Assembly (NCBI RefSeq): GCF_029767755.1
Contig: NZ_JARUQS010000001.1
Span: 1,364,001-1,428,000 of the forward strand
From: Thiomicrorhabdus sp. zzn3
Lineage (GTDB): Bacteria; Pseudomonadota; Gammaproteobacteria; Thiomicrospirales; Thiomicrospiraceae
Direction of reading: 5' to 3'
DNA length: 64,000 nt
Made by a program: the position numbers and the translations under genes. The notes below the pieces were generated by a model. It worked only from the letters and a program-made list of their open reading frames with translations, was not told where the DNA came from and searched no databases. Positions 1-64,000 of this stretch are shown piece by piece (positions within the stretch are counted from its first letter, which is position 1; each line of letters begins with the position of its first letter).

Positions 1-105
1 GTATTTCTTAGACCAGAAAGTATCCGCTACCAAAATAAAGGATGCCATAGCCAACAAAACCATTTCTGGAATTGCCGGGGCAAAAGCAGGAATTACAAAG
101 TTCAT
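1..105 (-). CDS. nuoN: NADH-quinone oxidoreductase subunit N (partial, N-terminal 35 codons)
   Basis: Only the first codons lie in the window; the gene runs off the left edge. The visible protein begins MNFVIPAFAPAIPEM and continues into a hydrophobic helix, as expected for NuoN, an antiporter-like membrane subunit of complex I. It follows nuoM directly, in the usual nuo order. Two in-frame ATGs are possible, at 114 and 105. An AGGTG at 116-120 touches the first but lies about 10 bases from the second, so I prefer 105. Assignment rests on position plus the short N-terminus. Confidence 0.85.
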   Translation of the reverse strand, partial: MNFVIPAFAPAIPEMVLLAMASFILVADTFWSKKY

Positions 106-125
106 ACTGTTCATTCACCTATTAA

Positions 126-1640
126 TTAAAGTTTTGAAGTTGTTGCTTGAACCAAAAGGTTTTCAACGGAAGTATGCATAACCTCCATCAACGGGCCTGG
201 GTAAACACCCAGAACAACAACTGCAACAGCCAAGGTCGCCATAATGGCAAACTCGCGTTTATTTAGATCCTGAAGTTGTTCAACATTCTCATTGGTAATC
301 GGACCGAAAAATACACGCTTAACCATCCACAACGTATAAGCGGCACCAATAATCAATGTCAGCGCGGCAATGGCACCAAACCAGATATTCGCCTTGAACG
401 AGCTCAGAATAACCATGAACTCACCGACAAAACCGGATGTACCAGGCAGCCCCACGTTTGCCATGGCAAACAGCACGGCAAACATCACAAACCAAGGCAT
501 TTTGTTAACCACACCGCTATAAGCCGAAATTTCACGGGTGTGCATACGGTCATACAAAACACCAATCGCCAAGAACATCGCACCGGAGATGAAACCGTGT
601 GAAATCATCTGCACCATCGCCCCTTCCATACCGAGCTGCGCACCCTGCAAAGAACCGGTTGACTGCAAAATGTCGTACAGTACAAACATACCCAGGGTGA
701 CGAACCCCATGTGCGAAATAGAGGAGTAGGCAACCAGCTTTTTCATATCGCTTTGTACTAAAGCCACGACACCGATATAGACGATTGCGATCAAGGACAA
801 CAAGATCACTAACCAATCCAGTTCCATCGATGCATCCGGAGTAATGGGCAGGCTGAAACGGACGAAACCGTATCCACCCATTTTCAGCATGATCGCAGCC
901 AGCACGACTGATCCTGCCGTAGGCGCTTCAACGTGAGCGTCAGGCAACCAAGTATGTACCGGAAACATTGGAATTTTGACTGCAAACGCGATCAGGAATG
1001 CCAGGAAGATCAAAATCTGTGCGGTCATTCCCAAGTGCATGGTATGCATATCCAGGATTGAGAAGCTGCCTGACTGGTAATACATGTACAGGAAGCTGAC
1101 CAGCATGAATACCGAACCGAAGAAGGTATACAAGAAGAACTTCAGCGTTGCGTAAACACGGCGCGGCCCCCCCCATTTACCGATGACGATAAACATTGGA
1201 ATCAGCAGCGCTTCCCAGAACACATAGAACAGAATGGAATCCAATGCCACGAACACACCGGTCATCATACCGCCCATAATCAGGAAGGCACCCATGTACT
1301 GTTCAACACGCTCTTTGATCACATCCCAAGCAGAAGCAATCACTAAAACCTGAGTAAAGGTCGTCAATAGAACCAGTGGCATAGAAAGTCCGTCAACACC
1401 TAAGTGGTAATAGATGTTAAACGCCGGAATCCACTCAACCTTTTCAACGAATTGCATTGACGCAGTGGTCGTGTCAAAGCCGGTCCATAGTGGCAAGGAC
1501 AACAGGAATGTGACAAAAGCTGTAATCAGAGAAAGCCACTTAGCGGCAGTGTCGTTATTTCGGCCAGCAAACAAAACGAGTAGGCCCCCGATAATCGGCA
1601 GCCAGATCAGTGTGCTTAATATAGGATAACTTGATAACAT
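126..1640 (-). CDS. nuoM: NADH-quinone oxidoreductase subunit M
   Basis: NuoM is one of the three antiporter-like proton-pumping subunits of respiratory complex I in the inner membrane. The 504 residues match the family's usual length and are almost wholly transmembrane (about 14 helices). Family hallmarks visible are the helix with KIPMFPVHTWLPDAHVEAP (lysine and histidine of the proton path), the earlier glutamate in FYVFWEALLIPMF, and KKLVAYSSISHMGF. It lies 34 bases after nuoL and just ahead of nuoN, so it is part of the single nuo transcript. The stretch around 1167-1174 contains eight G (minus strand) encoding Gly-Gly. Confidence 0.98.
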   Translation of the reverse strand: MLSSYPILSTLIWLPIIGGLLVLFAGRNNDTAAKWLSLITAFVTFLLSLPLWTGFDTTTASMQFVEKVEWIPAFNIYYHLGVDGLSMPLVLLTTFTQVLVIASAWDVIKERVEQYMGAFLIMGGMMTGVFVALDSILFYVFWEALLIPMFIVIGKWGGPRRVYATLKFFLYTFFGSVFMLVSFLYMYYQSGSFSILDMHTMHLGMTAQILIFLAFLIAFAVKIPMFPVHTWLPDAHVEAPTAGSVVLAAIMLKMGGYGFVRFSLPITPDASMELDWLVILLSLIAIVYIGVVALVQSDMKKLVAYSSISHMGFVTLGMFVLYDILQSTGSLQGAQLGMEGAMVQMISHGFISGAMFLAIGVLYDRMHTREISAYSGVVNKMPWFVMFAVLFAMANVGLPGTSGFVGEFMVILSSFKANIWFGAIAALTLIIGAAYTLWMVKRVFFGPITNENVEQLQDLNKREFAIMATLAVAVVVLGVYPGPLMEVMHTSVENLLVQATTSKL

Positions 1641-1674
1641 GGAATTTGTTCCCTTCTCTTCTTATTCTCTTAAA

Positions 1675-3648
1675 TTACCAAAGTACCCAAATCAGCATGG
1701 CTAGCAGGCCGAAAATCATCACAAACGCATAATGGTACAAGAAACCGGTTTGTGATTGTCGTAGGGCCACCGCTGAATTGAACACGGCCATAAAAGTATT
1801 GGTTACCATACCCGTATCGATCATCTTCTGATCCACAACACGGGTAAAGAAGGCACCCAACTTACGCGTACCGTCAACGAAGACAATTTCATTCAAACGG
1901 TCAAATCCATAAGCATTTTCCAGAACATAGTGACCACGTGGGCACATGGCTTTTAGCTTAGCCGGAATTTGAGGCTGTTTGATATACATCAACCACGCCA
2001 GGAATACACCCGATAGAGCTAACCACACTGGCAATGTCATGAATGAGTGAACGATCATATCAACCACACCATGGAAATAGTTGTTGTAGACCGCCATCAT
2101 GGTGTCGTTTTCAGCCAAGATAAATACCGAGTTGCCGAAATAACTGCCGTTTAACATCGGCTCGATCATTGGCAGCCCCATCAGTACCGCAGGAATCGAC
2201 AATAGAATCAGCGGTAACGTCACTACCCATGGAGACTCTTTCATCTCATGCGTGCGCACGTATTCGCTCTCCTCACCATGGAAAACGATGAAGAACATAC
2301 GGAAGCTGTAGAAAGCGGTAACAAACACACCAGCCATCAACAAGACATAGGCAAAGGTGGCACCAAAACGATCACTCTCATTCAGAGACAATAAGATACT
2401 GTCTTTCGAGAAGAATCCTGAGAAGCCAGGGAAACCGATCAAAGCTAAGGATCCGATTAACATCGCCGCATAAGTAATCGGCATGTATTTCTTAAGACCA
2501 CCCATTTCGCGGATATCCTGCTTGTGGTGCATGGCAATGATGACCGAACCCGCCGCTAGGAAAAGCAACGCCTTAAAGAAAGCATGCGTCAGTACGTGGA
2601 ACATACCGGCTGCATAGGCTGAGGCACCGAGCGCGGCTGTCATATAACCCAGCTGTGAAAGCGTGGAATAAGCCACTACGCGCTTGATGTCATTTTGAAT
2701 CAGACCTAACAGCCCCATCATGAATGCAGTCAGGGCACCGACGATCAGCACAACACTCAATGCGGTTTCAGATAATTCAAACGCCGGCGACAGACGTGCC
2801 ACCATAAAGATACCTGCAGTAACCATCGTTGCCGCGTGAATCAATGCCGAAATCGGAGTCGGACCTTCCATCGATTCTGGAAGCCACACATGCAGAGGCA
2901 TCTGTGCCGATTTACCCATGGCTCCGATAAATAGCAGGATTAACATCAGGGTAATCATCGACCATTCAACACCCGGGATGATCTCAATCATCACATCGCG
3001 TTGTGAGGTCAATTGTGCAAAGAACTCTTGATAGTCCATGGTGTTGAAATAAACAAACACCATAGCAATCCCCAGAATGAAGCCGAAGTCACCGACGCGG
3101 TTCACCAAGAACGCTTTTAGGTTCGCTTGGATCGCTGATTCGCGCTTCATGTAGAAACCGATCAACAGATAAGAAACTAAACCAACGGCTTCCCAACCAA
3201 AGAACAATTGCAGGAAGTTGTTCGCCATGACCAGAGACAGCATGGAGAACGTAAACAGAGAGATGTAGCTGAAGAAACGCTGATAATAAGGGTTATCGTG
3301 CGAGTAGTCTTCATCGTGGTCCATATAACCGATGGTATAGATATGCACCATTAGAGAGACAAATGTCACCACCAACATCATGGTCGCTGACAATTCATCA
3401 ATCATGTATCCAATTTCAAAGCGAATACCATCCGTTACCATCCAGGTATATAAACTGGCGTTGTAAACTTCATGACCATCGATCATGAACAGTTTGAAGA
3501 CATAGAAAGACAGAATAGTGGAAATCGCAACCCCGGCAATCGTCGCCGAGTGCGCACCCTTGCGCCCGACCTGTCGTCCAAACAGACCAGCAATGATGGC
3601 ACCAAACAGTGGCGCTAATAAAATAACGGTAAGAATTGTATGTAACAT
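1675..3648 (-). CDS. nuoL: NADH-quinone oxidoreductase subunit L
   Basis: NuoL is the distal proton-pumping subunit of complex I and carries the long lateral amphipathic helix. The 657-residue product has the expected polytopic N-terminal part, with FFGWEAVGLVSYLLIGF, KSAQMPLHVWLPESMEGPTPISALIHAATMV and KRVVAYSTLSQLGYM, and a C-terminal region with a final membrane anchor. An in-frame TTG precedes the chosen ATG by one codon. The AAGGGG in the end of nuoK sits about 9 bases before the ATG at 3648, which decides the start. The gene begins 6 bases after the nuoK stop, suggesting coupled translation. Confidence 0.98.
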   Translation of the reverse strand: MLHTILTVILLAPLFGAIIAGLFGRQVGRKGAHSATIAGVAISTILSFYVFKLFMIDGHEVYNASLYTWMVTDGIRFEIGYMIDELSATMMLVVTFVSLMVHIYTIGYMDHDEDYSHDNPYYQRFFSYISLFTFSMLSLVMANNFLQLFFGWEAVGLVSYLLIGFYMKRESAIQANLKAFLVNRVGDFGFILGIAMVFVYFNTMDYQEFFAQLTSQRDVMIEIIPGVEWSMITLMLILLFIGAMGKSAQMPLHVWLPESMEGPTPISALIHAATMVTAGIFMVARLSPAFELSETALSVVLIVGALTAFMMGLLGLIQNDIKRVVAYSTLSQLGYMTAALGASAYAAGMFHVLTHAFFKALLFLAAGSVIIAMHHKQDIREMGGLKKYMPITYAAMLIGSLALIGFPGFSGFFSKDSILLSLNESDRFGATFAYVLLMAGVFVTAFYSFRMFFIVFHGEESEYVRTHEMKESPWVVTLPLILLSIPAVLMGLPMIEPMLNGSYFGNSVFILAENDTMMAVYNNYFHGVVDMIVHSFMTLPVWLALSGVFLAWLMYIKQPQIPAKLKAMCPRGHYVLENAYGFDRLNEIVFVDGTRKLGAFFTRVVDQKMIDTGMVTNTFMAVFNSAVALRQSQTGFLYHYAFVMIFGLLAMLIWVLW

Positions 3649-3654
3649 CAAGAA

Positions 3655-3960
3655 CTACCCCTTCAGCGATCCAAGATCATCAACATTGATGCTCTTACGA
3701 TTACGGAATACGAGCACAATAATAGCCAGACCGATCGCAGCCTCAGCCGCAGCAACCGTCAGGATGAAGAAAACAAAAATCTGCCCGGTCACATCATTCA
3801 AATAATGTGAAAACGCGACCAAATTGGTGTTTACCGCCAAAAGCAGAAGCTCAATTGACATTAACAACACAATAATATTTTTACGATTCAAAAAGATACC
3901 GGCCATACTGATGGTAAACAGAATCGCGCCAAAAATTAGATAATCAGACAACGCAATCAC
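3655..3960 (-). CDS. nuoK: NADH-quinone oxidoreductase subunit K
   Basis: A small membrane subunit of complex I: 101 residues and three helices, matching the family exactly. The conserved glutamates of the proton channel are visible in the second and third helices ([11 protein letters not shown] and [12 protein letters not shown]). Its ATG overlaps the nuoJ stop by four bases, a common arrangement for coupled expression, and nuoL follows at once. No doubt about identity. Confidence 0.98.
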
Positions 3961-4598
3961 TTGCTCTCCTCCTCTTTTTCCGGCAGTTCTTTTTCTACAA
4001 CCGATTCCATTTTGACCATCGTCAAACGGTCTGCCTTTTCTGTTTTTACCTGTTGATCAATGTTTTGGTACAACACTTCTCTAGGTGGACGACGGCGCAA
4101 AGTCAGAGCGATGGCCGCTACAATCCCGACCAAAAGCAAAACCGCCGCCAATACAAACGCATAAGCGTGAGTGGTATAAAGGGGTACACCAATCGCTTTG
4201 GTATTACTGAAGTTCGCAGACTGCTGCACAGGCGCACCGGTCACTTCCAAACCGAAATGATCAGGACCCAACACCATATACATCATCGCTAAAATACCCA
4301 CCGACGCCATAGCGCCTAACGGCAGGTAACGGGTGAAGCCTTCTTTCAGCTGTGCCAAATTGATATCAAGCATCATGACAACAAACAGGAACAACACCAT
4401 GACCGCACCGACATAGACCAGGATCAGTACCAAACCTAAAAATTCGGCTTGGGCCATAATCCAAACACCTGCCGTGGCAATAAAGGCCAACACTAACCAA
4501 AGCGCTGCTTTTACCGGGTTTTTAACTGTAATCACCATCAATCCGGAAACGATCGCTAGCGCACCAAGTACATAGAAAATAAATTGCTCAAAAGTCAT
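3957..4598 (-). CDS. nuoJ: NADH-quinone oxidoreductase subunit J
   Basis: NuoJ is the membrane subunit of complex I that contains the pi-bulge helix at the quinone-site end of the arm. The first 175 or so residues hold five helices, with the family segment [21 protein letters not shown] at about 57-77. A charged, cytoplasmic tail rich in Lys and Glu (about 175-213) follows; it is longer than in many NuoJ proteins and looks poorly constrained. The gene lies 15 bases after nuoI and overlaps nuoK. Confidence 0.97.
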
Positions 4599-4613
4599 TT
4601 TGGAATCTCTTTA

Positions 4614-5105
4614 TTAACGATATTTAGCATCGGCTGCGCGATCAGCAGCGATTTGAGCTTCATGTTTATCACCAAAGGCCAATAATTTGTCTTTGGTCAT
4701 AATATGCGGGCCGCGCTCTTGAAATTCATATTCAAAAACACGCGTCTCAACGATGGCATCAACCGGACAGGCCTCTTCACAGAAACCGCAGTAGATACAC
4801 TTAAACATGTCAATATCATAGCGCGTAGTACGACGCGAACCATCGTCACGCTCCTCGGATTCGATCGTAATGGCATTTGCTGGGCAAACGGCTTCACATA
4901 ATTTACAAGCAATACAACGCTCTTCACCGTTTTCGTAGCGGCGTAACGCATGATGCCCTCTGAAACGAGGTGATAATGGTGTCTTCTCTTCCGGATAACG
5001 AACCGTAATTTTCTTTTTGAATAGGTATTTTCCGGTTAATGCAAGCCCTTTGAAAAGCTCGGTCAATCCAAAGGTCTTAACCTGATGTTTGATAAATTTA
5101 ACCAT
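4614..5105 (-). CDS. nuoI: NADH-quinone oxidoreductase subunit I (2 x [4Fe-4S])
   Basis: NuoI is the ferredoxin-like subunit of complex I that relays electrons through clusters N6a and N6b towards NuoB. The 163-residue protein shows two complete [4Fe-4S] motifs: [16 protein letters not shown] near residue 60 and [16 protein letters not shown] near residue 103. An N-terminal amphipathic stretch ([19 protein letters not shown]) would contact the membrane arm. It sits between nuoH and nuoJ as usual. Confidence 0.98.
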
Positions 5106-5117
5106 TTTTGCCTCTAA

Positions 5118-6179
5118 TTAATTAAACCAAGGACCAAACTGGAAGTATTTCATTGCACCGACAACGAATACCCAGACAATTGTCACAGGAATTAACACTT
5201 TCCATCCCAAGCGCATAAGCTGGTCATAACGGTATCGAGGGAATGTGGCACGTAGCCAGATGAAAACAAACAGTAAGAAACTCACCTTAAAGGCTAACCA
5301 ACCAAATGCTGGCACCCAAGCAAACAGGGTTTCTAATGGTGGAATACCTTCAAATGGTGACAACCAGCCACCCAAGAACATAATGGCCGTCATAAACGAG
5401 ATCAAAATCATCATCGCATATTCCGCCAGCATGAACACCCCGAAGGTCATACCTGAATATTCAACATGGAAACCGGCAACGATTTCAGCTTCACCTTCTA
5501 CGATATCAAATGGTGTACGGTTGGTCTCAGCCAGGCCTGATAGGAAGTAAACAACAAACATCGGCAACAACGGTAACAGGTACCAGTTCCATACGCCGCC
5601 CTGCTGCCCATTCACAATATCTTGCAAATTCATGCTGCCGGCAATCATCAAAACCGTCACCAACGCAAAGCCCATTGCGATCTCATAAGAGATTTTTTGT
5701 GCGGAACCACGCAGCGCACCCAAAAACGCATATTTTGAGTTAGATGCCCAACCGGCAATAACGGTCCCGTAAACCAAAATCGACGAAACGGCTAATACAT
5801 ACAAGATCCCGGCATTGATGTCCGCAACCACCACATCTGGCGAGAACGGGATAACCGCCCATACTGCGACAGCCGGTGCAATCGATAGCACCGGTGCAAT
5901 AATAAACAGGTACTTATTGGATTGATGCGGAAAAATGACCTCTTTGGTCATCAGCTTCAAGGCATCCGCAATGGGCTGCAACCAACCGCCCGGACCAACG
6001 CGGTTCGGTCCCATACGAACCTGCATATAACCGATCACCTTACGCTCAGCGTAGGTCAGCCAGGCCACCGCCAACATAATCGGAAGAATCACCACTACCG
6101 CCTGAATCACCAAGGTGATGAGGATGGCCAACCAATCGTATAAAAAGCCAGATAAAAAAGCTTGGATCGCGTCAAACAT
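5118..6179 (-). CDS. nuoH: NADH-quinone oxidoreductase subunit H
   Basis: NuoH forms most of the quinone-access chamber of complex I. The 353-residue protein is polytopic (eight or more helices) and has the signature [22 protein letters not shown], the acidic loop [22 protein letters not shown] and the ERK-adjacent segment expected for the E-channel. It starts 5 bases after the nuoG stop region and is followed by nuoI 12 bases on. A CAGGCCTG octamer lies inside the gene at about 5534. Confidence 0.98.
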
Positions 6180-6184
6180 CTACA

Positions 6185-8293
6185 TTATCCTTTTTTCATT
6201 GGTTGAGCCTGAGCGTCAGGCGTAGCTTGCAAAGACGGCGCACGTCTTACAATGGCATCCGTCATATAAGGTGAAATAATAGAGAACGTGTCATCCCCAC
6301 CTTTTAGCTCAATATCAACAGCTGAAAAGTCAACGGACTTGGCAGGGTTATCCAGCACTTCAGCCAACACTTCATTTGAATGTGTTTGTTCAAAACCAGT
6401 CACATCAAACAGATTGCCCAATACGCGTAATACTTTCCATCCCGCTTTGGCTTCACCTTTAGGTTCTACCGCCATTTTGAATGATTGCTTAATACCGTTT
6501 GCATTGATAAAAGTACCTGCCGTTTCTGCAAAGGTTGCGATAGGCAACAATACATCTGCATAATCACGCTGAACATCACTATCAAAAGCGGTGAAGTTCA
6601 CCACAAATGCTGCTTTTTGCATAGCTTGCAATGCTTTATCGGCATGAATGGAATCCATTTCAGGTTCAACAGCATAATTGATGAAAGCGTTCATTGAACC
6701 TTCCAGCATTTGCGTGACATTCAAACCTTTCATAGGCAAACAGTTAACCAAGCTTGCACCAACCTCATTGGCAGCGATTGGCAAAATACTTAAAGTTGAA
6801 CCTGTCATTTCAGCGATAACCGCGGCCAACTTCTGCAACTTAGCGTAGCTGCCATGCGTCAGGCTGATTTGACCTAACATCACTGCGGCTTTCTCCGAAG
6901 ATTTCAAAGACTGTGCGATTTGACGATGTGAGTCGTTCACTTCAACAGCGTTTAACCAGGCCTGTTCGTTCTGTCCGGCGATTTCAACAGCGGCTTTAGC
7001 AATGGCAGCCACCTCAGAAACAAAGTTGGTTTCGCTCACCAGGTGGGTGGCTAGAGGATAGTTAAAGTCAAATTCAACCGGGTTGATCACATGTGCCTGC
7101 GCTTCTGCCAACACCGCTTTACGAATGCGATGGTTCAAAATCGGCAGTTCTTTTCTTAGGTACGACCCGATCACCAGAGCAGACTGCAGTTTTTCTGCCT
7201 CTTCTAGTGTTGGTACCAAAGAAGGGGTGTGGAATCCACTTGCATCGAGAGAGAAGTCGCGCTGTTGCAAACGGTGATCAATGTTCTCAATACCCACACC
7301 GCGTGCCAATTTTTGCAACAGATGCAGTTCTTCAACGGTTGCGTTGGCTGAAGCCAATACGCCAACCTTGGATGCATCTTTTAACTGTGTCTGAAGACCT
7401 TCAACCGCAAACTGCAGTGCGGTCTCCCAATCGACAGTTTTCCATTGGCCGTTTTCTTTAATTTGAGGCTGAGTTAAGCGCTCGTCGGAGTTGATCCCTT
7501 CATAAGAGAAGCGATCGCGATCTGAAAGCCATACCTCGTTGATCGATTCATTTTCACGCGGTACGACACGCTTAACTTCATTGTCTTTTGAATGCAGAAT
7601 GATGTTTGATCCTATGCTGTCATGAGCTGCGATACCATTATGAGACTTCAATTCCCACGCACGTGCAGAATAACGGAATGGCTTTGACGTCAAAGCTCCT
7701 ACCGGACATAGATCAATCATGTTTCCAGACATTTCAGACGTGATCGATTTTTCGATATAGGTACCGATCTCCATCCACTCGCTTCGGCCAGTTGCACCCA
7801 ACTCCATCATTCCGGCGACCTCCTGACCGAAACGAACACATCGGGTACAGTGGATACAACGCGTCATATCGGTTTGAATAAGTGAACCGGCATCACGGTC
7901 ACCGACAATACGTTTGGCTTCGGTATAACGAGAGACATCGTCACCATAATCCATAGCAACATCTTGCAGTTCACACTCACCACCTTGGTCACAAATAGGA
8001 CAATCCAACGGGTGGTTGATCAGTAGAAACTCCATTACTGACTTTTGTGCCGCAATCGCTTTCGGCGATTTTGTAAAGACTTTCATTCCGTCAGTGACTG
8101 GTGTGGCACAGGCTGGAAGCGGTTTCCATGCACCTTCCACCTCTACCAGACACATACGGCAGTTTGCAGCAATCGAAAGTTTTTTGTGGTAACAAAAACG
8201 GGGAATTGAGATCTGCGCCTGATCAGCGACATCAATCAACATGTCCCCTTCACGCGCTTCGACAACCTGTCCGTTAATTTCTACTTTTACCAT
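6185..8293 (-). CDS. nuoG: NADH-quinone oxidoreductase subunit G
   Basis: NuoG is the large iron-sulfur subunit of the NADH-oxidising arm. The N-terminus holds a ferredoxin-type [2Fe-2S] domain (CYHKKLSIAANCRMC, then CATP), followed by the His-containing cluster motif CPICDQGGECELQD and a [4Fe-4S] motif CIHCTRCVRFGQE. A molybdopterin-oxidoreductase-like domain makes up the rest, without cofactor-binding function in this family. The 702 residues are a short-to-normal length. nuoF ends 58 bases upstream, the longest spacer of the operon's catalytic part. The final 25 residues are variable in character. Confidence 0.97.
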   Translation of the reverse strand: MVKVEINGQVVEAREGDMLIDVADQAQISIPRFCYHKKLSIAANCRMCLVEVEGAWKPLPACATPVTDGMKVFTKSPKAIAAQKSVMEFLLINHPLDCPICDQGGECELQDVAMDYGDDVSRYTEAKRIVGDRDAGSLIQTDMTRCIHCTRCVRFGQEVAGMMELGATGRSEWMEIGTYIEKSITSEMSGNMIDLCPVGALTSKPFRYSARAWELKSHNGIAAHDSIGSNIILHSKDNEVKRVVPRENESINEVWLSDRDRFSYEGINSDERLTQPQIKENGQWKTVDWETALQFAVEGLQTQLKDASKVGVLASANATVEELHLLQKLARGVGIENIDHRLQQRDFSLDASGFHTPSLVPTLEEAEKLQSALVIGSYLRKELPILNHRIRKAVLAEAQAHVINPVEFDFNYPLATHLVSETNFVSEVAAIAKAAVEIAGQNEQAWLNAVEVNDSHRQIAQSLKSSEKAAVMLGQISLTHGSYAKLQKLAAVIAEMTGSTLSILPIAANEVGASLVNCLPMKGLNVTQMLEGSMNAFINYAVEPEMDSIHADKALQAMQKAAFVVNFTAFDSDVQRDYADVLLPIATFAETAGTFINANGIKQSFKMAVEPKGEAKAGWKVLRVLGNLFDVTGFEQTHSNEVLAEVLDNPAKSVDFSAVDIELKGGDDTFSIISPYMTDAIVRRAPSLQATPDAQAQPMKKG

Positions 8294-8351
8294 AATTCTT
8301 TAACCTAATTGAACTTAGCGAATTTGAGCAGGCCTACTCCCCAGGAGAGGC

Positions 8352-9632
8352 TTATTGACGATCGTAAATACTACAGCCGTGCTCAATATAATGTCTGAAC
8401 TCGTGTTCATAATGTTCCAGCGCGCTGGTCAGAGCGATCGTTGCCGCATCGCCTAAACCGCAAATCACGTTACCCATGATTTTTCCGGAAACATTTTTCA
8501 AACTTTCAATATCTTCAGGGCGGCCTTTGCCTTCGCGGATACGCTTGACGACACGGTACAACCAGCCCGTTCCTTCACGGCATGGCGTACACTGACCACA
8601 GGACTCATCCCAGTAGAAATGACTCAGGTTTTCGATCACTTTAACGATATCGGTCTGGTCATCCATAATAATCACCGAACCCGCCCCCAGGAACGACCCG
8701 GCTTTAGCGATGCTGTCGTAATCCATGTTCATCGCCATCGCCTTTTCCGCTGGCAAAATGGCAGTCGAAGCGCCACCAGGAATCACGCACTTGAGCTTGC
8801 GTCCCTTCCAGATACCGCCCGCGGCTTCCAGCAGATCCTTAAACGGGGTACCCATACGGATTTCAAAATTACCCGGTTTCTCAACGTGCCCAGATACGGC
8901 ATAAAGCTTAGTCCCGCCGGCATTTTCAACGCCTAAATCAGCAAACCACTGTCCGCCTTTAGCCAGGATCATCGGGATAGACGCCAGAGTTTCGGTGTTG
9001 TTGATGGTAGTCGGCTTACCGTATAAACCGTAACTTGCCGGGAAAGGCGGCTTGAAACGCGGCTGACCTTTTTTCCCTTCAATCGATTCGATCAAAGCAG
9101 TTTCTTCGCCACAGATATAGGCTCCGGCTCCCAGATGGGTATACAGATCAAAATCAAAACCGGATCCCAGAATATTCTTTCCTAACAAGCCTGCTTCACG
9201 TGCCTGTTTTACAGCGTTATTAAACCGCTGATAAGGTTCCCAGAACTCACCACGGATGTAGTTGTAGCCAGCCGTTGCACCAATTACATAGCCGGCGATC
9301 ATCATCCCTTCTACCAACTGGTGTGGGTTATAACGCAGAATATCGCGGTCTTTGAACGTTCCTGGCTCACCCTCATCCGAGTTACACAGAATATACTTAT
9401 CCCCTGGAGCCAGGCGATTCATAAAACTCCATTTCAAACCAGTCGGGAACCCGGCTCCGCCACGTCCACGAATTCCTGAAGTTTTGACCTCTTCAATAAT
9501 TTCTTGCGGATCCAGCTCTCCAGCCAGTACTTTCTTCCAAATTTCATAGCCGCCGTTAGCCATGTAGACATCAATGTCCCACGAACGGTCCAAGTGGTTT
9601 AAACGGTAACAGCATTCATTTTGAGGCATCAT
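8352..9632 (-). CDS. nuoF: NADH-quinone oxidoreductase subunit F (NADH/FMN)
   Basis: NuoF binds NADH and FMN and passes electrons to the iron-sulfur chain. Visible are the nucleotide-binding [14 protein letters not shown] near residue 53, the FMN-site stretch [14 protein letters not shown], the [19 protein letters not shown] segment and the C-terminal [4Fe-4S] motif [12 protein letters not shown]. At 426 residues it is full length. GGAG lies 8 bases before the first ATG (9632), supporting that start rather than the adjacent second ATG. nuoE lies 5 bases upstream. Confidence 0.98.
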
Positions 9633-9637
9633 ATCGT

Positions 9638-10135
9638 TTACTCCAGCTCAGTAATCAGTTTGTCTAGATATTCTTCGGTAAGGTTTTCATGATACTCCTT
9701 ACCAAGCTGCATCACTGGAGCTCCTCCGCAAGCCCCCAAACACTCAACTTTCTTGATTGAGAACTTGCCATCTGGAGTCACTTCACCTACTTTGATGCCT
9801 AAACGTTTTTCAAGATACGCAATAATGTCGTCTTTACCGCGCAACATACAAGAAATACTGTTGCAAACACAGAACTTGAATTCACCTACTGGCTTATGTT
9901 CATAGTTACCGTAAAAGGTGGCAACTTCATAAACCGCAATCGGTGGCATACCAAGATAATCAGCGATTTCATCCATCAATTCAGTAGTAAGGTAACCACC
10001 GTTTACCTCTTGCACAATACGCAAGGCTGGCATGACCGCAGATTGTCTTTGATCCGCTGGATAGTTTGAAATCCATTTATCGATTCGAGACTTCACGTCC
10101 CCTTTAATCATTTTGTACTCTGTGGTGGAGCTCAT
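9638..10135 (-). CDS. nuoE: NADH-quinone oxidoreductase subunit E
   Basis: NuoE carries the off-pathway [2Fe-2S] cluster N1a of complex I. The 165-residue thioredoxin-like protein has the four expected cysteines, in CNSISCML and [10 protein letters not shown] helical N-terminal domain contains the family segment [23 protein letters not shown]. It overlaps the nuoD stop by four bases (ATGA-type junction) and is followed by nuoF. Confidence 0.98.
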
Positions 10136-11385
10136 CGGTCAATTTCTCCAAATACAATATCTTGTGTTCCAATGATAGAAACTACATCAGCGATCATATG
10201 CCCTTTTGACATCTCTTCCAAAGCAGCCAAATGCGGGAAACCAGGAGCGCGTACTTTCAAACGATAAGGTTTGTTGGCACCGTCGGATACCATATAAATA
10301 CCGAACTCACCTTTTGGATGCTCAACAGCGGAATACACTTCACCTGCTGGGACGGTGTAACCTTCAGTGAACAGTTTGAAGTGGTGAATCAGCGCTTCCA
10401 TATTGGTTTTCACGTCTTCCCGTGGTGGTGGTGTCACCTTATGGTTTTCGGCCATAACCGGACCTGGATTTTCCTTTAACCACTTAACACACTGCTTGAT
10501 GATCTTGTTGGATTCGCGCATTTCAGCGACTCGCACTAAATAACGGTCGTAAGTATCGCCCGTTTTACCAACGGGGATATCGAAGTCCATACGGTCATAC
10601 ACTTCATAAGGCTGTTTCTTGCGCAGATCCCAAGCGATCCCTGAGCCGCGCAACATCGGTCCTGAGAAACCTAGTTGCAGAGCACGCTCAGGCGAAACAA
10701 TCCCGACATCAACCGTTCTCTGCTTCCAGATACGATTATCAGTTAATAGTGTTTCATACTCATCAACATAACCTGGGAAACGTTCAGTAAAAGCTTCAAT
10801 AAAATCCAGAAGCGATCCTTCACGCGTTTCATTTAATTTGTCCAGTTTTTTACCAGAGTGCCACTTGGATTCTTGGTACTTCGCCATACTTTCTGGAAGG
10901 TCACGGTAAACACCACCTGGACGATAATAGGTCGCGTGCATACGGGCACCAGATACCGCTTCATAGCAATCCATCAAGTCTTCGCGTTCACGGAAAGCAT
11001 AAAGGAAAACGGTCATAGCGCCGATATCCAGTGCATGAGCGCCCAACCACATCAAGTGGTTAAGGATGCGCGTAATTTCGTCAAACATGACACGAATATA
11101 CTGAGCACGCTCAGGCACTTCCAGGCCAAGCATTTTTTCGATGGCCATGACATAGGCGTGTTCGTTCGCCATCATCGATACATAGTCCAAACGATCCATA
11201 TAACCGATCGATTGATTGTACGGCTTATACTCAGCCAGCTTCTCAGTACCACGGTGCAGTAATCCGATATGGGGATCTGCACGCACAATCGTTTCACCAT
11301 CCAGTTCAAGAACCAGACGCAACACACCGTGCGCGGATGGATGCTGCGGACCGAAGTTAAGCGTATAGTTACGAATTTCAGGCAT
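10132..11385 (-). CDS. nuoD: NADH-quinone oxidoreductase subunit D
   Basis: NuoD is the 49-kDa subunit that helps form the quinone-binding pocket. The 417-residue protein starts in the usual way with [18 protein letters not shown] (the loop with the quinone-ligating histidine), and contains [19 protein letters not shown] and the C-terminal DIVFGEIDR typical of bacterial NuoD. Here nuoC and nuoD are separate genes, unlike the nuoCD fusion of E. coli. The nuoC-nuoD spacer is 14 bases. Confidence 0.98.
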
Positions 11386-11399
11386 AGTAATTCTCCTAC

Positions 11400-12071
11400 T
11401 TACGCTTCAGCAGAAGCATCATCGCGAATGACGCGAGGGACATTCACACGGTTTTCAATAGAGACAGGTTCATAAACGACACGACCTTTTTCTGCGTCAT
11501 AACGCATTTCTACATGGCCGGTAAGCGGGAAATCTTTTCGCAATGGGTGACCAACAAAACCATAATCAGTCAGAATTCGACGAAGATCAGGATGGCCGTT
11601 AAACAGAATGCCATATAGATCAAAGGCTTCACGTTCAAACCAGTTAGCACAATTCCATACATCGATCACAGAATCAACGACCGGCATTTCTGTAGATTCG
11701 GGATAGACCTTAACGCGAATACGCAGATTATTCTCAACAGAAAGCAGGTGGTAAGCGACTGCAAAGCGTCGTTCCATAGAAAGCGCATCGTCTTTTTCGT
11801 CTTCAGCAAAGTCAAAAACGCCACGGCTAAAACCGGTGTTTGCAGCGCGCATGGTTTCCCAGTTGGCTTGACCGTAATCCAGGTAATCAACCCCACAAAG
11901 ATCGATCAGCTGTTCAAAACCAAGCTTATCTCTTAGCGTGGTAAAAGCAGAGATAGCATCTGATGGCTTAACCTCGATAGTCAATTCATTAAAAGCAACC
12001 GCTGAACTTACAACTTTATTGCCTAGCTCTTGGCTTACTTTATTTTGTAAATCTAATACAGACTGTTTCAT
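11400..12071 (-). CDS. nuoC: NADH-quinone oxidoreductase subunit C
   Basis: NuoC (30-kDa subunit) belongs to the peripheral arm of complex I. The signature [40 protein letters not shown]-like region is present near residues 140-180, quoted here only in part: [10 protein letters not shown] and HPLRKDFPL. The 223 residues include a C-terminal tail ending in DDASAEA that looks unconserved. It lies between nuoB and nuoD. Confidence 0.97.
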
Positions 12072-12091
12072 AACTTACTTCTTAAGGGTCG

Positions 12092-12568
12092 TTATCGGGC
12101 AATGGTATTGGTACGCTTGATCTTGTTCTGCAACTGTACGATTCCATACAACAAAGCTTCAGCAGTCGGCGGACAACCAGGTACATAAACATCGACCGGA
12201 ACAATCCGGTCACAACCACGTACTACAGAGTAAGAATAGTGATAGTATCCACCGCCATTAGCGCAGGATCCCATAGAGATCACCCAGCGTGGTTCGGCCA
12301 TCTGGTCGTAAACCTTGCGCAAGGCTGGCGCCATTTTATTTACCAACGTACCCGCCACAATCATCACATCAGATTGACGTGGACTTGGACGGAAAATAAT
12401 CCCGAAACGGTCCAGATCGTAACGTGATGCACCTGCGTGCATCATCTCCACAGCACAACAGGCCAATCCAAAGGTCATCGGCCAAAGCGAACCTGTACGT
12501 GCCCAGTTAATCAGTTTGTCTGCAGAAGTGGTAACCACCCCTTCCTTCAAAACACCTTCTATTCCCAT
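12092..12568 (-). CDS. nuoB: NADH-quinone oxidoreductase subunit B
   Basis: NuoB carries cluster N2, the last iron-sulfur centre before quinone. The paired cysteines [13 protein letters not shown], then [11 protein letters not shown] and the final [13 protein letters not shown] are all present. A longer reading from 12589 is possible, but the family starts with [21 protein letters not shown] lies 7 bases before that ATG, so I place the start at 12568. This gives 158 residues and a 10-base overlap with the end of nuoA. Confidence 0.97.
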
Positions 12569-12915
12569 TCCAGCGCACCTTTTTTCCACTCATAGATAAA
12601 GCCAACAACCAGCAGAGACAGAAAAACACCCATTGCTAGCAATCCAAATGTTCCAACCTCATCGAGCACAACAGCCCATGGGAAAAGGAATGCAATTTCT
12701 AAGTCAAAGATAATAAAAAGAATGGCTACCAGATAGAAACGCACGTCAAATTTCATACGGGCGTCTTCAAATGCCTCGAAACCACACTCATAAGGAGAGT
12801 TTTTTTCAGAATCAGGTCTCTGAGGACCCAAAAGATAACCCACCAAAATAGGCCCAACCCCAAAGAGCACACCTAATATGACAAAAACCAGGATAGGAAG
12901 ATAACTTTCTAGCAT
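12559..12915 (-). CDS. nuoA: NADH-quinone oxidoreductase subunit A
   Basis: NuoA is a three-helix membrane subunit at the junction of the two arms of complex I. The conserved cytoplasmic loop [31 protein letters not shown] is seen as two parts, [10 protein letters not shown] and [15 protein letters not shown]. The reading frame extends upstream to 12960, but those codons are basic and lie in the terminator region. The ATG at 12915 ([11 protein letters not shown]) fits the family and has AGAGG about 10 bases ahead, giving 118 residues. It is the first gene of the nuo operon. Confidence 0.95.
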
Positions 12916-12934
12916 TGGCTTTAGACCTCTTCTA

Positions 12935-12972
12935 GCGTTTTTTATAAAACGCCCCTGCAACAGTGCAAGGGC
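12935..12972 (-). terminator. Probable intrinsic terminator after secG / tRNA-Leu
   Basis: Reading the minus strand, a 9-bp stem with one mismatch (arms 12964-12972 and 12951-12959, loop of four) is followed by GTTTTAT. A second small AT-rich stem (12935-12952, GCGTTTT against AAAACGC) overlaps its tail. It sits between the tRNA gene and nuoA and would separate the secG/tRNA transcript from the nuo operon, perhaps incompletely. No strong separate nuoA promoter was recognised. Confidence 0.6.
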
Positions 12973-12980
12973 TTGTTAAT

Positions 12981-13065
12981 TGGTGCCGATGGCCGGAGTC
13001 GAACCGGCACAGCTTGCGCTACCACCCCCTCAAGATGGCGTGTCTACCAATTTCACCACATCGGC
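12981..13065 (-). tRNA. tRNA-Leu (anticodon GAG)
   Basis: The minus strand folds as a class II tRNA of 85 bases. The acceptor arms GCCGATG (13059-13065) and CATCGGC (12985-12991) pair, followed by discriminator A and an encoded CCA (12981-12983). The anticodon stem CCATC/GGTGG encloses the loop TTGAGGG, giving anticodon GAG, and there is a long variable arm and the T-loop GGTTCGACTCC. A tRNA-Leu beside secG is the normal gammaproteobacterial arrangement. Confidence 0.96.
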
Positions 13066-13083
13066 TTTATTCGATATTTTCAA

Positions 13084-13407
13084 TTAGTTCGGTACAACTG
13101 GGGTATCCGTTTCAGCTGGACTCTCTACCGGTTGTTGAACGGGTTGCTTCACAACACTTTGATACCCTTTTGCTTGCTGACTACCTAAATAGGCCAACGT
13201 CAAACTGGTAATAAAAAAGAGTGTGGCAATGATGGCAGTCAACCTTGACAAGAAGGTTGCCGAACCGCGACTTCCAAACACTGAAGTCGATGAGCCGCCG
13301 CCACCAAAGTTAGCGCCAGCATCTGCCCCTTTACCTTGCTGTAAAAGAACAAGAATCACTAAAATAAGCGCAATCAAAATATGAATTGCTAGGATAATTT
13401 GAAACAT
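13084..13407 (-). CDS. secG: Protein translocase subunit SecG
   Basis: SecG is the small accessory subunit of the SecYEG channel. The 107-residue protein has two membrane helices (about 4-20 and 52-72), with the conserved loop [17 protein letters not shown] and [18 protein letters not shown] between them. A hydrophilic, proline-rich tail follows and is not conserved. It starts 2 bases after the tpiA stop, so the two are cotranscribed, with the tRNA-Leu gene downstream. Confidence 0.96.
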
Positions 13408-13409
13408 AA

Positions 13410-14165
13410 TCAGCCTGCTGCTTTACAAATTGCAATGAAATCATCTGCATTTAAAGAAGCACCACCAATCAATCCGCCATCAATATCTGGCTGACTAAAT
13501 AGTTGTGCAGCGTTATCCGGCTTCACACTTCCACCGTATTGAATTACTACTTTATCCGCAACACCGCTGTCTTGTTCAGCCAATTTGCCACGAATAAAGG
13601 CATGCACTTCCTGTGCTTGTTCAGGTGATGCAGTCTTACCCGTGCCGATTGCCCAAACCGGTTCGTATGCAATCACAATATTTTTGAATGCGGCGATCCC
13701 CACTTTATCAAGGACAGCATCCATCTGAGTGGCAATCACTTGTTCCATGACGCCTGACTCGCGCTCCTCTAGAGTTTCTCCCACACACAAAATAGGCGTC
13801 ACCCCGGCTTCTAAAGCCACGGCCACTTTGTTGGCAATTTGAGCATCGGTCTCACCATAAATAGAACGGCGTTCCGAGTGCCCCAAAATCACATATTCAC
13901 ACCCCATATCCTTAAGCATCGCGACAGACTGTTCACCTGTATACGCGCCCTGGTGCGGTTCTTCAGCCATATTTTGCGCACCAACAGAAATTTTGCTTGT
14001 AGATAAAGTGCGATTAACATAATCTATGTAAATAGCAGGCGGACAAACGGCAACATCTACGTCACCCACTTGTTCAATCTTAGCGTTCAAATCGGACACT
14101 AATGTCAGGATCGACGCTTTAGATCCGTGCATTTTCCAGTTACCTGCAACAAATGGTTTTCTCAT
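13410..14165 (-). CDS. tpiA: Triose-phosphate isomerase
   Basis: Interconverts dihydroxyacetone phosphate and glyceraldehyde 3-phosphate, serving glycolysis and, in an autotroph, the Calvin cycle. The 251-residue TIM barrel begins [15 protein letters not shown] (catalytic Lys) and has [10 protein letters not shown] (catalytic His), [15 protein letters not shown] (catalytic Glu, loop 6) and the phosphate-binding GGSVKP. It lies between glmM and secG, the usual neighbourhood. Confidence 0.98.
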
Positions 14166-14233
14166 CTGCTATTCTCCAACACAAAATTTCAACAATATTA
14201 GCGTTTTCTTTTTGGAATTACAATATTGCAATT

Positions 14234-15568
14234 TTATGAAAATTCTGTTTGCACAACCGCAGAAAGCCGCTCTGCACAAGCCTCGACTAAGCCAAAGTCC
14301 ATACCTTCTACCATCACTCTAATGAGCGGTTCAGTACCTGAAGCCCGAATCAAAACTCGCCCTTCTTGACCCAATTCTTTTTCGACTTCCGCAATCATTT
14401 TATTGAGCGCACCATTTGAAGTGATATCCGCACGTTTTTCAACAACAATATTTTTAAGGACATTGGGCAGTTTTTTCATTCCCTGCTTCAGTTCATGCAG
14501 TGTGGACTGCTGATCCGTCACCGCAGACATCACCTGCAGTGCAGCCACAATCCCATCGCCCGTAGAAATCTTATCCAAACAGAGCACATGCCCTGACGGT
14601 TCCGATCCAAATTGCCATGCATTTGCTGTAAGCTGTTCCATGACATAACGATCTCCTACCGAGGCACGTGTAAAATCGATCCCCATTTCCTTTATGGCCA
14701 GCTCAAGCCCCAAGTTACTCATCACTGTGCCGACCACACCTTCGATTTTTCCACGGTTAGCGCACGCCAATATATAGAGAACATCATCACCATCTAAGAT
14801 TTCCCCTAAATGATCTACCATCATGACCCGATCGCCATCGCCATCAAAGGCAATACCCAAATCGGCCTTTTCAGCGATTACCTTTTCCTGTAACGCCTTA
14901 AGATCCGTTGCACCGCACCCCTGATTAATATTCACCCCATCCGGATTGACCCCGATTGCAACCACTTCCGCTCCAAGCTCTTCAAAAACGCTTGGGGCCA
15001 CGTGATAAGTGGCACCATTGGCACAATCAAGCACAATTTTAAGACCGTCTAACTTAGCTTTACCCGTATAAGTGCTTTTGCAAAATTCAATATAACGCCC
15101 CTGAGCATCATCAACACGTCGAGCTTTGCCGAGCTCATGAGATGGAACCACCTCCATCTCTTCCTCAAAGGCCGCTTCTACCGCCAACTCCAAATCGTCA
15201 GAAATTTTCTTTCCATCCGCAGAAAAAAACTTAATGCCGTTATCATGATGCGGATTGTGAGAGGCACTGATCACAATACCCGCATCCGCATGCAACGTCT
15301 GCGTGAGATAAGCAATCGCCGGTGTTGGCATCGGACCCAGCAGCAGCACATCAATCCCCGCTGCGATAAAGCCGGCTTCCAAGGCGGACTCGAACATATA
15401 ACCGGATATGCGCGTATCCTTACCGATCATCACCCGTTTCTGTCCGTTCGCCTTAAGCACTTTACCTGTCGCCCACCCAAGCTTTAGAATCTGGTCCGGA
15501 CGAATCATCCCCTTTCCGACACGATTACGGATACCATCGGTCCCAAAATATTTTTTTTGCGCACTCAT
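14234..15568 (-). CDS. glmM: Phosphoglucosamine mutase
   Basis: GlmM converts glucosamine 6-phosphate to glucosamine 1-phosphate for UDP-GlcNAc and thus peptidoglycan and LPS. The active-site phosphoserine motif [16 protein letters not shown] is near residue 100, the Mg-binding [13 protein letters not shown] near 240, and the C-terminal [15 protein letters not shown] binds the sugar phosphate. At 444 residues it is full length. It is the third gene of the ftsH-folP-glmM cluster common in gammaproteobacteria. The ribosome-binding site is weak. Confidence 0.98.
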
Positions 15569-15616
15569 TTCTTATTAAAACTCTATATCCAACTCAGACA
15601 GAAATTCCGAATACAT

Positions 15617-16453
15617 TTAATCGCACAACCCTTCTGCGACACTTAACGCCTGTACGGTTTCCTTAACATCATGCACCCTGAGAATCGCGGCCCCTTTTTG
15701 CGCCGCGACGACTGCGGCTACGACGCTCCCCACCATTCGCTCAGCAACGGGTACATCTCCCATCAAAGCGCCAATCATGGTCTTACGGGAAACCCCAACC
15801 AGCACAGGATACTGCCCTTGAGCAAACCGATCCAACCTACGGAAAAGAGCGATATTATGCTCTAATGTCTTGCCGAAGCCAAACCCTGGATCAATTAAAA
15901 TATGCTCTGCTTTCACCCCCGCGTTTCGACAGGCCTGTACTCGCTCTTCCAAAAAACTGCTCACATCCGCCACCACATCATCATAGCGCGGGGCTATCTG
16001 CATCGTTTGCGGATCACCTTGTTTATGCATAATGCAAACCGGCACATCCGCTTGCGAAACCACCTCTAATGCCCCTTCGGCCTGTAGCGCGTTTACATCA
16101 TTAATCAAGTCGGCACCGGCTAGCAATGTTTGCCTCATCACCTCTGTTTTATAGGTATCAATTGAAACGGCAACATCACTATTTTCCTTAACCCATTCAA
16201 GCGCGGGCAAAACTCGATCCAACTCCTCCTGAAGAGAAACCGGCGGCGCTCCCGGCCGCGTTGACTCGCCGCCAATATCAATAATATCCACACCCGCCGA
16301 TACCATTTCTTCAATCTGACTTTTCATCGCGTCAGCACGATTGAACCGGCCACCATCAGAAAAAGAATCCGGTGTCACATTGAGAATCCCCATTACCAGC
16401 GGTCTTCCCAGCTCTTTAAACTGATGATTTAACAACGCCATAAATTTGTTCAT
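15617..16453 (-). CDS. folP: Dihydropteroate synthase
   Basis: Condenses para-aminobenzoate with dihydropterin pyrophosphate in folate synthesis; the target of sulfonamides. The 278-residue TIM barrel shows MGILNVTPDSFSDGG near residue 20, DIGGESTRPGAPPV near 60, and LIDPGFGFGKTLEHN with a following GVSRKTMIG. The start is uncertain between 16453 and an ATG four codons in, as neither has a strong Shine-Dalgarno. A terminator-like hairpin lies just upstream (16474-16497), so expression with ftsH depends on read-through. Confidence 0.97.
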   Translation of the reverse strand: MNKFMALLNHQFKELGRPLVMGILNVTPDSFSDGGRFNRADAMKSQIEEMVSAGVDIIDIGGESTRPGAPPVSLQEELDRVLPALEWVKENSDVAVSIDTYKTEVMRQTLLAGADLINDVNALQAEGALEVVSQADVPVCIMHKQGDPQTMQIAPRYDDVVADVSSFLEERVQACRNAGVKAEHILIDPGFGFGKTLEHNIALFRRLDRFAQGQYPVLVGVSRKTMIGALMGDVPVAERMVGSVVAAVVAAQKGAAILRVHDVKETVQALSVAEGLCD

Positions 16454-16473
16454 ATTGACTAATCCATTGACAT

Positions 16474-16497
16474 AAAAAAGCCCCAGTTAAGGGGCTT
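16474..16497 (-). terminator. Intrinsic terminator-like hairpin between ftsH and folP
   Basis: On the minus strand AAGCCCC and GGGGCTT (16491-16497 and 16478-16484) enclose a six-base loop and run straight into six T. This is a canonical Rho-independent terminator at the end of ftsH. It lies 21 bases before the folP start. A CAGGCCTG octamer sits just outside it at 16502-16509. Confidence 0.75.
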
Positions 16498-16516
16498 AAG
16501 GCAGGCCTGATGACTT

Positions 16517-18484
16517 TTAATGCAACTTAGGCTCGCCACTATCCGGTGTCGGCTTATCGCCCGAAAGGTCATCCGAAACCGCATCGGCCGATTCCTCAGA
16601 TTTGGACTCAACATCTGCATCTGAAGCTGCAGAAGCCCCAGAATCGCTGTCAGAAGACCCCCAACCTTTCGGTTCGCCAACCGGACGACCCTCCATAATG
16701 TTTTTGATCTGATCCGAATCAATCGTCTCATACTTCATTAGCGCATCCGCCATAATTTCAAGCTTATCCGCATGCTCTTTAAGAATCGCTTCGGCACGCT
16801 TGTAGTTACGATCGATGATGGCTCGAATCTCCATATCGATTTCTTTGGAAATTTCCCCCGACACATTCGCATTACGGGAGGTTCCCATAAAGCCACCTTT
16901 ATCCTCTTCTTCATACATCAGCGGACCAAGCTTATCGGACAGACCCCATTTGGTCACCATGTTACGCGCCAACATCGTCGCACGCTCGATATCGTTACTC
17001 GCACCGGTTGTTACTGCATCGGGGCCATAAATCTGCTCCTCGGCAATACGTCCGCCGTACAGACTTGAAAGCTGACTTTCTAATTTACGCTTGCTGTAAC
17101 TGTAACTGTCTTCTTCTGGCAGATACATAGTGACACCCAAAGCACGACCACGCGGCATAATACTCACCTTGTAAACCGGATCATGTTCTGGCACCAAGTA
17201 ACCGACAATGGCATGCCCCGCTTCATGGTAAGCCGTCATTTTGCGTTCTTTCTCGCTCATGACCATGCTCTTGCGCTCGACTCCCATAATGATTTTATCT
17301 TTGGCTTTTTCAAAATGCGTTTGCGTAACTAACTTCTGGTTTTCACGCGCTGCAAACAGAGCTGCTTCATTCACCAGGTTAGCCAAATCCGCCCCTGAAA
17401 AGCCCGGAGTACCACGAGCAATCACCGCCGGATCGACATCTTCAGCCAAAGGCACTTTACGCATATGCACTTTCAAAATCTGCTCACGGCCACGAATATC
17501 CGGCAGACCCACGGTCACCTGACGGTCAAAACGCCCCGGACGCAACAGCGCAGGGTCTAAAACGTCTGCACGGTTCGTGGCAGCAATGACAATGACCCCT
17601 TCGTTGCCTTCAAACCCGTCCATTTCCACCAGCATCTGGTTCAATGTCTGCTCGCGCTCGTCGTTACCGCCACCCATGCCGGTGCCACGGCTGCGACCCA
17701 CCGCATCGATTTCATCGATGAAGATAATACAAGGTGCATTGGCTTTTGCCTGTTCAAACATATCTCGAACACGCGACGCCCCAACCCCGACAAACATCTC
17801 AACAAAGTCCGAACCGGAAATCGTGAAAAACGGCACCTTAGCTTCACCCGCGATCGCCTTGGCCAACAGGGTTTTACCCGTTCCAGGAGGTCCAACCATC
17901 AGCACACCGCGCGGAATATTTCCGCCCAAATTCTGATACTTGCTGGGGTCTTTCAAGAAATCGACAATCTCTCCCACTTCCTGCTTGGCTTCATCCGCAC
18001 CGGCCACATCATCCAAAGTGACTTTGACCTGATCACTGGTCAACATACGTGCTTTGCTTTTACCGAACGACATAGGACCGCCTTTGCCGCCCATGCCGCC
18101 GCCTACCGAACGCATAAAGAAAATCCACACTGCGATCAACAGCAGCATCGGGAACCAAGAGATGAAAATCTGCATCAGCACGCTTTGCTCTTCAGGAGGC
18201 TGGGCCGTAATTTTGACCTGGTTATCCAAAAGATCGCCCATTAACCCTGGATCACCCGGATTATAAGTGGAGAAACTATCGCCATTGACATACACACCAC
18301 GAATGCTAGCCCCTTCAATCGACACCTTACTCACCTGCCCCTGGTGGACCTGCTCAATAAAGTCAGAATAGTCCAAACGGCTGGATGCACTCTGCGATTG
18401 ACTGCTGAAGTGGTTAAATACGGACATCATCACCATCGCGACAACGACCCATATCAACACATTTTTTAACATATCATTCTTCAT
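16517..18484 (-). CDS. ftsH: ATP-dependent zinc metalloprotease FtsH
   Basis: Membrane-bound AAA+ protease that degrades misfolded membrane proteins and regulators such as LpxC. Two N-terminal helices (about 8-27 and 102-122) flank a periplasmic domain. The AAA module has Walker A GPPGTGKT, Walker [13 protein letters not shown] and the second-region RPGRFDRQV. The zinc-protease motif HEAGH is in [14 protein letters not shown]. The tail beyond about residue 610 is acidic and low-complexity (many Ser, Asp, Glu). rlmE lies upstream on the same strand, as is standard. Confidence 0.98.
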
Positions 18485-18600
18485 CGGATACCTTTGAGAA
18501 TCACAAACTGGATTTAATTTATTACAAATACTTTACCATAAATTCGTATAAACGGAATTTATCGGTAATTTATTTTATTAATCATAACAATTAATATTGG

Positions 18601-19218
18601 CTACTTTTTCCCTCTAGCCAAAAGGTAAATTTCTTTACTTCGTGGACGCGAGGCCTTGGGTTTGCGCGTGATGACCTTACGGTATTTTTCGCGTAAGGTT
18701 TTCATTAACTGCTCATAACCTTCGCCCTGAAATACCTTCATCAGCAGATCACCATTCGGCTTAAGCACTTGATCGGCCAAATCGACCGTCAGCTCCACCA
18801 GATACATGGCCCGCGGAATATCCATCGCCTTATTGCCACTCATATTAGGCGCCATATCCGACATCACCACATCGACCTCTCGCCCGGCGAGTGCATCCAA
18901 CAAGGCCTGGTAGACCTCATCCTCCTGGAAATCCCCTTGGATAAAAGTCACCCCGGCAAACGGTTCCACCGGAAGAATATCCAGAGCAAACACCTCACCT
19001 TCATTTCCAATTCGATGCGTGGTCCATTGTGACCATCCACCAGGAGCGGCACCCAAATCAACCACACACATTCCTGGCTTGAACAATTGATCCTTGTCGT
19101 CAATCTCCTGCAGTTTATACACTGCACGTGAACGCCACCCTTCTTGCTTGGCCTTATTCACATAATAATCATCAAAGTGTTCTTTAAGCCAACCGGAACT
19201 CGATTTACTTCTCGCCAT
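18601..19218 (-). CDS. rlmE: 23S rRNA (uridine-2'-O-)-methyltransferase RlmE
   Basis: Also called RrmJ or FtsJ; it 2'-O-methylates U2552 of 23S rRNA with S-adenosylmethionine. The 205-residue protein shows the Rossmann motif [13 protein letters not shown] near residue 50, the catalytic Asp in [13 protein letters not shown] and a Lys in [10 protein letters not shown], consistent with the family K-D-K-E set. It is paired with ftsH downstream and divergent from yhbY, the classic order. Confidence 0.97.
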
Positions 19219-19324
19219 CTGCTGTTTTCAACTACAATAGTGTACTTTAGACTCGTTAAGCGAAATTTTTCCACTTAACAAGCCAGAATACTTTAATTAA
19301 TAATCATTACTGTCGGAATTTTCA

Positions 19325-19633
19325 ATGAGCCAACCAGAAAAACTTTCTATGAACCAAAAAAAATACCTTCGAGGCATCGCCCATGGACTCAATCCAATGG
19401 TGATGATCGGTGCCAACGGTGTGACAGAGAGCTTAATGGCCGAACTGGAAAGTACTCTGAGTCATCACGAAATCTTGAAAATCAAGATTGCTGTGGATGA
19501 CCGCGAAGACCGTAAAAAAGTGGTCGACCATATTCTTCAGGAGACTGGCGCTCTCCTGGTACAGTCGGTAGGTAAGACCTGCGTCATCTACCGTCAGAAT
19601 GAAGAAACTCAACTGCCCCTACCCAAAAAATAA
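19325..19633 (+). CDS. yhbY: YhbY-like CRM-domain RNA-binding protein
   Basis: A small ribosome-assembly-associated RNA-binding protein of the CRM family. The 102 residues include the GANG loop (GxxG type) in HGLNPMVMIGANGVTESLM and the following EILKIKIAVDDRE. It is divergent from rlmE across about 105 bases, a conserved neighbour pair. It ends 10 bases before a hairpin shared with convergent metZ. Confidence 0.94.
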   Translation: MSQPEKLSMNQKKYLRGIAHGLNPMVMIGANGVTESLMAELESTLSHHEILKIKIAVDDREDRKKVVDHILQETGALLVQSVGKTCVIYRQNEETQLPLPKK

Positions 19634-19643
19634 ACAGTCTAAC

Positions 19644-19673
19644 TGAACAGGCCTCCTCTAGCAGGCCTGTTCA
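19644..19673. terminator. Bidirectional hairpin between convergent yhbY and metZ, built of two AGGCCT units
   Basis: TGAACAGGCCT (19644-19654) and AGGCCTGTTCA (19663-19673) form a perfect 11-bp stem with an eight-base loop. The right arm includes the metZ stop codon. Each arm is a copy of the CAGGCCTGTTCA element repeated through the window, in inverted orientation. It is placed correctly to end both genes, although the T-runs are short. Confidence 0.65.
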
Positions 19674-20849
19674 AATCAAAGCGTCCAATCCTCGCGCCAA
19701 GTCGTTTTTAATATCCTCAATCGACTCCAAACCGACCGAAACACGCACCAAATTATCGGTAATACCGGCCTGTAAACGCTCTTCCGGCGAAACACGGCTG
19801 TGCGTTGTGGTGGCCGGATGAGTAATACTGGTTTTCACGTCCCCCAGATTGGCGGTGATCGACAACATCTGGGTGCTGTCAATCACTTTCCAGGCTTCCG
19901 GCTGCCCGCCTTTAATGCGGAAACTCACCAGACCTCCCCCAGCATCCTGCTGACGGCGAGCCAATTCATATTGAGGATGGCTGTCCAGCCCCGGATAAAA
20001 CACCTGCTCTACGGCCGGATGTGCCGTTAGCCACTGCGCCAGCTGCTTGGCATTGTCACAATGCGCTTTCATGCGTACCGGCAGGGTTTCTAACCCTTTT
20101 AAAAATATCCAGGCATTAAACGGACTCATCGAAGGCCCCGCCGTGCGCATAAAACCGCGCACCGCATCTTCAATCAACGCCTCAGAACCGACAACCGCGC
20201 CACCGATCCCTCGCCCTTGTCCATCCAGAAACTTGGTCGCAGAATGGATGACAATATCCGCTCCCTGCTCCAGTGGACGCTGCAAAATCGGAGTACAGAA
20301 ACAGTTATCCACAATCAATAAACAATCGTTCTGTTTTGCCAATGCAGAAAGTGCGCTCAAATCGGCAATTTCGGTCAGCGGGTTGGATGGGGTTTCCAAG
20401 AAAAAAGCCTTGGTATTCGGACGAACGGCTTGCTTCCACTGTTCGACATCCGTCTGAGAAACAAACGTAACCTCTAATCCGAACTTGGCAAGGTACTTGG
20501 TAAACAAGACCTTAGTCGTACCGAAAATGCTTTGCGATGACACCACATGATCGCCGGCCTGACAAATCCCCATAAAAGTAGACAGAATCGCTGACATGCC
20601 AGACGCCGTTCCAACACAGGCTTCCCCGCCCTCCATCAAAGCAAGACGCTTTTCAAAGGTACGCACTGTCGGATTGGTAAAACGTGAATAGACATTCCCT
20701 TTTTCCTCACCGCTAAAACGCGCCGCTGCTTGTGCGGCGGAATGATAGCGGAAACTGGAAGTCGGGAAAATCGCTTCACTGTTTTCCTGTTCAGGCGTTT
20801 GCTCATAACCGGCACGCACGGCCAAGGTTGCAATATCAAATTCGTTCAT
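19671..20849 (-). CDS. metZ: O-succinylhomoserine sulfhydrylase
   Basis: A PLP enzyme of the Cys/Met metabolism family that makes homocysteine directly from O-succinylhomoserine and sulfide. The PLP lysine lies in HSATKFLDGQGRGIGG, and the substrate-side motif YSRFTNPTVRTFEKRLA is near residue 50. The 392-residue length and position next to purF match Pseudomonas MetZ, favouring it over MetB or MetC. Direct sulfhydrylation suits a sulfide-using organism (inference). An ATG at 20849 is preferred to the GTG one codon earlier. Confidence 0.93.
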   Translation of the reverse strand: MNEFDIATLAVRAGYEQTPEQENSEAIFPTSSFRYHSAAQAAARFSGEEKGNVYSRFTNPTVRTFEKRLALMEGGEACVGTASGMSAILSTFMGICQAGDHVVSSQSIFGTTKVLFTKYLAKFGLEVTFVSQTDVEQWKQAVRPNTKAFFLETPSNPLTEIADLSALSALAKQNDCLLIVDNCFCTPILQRPLEQGADIVIHSATKFLDGQGRGIGGAVVGSEALIEDAVRGFMRTAGPSMSPFNAWIFLKGLETLPVRMKAHCDNAKQLAQWLTAHPAVEQVFYPGLDSHPQYELARRQQDAGGGLVSFRIKGGQPEAWKVIDSTQMLSITANLGDVKTSITHPATTTHSRVSPEERLQAGITDNLVRVSVGLESIEDIKNDLARGLDALI

Positions 20850-20894
20850 CACTGTATTCTGCCTAGTTTTCTGCCTAGTTTTCTGCTCAGCCCA

Positions 20895-22412
20895 TTAAGA
20901 ACCGTTATATATCCCTACCGGCTCCTGCCCGGCGGCGGCACGTGCACTTTGTGCATCATCATTACGCTCACTGTCAATCGATGCCAAATATTCAGGCGTA
21001 ATATCACCCGTTACATACTCCCCGCTGAAACAAGAGGTATCGAACAGTTTGATTTGCTCGTTACCGACACCCACGGCTTCAATCAGATCATCCAAGTCCT
21101 GATAGAAAAGACGGTCCGCACCGATAAATTCAGCGATCTCTTCGGTTGTACGATTATTCGCAACCAGTTCACTGGCAGACGGCATATCAATACCGTATAC
21201 ATAAGGGAAACGCACCGCCGGGGCCGCTGAAGCGAAATAAACCTTTTTCGCCCCTGCTTCACGGGCCATTTCAACGATCTGCCCGGAAGTCGTCCCTCGC
21301 ACGATGGAGTCGTCCACCAGCAATACATTTTTACCTTCAAACTCCAGATCGATCGGATTCAACTTCTGACGCACCGATTTCTTACGCAATTGCTGCCCGG
21401 GCATAATGAAGGTACGGCCAATGTAACGGTTTTTAATAAACCCTTCACGATAAGGCACTCCCAACTTCGAAGCCAACTCCAATGCAGAAGTTCGGCTGGT
21501 ATCCGGAATCGGCATGACCACATCAATATCGTGATCCGGCCAGACACGTAAAATTTGCTCCGCTAACTTTTCACCCATGCGCAAACGTGACTTATAGACG
21601 GAAATATCATCGATCATGGAATCCGGGCGGGCAAAATAGACAAATTCAAAGATACAGGGCGAATACTGAGGGTTTTCAGCGCACTGTTCATAGAAGATCT
21701 CACCCTGTTCAGTAATCACCACCGCTTCACCAGGCGCCAAATCTTTTTCAAGAGTAAACCCTAAGCCATCTAACGCCACCGATTCGGAAGCCACCATGTA
21801 ATCAGTACCATTGGCCGTTTCGCGCTTACCGACCACAACCGGACGGAGAGCAAAGGGGTCACGGAATGCAAATACGCCGACATTTGAAATGAGTCCAACC
21901 GCGGCATAGCCGCCTCGAGCACGTTTGTGAACCCCTCGAATCGCATTGAAAACATCACTTGGATCGATCACCAATTTCTTCTGCTGCATCAGCTCGTGTG
22001 CGAAGACATTCAGCAACACTTCCGAATCGGAATTGGTATTCAGATGACGCAAGTCCTGACGGTAAATTTCCTGCCCAAGCTGCTCAGCATTAGTAAGGTT
22101 ACCATTGTGGCCCATGGCGATACCGTAAGGGGAGTTCACATAGAAAGGCTGCGCTTCGGCGCTGGAAGAGGACCCCGCAGTGGGGTAACGCACATGACCG
22201 ATTCCCATACGGCCGTGCAAGTCTCGCATATGACGGGTACGAAATACGTCTTTGACCAGGCCATTATCCTTACGCTGATAAAAACGGCCGTTCTCACAAG
22301 TGACGATCCCGGCCGCATCCTGGCCGCGATGCTGCAAAATGGTTAAGGCGTCATAAATCTCTTGGTTCACAGAGTTGTGACCAACAGACACTATCCCAAC
22401 AATACCACACAT
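20895..22412 (-). CDS. purF: Amidophosphoribosyltransferase
   Basis: Catalyses the first step of purine synthesis, PRPP plus glutamine to phosphoribosylamine. The N-terminal MCGIVGIV supplies Cys2 as the glutaminase nucleophile after Met removal, and [11 protein letters not shown] follows. The PRPP-binding loop is [18 protein letters not shown] near residue 350. At 505 residues it is normal. In relatives cvpA lies immediately upstream; here only 72 bases separate purF from the SPOR-domain gene. Confidence 0.98.
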
Positions 22413-22484
22413 AGGGTTACTCTCTTTTTCAACGGTGAAAAGTTCTTAACGAACACAATGAATCAAATTCATAGATAAGACTGA

Positions 22485-23048
22485 CTATTTTAACCGCTCA
22501 ATTTGCGATTGGGTATGTAAAGCCTTATCAATTTTCTGTTTATCTCGCTCTGCGTCCGCCAAATTATCATATGGACCGGTACGAACCGAGAAGGTTCCAG
22601 TTTTTGGAAATTCTTTAATCCAGACTTTATAGTCACGATCCAACTCTCCCAACACTCGGTTGGCCTGGCGAATATCTTTAAAAGCCGCCACCTTCAACAA
22701 CCATTGACCGCTGTTGTTTTCATTTTGCTTAGCCGAAACTGAAGTAGAAGTGTTGGTCGTTTTTTCTAAAATCGAAGAGGCCGCCGGCTGAGTTTTAACG
22801 GAAGATTTGGAAACACCGTCACCGGCTTGAGTTAACGCATTTGTGTCTGCCGCCGAATCCATTTGTCCATCTGCGCTAGGCAGAACATAAGCCTGATTCA
22901 CCAGAGGCTGGTCGAAACTCTGTTCGATCACTTGCTCGCCTTCAGGCTGAAAATTCACCGGATTACTGTACCAGCTCGGCACAATGATGACTAACAACGT
23001 CAACCATATGACGGCGCCAGTCAACCTGAACTTACTGATTTCGTCCAT
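22485..23048 (-). CDS. SPOR-domain inner-membrane protein (DedD-like)
   Basis: The 187-residue protein has one membrane helix near the N-terminus (about 10-25, AVIWLTLLVIIVPSW) and a long low-complexity periplasmic linker. A C-terminal SPOR domain (about 110-187) follows, beginning GQWLLKVAAFKDIRQANRVL and containing FSVRTGPYDNLADAE. SPOR domains bind denuded glycan strands at division sites, so a role in septation is likely. The position between folC and purF is that of dedD. It overlaps the folC start by one base. Confidence 0.9.
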   Translation of the reverse strand: MDEISKFRLTGAVIWLTLLVIIVPSWYSNPVNFQPEGEQVIEQSFDQPLVNQAYVLPSADGQMDSAADTNALTQAGDGVSKSSVKTQPAASSILEKTTNTSTSVSAKQNENNSGQWLLKVAAFKDIRQANRVLGELDRDYKVWIKEFPKTGTFSVRTGPYDNLADAERDKQKIDKALHTQSQIERLK

Positions 23049-24391
23049 TAAGACACCTGTTCCAAACGGGATGTTTCTGTGAATAAATCAGAACCACTCT
23101 GAAGCGCCTCCAATACCTGGGAAACGGTAAAAAAAGACCCCCATACCAAAACGGGCAATGACACATCATCCTGCGCTTTCACACTTTCTACACACGCTTT
23201 AATAGAGTCAAACCCTATGATCTGCTCTTTGGTTACCCCCGCCTCTACCAGAAAAGCGGCTAACGTATTCAAGTCGGTGGCGCGAGGAATCTGTAAATCC
23301 GCAATGCGCCACTCTTTCACCCAAGGCGCAATCTGACGAATCATCGGCACACAATCCTTATCATTCAAAACCGAAAACAGACTAACAAATTGAGGCGTCT
23401 CGGACTGTTCGGCCAAATAATCCGCCAGCGCTTGGGCCGACTGCGGATTATGCGCCACGTCAATCAGCCAAGCACGTTCGCCAATCTGCAAACTCTGCAA
23501 ACGTCCGGGATGAACGGCTGTTTTGAGCCCCGTTTTAATCGCACCGCAATCTACCGGGAGACGTTCACGAATGGCATGCAACAGCGCGATCACACCGGCT
23601 GCATTCTGCAATTGAAATTCGCCTTTTAAGGCAGGAAACGGTAATTCTTTACAAAATAAAGTGTCTTGAGGTTCGGCTAAACTGAAAACCGACCAGGCCT
23701 GTTCGGTTTTAGCAAACCCAAAATCGCGCTGCAAGCCTTGCAGAGGCACTTGGTGCTGCTGGGCATAAGCAAACAGAGAGTGTGGCGGATTTGGGTCAGA
23801 ACAGATCGCGGGTTTGCCCGAGCGGGTAATGCCGGCTTTTTCTATCGCGATCTGTGAACGGTCATCTCCCAACCAGTCGGCATGATCCACATCGATGGCG
23901 GTAATCAGAGCTGCGTCGGCATCCACCAGGTTCACCGCATCCAAACGGCCGCCCAAGCCTACCTCGAGTACAGCGACATCGACTTGAGCCTGCTTAAACA
24001 ACCACAAAGCGGCCAAGGTGGAAAACTCAAAATAGGTGAGTTTAATGTCGCCGCGGGCCACTTCAATTTCAGCAAATGCCTCCACAATTGCCTGGTCAGA
24101 AGCCAGCTGACCATCAATCTGAATACGCTCATTAAAACGCAGGATATGCGGAGAGGTGTACTGTCCGACTTGATAGCCCTGAGCTTTCAGGATCGCCGAA
24201 AGCATGGCGACACTGGACCCTTTACCATTGGTACCGGAAACTGAAATCACAAACTCTGCAGGCCTGTTGATGTTCAGTTTTTCAGCTACTTGGCCGACAC
24301 GTTCAATGCCCAGATCAATCTCCTGTGCATGCAGTGCGAGCAGCCAATCGATCCAGGCTTGAAGTCCAGATTGTCTGGATGGGGCGTTCAT
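23048..24391 (-). CDS. folC: Bifunctional folylpolyglutamate synthase / dihydrofolate synthase
   Basis: Adds glutamate to dihydropteroate and later to folates. The Mur-ligase-type ATP loop is SVSGTNGKGSSVAML near residue 52, followed by YTSPHILRFNERIQI, the Mg site EVGLGGRLDAVN and the C-terminal-domain motif LIDVAHNPQSAQAL. At 447 residues it is full length. It sits between accD and the SPOR gene. Two CAGGCCTG octamers occur inside it (about 23694 and 24259). Confidence 0.97.
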   Translation of the reverse strand: MNAPSRQSGLQAWIDWLLALHAQEIDLGIERVGQVAEKLNINRPAEFVISVSGTNGKGSSVAMLSAILKAQGYQVGQYTSPHILRFNERIQIDGQLASDQAIVEAFAEIEVARGDIKLTYFEFSTLAALWLFKQAQVDVAVLEVGLGGRLDAVNLVDADAALITAIDVDHADWLGDDRSQIAIEKAGITRSGKPAICSDPNPPHSLFAYAQQHQVPLQGLQRDFGFAKTEQAWSVFSLAEPQDTLFCKELPFPALKGEFQLQNAAGVIALLHAIRERLPVDCGAIKTGLKTAVHPGRLQSLQIGERAWLIDVAHNPQSAQALADYLAEQSETPQFVSLFSVLNDKDCVPMIRQIAPWVKEWRIADLQIPRATDLNTLAAFLVEAGVTKEQIIGFDSIKACVESVKAQDDVSLPVLVWGSFFTVSQVLEALQSGSDLFTETSRLEQVS

Positions 24392-24414
24392 TAACTCTTA
24401 AATCAACCCTGTAA

Positions 24415-25269
24415 TTACGCCGGCTTATTCAGCAGCATTTTACACATGCTGGAAATTTCATTGCTCAACTCGTGACGGTGAATAATGCGATCAACTGCAC
24501 CATGCTCCAACAGGAACTCACTGCGCTGGAAGCCTTCCGGCAATTTTTCACGTACCGTCTGTTCGATCACTCGCGGCCCGGCAAAACCGATCAACGCTTT
24601 AGGTTCGGCCACATTGATGTCGCCCAACATCGCAAAACTGGCAGAAACGCCCCCCATGGTCGGATCGGTCAACACCGAAATAAACGGCAAGCCTTTCGCA
24701 CGCAGACGTCCCAACGCGGCACTGGTTTTAGCCATTTGCATCAATGAGAACAAGGCTTCCTGCATACGCGCACCACCACTGGCAGAGAAACAGATCAGCG
24801 GGCATTCTCGCTCAATGGCTTCGTTCACGGCGCGTACAAACTTTTCACCCACGACCGATCCCATGGAACCGCCCATGAATTTAAATTCAAAAGCGGCCGC
24901 CACCACCTCCAAACCGTTAATCGTCCCCACTTCGGTAATCAAAGCGTCTTTTTCACCCGTGGCTTTTTGCGCTTGGGTAATACGGTCTTTATATTTTTTC
25001 AGATCCTTGAACTTCAACGCATCAACCGGAGAGATGTTGCCGGAAATCTCACGGCTGGAACCCTCATCAAAAAAGGCGTGCAAACGTTCACGTCCGCCCA
25101 AACGCATGTGATGGTCACACTTCGGACACACTTCCTGGTTACGTTTGACTTCCGCACGATACAAAGTGCTTTCACATTTTGGACATTTCGTCCACAACCC
25201 TTCCGGCACCGAGCTTTTGCGCTCAGTCACCTGTTTAATGCTAGGGAGGATCTTTTCAAACCAGTTCAT
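24415..25269 (-). CDS. accD: Acetyl-CoA carboxylase carboxyltransferase subunit beta
   Basis: The zinc-containing beta subunit transfers the carboxyl from biotin to acetyl-CoA in fatty acid synthesis. The four zinc cysteines are seen in [17 protein letters not shown] (first pair) and CPKCDHHM. Later come the carboxyltransferase segments [19 protein letters not shown] and [16 protein letters not shown]. The family start [10 protein letters not shown] has AGGAG 10 bases upstream; the longer frame to 25290 would overlap trpA. Length is 284 residues. Confidence 0.97.
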
Positions 25270-25276
25270 CTTATAC

Positions 25277-26107
25277 TTACTCCTGAACATTCAATGCGTC
25301 TGCGCGATCGATCGCAGCACGGAATTCTGTCATCTTCTCACCAAGCGCCAATTCGATCTCATACAGATCACAATGCGCGTTAGCCTCAATCAGGCTCACC
25401 AATGCGGAACCGACAATCACCGCGTCGCCTAACTGGGCCATCTGATAGGCATTTTCGCCGTTACGAATACCAAAACCGATCCCCATTGGCATATCCATTT
25501 TATCTTGCAGTCTTTCGATTTGACGGGCGACATCTGCCGCATCCAGTTCATTCGAACCGGTTACCCCCTTAAGGGAGACGTAATACACAAAACCGCTGCC
25601 CTTCTGATTTACCGCGGCCAAACGGGATTCCGGGGTCGTTGGCGAGACCAAGAAAATACGGTCGAGGCCCACTTGGTTTAGCGCTTCAAAGTAACCCATA
25701 CTCTCTTCAGGCGGCATATCGACGGTCAACACCCCATCAACACCCACTGAGCTGGCTGCCGAGGCAAAAGCCTCGTAACCTTCAGCTTCAATTGGATTAA
25801 GGTAACCCATCAAAATAATCGGAGTTTCATTATCCTTTTCTCGGAATGCACGAACATACTCCAATACATCATCCAAACTGACATTATGCTCCAAAGCACG
25901 CTCAACCGCTTTTTGAATCACCGGGCCGTCCGCCATCGGGTCGGAAAAAGGCACACCCAGCTCAATCATATCCGCACCCTTTTCGACCAGTTTATGCATT
26001 AATGCCACCGTGGCGTTCGGTCTTGGATCGCCGGCAGTCACATAAGGGACTAAAGCGGTTTTTCCCTGTGCCTTCAGGGCGCTTAATGTTTTTTGAATCC
26101 TACTCAT
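25277..26107 (-). CDS. trpA: Tryptophan synthase alpha chain
   Basis: Cleaves indole-3-glycerol phosphate and channels indole to TrpB. The TIM barrel (276 residues) shows the catalytic Glu in [16 protein letters not shown] near residue 50, the catalytic Asp in [12 protein letters not shown], and the phosphate site [10 protein letters not shown]. trpB lies 166 bases upstream on the same strand, a longer gap than the overlapping trpBA of most bacteria. accD follows at once. Confidence 0.98.
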
Positions 26108-26273
26108 AATGTCTAAATTCTTTTCATCATTTTAAAAACTACCGCCATGTATTCTAACCGTCATGAGGTTAGCGAAATCGCGGCAAAAGCTCGGTGAAAA
26201 AAGCGCAGTTTGCGTTGGCAACTGAGCATTTTTGAATCCAGCTTTTAACAAAGAGTTTGCAAACCGCAATAGG
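26108..26273. other. 166-base trpB-trpA spacer, no gene seen
   Basis: A short CTAACC / GGTTAG hairpin (about 26155-26173, loop of seven) is visible, and smaller pairings follow. It lacks a T-run on the minus strand, so it does not look like a terminator. trpA carries no convincing promoter here. Long trpB-trpA spacers are unusual because the two subunits are made in equal amounts. Confidence 0.5.
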
Positions 26274-27479
26274 TTAAAATTCGAAGCCTTCGATTTGGGC
26301 TATCGTATTCATATCCTTATCACCGCGACCGGAAAGGTTAACAATAATAATCTGATCTGCACTCATTGTCGGTGCCAACTTAGTTGCATAAGCGATTGCA
26401 TGGCTCGACTCTAAGGCCGGGATAATCCCCTCATATTTGGTTAAATCACGAAAACCCTGCAGGGCTTCTTCGTCATTGATGGCCACATAATTGGCACGGC
26501 CAATGTCTTTTAACCACGCATGCTCCGGCCCGACTCCCGGATAATCCAGACCGGCTGAAATGGAGTGCGTGCCGACAATCTGCCCATGTTCATCCTGCAT
26601 CAAATAGGTACGGTTTCCATGCAACACGCCAGGCTTCCCGGCACACAGAGGGGCCGCATGTTCACCCGTTTCTATTCCGTGGCCGGCGGCCTCAACGCCG
26701 TAAATCGCAACCCCCTCATCTGGAAGAAACTCATGGAAAAGACCAATGGCATTGGAGCCGCCACCGACACACGCCACTAACGCATCCGGCAGTTTGCCTT
26801 CTTTTTCCAGGATTTGTTCACGCGCCTCACGACCGATGATGGCCTGAAAATCTCTCACCATGGCCGGGTAAGGATGAGGCCCTGCGGCGGTCCCAATAAT
26901 ATAGAAGGTATTATCCACATTCGTCACCCAGTCACGCATGGCTTCATTCAAAGCATCTTTCAGAGTACGCGTACCCGATTCAACCGCTACCACGGTGGCA
27001 CCCAGCATTTTCATGCGCGCCACATTCGGAGCCTGGCGAACCACATCATCCGCCCCCATATACACCACGCATTCCAGTCCCAAGCGGGCCGCAACCGTGG
27101 CACTCGCCACACCATGCTGTCCCGCTCCGGTTTCAGCAATAATGCGTGTCTTGCCCAAACGTTTTGCCAGCAAGGCCTGACCGATGGTGTTATTGACCTT
27201 GTGCGCACCGGTATGATTCAAATCTTCACGTTTCAGATAGATTTTGGCCCCGCCCAGACTTTCCGACCAACGTTTAGCGTAGTATAGCGGCGTTGGACGC
27301 CCTACATAATCACGCAAATCATCGTTTAATTCATTGAGAAAAGCCGGATCGTTTTTCAGGCTTTGGTATTCCTGATTCAACTGTTCCAATGCAGCCATCA
27401 GGGTCTCTGGCGCAAAGATACCGCCATAAGGCCCAAAATGACCGTGCTCATCTGGAAATTTTGCAAAATCTACTGTCAT
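26274..27479 (-). CDS. trpB: Tryptophan synthase beta chain
   Basis: PLP enzyme that joins indole and serine to tryptophan. The PLP lysine is in [15 protein letters not shown] near residue 90, the catalytic [10 protein letters not shown] follows, and the phosphate cradle [10 protein letters not shown] is near 235. Its 401 residues fit the TrpB1 class that pairs with TrpA. It overlaps trpF by four bases, giving the order trpF-trpB-trpA. Confidence 0.98.
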
Positions 27480-28132
27480 TCAACTGTACTCATTACTTGT
27501 TGCATAAATTCGATTATTTTTTCAGCCGATTTGACGCCCTTTTCGGCTTCGACACCGCCACTGACGTCCACCGCCCAAGGTGCGACTTGATAAATGGCAT
27601 CGGCCACATTACCAGCCTTTAAACCGCCCGCCAGCACAATCGGCTTGACGAAATCGTGCGGAACCCATTGCCAGTTAAACTGTTCGCCGGTTCCACCGGG
27701 CACACCCGCTTTATAGGTGTCTAACAACAGAGCATTAGCCGACTCATACTCATTGGCCAGGGCGTGCAAATCGGTATGCGCCTGCATACGCACCGCTTTC
27801 ATATAAGGACGTTTGAACTGCTCGCAAAATTCAGCGGTTTCATCACCATGAAACTGCAGCAAGTCAATCTGCACCGAGTCCAATACGGCCTGGACATACT
27901 CCGCACTCGGATTCACAAACAGTGCCGTTTTGGTGACAAACGCCGGCATGGAAGCTGCAATTAAGCAGGCCTGATCAATTTCAACATGACGCGGACTCGG
28001 CTCGTAAAATACTAAACCGATTGCATCTGCACCGCTCTGGGCGACCGCCAAACCGTCTTCTACCGAGGTAATGCCGCAGATTTTAACACGGGTTCTCAAC
28101 GGCTTTTGAGCTGACCTTTGAGAAGATGTCAT
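27476..28132 (-). CDS. trpF: Phosphoribosylanthranilate isomerase
   Basis: Amadori rearrangement in tryptophan synthesis. The catalytic Cys is in [13 protein letters not shown], with [11 protein letters not shown] and the phosphate site [11 protein letters not shown] later. An upstream GTG (28138) is possible. However, GAGGT lies 9 bases before the ATG at 28132, and that ATG overlaps the truA stop in an ATGA junction, so I choose it (218 residues). Confidence 0.96.
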
Positions 28133-28917
28133 TGCCACAATACCTCATTGACCGGCACTCGAGGAATCTCTAGTTCATCTGGATATAGTGCGTTGACAAA
28201 ATAAAGACCGCTCGCTGGAGCGGTCACGCCTGCTTGGGTTCGATCGCGCTGCTTTAACAGCGTTTCCACCCAGGATTCTGACTTTTCACCTCGGCCGATC
28301 TCCATCAGGGTACCGCTGATGTTACGCACCATGTGATGCAAAAAAGCATTTGCCTGAATATCGATAAACACAAAGTCTCCACGTCGCGAAACAGTGACTT
28401 GCTGTACCTCCCGCATGGCATGCGAGGCTTGACAAGCCGCCGCACGAAATGAAGAAAAATCCTGTTCACCAATCAAAGCTTGAGCCGCCCGATGCATGAT
28501 GTCATGATCCAGCCACTGCGGTTCCCACGTCACACGATCCGCCAATACCGCAGAATGCACCGCACGATTAAAAATCACATAACGATATTGTCTCGCCACT
28601 GCACTGAAGCGGGCGTGAAAATCGTCTTCAACCTCTTTAGCCCAGGCAATGCGAATATCATACGGCAGCTTGGTATTCGCCCCCTGAACCCACGCTTTCA
28701 GAGGGCGTGAGTTCGCCGTTTCAAAATGCACCACCTGTCCAACGGCATGTACGCCAGTATCCGTTCGTCCGGCACAATGCAGTTCAACCTGGTGATCAGC
28801 AATTTCCGTTAGCGCTTTTTCTACCCAGCCCTGTACAGAATCACAATGTGACTGCCGCTGCCAGCCGCAATAACCGGTTCCTTGATACTCGACACCTAAT
28901 GCAATACGTTTAGTCAA
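28129..28917 (-). CDS. truA: tRNA pseudouridine(38-40) synthase
   Basis: Modifies uridines in the anticodon stem-loop. The catalytic Asp is in AGRTDTGVHAVGQVVHF near residue 55, and the family segment FLHHMVRNISGTLMEIGRGE is near 210. At 262 residues it is normal. In Pseudomonas fimV lies between asd and truA; here only 19 bases separate them. Confidence 0.98.
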   Translation of the reverse strand: MTKRIALGVEYQGTGYCGWQRQSHCDSVQGWVEKALTEIADHQVELHCAGRTDTGVHAVGQVVHFETANSRPLKAWVQGANTKLPYDIRIAWAKEVEDDFHARFSAVARQYRYVIFNRAVHSAVLADRVTWEPQWLDHDIMHRAAQALIGEQDFSSFRAAACQASHAMREVQQVTVSRRGDFVFIDIQANAFLHHMVRNISGTLMEIGRGEKSESWVETLLKQRDRTQAGVTAPASGLYFVNALYPDELEIPRVPVNEVLWQ

Positions 28918-28936
28918 AACGTCGCCTGAACTTCAA

Positions 28937-29959
28937 TTACAGATATTTTTCAATCAACAACTCGGCAATCTGTACGGTGTTGGTCGCCGCTCCTTTGCGT
29001 ACATTGTCAGCGACAACCCACAGGTTCAAACCCTTTTCACAAGAGATGTCTTCACGCACACGCCCCACGTAAACCGGATTGGTATCTGCTGCATCGCTCA
29101 CCGCTGTCGGATAACCGCCATCGACATGTTCGTCGATTAACACAATTCCGTCTGCCTTTGAAAATAGGCTCTTCGCTTCTTCGGCGGTAATTTTTTTCTC
29201 GGTTTCAACGTGAACGGCTTCGCTGTGACCATAGAAAACGGGGACACGTACCGCAGTCGGATTAACCAGAATAGCGTCGTCTGCCATGATCTTCTTGGTC
29301 TCCCACACCATTTTCATCTCTTCCTTGGTGTAGCCGTTATCCATAAAGACATCAATCTGAGGAATGCAGTTGAAAGCGATCTGTTTTGGATAAACTTTGC
29401 TTTCCACCGGCTTCATATTCAACAGATCTGCCGTCTGCTTAGCCAACTCCTGAATGGCTTCGTTACCCGAACCTGAAACAGCCTGATAAGTCGCAACATT
29501 GATGCGCTTGATCCCTACTGCATCATAAATTGGTTTTAACGCCACCAACATCTGAATGGTAGAACAGTTTGGGTTGGCAATAATGCCGCGCTGGGTATAT
29601 CCAGCGACTGCATCCGGGTTGACTTCCGGAACCACCAGCGGAATATCATCGTCGTAACGGAATTGTGAAGTGTTATCGACTACGACACACCCCGCTTCCG
29701 CCGCTTTAGGCGCATAAATCGCCGACACACTGGCTCCAGGAGAGAACAGACCGATTTGCACTTTCGAGAAATCAAATGTTTCCAGGTCCTCTACTTCTAC
29801 CCAACCACCTTTAAACTGCAATTTTTTCCCCGCTGAACGGCTACTTGCCAGAGGGTAGAGTTTGCCAACTGGAAAATCACGCTCTTCCAGTACTTTCAAA
29901 ATAGTCTCTCCAACTGCTCCTGTAGCACCCACGACGGCGATGTCATACAACTTTGTCAT
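28937..29959 (-). CDS. asd: Aspartate-semialdehyde dehydrogenase
   Basis: Makes aspartate semialdehyde for lysine, methionine, threonine and diaminopimelate. The NADP loop is VVGATGAVGETILKVL, the active-site Cys is in GIIANPNCSTIQMLVAL, and the substrate-binding region with VPVFYGHSEAVHVE (His) follows. The 340 residues fit the USG-1-like / Gram-positive-type branch common in Pseudomonas and relatives. Confidence 0.97.
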   Translation of the reverse strand: MTKLYDIAVVGATGAVGETILKVLEERDFPVGKLYPLASSRSAGKKLQFKGGWVEVEDLETFDFSKVQIGLFSPGASVSAIYAPKAAEAGCVVVDNTSQFRYDDDIPLVVPEVNPDAVAGYTQRGIIANPNCSTIQMLVALKPIYDAVGIKRINVATYQAVSGSGNEAIQELAKQTADLLNMKPVESKVYPKQIAFNCIPQIDVFMDNGYTKEEMKMVWETKKIMADDAILVNPTAVRVPVFYGHSEAVHVETEKKITAEEAKSLFSKADGIVLIDEHVDGGYPTAVSDAADTNPVYVGRVREDISCEKGLNLWVVADNVRKGAATNTVQIAELLIEKYL

Positions 29960-30040
29960 GATTTCTCTCTTTCCTTGTTTTAAGGGTTGCCCCTCGTTCG
30001 TTGCAAATCAATAATTTTTTATTACTAAAACCTAAAAAGT

Positions 30041-30538
30041 TCAGGCTTGGTTTTTTAAGAGCGTTTCTTGTGCCGCTTCAGTTCTGGCCTCTCCAGCCTG
30101 CTCTTTTTGGCTTAAATCATCCAGGCCTGCTGGTGTCCACTGGCCCCTCTCCTCTTCTGGAAGGCTAACAATCAGCCCTCCTTCAGTCAATTCCCGACTC
30201 TCGCCAATAAATTTGCCGCCCGCTTCAATGGTCACCTCGCCGCAAATCAGCTCACCAATCAACTTTCCACCAGACAGGATATCAATCCGTTCGCAAGCCA
30301 CCTTGCCCTCCAGCACGCCACTAAGCACGATTGTACGCGCCTTAATCAGGCCAACAACTTCTCCTTGCGCACCAATGGAAACATCGTAGTCACTCTCGAT
30401 CACACCATCGATACGGCCATCAATATGCAAGGCTCCGCCTAATTGGCTGAATTCGCCGCTAAAGACACACCCCGGTGCAATAATTGTTTTTCCACCTTCT
30501 GAACGCGCTCGTTTACGACTTGACTTAAAGATCCCCAT
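30041..30538 (-). CDS. Bactofilin family protein
   Basis: A polymer-forming cytoskeletal protein that typically positions cell-wall enzymes. The 165-residue product has a basic N-terminus, then a right-handed beta-helix of short repeats (about 22-125) with the bactofilin pattern TIIAPGCVFSGEF, LHIDGRIDGVIESD and GGKLIGELICGEVTIE. The C-terminus is unstructured. The start MGIFKSSRKRARS at 30538 has a strong GAGGGG upstream and lies inside the end of the M23 peptidase gene, a 100-base overlap. The same partnership occurs in Helicobacter (ccmA with csd1), implying a shape or wall-growth role (inference). Confidence 0.92.
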   Translation of the reverse strand: MGIFKSSRKRARSEGGKTIIAPGCVFSGEFSQLGGALHIDGRIDGVIESDYDVSIGAQGEVVGLIKARTIVLSGVLEGKVACERIDILSGGKLIGELICGEVTIEAGGKFIGESRELTEGGLIVSLPEEERGQWTPAGLDDLSQKEQAGEARTEAAQETLLKNQA

Positions 30539-31419
30539 GGCACCCCCTCGACCTTTTGGAAAATGGTATCGTAAGCCTGCAGATTCCACTCCACAAACGG
30601 AGCCGGATTCAATTTACGCTGCACAAATGTCACTTCGTAATGCAGGTGATTTCCTGAAGAGAGGCCTGTGGAGCCAATCCCTCCGATAACGTCACCTTTT
30701 TGCACAAACTGCCCTGTCTTCACATCCAAACGACTTAGATGGCCATAATGGGTCTTAAAGCCATTCGCATGTGAAAGAATAATCAAATTGCCAAAACCAC
30801 TGTTTTTGTGAAAACCGGCATACTCTACAACACCATCTGCGGTCGCAATGACGGCGGCCCCTTTTTCGCCGCGGTAATCAATCCCTTTGTGAAACTGCTT
30901 GGTCCCGCGAACCGGGTGAGTTCGCCACCCATAGGAACTGCTGACCCCGACAAAATCGGCCACCGGTCGGCCATTGGGAACCATCTCCAGCATCAGGCTT
31001 TTCCCCAGAGCGCTTAATTGAACCAGCTTGACCCGTTCCTCTACAGGCTTTTCCGGCTCTTCTGCACTGGTACTACTGCCGATCAACTCTTCCAAACCTT
31101 GCAGGGTCTGATCAAGCAGCTCTGCCTGTTTGGTCTTCTCTTCGAGTTCTGATTCCAGCAAACGCTTTTCCGACGAGAGATGAATGTAATCATTCTTCTT
31201 TTCGCTCAGCATCAGTTCATAGCTGTGAACGGCTTCACTGTGCTTGCGTTCAATCTGCTCGGCTTGATGGCTATACCACCAAATCGCGGCCGCACCACCA
31301 GACCAAACAATAAACAGAACAAACAGAATCAGCCACGCAAATCGCTTAAAAATCTGTTTAAACGAATAATCACGCGCGCCGTGCACGTCACTGATGGTGA
31401 TCGTAAAATGATTACGCAT
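30439..31419 (-). CDS. M23 family metallopeptidase, membrane-anchored
   Basis: A predicted periplasmic peptidoglycan endopeptidase. Residues about 25-48 form one membrane helix and about 55-105 a coiled coil. The LytM/M23 domain occupies about 140-275: HPVRGTKQFHKGIDYRG (zinc His and Asp), VEYAGFHKNSGFGNLIILSH, then HYGHLSRLDV and GLSSGNHLHYEV with the remaining zinc His. The last 34 codons overlap the downstream bactofilin in another frame. The catalytic residues look intact, so it is probably active rather than an EnvC/NlpD-like activator. Confidence 0.93.
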   Translation of the reverse strand: MRNHFTITISDVHGARDYSFKQIFKRFAWLILFVLFIVWSGGAAAIWWYSHQAEQIERKHSEAVHSYELMLSEKKNDYIHLSSEKRLLESELEEKTKQAELLDQTLQGLEELIGSSTSAEEPEKPVEERVKLVQLSALGKSLMLEMVPNGRPVADFVGVSSSYGWRTHPVRGTKQFHKGIDYRGEKGAAVIATADGVVEYAGFHKNSGFGNLIILSHANGFKTHYGHLSRLDVKTGQFVQKGDVIGGIGSTGLSSGNHLHYEVTFVQRKLNPAPFVEWNLQAYDTIFQKVEGVPWGSLSQVVNERVQKVEKQLLHRGVSLAANSAN

Positions 31420-31442
31420 GAAGAGCTTTAATTCTGTTCTGA

Positions 31443-32516
31443 TTACAAAGCGGCAACGACGGCATCCCCCATTTCCGAACAGGTCACTTGAGTACAGCCT
31501 TCAGACCAAATATCCCCGGTACGCAGGCCTTGATCCAACACTTTAGAAATCGCATCTTCAATCTTAACGGCCAGATCTTCACGTCCCAGAGAGTAACGCA
31601 ACATCATCGCTGCTGACAGAATGGTCGCCAATGGGTTGGCTTTGTTTTGACCGGCAATATCTGGAGCTGAACCGTGGCTAGGCTCGTACATCCCTTTATT
31701 ATTTTCATCCAGAGAGGCAGACGCCAACATACCGATCGAACCGGTTAGCATCGACGCTTCGTCAGACAGGATGTCACCGAACATATTACCGGTTACCATC
31801 ACGTCGAACTGCTTTGGATTGAGCACCAACTGCATGGCCGCGTTATCAACATACATATGTTTTACTTCAACTTCCGGATACTCTTTGGCCACTTCATCCA
31901 CAACTTCGCGCCACATTTCAGTCACTTCCAGAACATTGGCTTTATCCACCGAAGTCAGCTTCTTGTTGCGCTTCATCGCAGCCTGGAAAGCCACATGAGC
32001 AATCCGCTTCACTTCCGACTCAGAATAGACATAAGTGTTGTAACCTTGGCGTTCACCGTTTTCCAGGGTGCGAATACCACGTGGCTGACCAAAGTAGATC
32101 CCACCGGTTAACTCACGAACGATAAGGATATCCAGGCCGGCTACAATCTCGGGCTTTAAAGTCGAAGCAGAAGCCAGTTGCGGGAAAAGCACCGCAGGAC
32201 GCAGGTTGGCAAACAACCCCATCTCTTTGCGCAAACGCAACAGACCTTTCTCAGGACGTACAGAAATATCCAGCGACTCCCACTTGTACCCCCCCACGGC
32301 ACCAAGCAAAACGGCGTCTGCATTGTGCGCTTTATCCATGGTCTCATCCGCCAGAGGAACGCCATGAACATCATAAGCCGCTCCACCCACCAGATCTTCT
32401 TCCATCGCAATATCCAAACCATCCGTTTCGACAAGCTTGTTTAAAACCTTCACCGCTTCTGCAGTAATTTCAGGGCCAATGCCGTCACCAGGAAGAATCA
32501 ATACATTTTTAGTCAT
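31443..32516 (-). CDS. leuB: 3-isopropylmalate dehydrogenase
   Basis: Oxidatively decarboxylates 3-isopropylmalate in leucine synthesis. Visible are [20 protein letters not shown] at the start, the substrate arginines around [21 protein letters not shown], the metal-binding aspartates in [13 protein letters not shown], and the NAD site [13 protein letters not shown]. The 357 residues are full length. Preceded by leuD with a 100-base gap that lacks a clear terminator. Confidence 0.98.
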
Positions 32517-32616
32517 TCGTAAAATCTCATTCTTTGTTTTAACTATCGAGTAAATAAAACTCGGAAATGTTTATATTTCATTGAAAAAAGGCTTTTTAAC
32601 GCCCTACTTTCTCAAA

Positions 32617-33258
32617 CTAGTTTGCATACAGCCAAGGTTTAGTCGCCTTACGGTTCTCTTCGTACGCTTTAATCTCTTCAGAGTGCTGTAACGTCAGACC
32701 GATATCATCCAAACCGTTTAACAAACAGTGCTTACGGAAACTATCGACATCAAACTCAATCGCATCCCCATTTGGCTTAATAATCTTCTGTTCCGCAAGG
32801 TCAATCGTCAGCTGATACCCTTCATTGGCGAAGGTTTCATTAAACAGTTCATCCACCACTTTTTCATCCAAAATGATTGGCAGAATGCCGTTTTTAAAGC
32901 TGTTATTAAAGAAAATATCCGCAAAGCTCGGTGCAATAATCACATCAAAACCATAGTCTTTCAGTGCCCATGGTGCATGCTCACGACTGGAACCGCAGCC
33001 AAAATTTTCACGTGCTAACAGAATCTTAGCGCCTTGATAACGCGGCTGATTCAACACGAAATCTTTACGCAACGGACGCTTGGAGTTATCCGCGTCCGGC
33101 TGACCTACATCTTCATAACGCCACTCATCAAACAAGTTCGGACCGAAACCGGTACGCTTGATTGATTTCAAAAACTGTTTGGGAATGATCGCATCCGTAT
33201 CGACATTCGCGCGATCCATTGGTGCCACAATAGCGGTCATTTTTACAAACTTATCCAT
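32617..33258 (-). CDS. leuD: 3-isopropylmalate dehydratase small subunit
   Basis: Swivelling domain of isopropylmalate isomerase. The 213 residues include [14 protein letters not shown] near the start, the substrate-contact [15 protein letters not shown] and [16 protein letters not shown]. It follows leuC by 17 bases, so the two subunits are made together. Confidence 0.98.
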
Positions 33259-33275
33259 CTTCGACTCCCCAAGGC

Positions 33276-34691
33276 TTACAAATAATCACGCACATCAACA
33301 AAATGGCCTGCTACCGCCGCAGCCGCCGCCATCTCAGGACTGACCAGGTGGGTACGTCCACCCGCCCCCTGACGCCCTTCGAAGTTACGGTTCGAAGTGG
33401 AAGCACAGTGCTTGCCGCTCGGCAGACGATCGGCGTTCATGGCCAAACACATTGAACACCCCGGGTTTCGCCACTCAAAACCGGCCTCAACAAAGATTTT
33501 ATCCAGGCCTTCCGCTTCGGCCTGCTGCTTAACCAAGCCTGAACCCGGCACGGCAATGGCCAACTCCACTTTATCGGAAATCTTTTTGCCTTTAAGCACA
33601 TTGGCCGCCGCGCGCAAGTCTTCAATACGCGAATTGGTACAGGAGCCGATAAACACATACTCCACTGGAATATCTTTAATCGCCGTACCCGCTTCCAAGC
33701 CCATGTATTTTAAAGCGTTACGAATAGAGGTCGCTTTAACCGGATCGCTCTCTTGGTCCGGATCAGGAATAATGCCGTCCACATCGAGCACCATCTCCGG
33801 TGACGTTCCCCAAGAGACTTGAGGTTGGATCTCAGAACCGTCGATTTCAATGACCTTATCAAAAACGGCATCATCATCGGAACGCAGCTCTTTCCACGCT
33901 TCTACCGCCTGATCCCACAACTCGCCTTTTGGCGCATACGGACGGCCTTTCACATATTCGATGGTCTTTTCGTCCACTCCGACCAGGCCGACACGCGCGC
34001 CACCTTCGATCGCCATATTACACACGGTCATACGTCCTTCAATCGACATGTCACGGAACACCTGACCGCCGAACTCCATCGCATAACCGGTACCGCCAGC
34101 GGTACCGATTTTACCGATAATCGCCAAAATCACGTCTTTTGGGGTCACACCCGGCTTGAGCTGACCGTCCACTTTGACCAGCATGTTTTTCATTTTCTTT
34201 TGGATCAAGCACTGGGTCGCCAAAACATGCTCAACCTCTGAAGTACCAATACCGTGAGCCAATGCACCCAAAGCACCGTGAGTGGCGGTATGCGAATCAC
34301 CGCACACCAGAGTTGTGCCCGGCAAGGTCATGCCTTCTTCAGGCCCCACTACGTGAACGATCCCTTGGCGTGGATCTCCCATACCAAACTCGGTAATTCC
34401 GAACTCTTTGGTATTCATGCCTAGCGTCTGTACCTGAATGCGCGAAACTGGGTCTTCGATCGTATCCACACCACCTTTGAGCTCTGTAGTGGGCACATTG
34501 TGATCGCAGGTGGCAAGATTGGCTTCAACGCGCCAAGGCTTACGATGCGCAAGGCGCAAGCCTTCAAACGCCTGAGGAGAGGTGACTTCGTGAAGCAGTT
34601 GACGATCGATATAAATCAATGCTGTGCCATCTTCTTCCTGACGTACCACATGGTCGTCCCACAATTTGTCGTATAAAGTCTTTCCTGACAT
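33276..34691 (-). CDS. leuC: 3-isopropylmalate dehydratase large subunit
   Basis: Aconitase-family subunit carrying the [4Fe-4S] cluster of isopropylmalate isomerase. The cluster cysteines are in [14 protein letters not shown] and [12 protein letters not shown]; the substrate-binding [15 protein letters not shown] is near residue 130. A GTG at 34709 could add six residues, but the family start [14 protein letters not shown] corresponds to the ATG at 34691. leuA is not next to it in this window. Confidence 0.97.
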
Positions 34692-34732
34692 TGCTTTAAC
34701 CCAATTCACGTAAATTTTAAAAATAGTTGCAA

Positions 34733-34760
34733 ATTATATCATTTCAGACCCGTGTCTAAA
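34733..34760 (-). promoter_or_regulatory. Probable sigma-70 promoter for leuCDB
   Basis: On the minus strand an extended -10, TGATATAAT (TATAAT at 34733-34738), is preceded after 16 bases by TTTAGA (34755-34760). It lies about 40 bases before the leuC start, in the divergent leuC-queE spacer. No leader peptide or attenuator was found in the short leader. Confidence 0.5.
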
Positions 34761-34800
34761 TAGTAAAATACGCCTAAGATTCGACAGAGACGACAATAAA

Positions 34801-35454
34801 ATGGGTTATTCAGTCAAAGAGGTTTTTTACTCGCTGCAAGGAGAGGGATTTCACAGTGGCCGCCCGGCGATCTTTTGCCGCCTGAGCCAATGCAACCTAT
34901 GGACCGGACGCGAACAGGACCGCGATAAAGCCGTCTGTCAATTCTGCGACACCGACTTTATCGGCACCGACGGACAGAATGGTGGCCGCTTCGACAACGC
35001 CGAATCACTTTGCCAACACCTGCTGCTGTTTTGGCCGCAAAACAAAGAAGACGGCTCTCCCTCCCCATTTGTGGTTCTCACCGGTGGCGAACCGCTACTG
35101 CAAGTAGATCAAGTTCTCGTAGACACCCTGCACCAGCATGGTTTTGAAATTGCCATTGAAACCAACGGCACCAAACACGCACCAGATGGCATCGACTGGG
35201 TGTGCGTCAGCCCCAAAGCAGGCGCCCCGCTGCTACTGGATCACGGCGATGAGCTAAAACTGGTCTATCCCCAGCCTCAGCTGCAGCCGGAAAAGCTAGC
35301 GCACCTGGATTTTGAGCATTTTTATTTGCAGCCAATGGATGACAAGAATCCGCAAATTAGCCAAGAAAACATTCGCCAAGCGGTTAACTACTGCCTGCAA
35401 CACCCTCAATGGAAACTGAGCCTGCAGACCCATAAGCTGCTCGGCATTGACTAA
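34801..35454 (+). CDS. queE: 7-carboxy-7-deazaguanine synthase QueE (radical SAM)
   Basis: Radical SAM enzyme that contracts carboxytetrahydropterin to 7-carboxy-7-deazaguanine, for queuosine tRNA modification. The N-terminus YSVKEVFYSLQGEGFHSG is typical. The cluster motif is of the longer C-x14-C-x2-C type found in the E. coli branch, within residues about 31-49 (ending CQFC). GGEPLLQ follows near residue 98. The 217 residues fit. It is divergent from leuC; no other que gene is in the window. Confidence 0.96.
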   Translation: MGYSVKEVFYSLQGEGFHSGRPAIFCRLSQCNLWTGREQDRDKAVCQFCDTDFIGTDGQNGGRFDNAESLCQHLLLFWPQNKEDGSPSPFVVLTGGEPLLQVDQVLVDTLHQHGFEIAIETNGTKHAPDGIDWVCVSPKAGAPLLLDHGDELKLVYPQPQLQPEKLAHLDFEHFYLQPMDDKNPQISQENIRQAVNYCLQHPQWKLSLQTHKLLGID

Positions 35455-35527
35455 CACGCAGACGACAAACTGATCAGGCCCGTTGAATTTCAGATTTCAT
35501 TTCACCACACAGACTTCCTTAATCACT

Positions 35528-36766
35528 ATGAACCACACCAACACCTTGCTTCACCACCTGAAAATCGACGGTCTGACCCATGACGGTCGCGGCGTCGGCA
35601 AACGAGACGGCAAGGCGGTATTTGTCACGGGTGCGGTTCCCGGCGACGTGATTACGGCGCGTGTGACCAATTCACAAGCCAAATTTGACGAAGCGGACTT
35701 GGTTGAGGTGGAAACGGCTTCACCCGATCGCGTAGAGCCTTTTTGCGACATGTATGCCCAGTGCGGCGGCTGCCAGCTTCAACACCTCGACATTAACGCG
35801 CAACGCCATTGGAAGCACGAAAACTTCATCAAACGCTTGATGCAATCGGTCAATGCCCAGGCCTGCCAAGTTTTACCCCCGATTGTCGGCCAAGACACCC
35901 AATACCGACGCCGCGCCCGCTTTGGACTCGCCATTAACAAACAGGACAAACAGCCGCGTCTGGGCTTTCGCCAAAAAGCCTCCGAGGAGCTGGTTGACAT
36001 CCAGCAGTGTCCAATCCTGACACCGGTGCTCAATCAGGTACTGGCCAATGAACGGGAAAATTTACTGAAAACGGCCAGCCGCGCCTACAAAGAGATCCCT
36101 CTGGTGGAGGCCGACAATGGCGTTTTCGGTCTACCAACGCCAACTAAAGAAGAACCGTTTTATGCTCTCGGCCCACTCCAGCTGCACTTCCCGGCCGACG
36201 GGTTTATCCAAATCAACCGCGAAATCAACCAGAAAATGGTCGCTCAAGCCCTACAGTGGCTCGAACTGTCTCCAACCCATCAGGTGCTTGACCTGTTTTG
36301 CGGCGTAGGCAACTTTACCCTGCCGATCGCACAACACGCTGAATCCGTTGTGGGCGTGGAAGGACTGGAGACACTGGTGAACACCGCCGCAGAAAATGCG
36401 CACAATAACCAACTTAAAAACACCGCTTTTTATAAAGCAGATCTATTCAAAGAAAGTCAAAACCGCGCTTGGTTCAAGCAAAAAACATACGATCGCATTC
36501 TCCTCGACCCAGGCCGCCAGGGCGCCTTACAAATCTGCAAAGAGCTTAACCAACTAAAAGCGGAGCTGATTGTCTATGTGTCGTGCAATGCCGCCACCCT
36601 TATCCGTGATGTACAAGCTTTGGAAAAAAGCGGCTACCACTTGACCAAAGCCGGTTTAATCGACATGTTCCCACACACCACCCACACCGAAGTCATGGTG
36701 CAACTCAAACGCAGCAAAAAACCGCTCAAGTCCGGCAAGCCGAAACGCCGGAAATTGCAATTCTAG
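35528..36766 (+). CDS. rlmD: 23S rRNA (uracil(1939)-C(5))-methyltransferase RlmD
   Basis: Methylates U1939 of 23S rRNA. It has an N-terminal TRAM domain (DGLTHDGRGVGKRDGKAVFV), the [4Fe-4S] cysteines in CDMYAQCGGCQLQH plus CPIL further on, the SAM loop LDLFCGVGNFTLPIA and the catalytic Cys in VYVSCNAATLIRDV. The frame is open from 35483, but MNHTNTLLHHLKIDGL at 35528 matches the family better. No clear Shine-Dalgarno is seen for either. Length 412 residues. Confidence 0.96.
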   Translation: MNHTNTLLHHLKIDGLTHDGRGVGKRDGKAVFVTGAVPGDVITARVTNSQAKFDEADLVEVETASPDRVEPFCDMYAQCGGCQLQHLDINAQRHWKHENFIKRLMQSVNAQACQVLPPIVGQDTQYRRRARFGLAINKQDKQPRLGFRQKASEELVDIQQCPILTPVLNQVLANERENLLKTASRAYKEIPLVEADNGVFGLPTPTKEEPFYALGPLQLHFPADGFIQINREINQKMVAQALQWLELSPTHQVLDLFCGVGNFTLPIAQHAESVVGVEGLETLVNTAAENAHNNQLKNTAFYKADLFKESQNRAWFKQKTYDRILLDPGRQGALQICKELNQLKAELIVYVSCNAATLIRDVQALEKSGYHLTKAGLIDMFPHTTHTEVMVQLKRSKKPLKSGKPKRRKLQF

Positions 36767-36809
36767 ATTACTTACAAACACTTACCTCCTTCTACACCGC
36801 TTTTTATTC

Positions 36810-36837
36810 TTGAAAAAAAGCGCGGTTCTGTTATAGT
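36810..36837 (+). promoter_or_regulatory. Sigma-70 promoter of the metal ABC transporter operon
   Basis: TTGAAA (36810-36815), a 16-base spacer and TATAGT (36832-36837) make a good vegetative promoter about 95 bases before the transporter gene. Expected transcription start is near 36844. Two palindromes overlap or follow the -10 element. Confidence 0.6.
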
Positions 36838-36846
36838 TTCACTATA
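36832..36846. promoter_or_regulatory. Palindrome TATAG-N5-CTATA over the -10 (possible Zur- or Fur-family operator)
   Basis: A perfect inverted repeat TATAG TTTCA CTATA overlaps the -10 of the transporter promoter, so a bound protein would block RNA polymerase. It shares GTTATAG with Zur-type boxes but the centre differs. Its regulator is unknown. Confidence 0.4.
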
Positions 36847-36849
36847 TTT

Positions 36850-36863
36850 TTAGTTAAGGCTAA
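36850..36863. promoter_or_regulatory. Palindrome TTAG-N6-CTAA (possible DtxR/MntR-type operator)
   Basis: TTAGTTAAGGCTAA lies just after the expected transcription start. The outer half-sites TTAG/CTAA match the ends of DtxR-family operators (consensus TTAGGTTAGCCTAACCTAA). Its significance comes from the operon itself encoding a DtxR/MntR-like domain fused to a permease. Confidence 0.45.
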
Positions 36864-36930
36864 TTTTTTAATTAGAAACAACTTAGAAACTGAAAAAACA
36901 TCCCAAACAACAACAGGCCTGCCATACACG

Positions 36931-37908
36931 ATGATCACTCTTTTACTCAAGACACCAGCCTCCATCCAATGGTTTAGCAGACACATCATCCGGAATCGCA
37001 AAACAGTGCATCAGCTAATCCTGTTTGTGATCGCCCCGTTCCTGCTGTCCTTTAGCTGGAGCGCAAATGCACAGCTCAATATCGTCACCACCACAGGTAT
37101 GATTGCTGACTTAACTCAAAACATTGGCGGAGACAAAGTCAAAGTCACCGCTCTGATGAGCAGCGGCGTCGATCCTCACCTTTACAAAGCTACTCAAGGC
37201 GATTTGCGCAAGCTGCTGCGCGCCGACCTGATTTTTTATAACGGACTGCACTTGGAAGGCAAAATGCAGGACGTATTTGAGAAAATGGCGCGTAAAAAAC
37301 CGGTATACGCCATCTCGGCTGAACTGCCGCCAGAACGCTTGCGTCACTTTGACACCCACCCGGATCCGCACATCTGGTTTGATGTGCAACTTTGGAAACA
37401 GGCCGGTCAATACATTTTAAAGATGTTGAGTCAACACCAACCCGATGCCCGAAAAAGCTTTGAACATAACGCCCAACGTTATTTTCAACAGCTTGACGAT
37501 CTGGATCAGTGGGTACGCCAACAAATGGCAACCATTCCGCAGAATCAGCGCATCTTGATTACCGCACATGACGCGTTCGGCTATTTTGGACAGGCCTACT
37601 CGGTTAAAGTGATGGGACTGCAAGGCATCAGCACCGCGGCTGAATTTGGCCTGCAAGACATGAAACAGCTCAAAGACGTGATTGTTAACAACGGGGTTAA
37701 AGCGGTCTTTGTTGAATCGAGCGTCTCGCCGCGTTTTATTGAATCTTTGATGAAAGGGGTTCGCGCCGAAGGCCATGAACTGAAAATCGGTGGCGAACTC
37801 TATTCGGATGCCATGGGGTTGCCTGGCACCCCTGAAGGCCATTATCTTGGTATGGTTCGTCACAATGTCAACACTCTGGTTCACGCTCTAAGTGGAGAAG
37901 CCCAATGA
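36931..37908 (+). CDS. Metal ABC transporter substrate-binding protein (TroA/ZnuA cluster A-I)
   Basis: Periplasmic Mn/Zn-binding component of an ABC importer. A long basic N-region precedes a hydrophobic signal core ending SANA, with cleavage likely before QLNIV. A GTG at codon 27 (VHQLILF) could be the real start. Metal ligands can be placed at H83 (GVDPHLY), H147 (PDPHIWFD), H213 (ITAHDAFGYF) and D293 (LYSDAMG). This His3-Asp set is that of Treponema TroA, which takes Zn or Mn, while Mn-specific PsaA/MntC proteins have Glu at the third place. There is no His-rich loop as in ZnuA. First gene of the four-gene operon; overlaps the ATPase by four bases. Confidence 0.92.
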   Translation: MITLLLKTPASIQWFSRHIIRNRKTVHQLILFVIAPFLLSFSWSANAQLNIVTTTGMIADLTQNIGGDKVKVTALMSSGVDPHLYKATQGDLRKLLRADLIFYNGLHLEGKMQDVFEKMARKKPVYAISAELPPERLRHFDTHPDPHIWFDVQLWKQAGQYILKMLSQHQPDARKSFEHNAQRYFQQLDDLDQWVRQQMATIPQNQRILITAHDAFGYFGQAYSVKVMGLQGISTAAEFGLQDMKQLKDVIVNNGVKAVFVESSVSPRFIESLMKGVRAEGHELKIGGELYSDAMGLPGTPEGHYLGMVRHNVNTLVHALSGEAQ

Positions 37909-38705
37909 ATTCAAGCCTTGTGTCGGCTCAACCGCCGATTCGCGTCACCAACCTGAGCATGCGCTATCACTATAAGCCGGTACTGACCGACGTCAGTTTC
38001 GAGATTCCGGAAGGTAAAACCATCGCCATTATCGGTCCGAACGGGGCGGGAAAATCCACCCTGCTCAAAGGCATGATGGAACTCGAACCGCTGATTGAAG
38101 GCCAGGTGGAATTCTTTGGCCAGCCACTGGCCAACAAACGCCTGACTACGGCGTATGTACCGCAGCGTGAAGAGATCGACTGGGATTTTCCAATCGATGT
38201 AATGGATGTGGTGTTGATGGGGCGTCACGGCCAATTGAAATTTTGGCAACGCCCCAGTGCGCAAGATAAACAGATTGCGGAACAGGCCTTAAAAGATTTG
38301 AAAATGTGGGAATTCCGTGACCGACAGATCAGTCAACTCTCCGGCGGACAGCAACAGCGCGTGTTTTTGGCACGCGCTCTGGCGCAGCAGGCCAACCTGT
38401 ATCTAATGGATGAACCTTTTGCCGGCGTCGACATGGCCACCGAAAAAGCGATTATTGGGCTTTTCCATACCCTTAAGGCGCAAGGTAAAACCATTGTCTG
38501 CGTGCATCATGACCTGAACACCGTTGACACCTACTTTGATTGGGTCTTGATGATTAACGCGCGTTTAGTTGCCGCCGGCCCGGTAGAAACCACCCTGACA
38601 CCGGAAAATCTGCAAAAAACCTTCGGCAGCCGACTGTCACTGCTCAACGACCTCACCGAAACCATGTACCGTACCCGCCTGAATCAGGCGCACGATCACG
38701 ACTAG
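37905..38705 (+). CDS. Metal ABC transporter ATP-binding protein
   Basis: Cytoplasmic ATPase of the Mn/Zn importer. The 266 residues contain Walker A IGPNGAGKSTLLKG, the Q-loop in VPQREEIDW (a motif typical of the ZnuC/MntB/TroB group), signature LSGGQQQR, Walker B LYLMDEPFAGVD and the switch His in CVHHDLN. It overlaps the binding-protein gene and precedes the permease gene by 9 bases. Confidence 0.96.
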   Translation: MNSSLVSAQPPIRVTNLSMRYHYKPVLTDVSFEIPEGKTIAIIGPNGAGKSTLLKGMMELEPLIEGQVEFFGQPLANKRLTTAYVPQREEIDWDFPIDVMDVVLMGRHGQLKFWQRPSAQDKQIAEQALKDLKMWEFRDRQISQLSGGQQQRVFLARALAQQANLYLMDEPFAGVDMATEKAIIGLFHTLKAQGKTIVCVHHDLNTVDTYFDWVLMINARLVAAGPVETTLTPENLQKTFGSRLSLLNDLTETMYRTRLNQAHDHD

Positions 38706-38714
38706 GCGGCGCAG

Positions 38715-40094
38715 ATGCAAGCTGAATTCGAACTGTTAAACGCGCCCGGTTCCTGGGAACTGTGGCTGGAATTCTGGCGTTTTGAGGACATGAATGCCCT
38801 ATGGGTACTCAGCGGCAGCATCCTGCTGGGCATCAGTGCCTCGGTGATTGGAGCTTTCGCTTTTTTACGCCGCCGCTCCCTAATCGGCGATGCACTGGCA
38901 CACGCGGCTCTGCCCGGTGTGATGAGCGCCTTTCTGCTGTTTCAAACTCGTGATCCGGTGGTGATGTTTCTCGGTGCCGTGGTCAGCAGCTTTGCCGGTT
39001 TTTTTATGATTGATTGGCTACCCAAGCATACCAAGATCAAAGCCGATGCCGCTCTCGCGATTACCCTATCGTTCTTTTTTGCGCTCGGTCTCATGCTGCT
39101 CTCCTATATCCAAGGACTGAATGTCGAGAACAAGAGCGGCCTGGATAAAATTCTGTTTGGACAAGCCGCAGCCATGAGCCAACAAGACATCACCCTGTTG
39201 ATGTATGTGACGGTGTTTATTCTGCTCGTTGTCACCCTGCTTTTCCAAAAACTGCGCCTGATCGCCTTCAACCTTAATTATGCGCGTACCCTGGGCATTC
39301 CGGTGCGTTTCTACGAATTCACCTTAGCCTTACTGATCGTCATGTCAGTCGTCGTAGGCCTGCAACTGGTGGGGGTCGTTTTGATGGCGGCGGTTCTGCT
39401 GACTCCGGTGGCGGCGGCGCGTTTTTGGAGCAATCAGCTAACGACCATTCTTGTGGTTGCCGGGGGGCTCGGCGCTTTCAGCGCTATCATCAGCACGCAG
39501 ATTTCCTATCTCGCTCCTGCAATGCCAACCGGCCCTTGGATGGTGGTCAGCTTAGCGTTGCTGTTTATTATTTCCCTGTTGTTCGCGCCGCAACGCGGAC
39601 TGGTGCATCGTTACCTACAGCAGAGGGCACTGCGCTTTAAAGTGGCACAGGAAAACATTCTACGTACGCTGTATAAGCTTTATGAACGCGGCGACTTTCA
39701 GCAACGACCGTTCAATATTGGGGATATTCAAGCGCTGCGAGCCATGCCGACCAATGCCCTGAAAAAAACCTTGAAGCGTCTCTGCCAGCAACAATTGATC
39801 GAAGACTCCGTGAACGGTTTCCGTCTGACCGAAGCAGGCTTGCAACAGGCTCAGCAATTAACCCGGCGCCACCGACTGTGGGAAAACTACTTGAATGAAC
39901 AGATGGATCTGCCGCCGGATCAAGTACACACTCAGGCGGAACGCATCGAACACCTGCTGACGGAAGAACAGGAACAACAACTGGAAATGGAACTGGCCAA
40001 CCCGCACTTCGATCCACACGGCCGCGATATCCCGCAAGGCGACGCGGAACGTCAACCCGGCGTGAAAGCACAAGGAGGCAAACATGATCAGTGA
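38715..40094 (+). CDS. Metal ABC transporter permease fused to a C-terminal DtxR/MntR-like repressor domain
   Basis: Residues about 1-300 are an ABC-3 family permease with eight or nine helices (RRRSLIGDALAHAALPGV, then LKLIAFNLNYARTLGIPV-like). From about 311 to 440 the protein is soluble: a winged helix-turn-helix (QENILRTLYKLYERGDF to DSVNGFRLTEAGLQQA), then a helix pair like the DtxR metal-binding and dimerisation domain. By eye the DtxR/MntR ligands H386, E390, H405, E409, E412 and H413 are kept. E409 replaces DtxR Cys102, as in Mn-sensing MntR. The N-terminal MntR ligands (Asp8, Glu11) are not matched (Asn and Arg). Such a fusion is known for chlamydial YtgCR. It overlaps the next permease by 11 bases. 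Confidence 0.9.
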   Translation: MQAEFELLNAPGSWELWLEFWRFEDMNALWVLSGSILLGISASVIGAFAFLRRRSLIGDALAHAALPGVMSAFLLFQTRDPVVMFLGAVVSSFAGFFMIDWLPKHTKIKADAALAITLSFFFALGLMLLSYIQGLNVENKSGLDKILFGQAAAMSQQDITLLMYVTVFILLVVTLLFQKLRLIAFNLNYARTLGIPVRFYEFTLALLIVMSVVVGLQLVGVVLMAAVLLTPVAAARFWSNQLTTILVVAGGLGAFSAIISTQISYLAPAMPTGPWMVVSLALLFIISLLFAPQRGLVHRYLQQRALRFKVAQENILRTLYKLYERGDFQQRPFNIGDIQALRAMPTNALKKTLKRLCQQQLIEDSVNGFRLTEAGLQQAQQLTRRHRLWENYLNEQMDLPPDQVHTQAERIEHLLTEEQEQQLEMELANPHFDPHGRDIPQGDAERQPGVKAQGGKHDQ

Positions 40095-40983
40095 TCTGTG
40101 GATTTTGGCAACCGCCTCCTTGGTGGCCGTCGCCTGCTCGATGGTCGGCAGTTTCTTGATTTTACGCCGCCAATCCCTGCTGGGAGATGCCATCAGTCAC
40201 TCGGTACTGCTCGGCATTGTGCTCGCCTTTCTAGCCACCGATTCCCGCTCTCTGCCGGTCATGCTCAGCGGGGCGGTGTTGATCGGCCTGACCACCGCCT
40301 GGCTCAGCGACCAGCTGCACAAAACCGGACAGCTGCAAAGCGATGCCAGTATCGGCATTGTCTTCACCCTGTTTTTTGCCGTTGGCGTCATCCTAATTTC
40401 ACTGTATGCAGGCGACATTGACCTCGACCAGGAATGCGTCCTCTACGGGGAGATCGCTTTCGTGCCTTTTGACACGGTGATTTGGGGCGACCTCAAAACC
40501 GGCATCGACCTTGGTCCACGTGCGTTTTGGATGATCCTGATCGTTTTTGCCGCGGTGTTGGCGAGCGTTGTGGTGTTTTACCAACGTTTACAGACTGTCA
40601 CTTTTCACCCAACCCTAGCAGTCTCTTTGGGCATCAATGTGGTGTTCTGGCACTATTTCATGATGACGCTGGTATCGATGACCACCGTCGCCTCGTTCGA
40701 TGCGGTCGGTGCGATTCTGGTGGTTGCACTGCTGGTAATTCCGGCCAGTACGGCTTACCTTCTGGCCAAATCCCTGAAACAGATGTTGTGGATGGCGGCG
40801 GGCTTCGCCGAGCTGGCGGTGCTCATCGGCTATGCGCTGGCCTTCTGGCTGGACAGCTCAATCTCAGCGTCCATTGCGGTCAGCGCGGGAATAGTGTTGT
40901 TGGCCGTCGTGGTGCAGCAGCAGTTCTACCAGCGGCGCTTGCGCACCCAGACCGCAATCCAATCGCCCCTCTCTGCAAACTAA
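40084..40983 (+). CDS. Metal ABC transporter permease, second subunit
   Basis: A 299-residue ABC-3 permease with about eight helices, containing RRQSLLGDAISHSVLLGI and SLGINVVFWHYFMM. It pairs with the preceding longer permease to form a heterodimeric channel, as TroC/TroD do. It lacks the regulatory extension. The gene ends 44 bases before the stop of the convergent HAD gene. A copy of CAGGCCTGTTCA lies in this gap. Confidence 0.95.
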   Translation: MISDLWILATASLVAVACSMVGSFLILRRQSLLGDAISHSVLLGIVLAFLATDSRSLPVMLSGAVLIGLTTAWLSDQLHKTGQLQSDASIGIVFTLFFAVGVILISLYAGDIDLDQECVLYGEIAFVPFDTVIWGDLKTGIDLGPRAFWMILIVFAAVLASVVVFYQRLQTVTFHPTLAVSLGINVVFWHYFMMTLVSMTTVASFDAVGAILVVALLVIPASTAYLLAKSLKQMLWMAAGFAELAVLIGYALAFWLDSSISASIAVSAGIVLLAVVVQQQFYQRRLRTQTAIQSPLSAN

Positions 40984-41027
40984 CCATTTCGGCCAGAGAA
41001 AACCAAAATGAACCCGAACAGGCCTGT

Positions 41028-41882
41028 TCAGTTTGGCTTCAACTTCGGTAAAAGGACCGTTTCCAGGTAGTGGGCCACGCCTTCTTCTGAGTTGGCGCGC
41101 GCAATATGCGCGCTGATTCCGGCCTGATTAAGCCAGGTTTTTACCGACTCAGCCGCATTGGCCATCACAACCGGATAACCAGCCAATTGCAACATCTCTT
41201 TGTCGTTCATGCCATCACCCAATGCAACGGTGCGTTCGGGCCGCAGTGCCTTTTGTTCCAGAATCATTTCCAGCGCCCTGCCTTTACATACCCCAAAATT
41301 CATGATTTCCAAATATTCCGGTGAAGTGAAGGTGATGCTGAGTTGATTGGCAAAACGCCGCCTCAAGGTGTGCTCTAATGGCTGTAGCACCTCGTGCGCC
41401 GCGGTAAAGTAGATTTTATCGATATGAGTGAGATCGAGCTGAGCAAAATCGGTGAGCTGGTACTCAAAGCCTGAGGTATCGTGGATTGCCAGCAATTCTT
41501 CGTGCGGCTCCTCAACGAGCCACAAATCCTGTTGATAAAGATTACGGTGAATTTCAAATCCGGAGGAGATTTCCAATACCTCACGAACCAGATTTTCCGG
41601 CATGTGATTTTCGTAAAGCACCCGACCATGGCGGTCGTGAACGCGCGCGCCATTCGAGGTGATCAGGTCCATTTCCACTCCCAACTGTTGAGCAATCAAA
41701 TAGACATCTTGATAATGGCGCCCGGTTGCAATCATAAACTGCACACCCTGATCTACCAGGGCTCTAACCGCCGCAATGGTTCTTGGCGTCACTTTATGAT
41801 CCGGGTTGAGCAACGTACCGTCAAGGTCACACACGACCAGATCGACGGCTTGCCGCAACTGAAGGTTTAGCTTGGAGTTCAT
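41028..41882 (-). CDS. Cof-type HAD-IIB hydrolase (sugar- or nucleotide-phosphate phosphatase)
   Basis: Cytoplasmic phosphatase of the HAD superfamily. Motif I is VVCDLDGTLLNPDHKV near residue 18, motif II ATGRHY near 55, motif III Lys in the ALEMILEQKA region, and motif IV ALGDGMNDKEML near 220, with a C2B cap between. The substrate cannot be read from sequence; Cof proteins are promiscuous. It is convergent with the metal transporter operon and 160 bases from the PilZ-like gene. Confidence 0.92.
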   Translation of the reverse strand: MNSKLNLQLRQAVDLVVCDLDGTLLNPDHKVTPRTIAAVRALVDQGVQFMIATGRHYQDVYLIAQQLGVEMDLITSNGARVHDRHGRVLYENHMPENLVREVLEISSGFEIHRNLYQQDLWLVEEPHEELLAIHDTSGFEYQLTDFAQLDLTHIDKIYFTAAHEVLQPLEHTLRRRFANQLSITFTSPEYLEIMNFGVCKGRALEMILEQKALRPERTVALGDGMNDKEMLQLAGYPVVMANAAESVKTWLNQAGISAHIARANSEEGVAHYLETVLLPKLKPN

Positions 41883-42042
41883 CGAGGTACCTGAATTTCT
41901 TACAAAATTTCACACTCGAAGTCCGGCATTTTACCGAGTTCACGACAAGATTCAACTTTAAATGGCCAGGATAACCGCGACATAGGCCTTACAAGCTATG
42001 CGTTTAAAGTTCGCATCACGATCAGAAAGACGGATTAAAGGG

Positions 42043-42990
42043 TTAATCCATATGAGAGAAAGGATTGGGATGGGCAGCCGCCAACTCCTGAGCCGCCACG
42101 AAGCGGGTAATCTGAGCAATATCTTCATTGCTTAAATCAACAAACTCTAAACCGATCCGTTGCGCCCCCTGTGCGCCCTCTTCGAGTTCACTCTCCAGTA
42201 ACGGAATAATATTCACGACGCGCCCATGCACCACCATTAACCGGTGTTCAATTTCAAACAAGACGCATAGGCGCTCGTAAAGTTCATAGTGTTCTGAGGT
42301 CACAAAATCCACGCCGCCGCTGCTTAAATTAACGGGATGAACAATCCACTGTTGTGGATCGGGTAGGTGACAACTTTGCGCCACTAAATCCTGATAGGCC
42401 TGTTCATAAACGGTAAGCTTTTCATTTAACTGCACCAACACCCGCGCCAACCAATTCCCCTGCTCAGCCAGAATCGACAGATTGGGCAGAAAATCCTCCG
42501 CCGAAAACAGCGTGTGATCCTCATACCCCATAATCAAACGCCTTACATCGGGGCTGCGCTCAATCGCAGCCAATAGTTCGGAAATACACAATTCAATGCG
42601 CTGATAAAACGCTTCAATCAAGGGAAATGTCTTGGTTGTATGCGATCCCTGTGGCGGCAAATGCATCTGATCTCGCTGCAATCGGTCACTAAAATCGTCC
42701 TGCTGACGCGGATCACGCCCCGCCAGGATTTCCTCCAGCAACCAGGCTAAAAAATCAATGCGCAGATTGATGCCTTGAAACAAGGTCACCGCACCATTGG
42801 CAATATGCACCGGATCTTTAAACAGTTGTTGCAAACGCTCGCTTGCTTTGTAGAACTTCTGTTTATGCGCTTCCGCAAGTTGCAGATGCCCTGCAATATG
42901 CAGGGTAGCGTCGGCATGACCTAAACGACGCACAAAAAGCGGGATTTGCATCTTTAAACGAAAAAAACGCCGTCTGTTTTCAGCCCCCAC
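42043..42990 (-). CDS. PilZ-like domain protein with an internal insertion
   Basis: A 315-residue soluble protein, read from a GTG start with AGGAGG five bases upstream. Its N-terminus, ENRRRFFRLKMQIPLFVR, resembles the start of a PilZ domain. The D/NxSxxG motif of the c-di-GMP site appears only at about residue 222 (VHPVNLSSGGVDFV), followed by a plausible barrel end (MVVHGRVVNI, IGLEFVDLS). Between them lies a helical region of about 190 residues. It may thus be a PilZ domain split by insertion, or a two-domain protein. Whether it binds c-di-GMP is open. An EAL phosphodiesterase lies 8 kb away. Confidence 0.65.
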   Translation of the reverse strand: MGAENRRRFFRLKMQIPLFVRRLGHADATLHIAGHLQLAEAHKQKFYKASERLQQLFKDPVHIANGAVTLFQGINLRIDFLAWLLEEILAGRDPRQQDDFSDRLQRDQMHLPPQGSHTTKTFPLIEAFYQRIELCISELLAAIERSPDVRRLIMGYEDHTLFSAEDFLPNLSILAEQGNWLARVLVQLNEKLTVYEQAYQDLVAQSCHLPDPQQWIVHPVNLSSGGVDFVTSEHYELYERLCVLFEIEHRLMVVHGRVVNIIPLLESELEEGAQGAQRIGLEFVDLSNEDIAQITRFVAAQELAAAHPNPFSHMD

Positions 42991-43134
42991 ACCGGCCTCC
43001 TGTACGCTTTGTGAATGGACAGAACAAGAAGCAAGGAAGCACCTATGCCATACCCGGCTTCTTCGTTTACATTAAGCAACTATACGAAAAAGTGCCGAAT
43101 ATGGCAAAACACAAGCAGGATGTGATCGTCAGCT

Positions 43135-44910
43135 TTAATCGGTAAACGGTGCCCATAAGGCGGAAACATCGTCTACGGTTTCCGGCATCAACCACACCGA
43201 CTGGTAAGGCTGCATGACATAACGGGTCTCAGCTGAAGAGACCCCCTGGTTATCGAGTAGATTGACCCAGTAAGAAAACCGTTCAATGCCTTCAATTTCC
43301 GATAGATTGATAAGCTTGATCTCACTGGTGAGATTATGAATCGCCAGTAATGGAAAACGCAGATCATCACTGTCACGCCATAGTGCAAAGAAATCCGACC
43401 CCAGGTCGATGACTTTTTGCGGTGTATCCGGGTGAAACGCTTTGTGTTTTTTGCGGCGCTGCAAAATATTGGTTAAACGCTTTAACACCTCCGCATTGGA
43501 GGTACGACCACTTTCAATCAAAGCCTGCAAGTACTCGTAATCCCAGCGACGGCGATTAATCGAGCGCGTGCGTCCGGTTTTTTCCACTCCGTCCCGGTCA
43601 TTCGGCGTTGCGATCAAGCTGTGGATATAGAAAGCCGGAATCCCCTGCAAAGTCATCATAATATTCTGCGAACAGATAAAGCGCTCTACCTGCCACTGGT
43701 CCGGGCCATTTGAATTATGCGTTTCGCGCAAGGCACTAAAATAGGTGACGTTGATCTCATAGGGGCTTTCGCTGCCATCTGGATTGGATTTCATAGTCAC
43801 GAATCCGCCTAAGCGATGCATGCCGGTGATGAGATCATCAACCTCACGTTGCGGCAAAATCCCTTCTACCGGACGCACCCCGATACCGTCATGCGATGCA
43901 GTAAAATTCAAGAAGGTACAGCCTTCAGGCGGCGGTGCCAAATTCATCGCCCATTCGGTCAAATAACTCCCGTCTCCACGATGAAGTGCATGCAACACCA
44001 AGGGCGCCAGCGCAAACTGGTAAACCATATGGGCCTCATCCTGCTCGCCAAAGTAGGAAAGGTTTTCGTGATGCGGCACATTGGTTTCCGTGAGCAAAAT
44101 GGCATGCGGTTTGACATACTCCATGACATCGCGCAACAACTTAACCACTTCATGGGTCTGCGGCAGATGGATACAGGTAGTTCCAAGCTCTTTCCACAGA
44201 AATGCAATGGCATCCAAGCGGACGGTACGTGCGCCTTTTTGCAAATAGAGCAACAAAACTTCTGCCATTTTCAGCAACACTTTAGGGTTGCGGAAATTAA
44301 GATCGATTTGGTCGGCGCTGAAAGTGGCCCAGACCATCTTACGGCCACGATGGGTATAAGCGGGCACCAACAAAGGGGTATTGCGAGGACGGGTTACCTG
44401 ACTGACATCCTCATTGCCTTCCATTTCAATAAAGAACTCGTTATAAGGCGAATTATTGGCTTTGTAATCGGTAAACCACAAGCTTTCCCGAGAGATGTGA
44501 TTGATCACCAGATCAAACATCAAATCATAATGCTCACCGATATTATCCACATGTTTCCACTCCCCGAGATCGGGGTTGACCATGGTGTAGTCGATGACCG
44601 AAAAACCGTCATCCGAACTATAAGGAAAAAACGGCAGAATGTGCACATTATTGATTGACTGCTTGATATAGGTTTTAAGAAAGCTTAGCAGCGTTTCCAG
44701 CGGCCATTCCCCTTCCTTGAGAAACGTGTCACCGTAAGTGATCAGCATCACGTCTTCATGGGTCCAACGATGCGGCAATTCATCTTTTCCAAAAGCTTCT
44801 TTATGGCGCTTGAGCAACTTTTCCAGCTTAGTAAACGCAAACTCGGCGTCGGCATCGTCATAAATTCTAAGCAACCGGTTCTGGATACGTTTTAGAATCT
44901 CTTCACTCAT
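43135..44910 (-). CDS. GH13 sucrose-phosphorylase-like enzyme, probably glucosylglycerate phosphorylase
   Basis: A GH13 alpha-amylase-fold enzyme (592 residues) of the sucrose phosphorylase subfamily. Catalytic residues visible are the nucleophile Asp in RTVRLDAIAFLWK, the acid/base Glu in ILLTETNVPHHEN and the stabilising Asp in NFTASHDGIGVRP. Because glucosyl-3-phosphoglycerate synthase and a phosphatase are its next neighbours, phosphorolysis of glucosylglycerate (as for E. coli YcjM-type enzymes) is more likely than of sucrose. ATGs at 44919 and 44910 are possible; GAGGT is too close to the first. Confidence 0.85.
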   Translation of the reverse strand: MSEEILKRIQNRLLRIYDDADAEFAFTKLEKLLKRHKEAFGKDELPHRWTHEDVMLITYGDTFLKEGEWPLETLLSFLKTYIKQSINNVHILPFFPYSSDDGFSVIDYTMVNPDLGEWKHVDNIGEHYDLMFDLVINHISRESLWFTDYKANNSPYNEFFIEMEGNEDVSQVTRPRNTPLLVPAYTHRGRKMVWATFSADQIDLNFRNPKVLLKMAEVLLLYLQKGARTVRLDAIAFLWKELGTTCIHLPQTHEVVKLLRDVMEYVKPHAILLTETNVPHHENLSYFGEQDEAHMVYQFALAPLVLHALHRGDGSYLTEWAMNLAPPPEGCTFLNFTASHDGIGVRPVEGILPQREVDDLITGMHRLGGFVTMKSNPDGSESPYEINVTYFSALRETHNSNGPDQWQVERFICSQNIMMTLQGIPAFYIHSLIATPNDRDGVEKTGRTRSINRRRWDYEYLQALIESGRTSNAEVLKRLTNILQRRKKHKAFHPDTPQKVIDLGSDFFALWRDSDDLRFPLLAIHNLTSEIKLINLSEIEGIERFSYWVNLLDNQGVSSAETRYVMQPYQSVWLMPETVDDVSALWAPFTD

Positions 44911-44993
44911 ACTTCTCATTCACCTCTGACCAGGCCTGTTCAGCTTTTTTAGCATTCAGGCCTTTCTTATGACTGGTTTCTTCCCAGCTTGAC

Positions 44994-46205
44994 TTACTGA
45001 TTATCCAGTTCCACCGCGTTGTGAATCTCTTCCAGGATATTGGGGCAAGCACTCACCACCCGGTTCCAGTTTGCCAAAAACGGGATCTCGCCTGGTGAGT
45101 CGATGAAGTCAATTCCCGCCTGCATAATGTTTTCCGCAAACAATTCGATCACCTGCTCCTCGGAGTGGCGATCCAGCGATAAGCCGTTCATTTCCGCATC
45201 AAACGCGTAGGATTCCAGCTGATCTAAAGCCGTACGGTAATATTTTGCGCGAATCGTGCGCAGATTGCTCGGTGAGAACGTATGACCGCGTACCGCCAAT
45301 TTTCTAAACAAAGACTTGGCAATATCCTGGCTCATTCTTGACAGGCCTGCCTGTTTGTTCTCAAAAGAGACATCTTGGTGTTTGTGATCGTAAACATCGG
45401 CAATATCCACTTGGCACACCCGGCGATTGGAATAGTTACGCAACACCTCAGACATGACGCCGATTTCCAATCCCCAGTCGGATGGAATGCGGATCTCTTT
45501 GGTCAAATGCACGTCCATGGCAAATTCCCCCGCCAGCGGGTAACGGAAACTGTCCAGATAGCTGAGCAGATCATCTTGCCCCAGCACGCCTTTTAGCGCA
45601 CGCAGCAACGGTGTCACCAACAGGCGTGAAGCACGCCCGTTTAACTTACCATCGGCATAACGCGGGTAGAACCCCTTGGAAAAGACGAAGTTAAAAGTTG
45701 GATGAGCCACTGGATAGATCAAGCGCGCCAAAAGGCTGCGGTCATAGGTCAACACATCACAGTCATGCAGCGCGACGACATCGGCCTGTTTGGAAGCCAA
45801 TACATAGCCATAACAGTTCCAAACATTACTTCCCTTACCGCGCTCTTTGGGAGCCAAATCTTTTTCATTCAGTTTTGCGGTAATCGCCTGCATTCTTGGT
45901 CCGTCGTTCCAGACGATTTTCCAGTTTTGCGGCAGGCCGGAAAAATACTCTTTGGCGTAGGCGAATTGCTTTTCATCCGCGCGATCCAGACCAATGACGA
46001 TCTGGTTCAGGTAAGGCACTTTCTTAAGTTCCTCGACAATATTCGCCAATGCCGGGCCTTCAAGCTCACTGAACAACGAAGGCAAAATTAAGCCCAAAGG
46101 ACGCTGTTCACTGAACTTGACCAGCTCAGCTTCGATCTCCTCAAGCGGACGATCGGTAATGTTGTGGAACGTGGTCACGGTTCCATTTTGAAAAAAATCG
46201 CTCAT
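44994..46205 (-). CDS. gpgS: Glucosyl-3-phosphoglycerate synthase (GT81 family)
   Basis: Transfers glucose from an NDP-glucose to D-3-phosphoglycerate, the first step to the compatible solute glucosylglycerate. The 403-residue protein carries the GpgS motifs GKGSNVWNCYGY (about 123-134) and the metal-binding DCD in VALHDCDVLTYDR (148-150), with AGEFAMDVHLTKEIRIPSDWG-type acceptor-site sequence later. AGGAGG lies 5 bases before the start. Mannosyl analogues (MpgS) are different proteins. Confidence 0.9.
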   Translation of the reverse strand: MSDFFQNGTVTTFHNITDRPLEEIEAELVKFSEQRPLGLILPSLFSELEGPALANIVEELKKVPYLNQIVIGLDRADEKQFAYAKEYFSGLPQNWKIVWNDGPRMQAITAKLNEKDLAPKERGKGSNVWNCYGYVLASKQADVVALHDCDVLTYDRSLLARLIYPVAHPTFNFVFSKGFYPRYADGKLNGRASRLLVTPLLRALKGVLGQDDLLSYLDSFRYPLAGEFAMDVHLTKEIRIPSDWGLEIGVMSEVLRNYSNRRVCQVDIADVYDHKHQDVSFENKQAGLSRMSQDIAKSLFRKLAVRGHTFSPSNLRTIRAKYYRTALDQLESYAFDAEMNGLSLDRHSEEQVIELFAENIMQAGIDFIDSPGEIPFLANWNRVVSACPNILEEIHNAVELDNQ

Positions 46206-46247
46206 AAGTGCCTCCTTTGGCTTACGTCCATCACGAAAAACGATTTC

Positions 46248-47045
46248 CTAATTGTTTAATCCGGTTAAAAGTGATGGGAGACTTTCCTCTGGGTAAAAAT
46301 GGTTCACCGCTTCCACCCAGCCCCACGGCGCTTCTGCTTGCGCATAATAGGCACCATCAATTTGTAACGTTTGCCCTTTGGCTGGCGGCATCACCACCGC
46401 GATGTCCGCAGCCTGCAACATCGCCAAATCATTGCCACCATCTCCCAAAGCCAGAGTTTGCGGAAGTTGATCTTCATGAGCATAGAGCTCCGTCAGATAA
46501 CGCATGGCATCGGCTTTATCATGCTGCCCCATGACATGATGAAACCGTCCCCCTTTTTTGAGGATTAAGTCCTCTTTCTCTAGCGCCTTCTCAAAAGCTT
46601 TAAAATTTTCTTCGCTGTCCTGCCATAAAATCGGCTCCGTGACCTCGCGCTCTTTAGCGCGAACGGCATCGGCCGATTTTAGGCCGGTATGATTCATCAC
46701 CTCGGCCACGGTCCAATCGCCAAAGCCTTCAAATTTCCAGTCATTGGCTTTGCGCAGGTGTTTAATGAAAGAACGAATATCGGCATAGGGCGTGCCTAAC
46801 AAATAGCGTCGATTCTCATCCCATTTAAATTGAATCACTCCGCCGTTCTCGGCGATAATCGGCGCCGTCACCGCCAGGCGTTGCTGCCAGATCGCTAGTT
46901 CGGAAAGCGTTTTGCTCGAATTAAGAATCACTTGAATGCCTTGTGCCTTCAAACGTTCAATGACAGGCTTCACCACCTCATACTCATAGGTATGATGGTT
47001 TAACAGAGTACCGTCCAAATCTGTGAAAATCAGTGGTTTCAACAT
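46248..47045 (-). CDS. Glucosyl-/mannosyl-3-phosphoglycerate phosphatase (HAD-IIB)
   Basis: A HAD phosphatase of the mannosyl-3-phosphoglycerate phosphatase family. Motif I is IFTDLDGTLLNHHTYEYE at the N-terminus, motif II ILNSSKTLSEL, the cap has IAENGGVIQF, and motif IV is LALGDGGNDLAML. The 265 residues match the family. Placed directly upstream of gpgS on the same strand, it most likely removes phosphate from glucosyl-3-phosphoglycerate to give glucosylglycerate. Confidence 0.85.
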   Translation of the reverse strand: MLKPLIFTDLDGTLLNHHTYEYEVVKPVIERLKAQGIQVILNSSKTLSELAIWQQRLAVTAPIIAENGGVIQFKWDENRRYLLGTPYADIRSFIKHLRKANDWKFEGFGDWTVAEVMNHTGLKSADAVRAKEREVTEPILWQDSEENFKAFEKALEKEDLILKKGGRFHHVMGQHDKADAMRYLTELYAHEDQLPQTLALGDGGNDLAMLQAADIAVVMPPAKGQTLQIDGAYYAQAEAPWGWVEAVNHFYPEESLPSLLTGLNN

Positions 47046-47101
47046 TAACAGGCTCCGTGTCGAGTCATTTATCGAATATCAGATCGCCATAATCTGAATC
47101 G

Positions 47102-47980
47102 CTACTCGTCCAATTTACGCTTAGAATGCGACTCTTTTATGACCCATTTGTGATAAATCGACAAAGAGACAATGATTAGGGTAATGCCAATAATCAAATA
47201 CAAGGCATAAAGCATCTGTGACGGATCATTCAATGCCGTTTTAAACACCACCATCAGTGCTTCGATCGATAGCGCGATGATAATGGCCGTTAAGAATTTG
47301 GAAAGCAGTCGAGTTTCATCTTTTTTGTCCGAATAGGCTTTAAAAAAGACCTCCCTTTCCAAAAGCGTCTTGGCCAAGTCAAAAATCGCCAAACCCATGG
47401 TCAGCGCGACAATCGGTTTAAACACACTCTCCAAGGTATACTGCTGGGGTTGGATTATTTGCAGAAAATAATCGTAAAAGGCATAACCAATCGACATTAA
47501 CGAGAAAAAGACCAGAGACACCCCGATTCCCAAGTAAAATCCTTTAGAAACCAGGTTAAAAATAGGATGGCGTTCTACAAGGCCAAAACGCACCAGCAGT
47601 TTCGTTAAGTTGAAATCAAAGAAGTAGTAGCGCTGCTGACTGTAAAACATCACCGTGACACAGGGCTCACCGGTAGCCGAGCTCACATAGGGCTGACTGA
47701 TAGAGACATCTTCTTCCTTAGGCGCAACTTTTGAAACCAGGTATTCACGGTTTTTACCTTTGGCCTCTTCTTTAACTCGGTTTTTATAGATGTTCGGCGA
47801 GACCTGTTTAAAGTCATTATCCGTGATGTAGATAAGCTCTAAACTCGGCAACACTTTGAAAAAGCGTTGCATGCTATCAGCTTCAACGCGCATTAACTGC
47901 CCGTTATTGCGGATGGTTTCAATCAAAAACTTTTCAATGTCGTTCTGATATTGATCATATAAACTGATAAACTCTTGCAT
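47102..47980 (-). CDS. Cache/PDC-like sensor domain protein with four C-terminal membrane helices
   Basis: I do not recognise a named family. Residues about 1-140 look like a PDC/Cache domain: LELIYITDNDFKQVSPNIY, then SQPYVSSATGEPCVTVMFY. Four membrane helices follow (about 147-170, 185-205, 222-247, 255-275) and a short basic tail. There is no N-terminal helix or signal peptide, so the sensor-like part would be cytoplasmic unless the topology is unusual; Cache domains are normally extracytoplasmic. It lies 125 bases after the chemoreceptor gene on the same strand, with GGGGAG 9 bases before its ATG, so it may be the last gene of that operon. Confidence 0.65.
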   Translation of the reverse strand: MQEFISLYDQYQNDIEKFLIETIRNNGQLMRVEADSMQRFFKVLPSLELIYITDNDFKQVSPNIYKNRVKEEAKGKNREYLVSKVAPKEEDVSISQPYVSSATGEPCVTVMFYSQQRYYFFDFNLTKLLVRFGLVERHPIFNLVSKGFYLGIGVSLVFFSLMSIGYAFYDYFLQIIQPQQYTLESVFKPIVALTMGLAIFDLAKTLLEREVFFKAYSDKKDETRLLSKFLTAIIIALSIEALMVVFKTALNDPSQMLYALYLIIGITLIIVSLSIYHKWVIKESHSKRKLDE

Positions 47981-48060
47981 CGCCGTTCACTCCCCGCTGA
48001 AAACTAAGCAGGCCTCCTGTTAAATTAAATTCCTTCTTCTCACTGCCACTCTTTGTTCTG

Positions 48061-48069
48061 CCCCCCCCC
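48061..48069. repeat. Homopolymer of nine C (G on the transcribed strand)
   Basis: Nine C in a row lie in the spacer between the chemoreceptor gene and the Cache-like membrane protein, about 80 bases before the latter's start. It is the longest G/C run noticed in the window. It could slip during replication and change spacing. It is also a place where sequencing errors are common. Confidence 0.85.
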
Positions 48070-48105
48070 TAAAACGCTGGTAAAAAATAGCTATTTACAT
48101 TTCAT

Positions 48106-50739
48106 TCATGCCGCGGATTGAATCATGGCATAAGATCCACTGCCACGTTCAACACACACTCGATTCAAATCATCCAATGCCCCGTCCAATTCCATCGACA
48201 CGCTGACAAAACGGTCCATTTTTTGGTCTCTAAGCTTCATCTGTTCGAAATCAGCATTCCCCATCTGCACATTCAAAGCCAGCACTTCTTTGACCAGTGC
48301 GTGCTGTTCCTGATGGAGCTCACTGGCTCTTTCATATTCAGGCAACTGTTTAATCGAAGCATCGGCAGACACCAAAGTCTGCAAAGCCTGACTGACATCA
48401 CATTGAGAAGCATCGGCCGCATTATCAATATCCACTGTAACATTCACGCCATTTAAATAGGATTGCACACTGGTTAACCAGATGCGCATCTTCTGACGTA
48501 CATCGGCCATGCGCACACCATAAACAGGCGGCGTACTTTGAATAAGCATCGCGGTTTTGGCCTCATCGATCTGGAACTTGCCTGTCTCATTCGACAGCAA
48601 TTCCGCTTGAACTTTTAATGCATCCGATGCTTCAGAAGTTTTTTCAACCAGCGCGGCATTATTCTGAATATTGGCATCCAGCGTCTGGATGGCCTGTGAT
48701 ACCTCATGCACACTATGCTGTTGCTCGCGAATCGAATCCATCACTTGAGCGAGCGAGCGTCCTATACGACTGACTTCTTCATTGACCACCGTAAAGGCAT
48801 TTTCAGTTTCTTGAACCTTGCTCACCCCCATATTCACCTTAACAGACGATTCGTCAATCAAGGTTTTAATCTCTTTGGCCGCATCCGCCGACTTTTGTGC
48901 CAAACTGCGCACTTCACCAGCTACCACAGCAAACCCTCTACCATGCTCTCCCGCTCTGGCGGCTTCTACCGCCGCATTCAAAGCCAGCAGATTGGTTTGG
49001 AAAGCAATGCCGTCAATCAAACCGATAATCGCTGAAATCTTATCCGAGGTTGTCTGAATGTCTTCAATCGCTTCAACCGTGGAGTTCAACGCCTGCTTGG
49101 CTTTGTCATTTTCCAAGACGGCTTCTTCTGCAATTTTCGCTACCTCAGCCAGCTCTTGACTGTTTTCAATTTGCGTCTGGTTGACGTTTTGCATTGTCGC
49201 ATTAATTTCTTCAAGAGTGGCGGCGGCCTGCTGGGTACGCGTAGACAAATCTTGAGATGCCTTGGAGGATTCGTAAGCGGCATGATTCACGGTTTCAGCG
49301 GCTTGTTTGATATACCAAATAATCGAGCTTAGATTGTCCAAGGAAACGTTAGTCGCCCCCTTCATCGCCGCCAGGGAACCTTGCAGATCCTTCTGGATGC
49401 GCCCTCTGACGTCACCGGTTGCCAAACTGTTCATAACGAATACGACATCTTCAATAATTTCATTTAAAGACGCAAACAACTCATTGATATTATTAGAGGT
49501 ATCCAGAAAAAAACCTTCAAGGTTTTTGTTATCCAAATGCAGTTGGGTATGCCCAATCGAAGCCATTTGCAATGTTGACTTCAGGGTATTCTCAATATTT
49601 TTTTGCTGCGTCAAATCCAACCACTCGATCACAGTCCCTATCTGATTGCCCTCTTGTTCGGAATACACCGGTCGAATTTTGATATTGAAGATAAACTCCG
49701 CAAACTTTGCTTCAAAATCCTGCATCTTGGAAAGATCTTTAAAACGCGTTTCTTCCTTAAATAGCACTTCAATGCGTTCGCCGATTAAGCGAGACGTTTC
49801 AAATTGTGGATAGGCGTTACGCAAGGCAGTTTGATGACTTTCAAAAAACGATTGCAATGCATCATTCATATACAAAATATTGCCACGGCGATCTACCATC
49901 ATAATTTGAGATGAGGCACTGTCCAAAGCGGATTTCAGTCGCGTACTGCGGTTTAAACGGGTATGCGCATCGTCATACATTTCCCCTAGCTGAACCTGCA
50001 TCACCTTAACCGCTGAAACCAGTTTGCTCAGAGAGTGTTGCCCGTAGGTATTCACCTGGCCGGAAAAATCACCTTCCCGCATTTTGTCTATCAGGCGTTT
50101 CGCCTGCCCTAGGCGGATGTAGGCGTATTTTCGTCCAGCCCAGGCATAGGCAAAAAACAGACCACTGATGACCGCAACCCAGATAACCGGAATATTGACG
50201 ATATCGGCTTGAATCAAAGTTGCACCAATTCCGAGTAGCGCGATCATGGTCAACATCAAATTAAATGGGTGAATCTCATTGAAAAGGTAAATTCGTTGCA
50301 ATGGACTGATTTGATAACCGTTACGAAGCGTCGTTCTTCCCTGCTGAATCTCTCGATAAAGCTGTTCCGCCTGTCGCTTCCGGGAGTCGTCGATCGCTCT
50401 TCTTACCGATAAATAACCGATGATTTTCCCATCTTTAAGCCTGGGAATAACACTGGCCTCTACCCAATAAAAGTGTCCGTCTTTGGTGCGGTTTTTAACC
50501 ACTTGCACCCACGGTTTTCCGGACTGAATTGTCTGCCAAAAATCTTTAAATACGGCTTGGGGCACATCAGGATGACGCAGAATATTATGCGGCTGACCGA
50601 TTAATTCCTCTCTGCTGTAGCCGCTTGCCTCTACGAAAGCTTCGTTGACATCCAAAATAGTGCCATTCACATCTGTCTTCGAGACAATCGTACCCAATGC
50701 CGAGATATCGATTTCCGTTTCTGTGACTGTGCGCTCCAT
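48106..50739 (-). CDS. Methyl-accepting chemotaxis protein with PAS domains and C-terminal CZB-like domain
   Basis: An Aer-like receptor of 877 residues. An N-terminal PAS (about 12-115, [21 protein letters not shown]) is followed by two close membrane helices (about 155-200) with little periplasmic loop, and then a HAMP-like stretch. A second PAS-like region (about 270-375) precedes the MCP signalling hairpin, with its tip in [19 protein letters not shown]. The C-terminus (about 745-860) resembles the chemoreceptor zinc-binding CZB domain, with the Cys in [10 protein letters not shown] and [12 protein letters not shown], but the first CZB His is not evident. PAS placement suggests energy or redox sensing. 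Confidence 0.92.
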
Positions 50740-50784
50740 AACGATTCCTAATTAAAAATTAAGGGTAAACTCTTCAAGATTGAG

Positions 50785-52152
50785 TTAAACAGAGATCTGC
50801 ACCATTTCCGCGGCTTTATCGTGATAAAAAACGTCAAAACAAGCTACCACCCTCTGTCCTGAGGTCAAAGTAACCTGTTTGGAAACAGTCAAACACAACT
50901 GCATATCGATTAACGAACGATAGGGACCGGACACATAAATCGTGCCCGGTCGGTCCATCGCTTTGAAAAAATAACGGCGATTCTTCCAGCACAACCCTTT
51001 GCCTTTTTTTAACATCGCAAGATGATTTTCTGAGGGTTTACTGTTTTCTTCACTGATCTGATATCCTGATTCGTCCAAGACAAAAAAGCGTTTCACAAAG
51101 GAAAGACTGGATATTTCCTGCATCTTTCCTTCCAGCATGGCCACCTCGTGGCACTCATCTAACGATTCAAACAGGGTTTCATAACCTTTGCGCTGAATCT
51201 GACGAATAAACTCTTTTTCATTGGAATATTTCGGGTAAAGATCAACGATATGCTGCAGCTGTTTCTTTCCATTCACAAGGTTTTCAAGCGACACATCCGG
51301 CCGGGCGAAATAAAACCCTTGCACCAGGTCCACACCGACATCCATTGCCAGTAGCGCTTGATCCTCGGTTTCAATTCCTTCCAATAAGGAGATACTTCCA
51401 GCCTGCTTGATTAACTGTGATAAGTTTCTCAACACGCTTTGACTGCGGACACTTTTGCTTGCTTCCAACAGTACCTGTCTATCCAGCTTTACAATATCGG
51501 GTTGCGCCTTCCAGATGCGGTCGATATTGGAGTGGCCCGCACCAAAGTCGTCCAAGGCAATCAGACACCCCATTTTTCGAAACTGTAAAATCAACTCTTC
51601 AAACAGGCCTTCATCCGCAATTTCACTCTCTACGACTTCAATGACGATCTGGTTGCCGTCGACTTTCATTTCATCAAGCAACTCGTTCAAACAAAAGTCT
51701 TTTAAGCTGCTCAGATTTCGGAAATCCAAGTTAAGGAAGATCCAATTATCTTCTGGCTTAATGCTCTGCCAATTATTCAAATGCATGCGATTGAGCATGC
51801 GTGCATAATCAGCCTTAGTCATGCTCTCAGGTTTTTTTAGGCAATCCGCAACCGGAATTGCGAATCCGTGTTGATTCTTTCCTCTGACAAGTGCCTCAGC
51901 ACCAATACAGGCCTGATTGGAAAAGCTGTAGATCGGCTGAAATACTGAATACAGTCGCTTATCCTCTACCTCAATAAAATTTTCTTCAGACTGTTCACTC
52001 TCAGAAATAGGTATCACGTTTCCGCTCATTCTCATTTTAAAAAAATCCAAAAACACCGATTGTTTCTTGCGTTTTATCTTTTTAAAAGATAAACGGTTCA
52101 TCCATCCGTTTTTCGCTTTGGGACCCAACTCCAAACTTTGGCTGCATTCCAT
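50785..52152 (-). CDS. EAL-domain c-di-GMP phosphodiesterase with C-terminal sensor-like domain
   Basis: Hydrolyses c-di-GMP if active. After a basic N-terminal tail, the EAL domain spans about 68-310. All key residues are present: AEALVRG, NLDFRNL, the Glu in IEVVESEIAD, LDDFGAGHSN, VKLDRQVL, LEGIETEDQ and QGFYFARP, so catalysis is expected. Residues about 350-450 resemble a Cache-like sensor (VLDESGYQIS, then RPGTIYVSGPYRSL) without membrane helices. It starts 4 bases after the ANTAR regulator stop with a weak ribosome site, suggesting translational coupling. Confidence 0.92.
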   Translation of the reverse strand: MECSQSLELGPKAKNGWMNRLSFKKIKRKKQSVFLDFFKMRMSGNVIPISESEQSEENFIEVEDKRLYSVFQPIYSFSNQACIGAEALVRGKNQHGFAIPVADCLKKPESMTKADYARMLNRMHLNNWQSIKPEDNWIFLNLDFRNLSSLKDFCLNELLDEMKVDGNQIVIEVVESEIADEGLFEELILQFRKMGCLIALDDFGAGHSNIDRIWKAQPDIVKLDRQVLLEASKSVRSQSVLRNLSQLIKQAGSISLLEGIETEDQALLAMDVGVDLVQGFYFARPDVSLENLVNGKKQLQHIVDLYPKYSNEKEFIRQIQRKGYETLFESLDECHEVAMLEGKMQEISSLSFVKRFFVLDESGYQISEENSKPSENHLAMLKKGKGLCWKNRRYFFKAMDRPGTIYVSGPYRSLIDMQLCLTVSKQVTLTSGQRVVACFDVFYHDKAAEMVQISV

Positions 52153-52156
52153 TATT

Positions 52157-52738
52157 TCAGGCCGACAACGCTTTAATTACATCGCAAATTTCATGCGCAA
52201 TGACTGAAATCTTTTTTCCTTGGTCCATCGCCATTTTTCGCATCGTTTTATAAGCCTGATCTTCGGACATATGCTTGTATTCGATAAGAAGCCCTTTGGC
52301 TCTTTCAATCACGGCTCGCTCAGAAAGTTTATCCTTTACTTGGATCAACTCTTTCTTCAGGGCCTGACATTGTTTGAATCGCGCCATCGCCACTTCAATA
52401 ATTGGCTGCATACGATCGGCATCCTTACCATCGACAATATAGGCAGTAATACCGGCTTTCACGGACTGAGCAATGATATGGGTATCCCGCTCACCACTAA
52501 AACAAATGACCGGTTTAGGACAATATTCATGCACAACGGCAAACTGCTCAAACAGATTCAGAGTAGGCTTTTCGACATCAACGATAATCAAATCTACCTC
52601 CAAATCCGCAATCGCTTTAAGTAGATTATCTTTGACGCCTATTCGTTCTACCTGTCCAATACCAGAACGTTCCAACCCTTGTTGTAATTCCTGGCAGGGC
52701 AAAACATCATCACACACCAGCAAGACTTTCAGTTCCAT
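52157..52738 (-). CDS. ANTAR-domain response regulator (NasT/AmiR-like antiterminator)
   Basis: A receiver domain (about 1-120) is followed by a short coiled coil and a C-terminal ANTAR domain (about 133-190; RAVIERAKGLLIEYKHMSEDQAYKTMRKMAM). ANTAR proteins bind paired RNA hairpins and prevent transcription termination. The receiver keeps DD and the phosphoacceptor Asp (LIIVDVEKP), but AYIVDGKD replaces the usual conserved Lys-Pro, as in NasT. No nitrate-assimilation genes are adjacent, so its RNA target is unknown. The ATG at 52738 has GAGGG 8 bases upstream and is preferred to a GTG two codons before. Confidence 0.9.
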   Translation of the reverse strand: MELKVLLVCDDVLPCQELQQGLERSGIGQVERIGVKDNLLKAIADLEVDLIIVDVEKPTLNLFEQFAVVHEYCPKPVICFSGERDTHIIAQSVKAGITAYIVDGKDADRMQPIIEVAMARFKQCQALKKELIQVKDKLSERAVIERAKGLLIEYKHMSEDQAYKTMRKMAMDQGKKISVIAHEICDVIKALSA

Positions 52739-52744
52739 TTTCAC

Positions 52745-53051
52745 TGCCCTCTTTTACTTCATTGCAATCCTAAAATAAACACATTGACAGCCAAAACATT
52801 TTTATCTTTTTATTTCAAATACTTAAGTAAAAATATTTCGCCAAACAATAATCACAAAATAAATAAAATTGAGGTGTTGCACCAAAATAAATCATAACCA
52901 CCAGCAATTAGGGCAATGACTCTAGGCTTAGGTAAACTCGACAAACCGCCATAATTGAAAAACCATGTCTGTATCAATGAAAATTAAACATGGCGATCGA
53001 ATGGGGTAAAATGAATTGCTTACGCCAATCAAAAGAAAAGGATTTCAAGCT
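52745..53051. other. 307-base AT-rich divergent spacer, no gene recognised
   Basis: Separates the ANTAR-EAL-MCP operon (minus) from the 46-residue membrane protein (plus), so it must hold two promoters. I saw only a weak GGTG-CAA-CACC hairpin near 52872 and AT-rich tracts. No sigma-54 or strong sigma-70 element could be fixed with confidence. Confidence 0.6.
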
Positions 53052-53192
53052 ATGTGGATAGAGCACATTGGGGAAATTGCACTCGGATTAATGATTGTTC
53101 TGCTCTTAGCTCACTTAGGTTTACATTTTTTATTCAAAGCCCAAAAAGCTAAAAAACGCAAGCAAGCTCAAAAACAGGACGCGAGCAAATAA
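53052..53192 (+). CDS. Small single-span membrane protein (46 residues), unknown function
   Basis: An ORF of 46 codons: MWIEHIGEIALGLMIVLLLA begins it, a helix runs from about 8 to 28, and the tail is very basic (about half Lys/Arg/Gln). AAGGA lies 9 bases before the ATG and a perfect terminator follows the stop at once, so the transcription unit looks complete and monocistronic. The topology should be N-out with a cytoplasmic basic tail. I know no family for it. Confidence 0.7.
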   Translation: MWIEHIGEIALGLMIVLLLAHLGLHFLFKAQKAKKRKQAQKQDASK

Positions 53193-53218
53193 AAAACCAG
53201 CAGGCCTGCTGGTTTTTT
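53191..53218. terminator. Perfect bidirectional intrinsic terminator
   Basis: A 28-base perfect palindrome: six A, CCAGCAGG, its complement and six T. It works on both strands, ending the 46-residue gene (plus) and ppnP (minus, stop at 53247). Its centre is a CAGGCCTG octamer. Confidence 0.9.
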
Positions 53219-53246
53219 ATTCAACAAGGTTTTCGAAAAATCGTAT

Positions 53247-53564
53247 TTATTCAGGAATATAAGAGCAGCAATAATCGGCAATGGCATGCACCTTAATGCC
53301 AAATTTAGAATTGGCCGGAACATCGAAGCTGGATCCGTTGGGAATCGCCTTCCACTCTGTCTCTCCAGGTAGAAGAACTTCAACATCGCCCGAAAGCATC
53401 TCCATGTTTTCTGCCATATCGGTACCAAACTCGTATTCACCCGGCATCATAATTCCTAAGGTTTTTTTCGATCCGTCCGCAAACAACACAGTACGGCTCG
53501 TTACTTTGCCGTCAAAGTAAACCGACGCTTCCTTTAAGACGGTGACATTTTCAAATTTAGACAT
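53247..53564 (-). CDS. ppnP: Pyrimidine/purine nucleoside phosphorylase
   Basis: A small cupin-fold protein (105 residues; YaiE/PpnP family) that phosphorolyses several nucleosides for base salvage. It begins [21 protein letters not shown] and has [13 protein letters not shown] and [19 protein letters not shown], typical of the family. AAGGA lies 6 bases before the ATG at 53564; a GTG one codon earlier is less likely. It stands alone between a terminator and the carbonic anhydrase gene. Confidence 0.93.
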
Positions 53565-53774
53565 CACATTTCCTTTTCATATTCAGTTATCAAAACGCGC
53601 AGATTATAACCTTGATTCAACTCGGACAAACAACAATTCCATCCTCCCAAGGTCAGCCAACCTTCGCTTTAATTTAATATGTCGGATAATTCTCTAAAAG
53701 CACTGAAAATTATCTGAACCAAGGCTGGACAAAGGCTCACCGCCTCTTCGAGCGCTAATGGCTGCGCAAAAGCA

Positions 53775-54434
53775 TTAGTCTTCCGTTCGCAAAACCGCTT
53801 TCTCGGCAGATTCCGGGTCGCAAATTGACACATCCAGATTATGCAAACGGCCATCTTTAATGTCATAAATAAAGCCATGAATACACAACTCTCTCCCCGG
53901 TTGCTTCCAGGCTTTTTTCACCGCGGGAACGTGACAGATATTACGCACCTGCTCCATGACATTGATTTCACACAAGCGATTCACCTTCTCTTCATAGGGC
54001 AACGCGTCGAGCTCTTGCTGAGCTCGACGGTAATACTTGCGGATTGGACGAATCCAGTGATCAATCAAATCCAGATTAGTCTCTTCTAACGCCGCCATAA
54101 CACCACCGCAACCATAGTGGCCATTGACGATAATGTGCTTCACCTTAAGCACTTCTACCGCATACTGAATGACGCTCAACACATTCATATCACTGGAATT
54201 AACCAAATTGGCAATATTACGGTGAACAAAGATCGTACCGGGATCCATTTTAACCAATTCGTTAGCAGGCACCCTGCTGTCGGAACACCCAATCCACAAA
54301 TACTCAGGCTTCTGCTGGCTGGACAGGTTTTTGAAAAATCCAGGTCTATCGTGATTAACCTGATCAACCCAGTCACGATTATTGTCTAACAGCAATTCAA
54401 TAGAGGGGTGAGCATCACAGCATTTTTGGCACAT
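53775..54434 (-). CDS. can: Beta-class carbonic anhydrase
   Basis: Interconverts CO2 and bicarbonate in the cytoplasm. The zinc and active-site residues are C50, D52 and R54 (WIGCSDSRVPANE) and H106 and C109 (VNGHYGCGG). The 219-residue length is typical. It lies downstream of the cbbMQO genes on the same strand, about 4 kb past RuBisCO, and probably serves carbon supply. The N-terminus MCQKCCDAHPS has three extra cysteines not usual in Can. The AAGGAT before the ATG supports this start. Confidence 0.96.
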   Translation of the reverse strand: MCQKCCDAHPSIELLLDNNRDWVDQVNHDRPGFFKNLSSQQKPEYLWIGCSDSRVPANELVKMDPGTIFVHRNIANLVNSSDMNVLSVIQYAVEVLKVKHIIVNGHYGCGGVMAALEETNLDLIDHWIRPIRKYYRRAQQELDALPYEEKVNRLCEINVMEQVRNICHVPAVKKAWKQPGRELCIHGFIYDIKDGRLHNLDVSICDPESAEKAVLRTED

Positions 54435-54507
54435 AATTAATCCTTTTGAGATAATTTTACAGCGCTTTTAACAATGCCCCCGTACATTGAAAACGCATGC
54501 AATTGAC

Positions 54508-54537
54508 ACAAAAAATGCCCTCGATAAGGGCATTTTC
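54508..54537 (-). terminator. Intrinsic terminator upstream of the carbonic anhydrase gene
   Basis: AAAATGCCC (54512-54520) and GGGCATTTT (54528-54536) enclose a seven-base loop, with A- and T-rich flanks usable on both strands. It lies between the cbb operon tail and the carbonic anhydrase gene, so the latter should have its own promoter. Confidence 0.7.
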
Positions 54538-54556
54538 TGGTGGTTTTAGAAACTTT

Positions 54557-54676
54557 CTAAAACACTATTATACCTATTTTAGTGGAATAAGAGGTTTCCA
54601 TCGCCGCGATTCCTGTCTTGACTTCATCGATACAATATTGAAAACTTCCCTTGCCAATCCACTCCGGAACATTCAA
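54557..54676 (-). pseudogene. Remnant of a cbbO/norD-like gene (VWA-domain fragment)
   Basis: In one minus-strand frame this stretch encodes IDEVKTGIAAMETSYSTKIG before a stop. CbbO of this window (about residues 636-653) reads DEVKARIAAMEASYSTRM. Thirteen of 18 residues agree, and the DNA agrees too (GAATAAGA and TTCCATCGCCGCGAT on the plus strand). The frame has no ATG and is bounded by stops, so it is not a gene. It is the piece around the MIDAS threonine. It lies in the otherwise empty 54435-54751 spacer, which also holds a terminator. Confidence 0.7.
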
Positions 54677-54751
54677 TCATACCTATTAAGACCCGTCTCG
54701 TTCCATGCACGAAGAAAATCGTCCAGCAAAACGGGCCATTGAAAAAACTCG

Positions 54752-55186
54752 TTACCACCAATGATGAGTGACGGGTTTTTCCTTTGGCCTATGCTCTTTG
54801 CCCAGTTCATAAGCAGCCTTAAGTGCTTTAGCTATCTGAGGATTCGCGTCCAAATCAAGTTGGTGATTTTCCGCTATGTTCTGCAAATAAGCCTCAGGCC
54901 CCACCTTTTGATAAAGATCCAGGAAGGTTTCGACTCGCATTGGCAGGTTAGGGATCGCCGACGCAATTCGAGATTGAAAGCGAATGACTTCAATCTCACT
55001 CGATTCCAACATCTCAAATTTATAAGAGATCACATCCATTTGATTCTGTTTGGCGATTCTATTAGGGAGCTGCTGCAAAAACAGCTCGACATCATCCACA
55101 TAGGAAGGTAAATCAATATCGGCCTCATAGCAAAACGTTTCACCACGAAAATCGAATGTCGATCGAACCGTTATGGTTGATTTCAT
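54752..55186 (-). CDS. Uncharacterised protein encoded directly after cbbO
   Basis: A soluble protein of 144 residues (start MKSTITVRSTFDFRGETFCYE at 55186, with AGAGGG four bases upstream). It ends PVTHHWW and begins 16 bases after the cbbO stop, so it should be cotranscribed with cbbQ and cbbO. The first 75 residues look beta-rich (KSTITVRSTFDF, SYKFEMLESSEIEVIRFQ), the rest helical. There are no cofactor motifs. The operon context suggests a link to RuBisCO activation or bicarbonate use, but I do not recognise the family. Confidence 0.8.
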   Translation of the reverse strand: MKSTITVRSTFDFRGETFCYEADIDLPSYVDDVELFLQQLPNRIAKQNQMDVISYKFEMLESSEIEVIRFQSRIASAIPNLPMRVETFLDLYQKVGPEAYLQNIAENHQLDLDANPQIAKALKAAYELGKEHRPKEKPVTHHWW

Positions 55187-55202
55187 AGTTCCCTCTCGCA
55201 CA

Positions 55203-57467
55203 CTAATGTGTCAGCTTCATAAAGACTTGCGGCAACTGTTCCGGCAATTTCTCTACATGATCAATGACCGTATATTGATTACCGAATATATCCGCCACAT
55301 ATTCATCCGCATTTGGATCAAGTGTAATGCAGTAAGAATAAATCCCCTTGCTCTGCAACTCTTCGACCGCCTTGTGGGTATCCTGAATCAGCGTCTGCGG
55401 ATCTTTGGCATCGATATCCGCCGGCTCACCGTCCGTTAATACCAACATCAACTTTTTCTCGGCCTGCTGAGCTTCGAGATAGTGTGCGGCATGCCGCATG
55501 GCCGCCCCCATTCGCGTTGAATAAGACGCTTCCATCGCCGCGATACGCGCTTTCACTTCATCGGTATACCCCTCCGAATAGCCCTTGATGTGCTGGTAAC
55601 GCACTTCATGGCGCGTATCGGAACAGAAGCCGGCAATCGCAAACTTATCGCCCAGCTGCTCGACGGTCCAGGCGGTGATGGCCAAGGCCTCTTCGGAAAG
55701 CTCCAACAACGTCTGCCCGGTTTCCTGGTTACGCTCATTGAGTGATTGCGACGTATCCACCAATAACATCACCGCGATATTACGGCTATCCGTGGTATGG
55801 CTGTAGTTGATTCGCGGATCCGGCGCTTGCCCGCTCTTAAAGTCGATTACCGAACGCAGCGCTACATCCAGATCCAGCTCCTCCCCTTCCTCTTGGAAAC
55901 GAATACGCTTTTTGTTCTGCGGCTTGAGCATTTCGATCATTTTCTTCAAACGCTTGGCAAGATCACCGTGTTTTTCCATCAAACGGTCGATCTTGCGGGG
56001 ATCTCCAGACGGGTGCAGGCGTTCATAAACAGTGGTCCAATCAGGACGGTAACCTTCCGAAATATAATCCCACTCATCGTAATGACGCGGCGGCAAACCA
56101 CCTTCATTATCCACCACCGGCTCTTCATTCTCATACTCGTTTGGAAGAATTTCATCTGGCTCATCATACTCTTCGTAGTAGAACCAGATATAACGATTAT
56201 CGTCACGATAAGAAATTTCCGTATCGTCAAAGAAGACACTCGGCAGACTATCCGACGACTGCTTGCGGGATTTTACATAGAAATCGATTCCGAGCTCAGC
56301 CATATCCGCCGTGGTCGAGCTCTCGCCCTTCTCAGCCATGACTTTATGAAAGCGCTCACGAAAGGCTTCAAGCAGTGGGTTTTCCGGATCAAAGTTCTCA
56401 TCTAGCAGCGCTCGTGACATACGCGTGGCACGGTAGCGCAGACACGACTGTTTGCTATCATCACAAGCGCCTTTTTTCGGATAAGGGTGCAGAGCCAAAA
56501 ACAACTTCTTCAGACCGGGATATTTCTGTATGGCCAAATATTCAACACGGCTGTCTTCAAAGATCGAAATAAACAGCTGCATGTGCGGTGCATAATTATC
56601 CGCCATTAGCCGGGTTGACCACCTATAGTGTGCCATCATGTGAGCCAGCGTCGCACGATAACGGTCGATCCCAGAAACACCATTCTCCTCATCATACACA
56701 TCAGGAACGGCAATCAAGGTTTCATCAAGATAAGGTACCGGCTTGCGCAGCTGGTCAAAAGCGGTCGCAAAGGTCTGGAAAGGCAGGTCGCAATCCCACA
56801 TACAGGATTTCAACATATCCATATGACGCTCGACATCCTTGAAGGTCGTGCCTTTACGCTCACGGGTAATAATGCTCTTGGCATCGTGCGATTCCAGCTT
56901 GAAGTAGGCGATCTGCTCGTCCGGCGCATTCAGATAGTTACGCGCACCGTAATCGATGAAGTTGCGGATACCGTTCAGACATAGCTTGGAAATCAGCTGC
57001 GGCATGGACTCCAGCAACGCCACCATACCCGGACTTTCATAAAGGGAGTGGTGACCGTGAATAACCGTCTGCGTCTTCTCGACATACTCGTCGATAATCT
57101 CCAGATAGCGCTGCAGGTCCTCCACTGTATCGATGCGTCGACAAACACTGCTTAATGAATTCAAAAAGGGAATCAGGGCTTTTTTATTAGGACTGCGCGC
57201 CAGCTGATAGCTGTAGTCGGCAATCATTTTGTTGGTTCCCTGCCCGAAGTGTGAAGCGATATCCGGCATGACTTCCATAAAGACCAAAACCGGCTCGACG
57301 CCCTGGCCGATTTTACACAGGAAATTGGCCCCATCTAAATAGGCTTCAACCCCTTGTGGCGACAGCTTAGCAACGGCATCACCAAGCAGATCAGGAAACA
57401 GTTCGATCGCTTTTGGAAACTTACAGGTAAACTTCTGTTGATATTCGGCTAATAATTCTTCATTCAT
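55203..57467 (-). CDS. cbbO: CbbO, RuBisCO activase adaptor with VWA domain
   Basis: CbbO works with the AAA+ ring of CbbQ to remove inhibitory sugar phosphates from RuBisCO. The 754-residue protein has a long helical N-terminal part and a C-terminal von Willebrand A domain (about 565-754). Its MIDAS is visible: VMLLVDTSQSLNERN (DxSxS), the Thr in YSTRMGAAM and the Asp in VLTDGEPAD. An acidic linker (about 440-490) lies between. It follows cbbQ by 176 bases. NorD is the paralogous partner of NorQ, but the RuBisCO context settles the name. Confidence 0.93.
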   Translation of the reverse strand: MNEELLAEYQQKFTCKFPKAIELFPDLLGDAVAKLSPQGVEAYLDGANFLCKIGQGVEPVLVFMEVMPDIASHFGQGTNKMIADYSYQLARSPNKKALIPFLNSLSSVCRRIDTVEDLQRYLEIIDEYVEKTQTVIHGHHSLYESPGMVALLESMPQLISKLCLNGIRNFIDYGARNYLNAPDEQIAYFKLESHDAKSIITRERKGTTFKDVERHMDMLKSCMWDCDLPFQTFATAFDQLRKPVPYLDETLIAVPDVYDEENGVSGIDRYRATLAHMMAHYRWSTRLMADNYAPHMQLFISIFEDSRVEYLAIQKYPGLKKLFLALHPYPKKGACDDSKQSCLRYRATRMSRALLDENFDPENPLLEAFRERFHKVMAEKGESSTTADMAELGIDFYVKSRKQSSDSLPSVFFDDTEISYRDDNRYIWFYYEEYDEPDEILPNEYENEEPVVDNEGGLPPRHYDEWDYISEGYRPDWTTVYERLHPSGDPRKIDRLMEKHGDLAKRLKKMIEMLKPQNKKRIRFQEEGEELDLDVALRSVIDFKSGQAPDPRINYSHTTDSRNIAVMLLVDTSQSLNERNQETGQTLLELSEEALAITAWTVEQLGDKFAIAGFCSDTRHEVRYQHIKGYSEGYTDEVKARIAAMEASYSTRMGAAMRHAAHYLEAQQAEKKLMLVLTDGEPADIDAKDPQTLIQDTHKAVEELQSKGIYSYCITLDPNADEYVADIFGNQYTVIDHVEKLPEQLPQVFMKLTH

Positions 57468-57643
57468 TCTTAAACGCTCTCATTCGTTTAATTGAAAAAT
57501 AAACGCTCAAAACTAAGAGCAATCATCTATTTGAGACGGTCGATTTTGAGTGCAGAGCAAAGCCGGTTGAGGAAGTGTACGAATCGTACACGCCCGAAAC
57601 CAATAATGCTCCGCGCCAAAAGCGGCAGAACTCAAATGATGAT
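57468..57643. other. cbbQ-cbbO spacer with a 17-base palindrome
   Basis: The spacer contains a perfect inverted repeat GTGTACGA-A-TCGTACAC at 57575-57591. Other partial pairings exist, for example TTTGAG near 57532 with CTCAAA near 57632, so the RNA may form an extended hairpin. No small gene fits. It could adjust the ratio of CbbO to CbbQ or be a genomic repeat element. Confidence 0.55.
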
Positions 57644-58444
57644 TTAGCCGAAAATCATTTCGATTGCGTTATCCAGGGTTTGGCGAATGTCTGCATCGTC
57701 GGTAATCGGACGAACCAATGCCATCTTACAGGCTTCAACCGGTGTAATACCTTTGTTGATTAGGGTAGCCGCATAAACCATTAGACGAGTTGAGATCCCT
57801 TCGTCCAGACCGTGTCCTTTTAAATTACGCGCGGTTTCACCGATCTGAACCAGTTTCTTCGCAGTCGCCTCATCCACACCACCTTCTTTTTGCAGGATAT
57901 GCGCTTCGGTTTCTGCATCGGCATAATCGAAGTCCAACGCACAGAAACGCTGTTTGGTGGACTGCTTAAGGTCTTTCATGAGTGACTGATAGCCCGGGTT
58001 ATAGGAGATAACCAACTGGAAATCTGGATGCGCTTTGATGAGTTCACCCTTTTTATCCAGAGACAGCTCGCGACGGTGATCCGTCAGAGCGTGGATCACC
58101 ACCATGGTGTCTTGACGCGCTTCAACAATCTCATCCAGGTAACAGATGGCACCATAACGCGCCGCCATGGTGAGAGGTCCGTCAACCCAGCGGGTTCCGT
58201 TGGCATCCAGCAGGTAACGACCCACCAAGTCTGAAGCGGTAATATCTTCGTTACAGGAAACGGTGATGATTGGCTTACCGAGTTTCCAGGCCATATGCTC
58301 TACAAAACGCGATTTACCACAACCGGTTGGCCCTTTTACCATCACAGGAAGACGCGCATCATAGGCGGCTTCGTATAACTCAATCTCGTTGGATTGTGCA
58401 TCGTAAAAAGGTTCATTGTCGATTTTATATTGTGAAATATCCAT
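57644..58444 (-). CDS. cbbQ: CbbQ, MoxR-type AAA+ RuBisCO activase
   Basis: The ATPase of the CbbQO activase. Walker A is GPTGCGKS (38-45), Walker B AICYLDEIVEAR near residue 100, sensor 1 LVISYNPGYQSL near 150, and RFCALDFDY and ISTRLMVYAATLI follow. The 266 residues match CbbQ. GGGGA lies 5 bases before the start. It is separated from cbbM by a terminator and a hairpin, so it should be expressed at lower level than RuBisCO. Confidence 0.95.
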   Translation of the reverse strand: MDISQYKIDNEPFYDAQSNEIELYEAAYDARLPVMVKGPTGCGKSRFVEHMAWKLGKPIITVSCNEDITASDLVGRYLLDANGTRWVDGPLTMAARYGAICYLDEIVEARQDTMVVIHALTDHRRELSLDKKGELIKAHPDFQLVISYNPGYQSLMKDLKQSTKQRFCALDFDYADAETEAHILQKEGGVDEATAKKLVQIGETARNLKGHGLDEGISTRLMVYAATLINKGITPVEACKMALVRPITDDADIRQTLDNAIEMIFG

Positions 58445-58506
58445 ATCGTTCCCCGTAACAATTATGGTGAAAATAAGATGCCCGTCTACTTACCTCTGGG
58501 CGTGAA

Positions 58507-58557
58507 GTTATTTATGGTTGACCACTCCTATAACGAAGCGAGTCATCAATAAATAAC
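58507..58557 (-). other. Long hairpin in the cbbM-cbbQ spacer
   Basis: GTTATTTATGGTTGAC (58507-58522) and GTCATCAATAAATAAC (58542-58557) pair in 14 of 16 positions around a 19-base loop. In the transcript it would stand just after the cbbM terminator and about 60 bases before cbbQ. It may stabilise the 5' end of the cbbQO mRNA or bind a regulator. Confidence 0.5.
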
Positions 58558-58590
58558 CTAGTAAAATATTTGGTTTTTTTTGCTTGATTG

Positions 58591-58625
58591 AAAAAAAACC
58601 CCTGCCCGAGAGCAGAGGTTTCTTT
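58591..58625 (-). terminator. Intrinsic terminator downstream of cbbM
   Basis: On the minus strand AAACC-CTGC pairs with GCAG-GGGTTT around CTCTCGG, with one mismatch, and runs into eight T. It begins about 35 bases after the cbbM stop. Partial read-through would give low cbbQ and cbbO expression from the strong cbbM promoter. Confidence 0.75.
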
Positions 58626-58657
58626 ACTAAGTGTTACCTTACGTAATTGACTCGCAA

Positions 58658-60058
58658 TTACTTGTGCACACCTAGCTTCTCACGCCAACCTGGGAAGTAC
58701 TTGTCAGCATCACCAGGGAAAGATTCAAATGCGCGAGCAAACTCTGGGTGATCCTTAGCGTATTCGATAGGATCTGCACCCGTTTTCCAGCACTCATAAG
58801 CTTGGCCTAGAGAGATACCACCGGCCGCTGGAGAATCGATGTGACCGAATGAACCACCACCACACGTGTTGATGACGTTACCATGACCTAGGTTTTCGAA
58901 GAAACCAGGTAGACGTAGCGCGTTCATACCACCAGAAATGATTGGCGTAGTCGGCTTCATGCCGTACCACTTCTGATAGAAGTAAGGTCCTTGACACTCG
59001 TCACGCTCAAGCATGTAAGCGAGTACACGCTCATCGCTGTGACCTTCCATCTTACCGTAACCCATAGTACCCGTGTGGATACCAGAAGCCCCCATTAAAC
59101 GAGCAAGCTTCATGTAACATAGAGGATCCATACCCATTGGTGACTTGTAAGAAGTGACCGCACCATGACCTGCACGGTGGAAGTGTAGGTAAGTATCAGG
59201 GAATTCACGACGAGCCGTCGTCACACCCGCTGGACCCGTTACGAAACCGTCAACCAGGAATGCAACGTGTTTTTCATTACCGTACTTAGCGAATTCACCC
59301 AGGATGTACTCACCACGCTTAACCATTTCTTTATGGAAGTCGGCGGTCACGTTCGCAGAGAACAGTTTAGCTTGACCCGTCGCTTGTTGCGCACGATCCA
59401 TTGCTTCGGCAACCTTAGGAATAACCACTTCCATTGGGCAGAAGTTTTGGTTTGCTTGTGGCTCATCGTTTTTGATGAAGTCGCCACCCAACCAGAAGTC
59501 ATAACAGGCTTTCGCGAATGGCTCAGGACGTAGACCTAGTTTTGGCTTGATGATCGTACCAGCGATGTAACCACCGTCAACTTCTGGACGACCTAGAACT
59601 TTCCATAGATCAGCAATCGTTGTAGCAGGACCGTCGAACTTCTTGATCATTTGCTCTGGAACCAAGAAGTCCAACATACGTAGACCTTCGTGATCACCCA
59701 TACCTTGGTTGTTCCCCAGGATTAGAGACCACATATGAGAAACGTTATAGAAACCATCGATCAGGTTAGGGTCGAACAGGTCAACTGGGTAAGCGATCTT
59801 CATCAGACCACCTTTGTCACCAAACGCCGCTTCGTCAATCTCGTATACTAGAGCATCAACACCACGAGTGAAGTCATCCGTAGTCGATACTTCAACGTTA
59901 GTACCCGTTGAAGATTCAGCAGCAACGTGAGCAGCTACTTCTAGGAAACCGTAACCAGCAGCTGGTTTTAAACGGTATGCAACAAGAAGGTGATTACCAT
60001 CAGCAATCAACTTTTCTTCTGATAGAGTTAAGTCAGCGTAACGATTCGACTGATCCAT
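58658..60058 (-). CDS. cbbM: Form II ribulose-1,5-bisphosphate carboxylase/oxygenase
   Basis: Fixes CO2 onto ribulose 1,5-bisphosphate in the Calvin cycle. The 466 residues have the form II length. Active-site residues, by alignment with Rhodospirillum rubrum plus five, are K171 (GTIIKPKLG), the carbamylated K196 with D198 and E199 ([10 protein letters not shown]), the His in HFHRAGHGA and the mobile-loop Lys in MGYGKMEGH. Codon use looks strongly biased, as for a very abundant protein. GAGGT lies 7 bases before the ATG. Form II enzymes suit high CO2 and low O2. Confidence 0.99.
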
Positions 60059-60182
60059 TTTTCTTACCTCAATTTTTGGGACGCATCATTGCATTAGCAG
60101 ATTGACCGCTGGCGCCCATAATTTTTAGTCATAAAATGCAAACTTCATTGTTTGGCACAGCATGACTCCCGAAACAGGTGCC

Positions 60183-60210
60183 ATTATAAAGAGCGGTAAG
60201 ATAACTTCAA
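60183..60210 (-). promoter_or_regulatory. cbbM promoter
   Basis: On the minus strand TTGAAG (60205-60210), 16 bases and TATAAT (60183-60188) form a near-consensus sigma-70 promoter. The start would be near 60176, leaving a 5' untranslated region of roughly 118 bases before cbbM. Confidence 0.7.
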
Positions 60211-60248
60211 ATCAATAATTTTGATTAATTGGATAGATAAAAATCTAT
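60211..60248 (-). promoter_or_regulatory. Probable CbbR binding region (two LysR-type palindromes)
   Basis: ATCAATAATTTTGAT (60211-60225) has the T-N11-A form of LysR-type sites and abuts the cbbM -35, centred near -42. A perfect palindrome ATAGAT-AAAA-ATCTAT (60233-60248) lies further upstream, centred near -64. Recognition site near -65 and activation site near -40 is the standard layout for LysR-type activators. CbbR is encoded just upstream. Confidence 0.6.
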
Positions 60249-60278
60249 ACAAAAATTTAACCCATAAAGACAAATCGA

Positions 60279-61223
60279 TCAACTCAACTTATTGAAGGCT
60301 TGCTCACTGAGCGACTCCCCTTCCCGCTTCAACAACTCAATCAACTTCTCAGCCGCAATAGAAAGCACCTTGCCATTTGGATAAGCCAGATACCAATGGC
60401 GGTTGATCGGAAACCCTTTTACTTTAAGAATCGCTATTTCGCCGCGTTCAATCTCATTCAACAGGGTTGGAATCGAAGCCACAGTAATGCCAAGGTTTTG
60501 CATCAACCCCAGACGTATCGCCTCGTTGCTCCCCAACACCATTTTCACCGAGGGTTTAAAATCAAAACTCTGAAACACCTTTTCCACTTGCGCGCGGATT
60601 CCCGACCCAGTTTCGCGCATTAAGAAGGGTTCATGCTCTAAATCCTTGATCGACAAAGATTTGCCCACCAACGGGTGATTTGGATTGGCGACAAACGCCA
60701 GTGGATTAATCGCCAAAGGCGATGAACTCACATTCAACCCCTCGGGCGGCTGCCCGAGAAGATAAAAGTCATCCTTGTTCTGGGTAATGCGATCCAACAG
60801 GGTCTCTTTATTGCCGACACGCATCAACACCGTCACATTTGGATAGGCCTGGGTAAACTCCTGAATGACCTTCGGCACGAAATACTGCGCGGTAGAAATC
60901 ACCGACAGTTTTACCGTTCCACCGGAAAAGCCCTTGAGATGATTGATTTTTTGTTCGGCAATCGAGAGTTTGGCGAGAATAGCCTCGGCCGCCTCATAGA
61001 GCGCTTGCCCGGCGGCGGTCAAATAGACCTTGCGGCCAATCTGCTCAAATAAGGGGGCATCGAGCACGTCACTGAGTTTTTTGACCTGCATGGAGACGGT
61101 CGGCTGGGTGAGATGCAACTCCTCCGCCGCTTTAGTAAAACTTTGGTTACGTGCAATACTTTCAAAGACCTGCAACTGACGCAAGGTGGCATTACGCGCT
61201 AAGAGTGAGATTTTTTCAGGCAT
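60279..61223 (-). CDS. cbbR: LysR-type regulator CbbR
   Basis: A LysR-family regulator of 314 residues. The N-terminal winged helix (about 12-72, LRQLQVFESIARNQSFTKAAEELHLTQ in part) is followed by an effector domain with SVISTAQYFVPKVIQEF and FLMRETGSGIR, typical of CbbR proteins that sense RuBP, NADPH or similar metabolites. It is upstream of and in the same direction as cbbM, whereas LysR regulators are commonly divergent from their targets. No strong Shine-Dalgarno is seen. Confidence 0.93.
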   Translation of the reverse strand: MPEKISLLARNATLRQLQVFESIARNQSFTKAAEELHLTQPTVSMQVKKLSDVLDAPLFEQIGRKVYLTAAGQALYEAAEAILAKLSIAEQKINHLKGFSGGTVKLSVISTAQYFVPKVIQEFTQAYPNVTVLMRVGNKETLLDRITQNKDDFYLLGQPPEGLNVSSSPLAINPLAFVANPNHPLVGKSLSIKDLEHEPFLMRETGSGIRAQVEKVFQSFDFKPSVKMVLGSNEAIRLGLMQNLGITVASIPTLLNEIERGEIAILKVKGFPINRHWYLAYPNGKVLSIAAEKLIELLKREGESLSEQAFNKLS

Positions 61224-61303
61224 AGATCAAAATCGATTAAAAAACACATTCCTATTATATTTGTTCTATACCCGCCACCGTAAAAAAGATGCACACACTA
61301 TTT

Positions 61304-61534
61304 TTAGTGCGGTGCTCTGACCAGTTTCGCCACAATCTTGCGCACCATCGGCCCCACAAACATCACAATCGGAAAGGCGATCACAAAGGCAGAAAACCAG
61401 GCATGCATCCAGATTTGCACAAAGTTGGCAGGAAACCCGACATTAATGGCACTGATCACAGCAGACATTAAAAACGACATAAACAGAGCCATAAAAAAGG
61501 CCATTAAAATGGGTTGGTATTTGGGATCAAACAT
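61304..61534 (-). CDS. DUF2798 family small membrane protein
   Basis: A 76-residue protein with two membrane helices (about 8-32 and 43-65), read as MFDPKYQPILMAFFMALFMSF and WFSAFVIAFPIVMFVGPMVRKIV. The pattern fits DUF2798, whose function is not known. It lies 80 bases upstream of cbbR on the same strand and after the YceI terminator. Transcription into cbbR is possible. Confidence 0.8.
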   Translation of the reverse strand: MFDPKYQPILMAFFMALFMSFLMSAVISAINVGFPANFVQIWMHAWFSAFVIAFPIVMFVGPMVRKIVAKLVRAPH

Positions 61535-61573
61535 AACTCGACAATTAAATTTATAGATTCAAACGAAATACAA

Positions 61574-61608
61574 AAAGACCGAACAAACCCAACAGGCCTG
61601 TTCAGTCT
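61574..61608 (-). terminator. Intrinsic terminator downstream of the YceI gene
   Basis: AAGACCGAACA (61574-61584) and TGTTCAGTCTT (61598-61608) pair with one mismatch, and the minus strand continues with a T-run. The stem includes one arm of a CAGGCCTGTTCA element (61592-61603). Confidence 0.7.
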
Positions 61609-61642
61609 TAACCAATTTAAAAGGGTATTGTATGTGAAACGC

Positions 61643-62227
61643 TTACTTACGAATACCTTCCAGGTTCAACTCCATCCAAACCGTGGTGGAAGCCGGGCCA
61701 AGATCATAGGTGATATTAAAGTCGGCCAATTTAAAGGAGGTGGTGCCGCTGAAACCACTGCGATAGCCGCCCCAAGGATCTTTCCCTTCCCCCATTTTTT
61801 TGGCTTCAATGACAACCTCTTTGGTCACCCCATTGAGCGTCAAATTGCCTTTCACTTGAATCGTATCATCCGTGCCACTGATTGCGGTACTCACAAACTT
61901 GGCATCAGGGTACTTTTTCACATTCAGGAAATCGGCACTGCGCAAATGCTTGTCACGTTCGGCATGGTTGGTATTCACACTGTCAGTCGAGATCATCACT
62001 TCAATATGACTGTTGGACAGCTTTTCATTATCATAAGTGTACTCACCGGAAAACTGGTTAAAACGTCCGGTCAACCAACTGTACCCTAAATGCTGGATTT
62101 TAAAATTAATCGATGCGTGCATGCCTTTGGTGTCGATCACATAATCCACGGGTTTCGCAAAGGCATAGCCGCTAAACGCCGTCGCCAAGGTTAAAGTCGT
62201 GGCTAAAATAACGGTTTTGGTACTCAT
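61643..62227 (-). CDS. YceI family periplasmic protein
   Basis: A lipocalin-like protein that binds polyisoprenoids. An N-terminal signal peptide (TVILATTLTLATAFSGYAFA) precedes the YceI beta-barrel: DYVIDTKGMHASINFKIQHLGYSW in part, then KVKGNLTLNGVTKEV-like and GFSGTTSFKLADFNITY. The 194 residues are normal. It is followed 37 bases upstream by a cytochrome b561 gene, a very common pair, probably one operon concerned with electron transfer or quinone-like lipids. Confidence 0.93.
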   Translation of the reverse strand: MSTKTVILATTLTLATAFSGYAFAKPVDYVIDTKGMHASINFKIQHLGYSWLTGRFNQFSGEYTYDNEKLSNSHIEVMISTDSVNTNHAERDKHLRSADFLNVKKYPDAKFVSTAISGTDDTIQVKGNLTLNGVTKEVVIEAKKMGEGKDPWGGYRSGFSGTTSFKLADFNITYDLGPASTTVWMELNLEGIRK

Positions 62228-62264
62228 TTTTCTCTTCTCCTGTTCATAAAATGACTCTGTTTGT

Positions 62265-62843
62265 TCAAGTGCTCTGCCTTGCTAACAGCATGCGCTTGAG
62301 TGTATTGTCTTGATTGATAAAATGATGCTTTAACGCGCCCACAAGGTGCAATGTCACCAAGCCCATCAAACTGTAAGCCAGCCACTCATGCACCTCGCCC
62401 GCGAGATCGGCCTGATTGTCAAATGGCGCAATCCACACCGGCACGTCAAACCATCCGAATACCGAAACAGCGTGCCCTTCGGCCGTCGAAATCAAGTAAC
62501 CGCTGACGCCCAATGCCAGCACCCACAAGTAAAGCAGCCAATGAACGGCTTTAATGGCTCGGCGTTGCCAATGCGCAGAAACCCTACCCGTCTGGTGGAC
62601 TAAAGGGGCAGGAGAGCCGCCAGCCAGATTCCAGCCCCATCTGATTATCATTGCCATCATGACCAAGACGCCAACCGACTTATGAATTTCAGGGGCTTGG
62701 TGATACCAGGTTGAGTAATAGTCGAGTTCCACCATCCAGACACCAAGCGCAAACAACCCTAGAATGGCGACCGCCAATAACCAGTGAAAGCCAATACTCA
62801 CCCAACCGTAACCCTGCGCGCTGTTTGTCCACTTCATATTCAA
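62265..62843 (-). CDS. Cytochrome b561 family protein
   Basis: A four-helix di-heme membrane protein (192 residues) of the YodB/CybB type that exchanges electrons with quinones. Candidate heme histidines occur in IGFHWLLAVAI, PEIHKSVGVLVM, GEVHEWLAYSLMGLVTLH and ALKHHFINQD. It heads the yceI pair, with its start about 160 bases from the gloA terminator. Confidence 0.92.
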   Translation of the reverse strand: MNMKWTNSAQGYGWVSIGFHWLLAVAILGLFALGVWMVELDYYSTWYHQAPEIHKSVGVLVMMAMIIRWGWNLAGGSPAPLVHQTGRVSAHWQRRAIKAVHWLLYLWVLALGVSGYLISTAEGHAVSVFGWFDVPVWIAPFDNQADLAGEVHEWLAYSLMGLVTLHLVGALKHHFINQDNTLKRMLLARQST

Positions 62844-62997
62844 AAATAAAACCTAAAAAGCCATTAAATTGTTAGCAATTAGGTTATCGATTCACAGTGA
62901 GAACAAAAAGCGAGCTTTACTCAAAAGAGTGTTGCGCTTTCAAGAACAATGAAATGTAACAGGCCTGGTGAAATGGAATAATAAGACAGGTGTAAAC

Positions 62998-63026
62998 AAA
63001 AAAAGCCGGGCGAGGCCCGGCTTTTT
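62998..63026 (-). terminator. Intrinsic terminator of gloA
   Basis: GCCGGGC-GAG-GCCCGGC with seven A before and five T after (plus strand), a strong hairpin usable on both strands. It lies 24 bases after the gloA stop. A CAGGCCTG octamer occurs nearby at 62959. Confidence 0.9.
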
Positions 63027-63049
63027 AAACGCTAAAATGAATACAGGAT

Positions 63050-63445
63050 TTAACCGCGGTCGTGACCTTCGCCTATGAATTCGATCTGGTATCCGTCCGG
63101 ATCTTCGGCAAACGCGATAATGGTAGTGCCGGCGTTCATCGGACCCGCTTCGCGGATGATCTTACCGCCCTGCTGTTTAACCGCTTCCGCCGCCTCATAA
63201 ACATCCGGCACCTCAACCGCAATATGACCGTAACCGGTTCCCAAGTCGTAAGAATCGACGCCCCAGTTGTAGGTCAGTTCCAGCACGGTGTTTTCCTCTT
63301 CATTGCCGTACCCCAGAAACGCTAAGGTAAATTCACCCTGTGGGTAATCTTTACGACGCAACAGTTTCATGCCCAACACCTTGGTGTAAAACTCGATCGA
63401 CTTTTCCAAATCGCCGACACGCAACATCGTATGCAGTAATCTCAT
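63050..63445 (-). CDS. gloA: Lactoylglutathione lyase (glyoxalase I)
   Basis: Isomerises the methylglyoxal-glutathione hemithioacetal. The 131-residue protein shows all four metal ligands of the Ni-dependent type: H5 ([10 protein letters not shown]), E56 ([10 protein letters not shown]), H74 (GYGHIAVEV) and E122 (GYQIEFIGE). It lies alone between its terminator and a CAGGCCTGTTCA copy upstream at 63511. Confidence 0.97.
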
Positions 63446-63538
63446 TACTCTATTCCCTATTCATTTGCATTATTTAAAACAGATTTTAACAAGCACAACC
63501 ACAAACTCAACAGGCCTGTTCAAAACCCGACTCTATTC

Positions 63539-63724
63539 TCAATTTGATTCTCTGTTCTCTGGATTATGCTGCTTCAACAATACCAATACCAGCCAGGCAA
63601 ACGGGCCAAACAACAATCCCATCGTCCCCCAAAACACTGCAGGTCGTCCTTTTCTCTGTGCCGTTCTGTGGCACAGATAAGCGCTCAACAACCCGATCAA
63701 CACACTCAACCATAACGCGATCAT
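63539..63724 (-). CDS. Small two-helix membrane protein (61 residues)
   Basis: Begins MIALWLSVLIGLLSAYLCH and has a second hydrophobic segment GTMGLLFGPFAWLVLVLL, with a short polar tail. GGGGAG lies 7 bases before the ATG at 63724, which overlaps the stop of the MFS gene upstream in an ATGA junction; the frame open further upstream is a shadow of that gene. The pattern RKGRPAVFWGTMGLLFGPFAWL is common in unnamed small proteins of proteobacteria. Function unknown. Confidence 0.7.
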   Translation of the reverse strand: MIALWLSVLIGLLSAYLCHRTAQRKGRPAVFWGTMGLLFGPFAWLVLVLLKQHNPENRESN

Positions 63725-64000
63725 ACTCGTACTCCCCGCCAGGCGAACCACCACGCAACCAACACCGCCAATGCGCTCAAGCCATACGCCAATTCGGCAT
63801 GCCCCCAACTCCAGGCGTAACCGGCGCTCAGCATCCCCACCGCGCCGCCTAAACCGTGACTGCTCGCCGCGAAGATCGCCTGGCCTTTACCGTGATGGCG
63901 GCCGCGGAAAAAATGATCGATCAGATGAATCGCCGCGGCATGGAACAGGCCGAAACTCGCCGCGTGCAGGGTTTGCGCCACCAGCATCCAACCGAGATGA
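63721..64000 (-). CDS. MFS transporter, PPP/HcaT-like family (C-terminal part)
   Basis: The gene enters from the right edge; the last 92 or so codons are visible. They give HLGWMLVAQTLHAASFGLFHA, the conserved RGRHHGKGQAIFAASSHGLGG and two final helices, as in the major-facilitator group that includes E. coli HcaT (3-phenylpropionate transporter). Substrate cannot be inferred from this fragment. It is coupled to the 61-residue protein gene downstream. Confidence 0.82.
   Translation of the reverse strand, partial: HLGWMLVAQTLHAASFGLFHAAAIHLIDHFFRGRHHGKGQAIFAASSHGLGGAVGMLSAGYAWSWGHAELAYGLSALAVLVAWWFAWRGVRV

Follow-up and report, generated by a model that had tools for sequence, protein, structure and literature searches.

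The window, a 64,000-nucleotide stretch of the genome of Thiomicrorhabdus sp. zzn3, contains a form II RuBisCO operon on its minus strand. An upstream LysR-type regulator (60279..61223, minus strand) is followed on the same strand by cbbM, encoding a form II RuBisCO of the lineage designated here M2 (58658..60058), by cbbQ (57644..58444), by an intact form II cbbO in which the VWA domain is present (55203..57467), by a gene for an uncharacterised 149-aa protein, named SM here, that is conserved behind form II cbbO (54752..55201), and by a beta-carbonic anhydrase gene (53775..54434). The spacer between SM and the carbonic anhydrase gene carries a cbbO-derived remnant, recognised by its similarity to the window's cbbO (54573..54632, minus strand; 45-base core at 54584-54628), which lies 0.9 kb from the intact gene and on the same strand.

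The order of genes behind cbbO differs among the compared clusters. In the SM layout, cbbO is followed on the same strand by SM, often by a small membrane protein, and then by carbonic anhydrase. The direct layout, found in ZW0627, T. chilensis, SC-1 and CG07, places carbonic anhydrase immediately after cbbO, with a diverged SM homologue reversed behind; JE_KL2 has the direct order of cbbO and carbonic anhydrase without SM. A reversed SM remnant was looked for between the carbonic anhydrase gene of the window and PpnP, and none was found. Twelve SM rows were aligned, with 58-81% identity to the protein of the window, whose best Pfam match, DUF6900, is below threshold (E 0.0086), and whose structural model (mean pLDDT 76.6) gave no PDB fold match at an E value of 0.001 or better. 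As a guess, SM could be a partner of the CbbQO activase. In three relatives, cbbO is split by apparent frameshifts (L173 in G046, L174 in G018 and L177 in G006, the last also with stops within the matched frame), reflecting either decay or assembly errors.

The remnant belongs to a stop-bounded frame of 39 aa on the minus strand (LNVPEWIGKGSFQYCIDEVKTGIAAMETSYSTKIGIIVF; 54557-54676) that matches the CbbO of the window at 13 of 18 positions without gaps, the best matches beginning at residues 634-637. A sequence-only reading of the locus had described this match together with similarity in the DNA, and both were borne out: with the spacer as tblastn target, CbbO was matched at an E value of 5e-7, and 46 of the 60 bases at 54573-54632 (minus strand) are identical to the window's form II cbbO (E 1e-10). 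The six-frame ungapped score of the spacer is 72, a value reached in 0 of 1000 first-order Markov shuffles, whose maximum was 54. In searches of the same genome with a 121-base query, cbbO was the best non-self match (E 8.9e-7; runner-up E 1.62), and it was also recovered when the whole spacer was used as query (E 2.3e-6). The similarity exceeds chance at both the DNA and the protein level. Convincing resemblance to cbbO is confined to 45-60 bases, the remainder of the 120-base segment matching nothing by itself. When 148 intergenic segments of 29 clusters were searched against cbbM, cbbQ and cbbO, the remnant at 54573-54632 was the sole clear match, the best match in 20 shuffled sets having an E value of 0.016. 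The frame has no start, and residues common to the cbbO rows are altered in it (STRM to STKI), marking it as no longer coding; this agrees with the earlier description of a decayed fragment rather than a recent partial repeat. In this CO2-fixing sulfur bacterium, some 50 bases of an older cbbO, a RuBisCO-activator gene, do persist in front of the carbonic anhydrase gene.

Comparison with individual cbbO genes indicated the type of gene from which the remnant derives. Identities of 36-45 of 60 bases were found with 20 of the 22 form II rows, the other two being G010 (32/60) and G021 (30/60), against 26-30 of 60 with the nine form I-like cbbO rows from second clusters and 28-32 of 60 with four rows of other families. 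By these counts, the source of the remnant is a form II, not a form I, cbbO, and an origin from a form I or NorD gene is disfavoured. By plain identity, the own cbbO, T. chilensis and Milos-T2 tie at the top (45/60). With the whole spacer as DNA query, E values were 5.6e-8 for the cbbO of T. chilensis, 1.2e-7 for Milos-T2 and 1.1e-6 for G004, compared with 2.3e-6 for the own gene; in these three genomes the match falls within the cbbO gene and not in a spacer. The search for other cbbO copies suggested by the earlier reading did reveal a second, distant cbbO in the same genome, which matches the fragment at 27 of 60 bases. The second cluster to which it belongs also contains a cbbQ (72%) and a large RuBisCO subunit that is called form I-like here because it is only 32% identical to CbbM. 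The proposed scar of a lost cluster fits as far as a form II cluster is concerned, whereas its form I variant is not supported by the identity counts.

Several other features were noted in the spacers of the operon. At 54510..54536 (minus strand), AAAATGCCC...GGGCATTTTTT, read by eye, would form a terminator-like hairpin followed by a T run; the terminator scan listed none here, and a similar hairpin is found in T. cannonii, G004, ZW0627 and T. chilensis. Between this hairpin and a TATAAT motif, a perfect 21-base palindrome, GTTTTAGAAAGTTTCTAAAAC, occupies positions 54543-54563, with partial matches of 17-28 bases and weak significance in several genomes of the genus. For the 119 bases separating SM from the remnant (54633..54751, minus strand), relatives were searched and none were found. 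A second gene remnant in this stretch was considered and rejected, its longest gene-like peptide having no Pfam or NCBIfam match; among the compared loci this peptide had no relative except the spacer itself, and one plasmid match was obtained (E 8). A plasmid or phage origin of the spacer was also rejected, as no match was found (one search used the spacer plus the 149-aa gene). The Rfam search returned five matches up to E 5, none near the gathering score. In the spacer between cbbM and cbbQ (58445-58660, minus strand), a weak match to cbbO residues 382-444 of one relative was detected (27% over 63 aa, E 0.002) with 1 of 10 cbbO queries; 0 of 20 shuffled sets reach this E value, and the match overlaps a terminator-like stretch. 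This segment is a possible second remnant, on which nothing is built here.

The RuBisCO block and its flanks have conflicting histories. The LysR of the window is 86-88% identical to those of ZW0627, T. chilensis and T. cannonii and at most 81% identical to others, and LysR trees, from which rows below 55% identity were dropped, unite the window with these three (support 100/99.6). The same four genomes plus G007 are united in the gyrB tree (100/99.9), which comprises 19 of the 30 gyrB-search loci, genomes without form II cbbO or without a full gyrB being left out. By contrast, the cbbM of the window is 71% identical to those of ZW0627 and T. chilensis, and 95-96% to those of T. cannonii, T. 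heinhorstiae, SC-1, JE_KL2 and others. At the DNA level, identity to ZW0627 and T. chilensis amounts to 64-72% in the first three quarters of cbbM, 81-82% in its last quarter and 69-83% in cbbO, while M2 rows are 84-93% identical to the window in cbbM and 72-91% in cbbO. A clade of the window with T. cannonii, ZW0627 and T. chilensis was rejected by the AU test on cbbM (dlnL 509, p 3.2e-4), and the same four plus G004 were rejected as a clade on cbbO (dlnL 167, p 1.5e-7), with Kangiella, Sulfurivirga and G010 omitted from both tests and G006 also from the latter (25 rows); the cbbO genes of G018 and G006 entered the trees as their longest piece. On the other flank, the carbonic anhydrase of the window groups with those of T. 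cannonii and G004 (support 96), and these join ZW0627, SC-1 and CG07 (support 84), whose carbonic anhydrase genes have cbbO directly upstream; T. chilensis falls outside that fork. The direct layout is likely the older one at this locus. The conflict of the LysR and gyrB trees with those of the operon genes argues for replacement at the same site rather than for a second, coexisting set; a second cbbQO set had been one option of the sequence-only reading.

The cbbM tree, which includes one outgroup row, separates two lineages with an SH-aLRT of 100: M1 (11 rows; aligned span of 459 codons, 1377 bases) and M2 (16 rows including Sulfurivirga; 466 codons, 1398 bases), with M1 rows 68-71% identical to the M2 cbbM of the window. 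On the gyrB tree of 19 genomes, a minimum of five changes between M1 and M2 is needed, parsimony counts by which the direction of the swaps is not fixed. The gyrB sister pairs G014/Milos-T2 and G021/G042 each consist of one M1 and one M2 genome, and cbbM rejects both pairings (p 2.2e-5 and 2.5e-5, respectively). The same was found for CG07 and SC-1, sisters by LysR and carbonic anhydrase, one carrying M1 and the other M2 (p 4.7e-13). By parsimony alone, M2 would be allowed as the older state in the gyrB clade of the window, because three of its five genomes (the window, T. cannonii and G007) carry it. The cbbM of the window joins SC-1 (support 80), that of T. cannonii joins G042 (95), the cbbO tree separates the window from T. 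cannonii and G004 (97), and LysR, cbbM and cbbO of G007 are sisters of those of G018; since neither the cbbM nor the cbbO tree makes sisters of the window, T. cannonii and G007 blocks, the pattern fits separate arrivals. Towards the end of cbbM (about 58658-59010, minus strand), DNA identity between M1 (ZW0627, T. chilensis and CG07) and M2 rises to 81-82% in the last quarter from 60-72% before it, which may reflect either strong conservation or an old recombination joint.

With a probability of roughly 0.6, we read the fragment as the 3' stub of a displaced resident form II cbbO, left as debris when the complete RuBisCO gene set gave way to that of a relative. The ancestor would have had LysR, cbbM, cbbQ, cbbO and carbonic anhydrase in this order, the carbonic anhydrase promoter coming immediately after cbbO, an arrangement that T. 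chilensis and ZW0627 still show. These resident genes would have been displaced by a cbbM-cbbQ-cbbO-SM block of a different lineage, probably through recombination between similar sequences, and a portion of the earlier cbbO would have survived between the incoming block and carbonic anhydrase. Loss of about 100 codons would then have fused this leftover to the old stop codon, the remainder undergoing decay.

The sequence next to the remnant is consistent with such a course. The remnant runs into CAC-TAA (54579..54584, minus strand), which may be the last codon and stop of the old cbbO brought to the remnant by the deletion, the exact joint being ambiguous because the ungapped alignment (through STKIG) continues to 54573. 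Six bases further lies TATAAT (54567..54572, minus strand), likely the -10 box before carbonic anhydrase; it does not appear in the promoter scan list because no good -35 lies ahead of it. The distance from the cbbO stop to TATAAT is 7 bases in ZW0627, 6 in T. chilensis, 5 in CG07, 13 in SC-1 and 14 in JE_KL2, so that the remnant occupies the position expected of the displaced gene, directly before the carbonic anhydrase TATAAT, like cbbO in these five clusters. The probability of CAH-TAA occurring 5-7 bases ahead of a given TATAAT is about 0.003 under a first-order null, for an agreement that was noticed post hoc. We propose that selection for carbonic anhydrase expression could explain where the deletion ended, because the promoter-like TATAAT abuts the old stop.

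Phylogenetic placement of the remnant was carried out on a cbbO tree of 26 genes and 49 branches, with 26 of 29 cbbO rows kept and Kangiella, Sulfurivirga and G010 dropped. The 45-base core was placed on T. chilensis with a weight of 0.404, on ZW0627 with 0.084 and on their common branch with 0.084 (sum 0.57), and on the own branch with 0.017 (dlnL 3.2, AU 0.196), the remnant having few informative sites and the AU test keeping the own branch among others besides T. chilensis and ZW0627. The expectation for this placement was not blind, because T. chilensis had already been seen as the top non-self DNA match. A 63-base version with ambiguous ends gave a flat placement (own branch dlnL 0.17), and a version with one 3-base insertion, a gap of the analyst's choice, was placed on T. 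chilensis (0.459) with rejection of the own branch (AU 0.028). Decay was also simulated, using present-day sequences as sources and a simple mutation model: when the own copy was decayed neutrally with as many changes as observed, 0 of 400 draws gave the observed preference and 4.75% had T. chilensis or ZW0627 on top. When each of the 26 genes served as source for 200 draws, T. chilensis reached the observed preference in 42.5%, three of the other 25 sources did so in 0.5% each, and the rest, including ZW0627 (0/200), in none. The outcome for ZW0627, the second member of the favoured clade, and the lack of a remnant in T. cannonii and G004 weigh against the replacement reading.

These results bear on the past duplication of cbbO put forward in the sequence-only reading, according to which a piece of the own gene was copied into the spacer in this lineage, for example by tandem duplication of the 3' part of cbbO plus SM followed by deletion, and then decayed neutrally. 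We consider this origin unlikely, while acknowledging that the own cbbO is among the three best matches, that the donor would be close by and on the same strand, that the own branch survives the AU test for the core, and that the 63-base version does not discriminate. Against it stand the low own-branch weight of the core, the rejection obtained with the analyst-chosen insertion and the absence of the observed preference from all 400 simulated decays; moreover, it leaves unexplained why CAC-TAA and TATAAT should occur at a spacing like that of T. chilensis and ZW0627.

Arrival of the fragment together with the new block, from a donor in which SM was already followed by a cbbO fragment or by a second block, appears quite improbable. 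The unmatched 119 bases between SM and the remnant could be donor flank, but no SM-layout genome in the 29 clusters surveyed has a cbbO fragment behind SM, and the remnant adjoins the promoter region of carbonic anhydrase, not SM. Almost no weight is given to a putative functional short copy, such as an RNA or DNA element acting on cbbO expression: the segment adjoins a promoter-like box and the perfect palindrome at 54543-54563, but it matches no Rfam family at gathering score, is not kept in T. cannonii or G004, and has changes in residues invariant in the compared cbbO rows (STRM to STKI). Chance similarity, which the earlier reading would have accepted if relatives offered no longer alignment, is extremely improbable: the segment is short, no relative examined shares it at the same place, and no longer remnant was found in T. 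cannonii or G004, the two sister genomes with the same spacer, or in the spacers of the 29 clusters, but the DNA E value, the shuffles, the rank as best non-self match in the genome and the location on the same strand of the same operon still speak against it.

The replacement of a gene or operon by the homologue of a relative, with a pseudogene left behind, is known as xenologous replacement. Displacement of a resident cbbO at this locus would resemble it in that the trees of block and flanks differ and the window's block is bordered by the decayed remains of a homologous gene; it differs in the shortness of this piece (45-60 bases) and in the small number of sites that support its descent from the displaced copy. 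Listings and abstract openings in the open literature contain nothing on a cbbO scar or on exchange between M1 and M2. A 2006 study by Tourova et al. on RuBisCO genes of Thiomicrospira may already describe transfer of cbbM. The family from which the remnant derives, CbbQO-type RuBisCO activase genes, is treated in PMC4660213 and PMC8718961, the remnant being no functional member of it. In excerpts from a study of Thiomicrorhabdus (PMC12175532), the RuBisCO complement of the genus is patchy, the distribution of forms is termed complex, and the form II cassette comprises LysR and cbbQ/cbbO, as in the window; unlike the present analysis, its main text does not contain the words "horizontal", "transfer" or "HGT", and its sections 6 and 8 and further passages mention neither two exchanged form II lineages nor a cbbO scar.

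The excerpts from PMC12175532 also describe a set of "cold-inferred" form II sequences, including that of ZW0627, that have substitutions and gaps in common. In our trees ZW0627 is M1, whereas T. cannonii, T. heinhorstiae and T. marina, three of the five mesophilic references in the excerpted parts of that study, are M2; the cold signal may thus partly reflect which allele lineage is present, or a swap of the block may confer cold tolerance. A broader proposal, to which we would give even odds, is that form II RuBisCO in Thiomicrorhabdus and Hydrogenovibrio behaves as an exchangeable allele at a fixed site, with M1 and M2 being swapped together with cbbQ and cbbO between close species, and that the lineage of the window passed from M1 to M2, the cbbO scar recording the direction. 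A gene remnant left where a block has been replaced can reveal the previous allele, information that trees by themselves often fail to give. Combined with the recurrent disagreement of cbbM lineage with the species tree, it makes the patchy occurrence of RuBisCO in these chemoautotrophs a testable history of operon exchange, and it advises caution, in that a contrast of "cold" with "mesophilic" form II enzymes may be one between two horizontally moving lineages.
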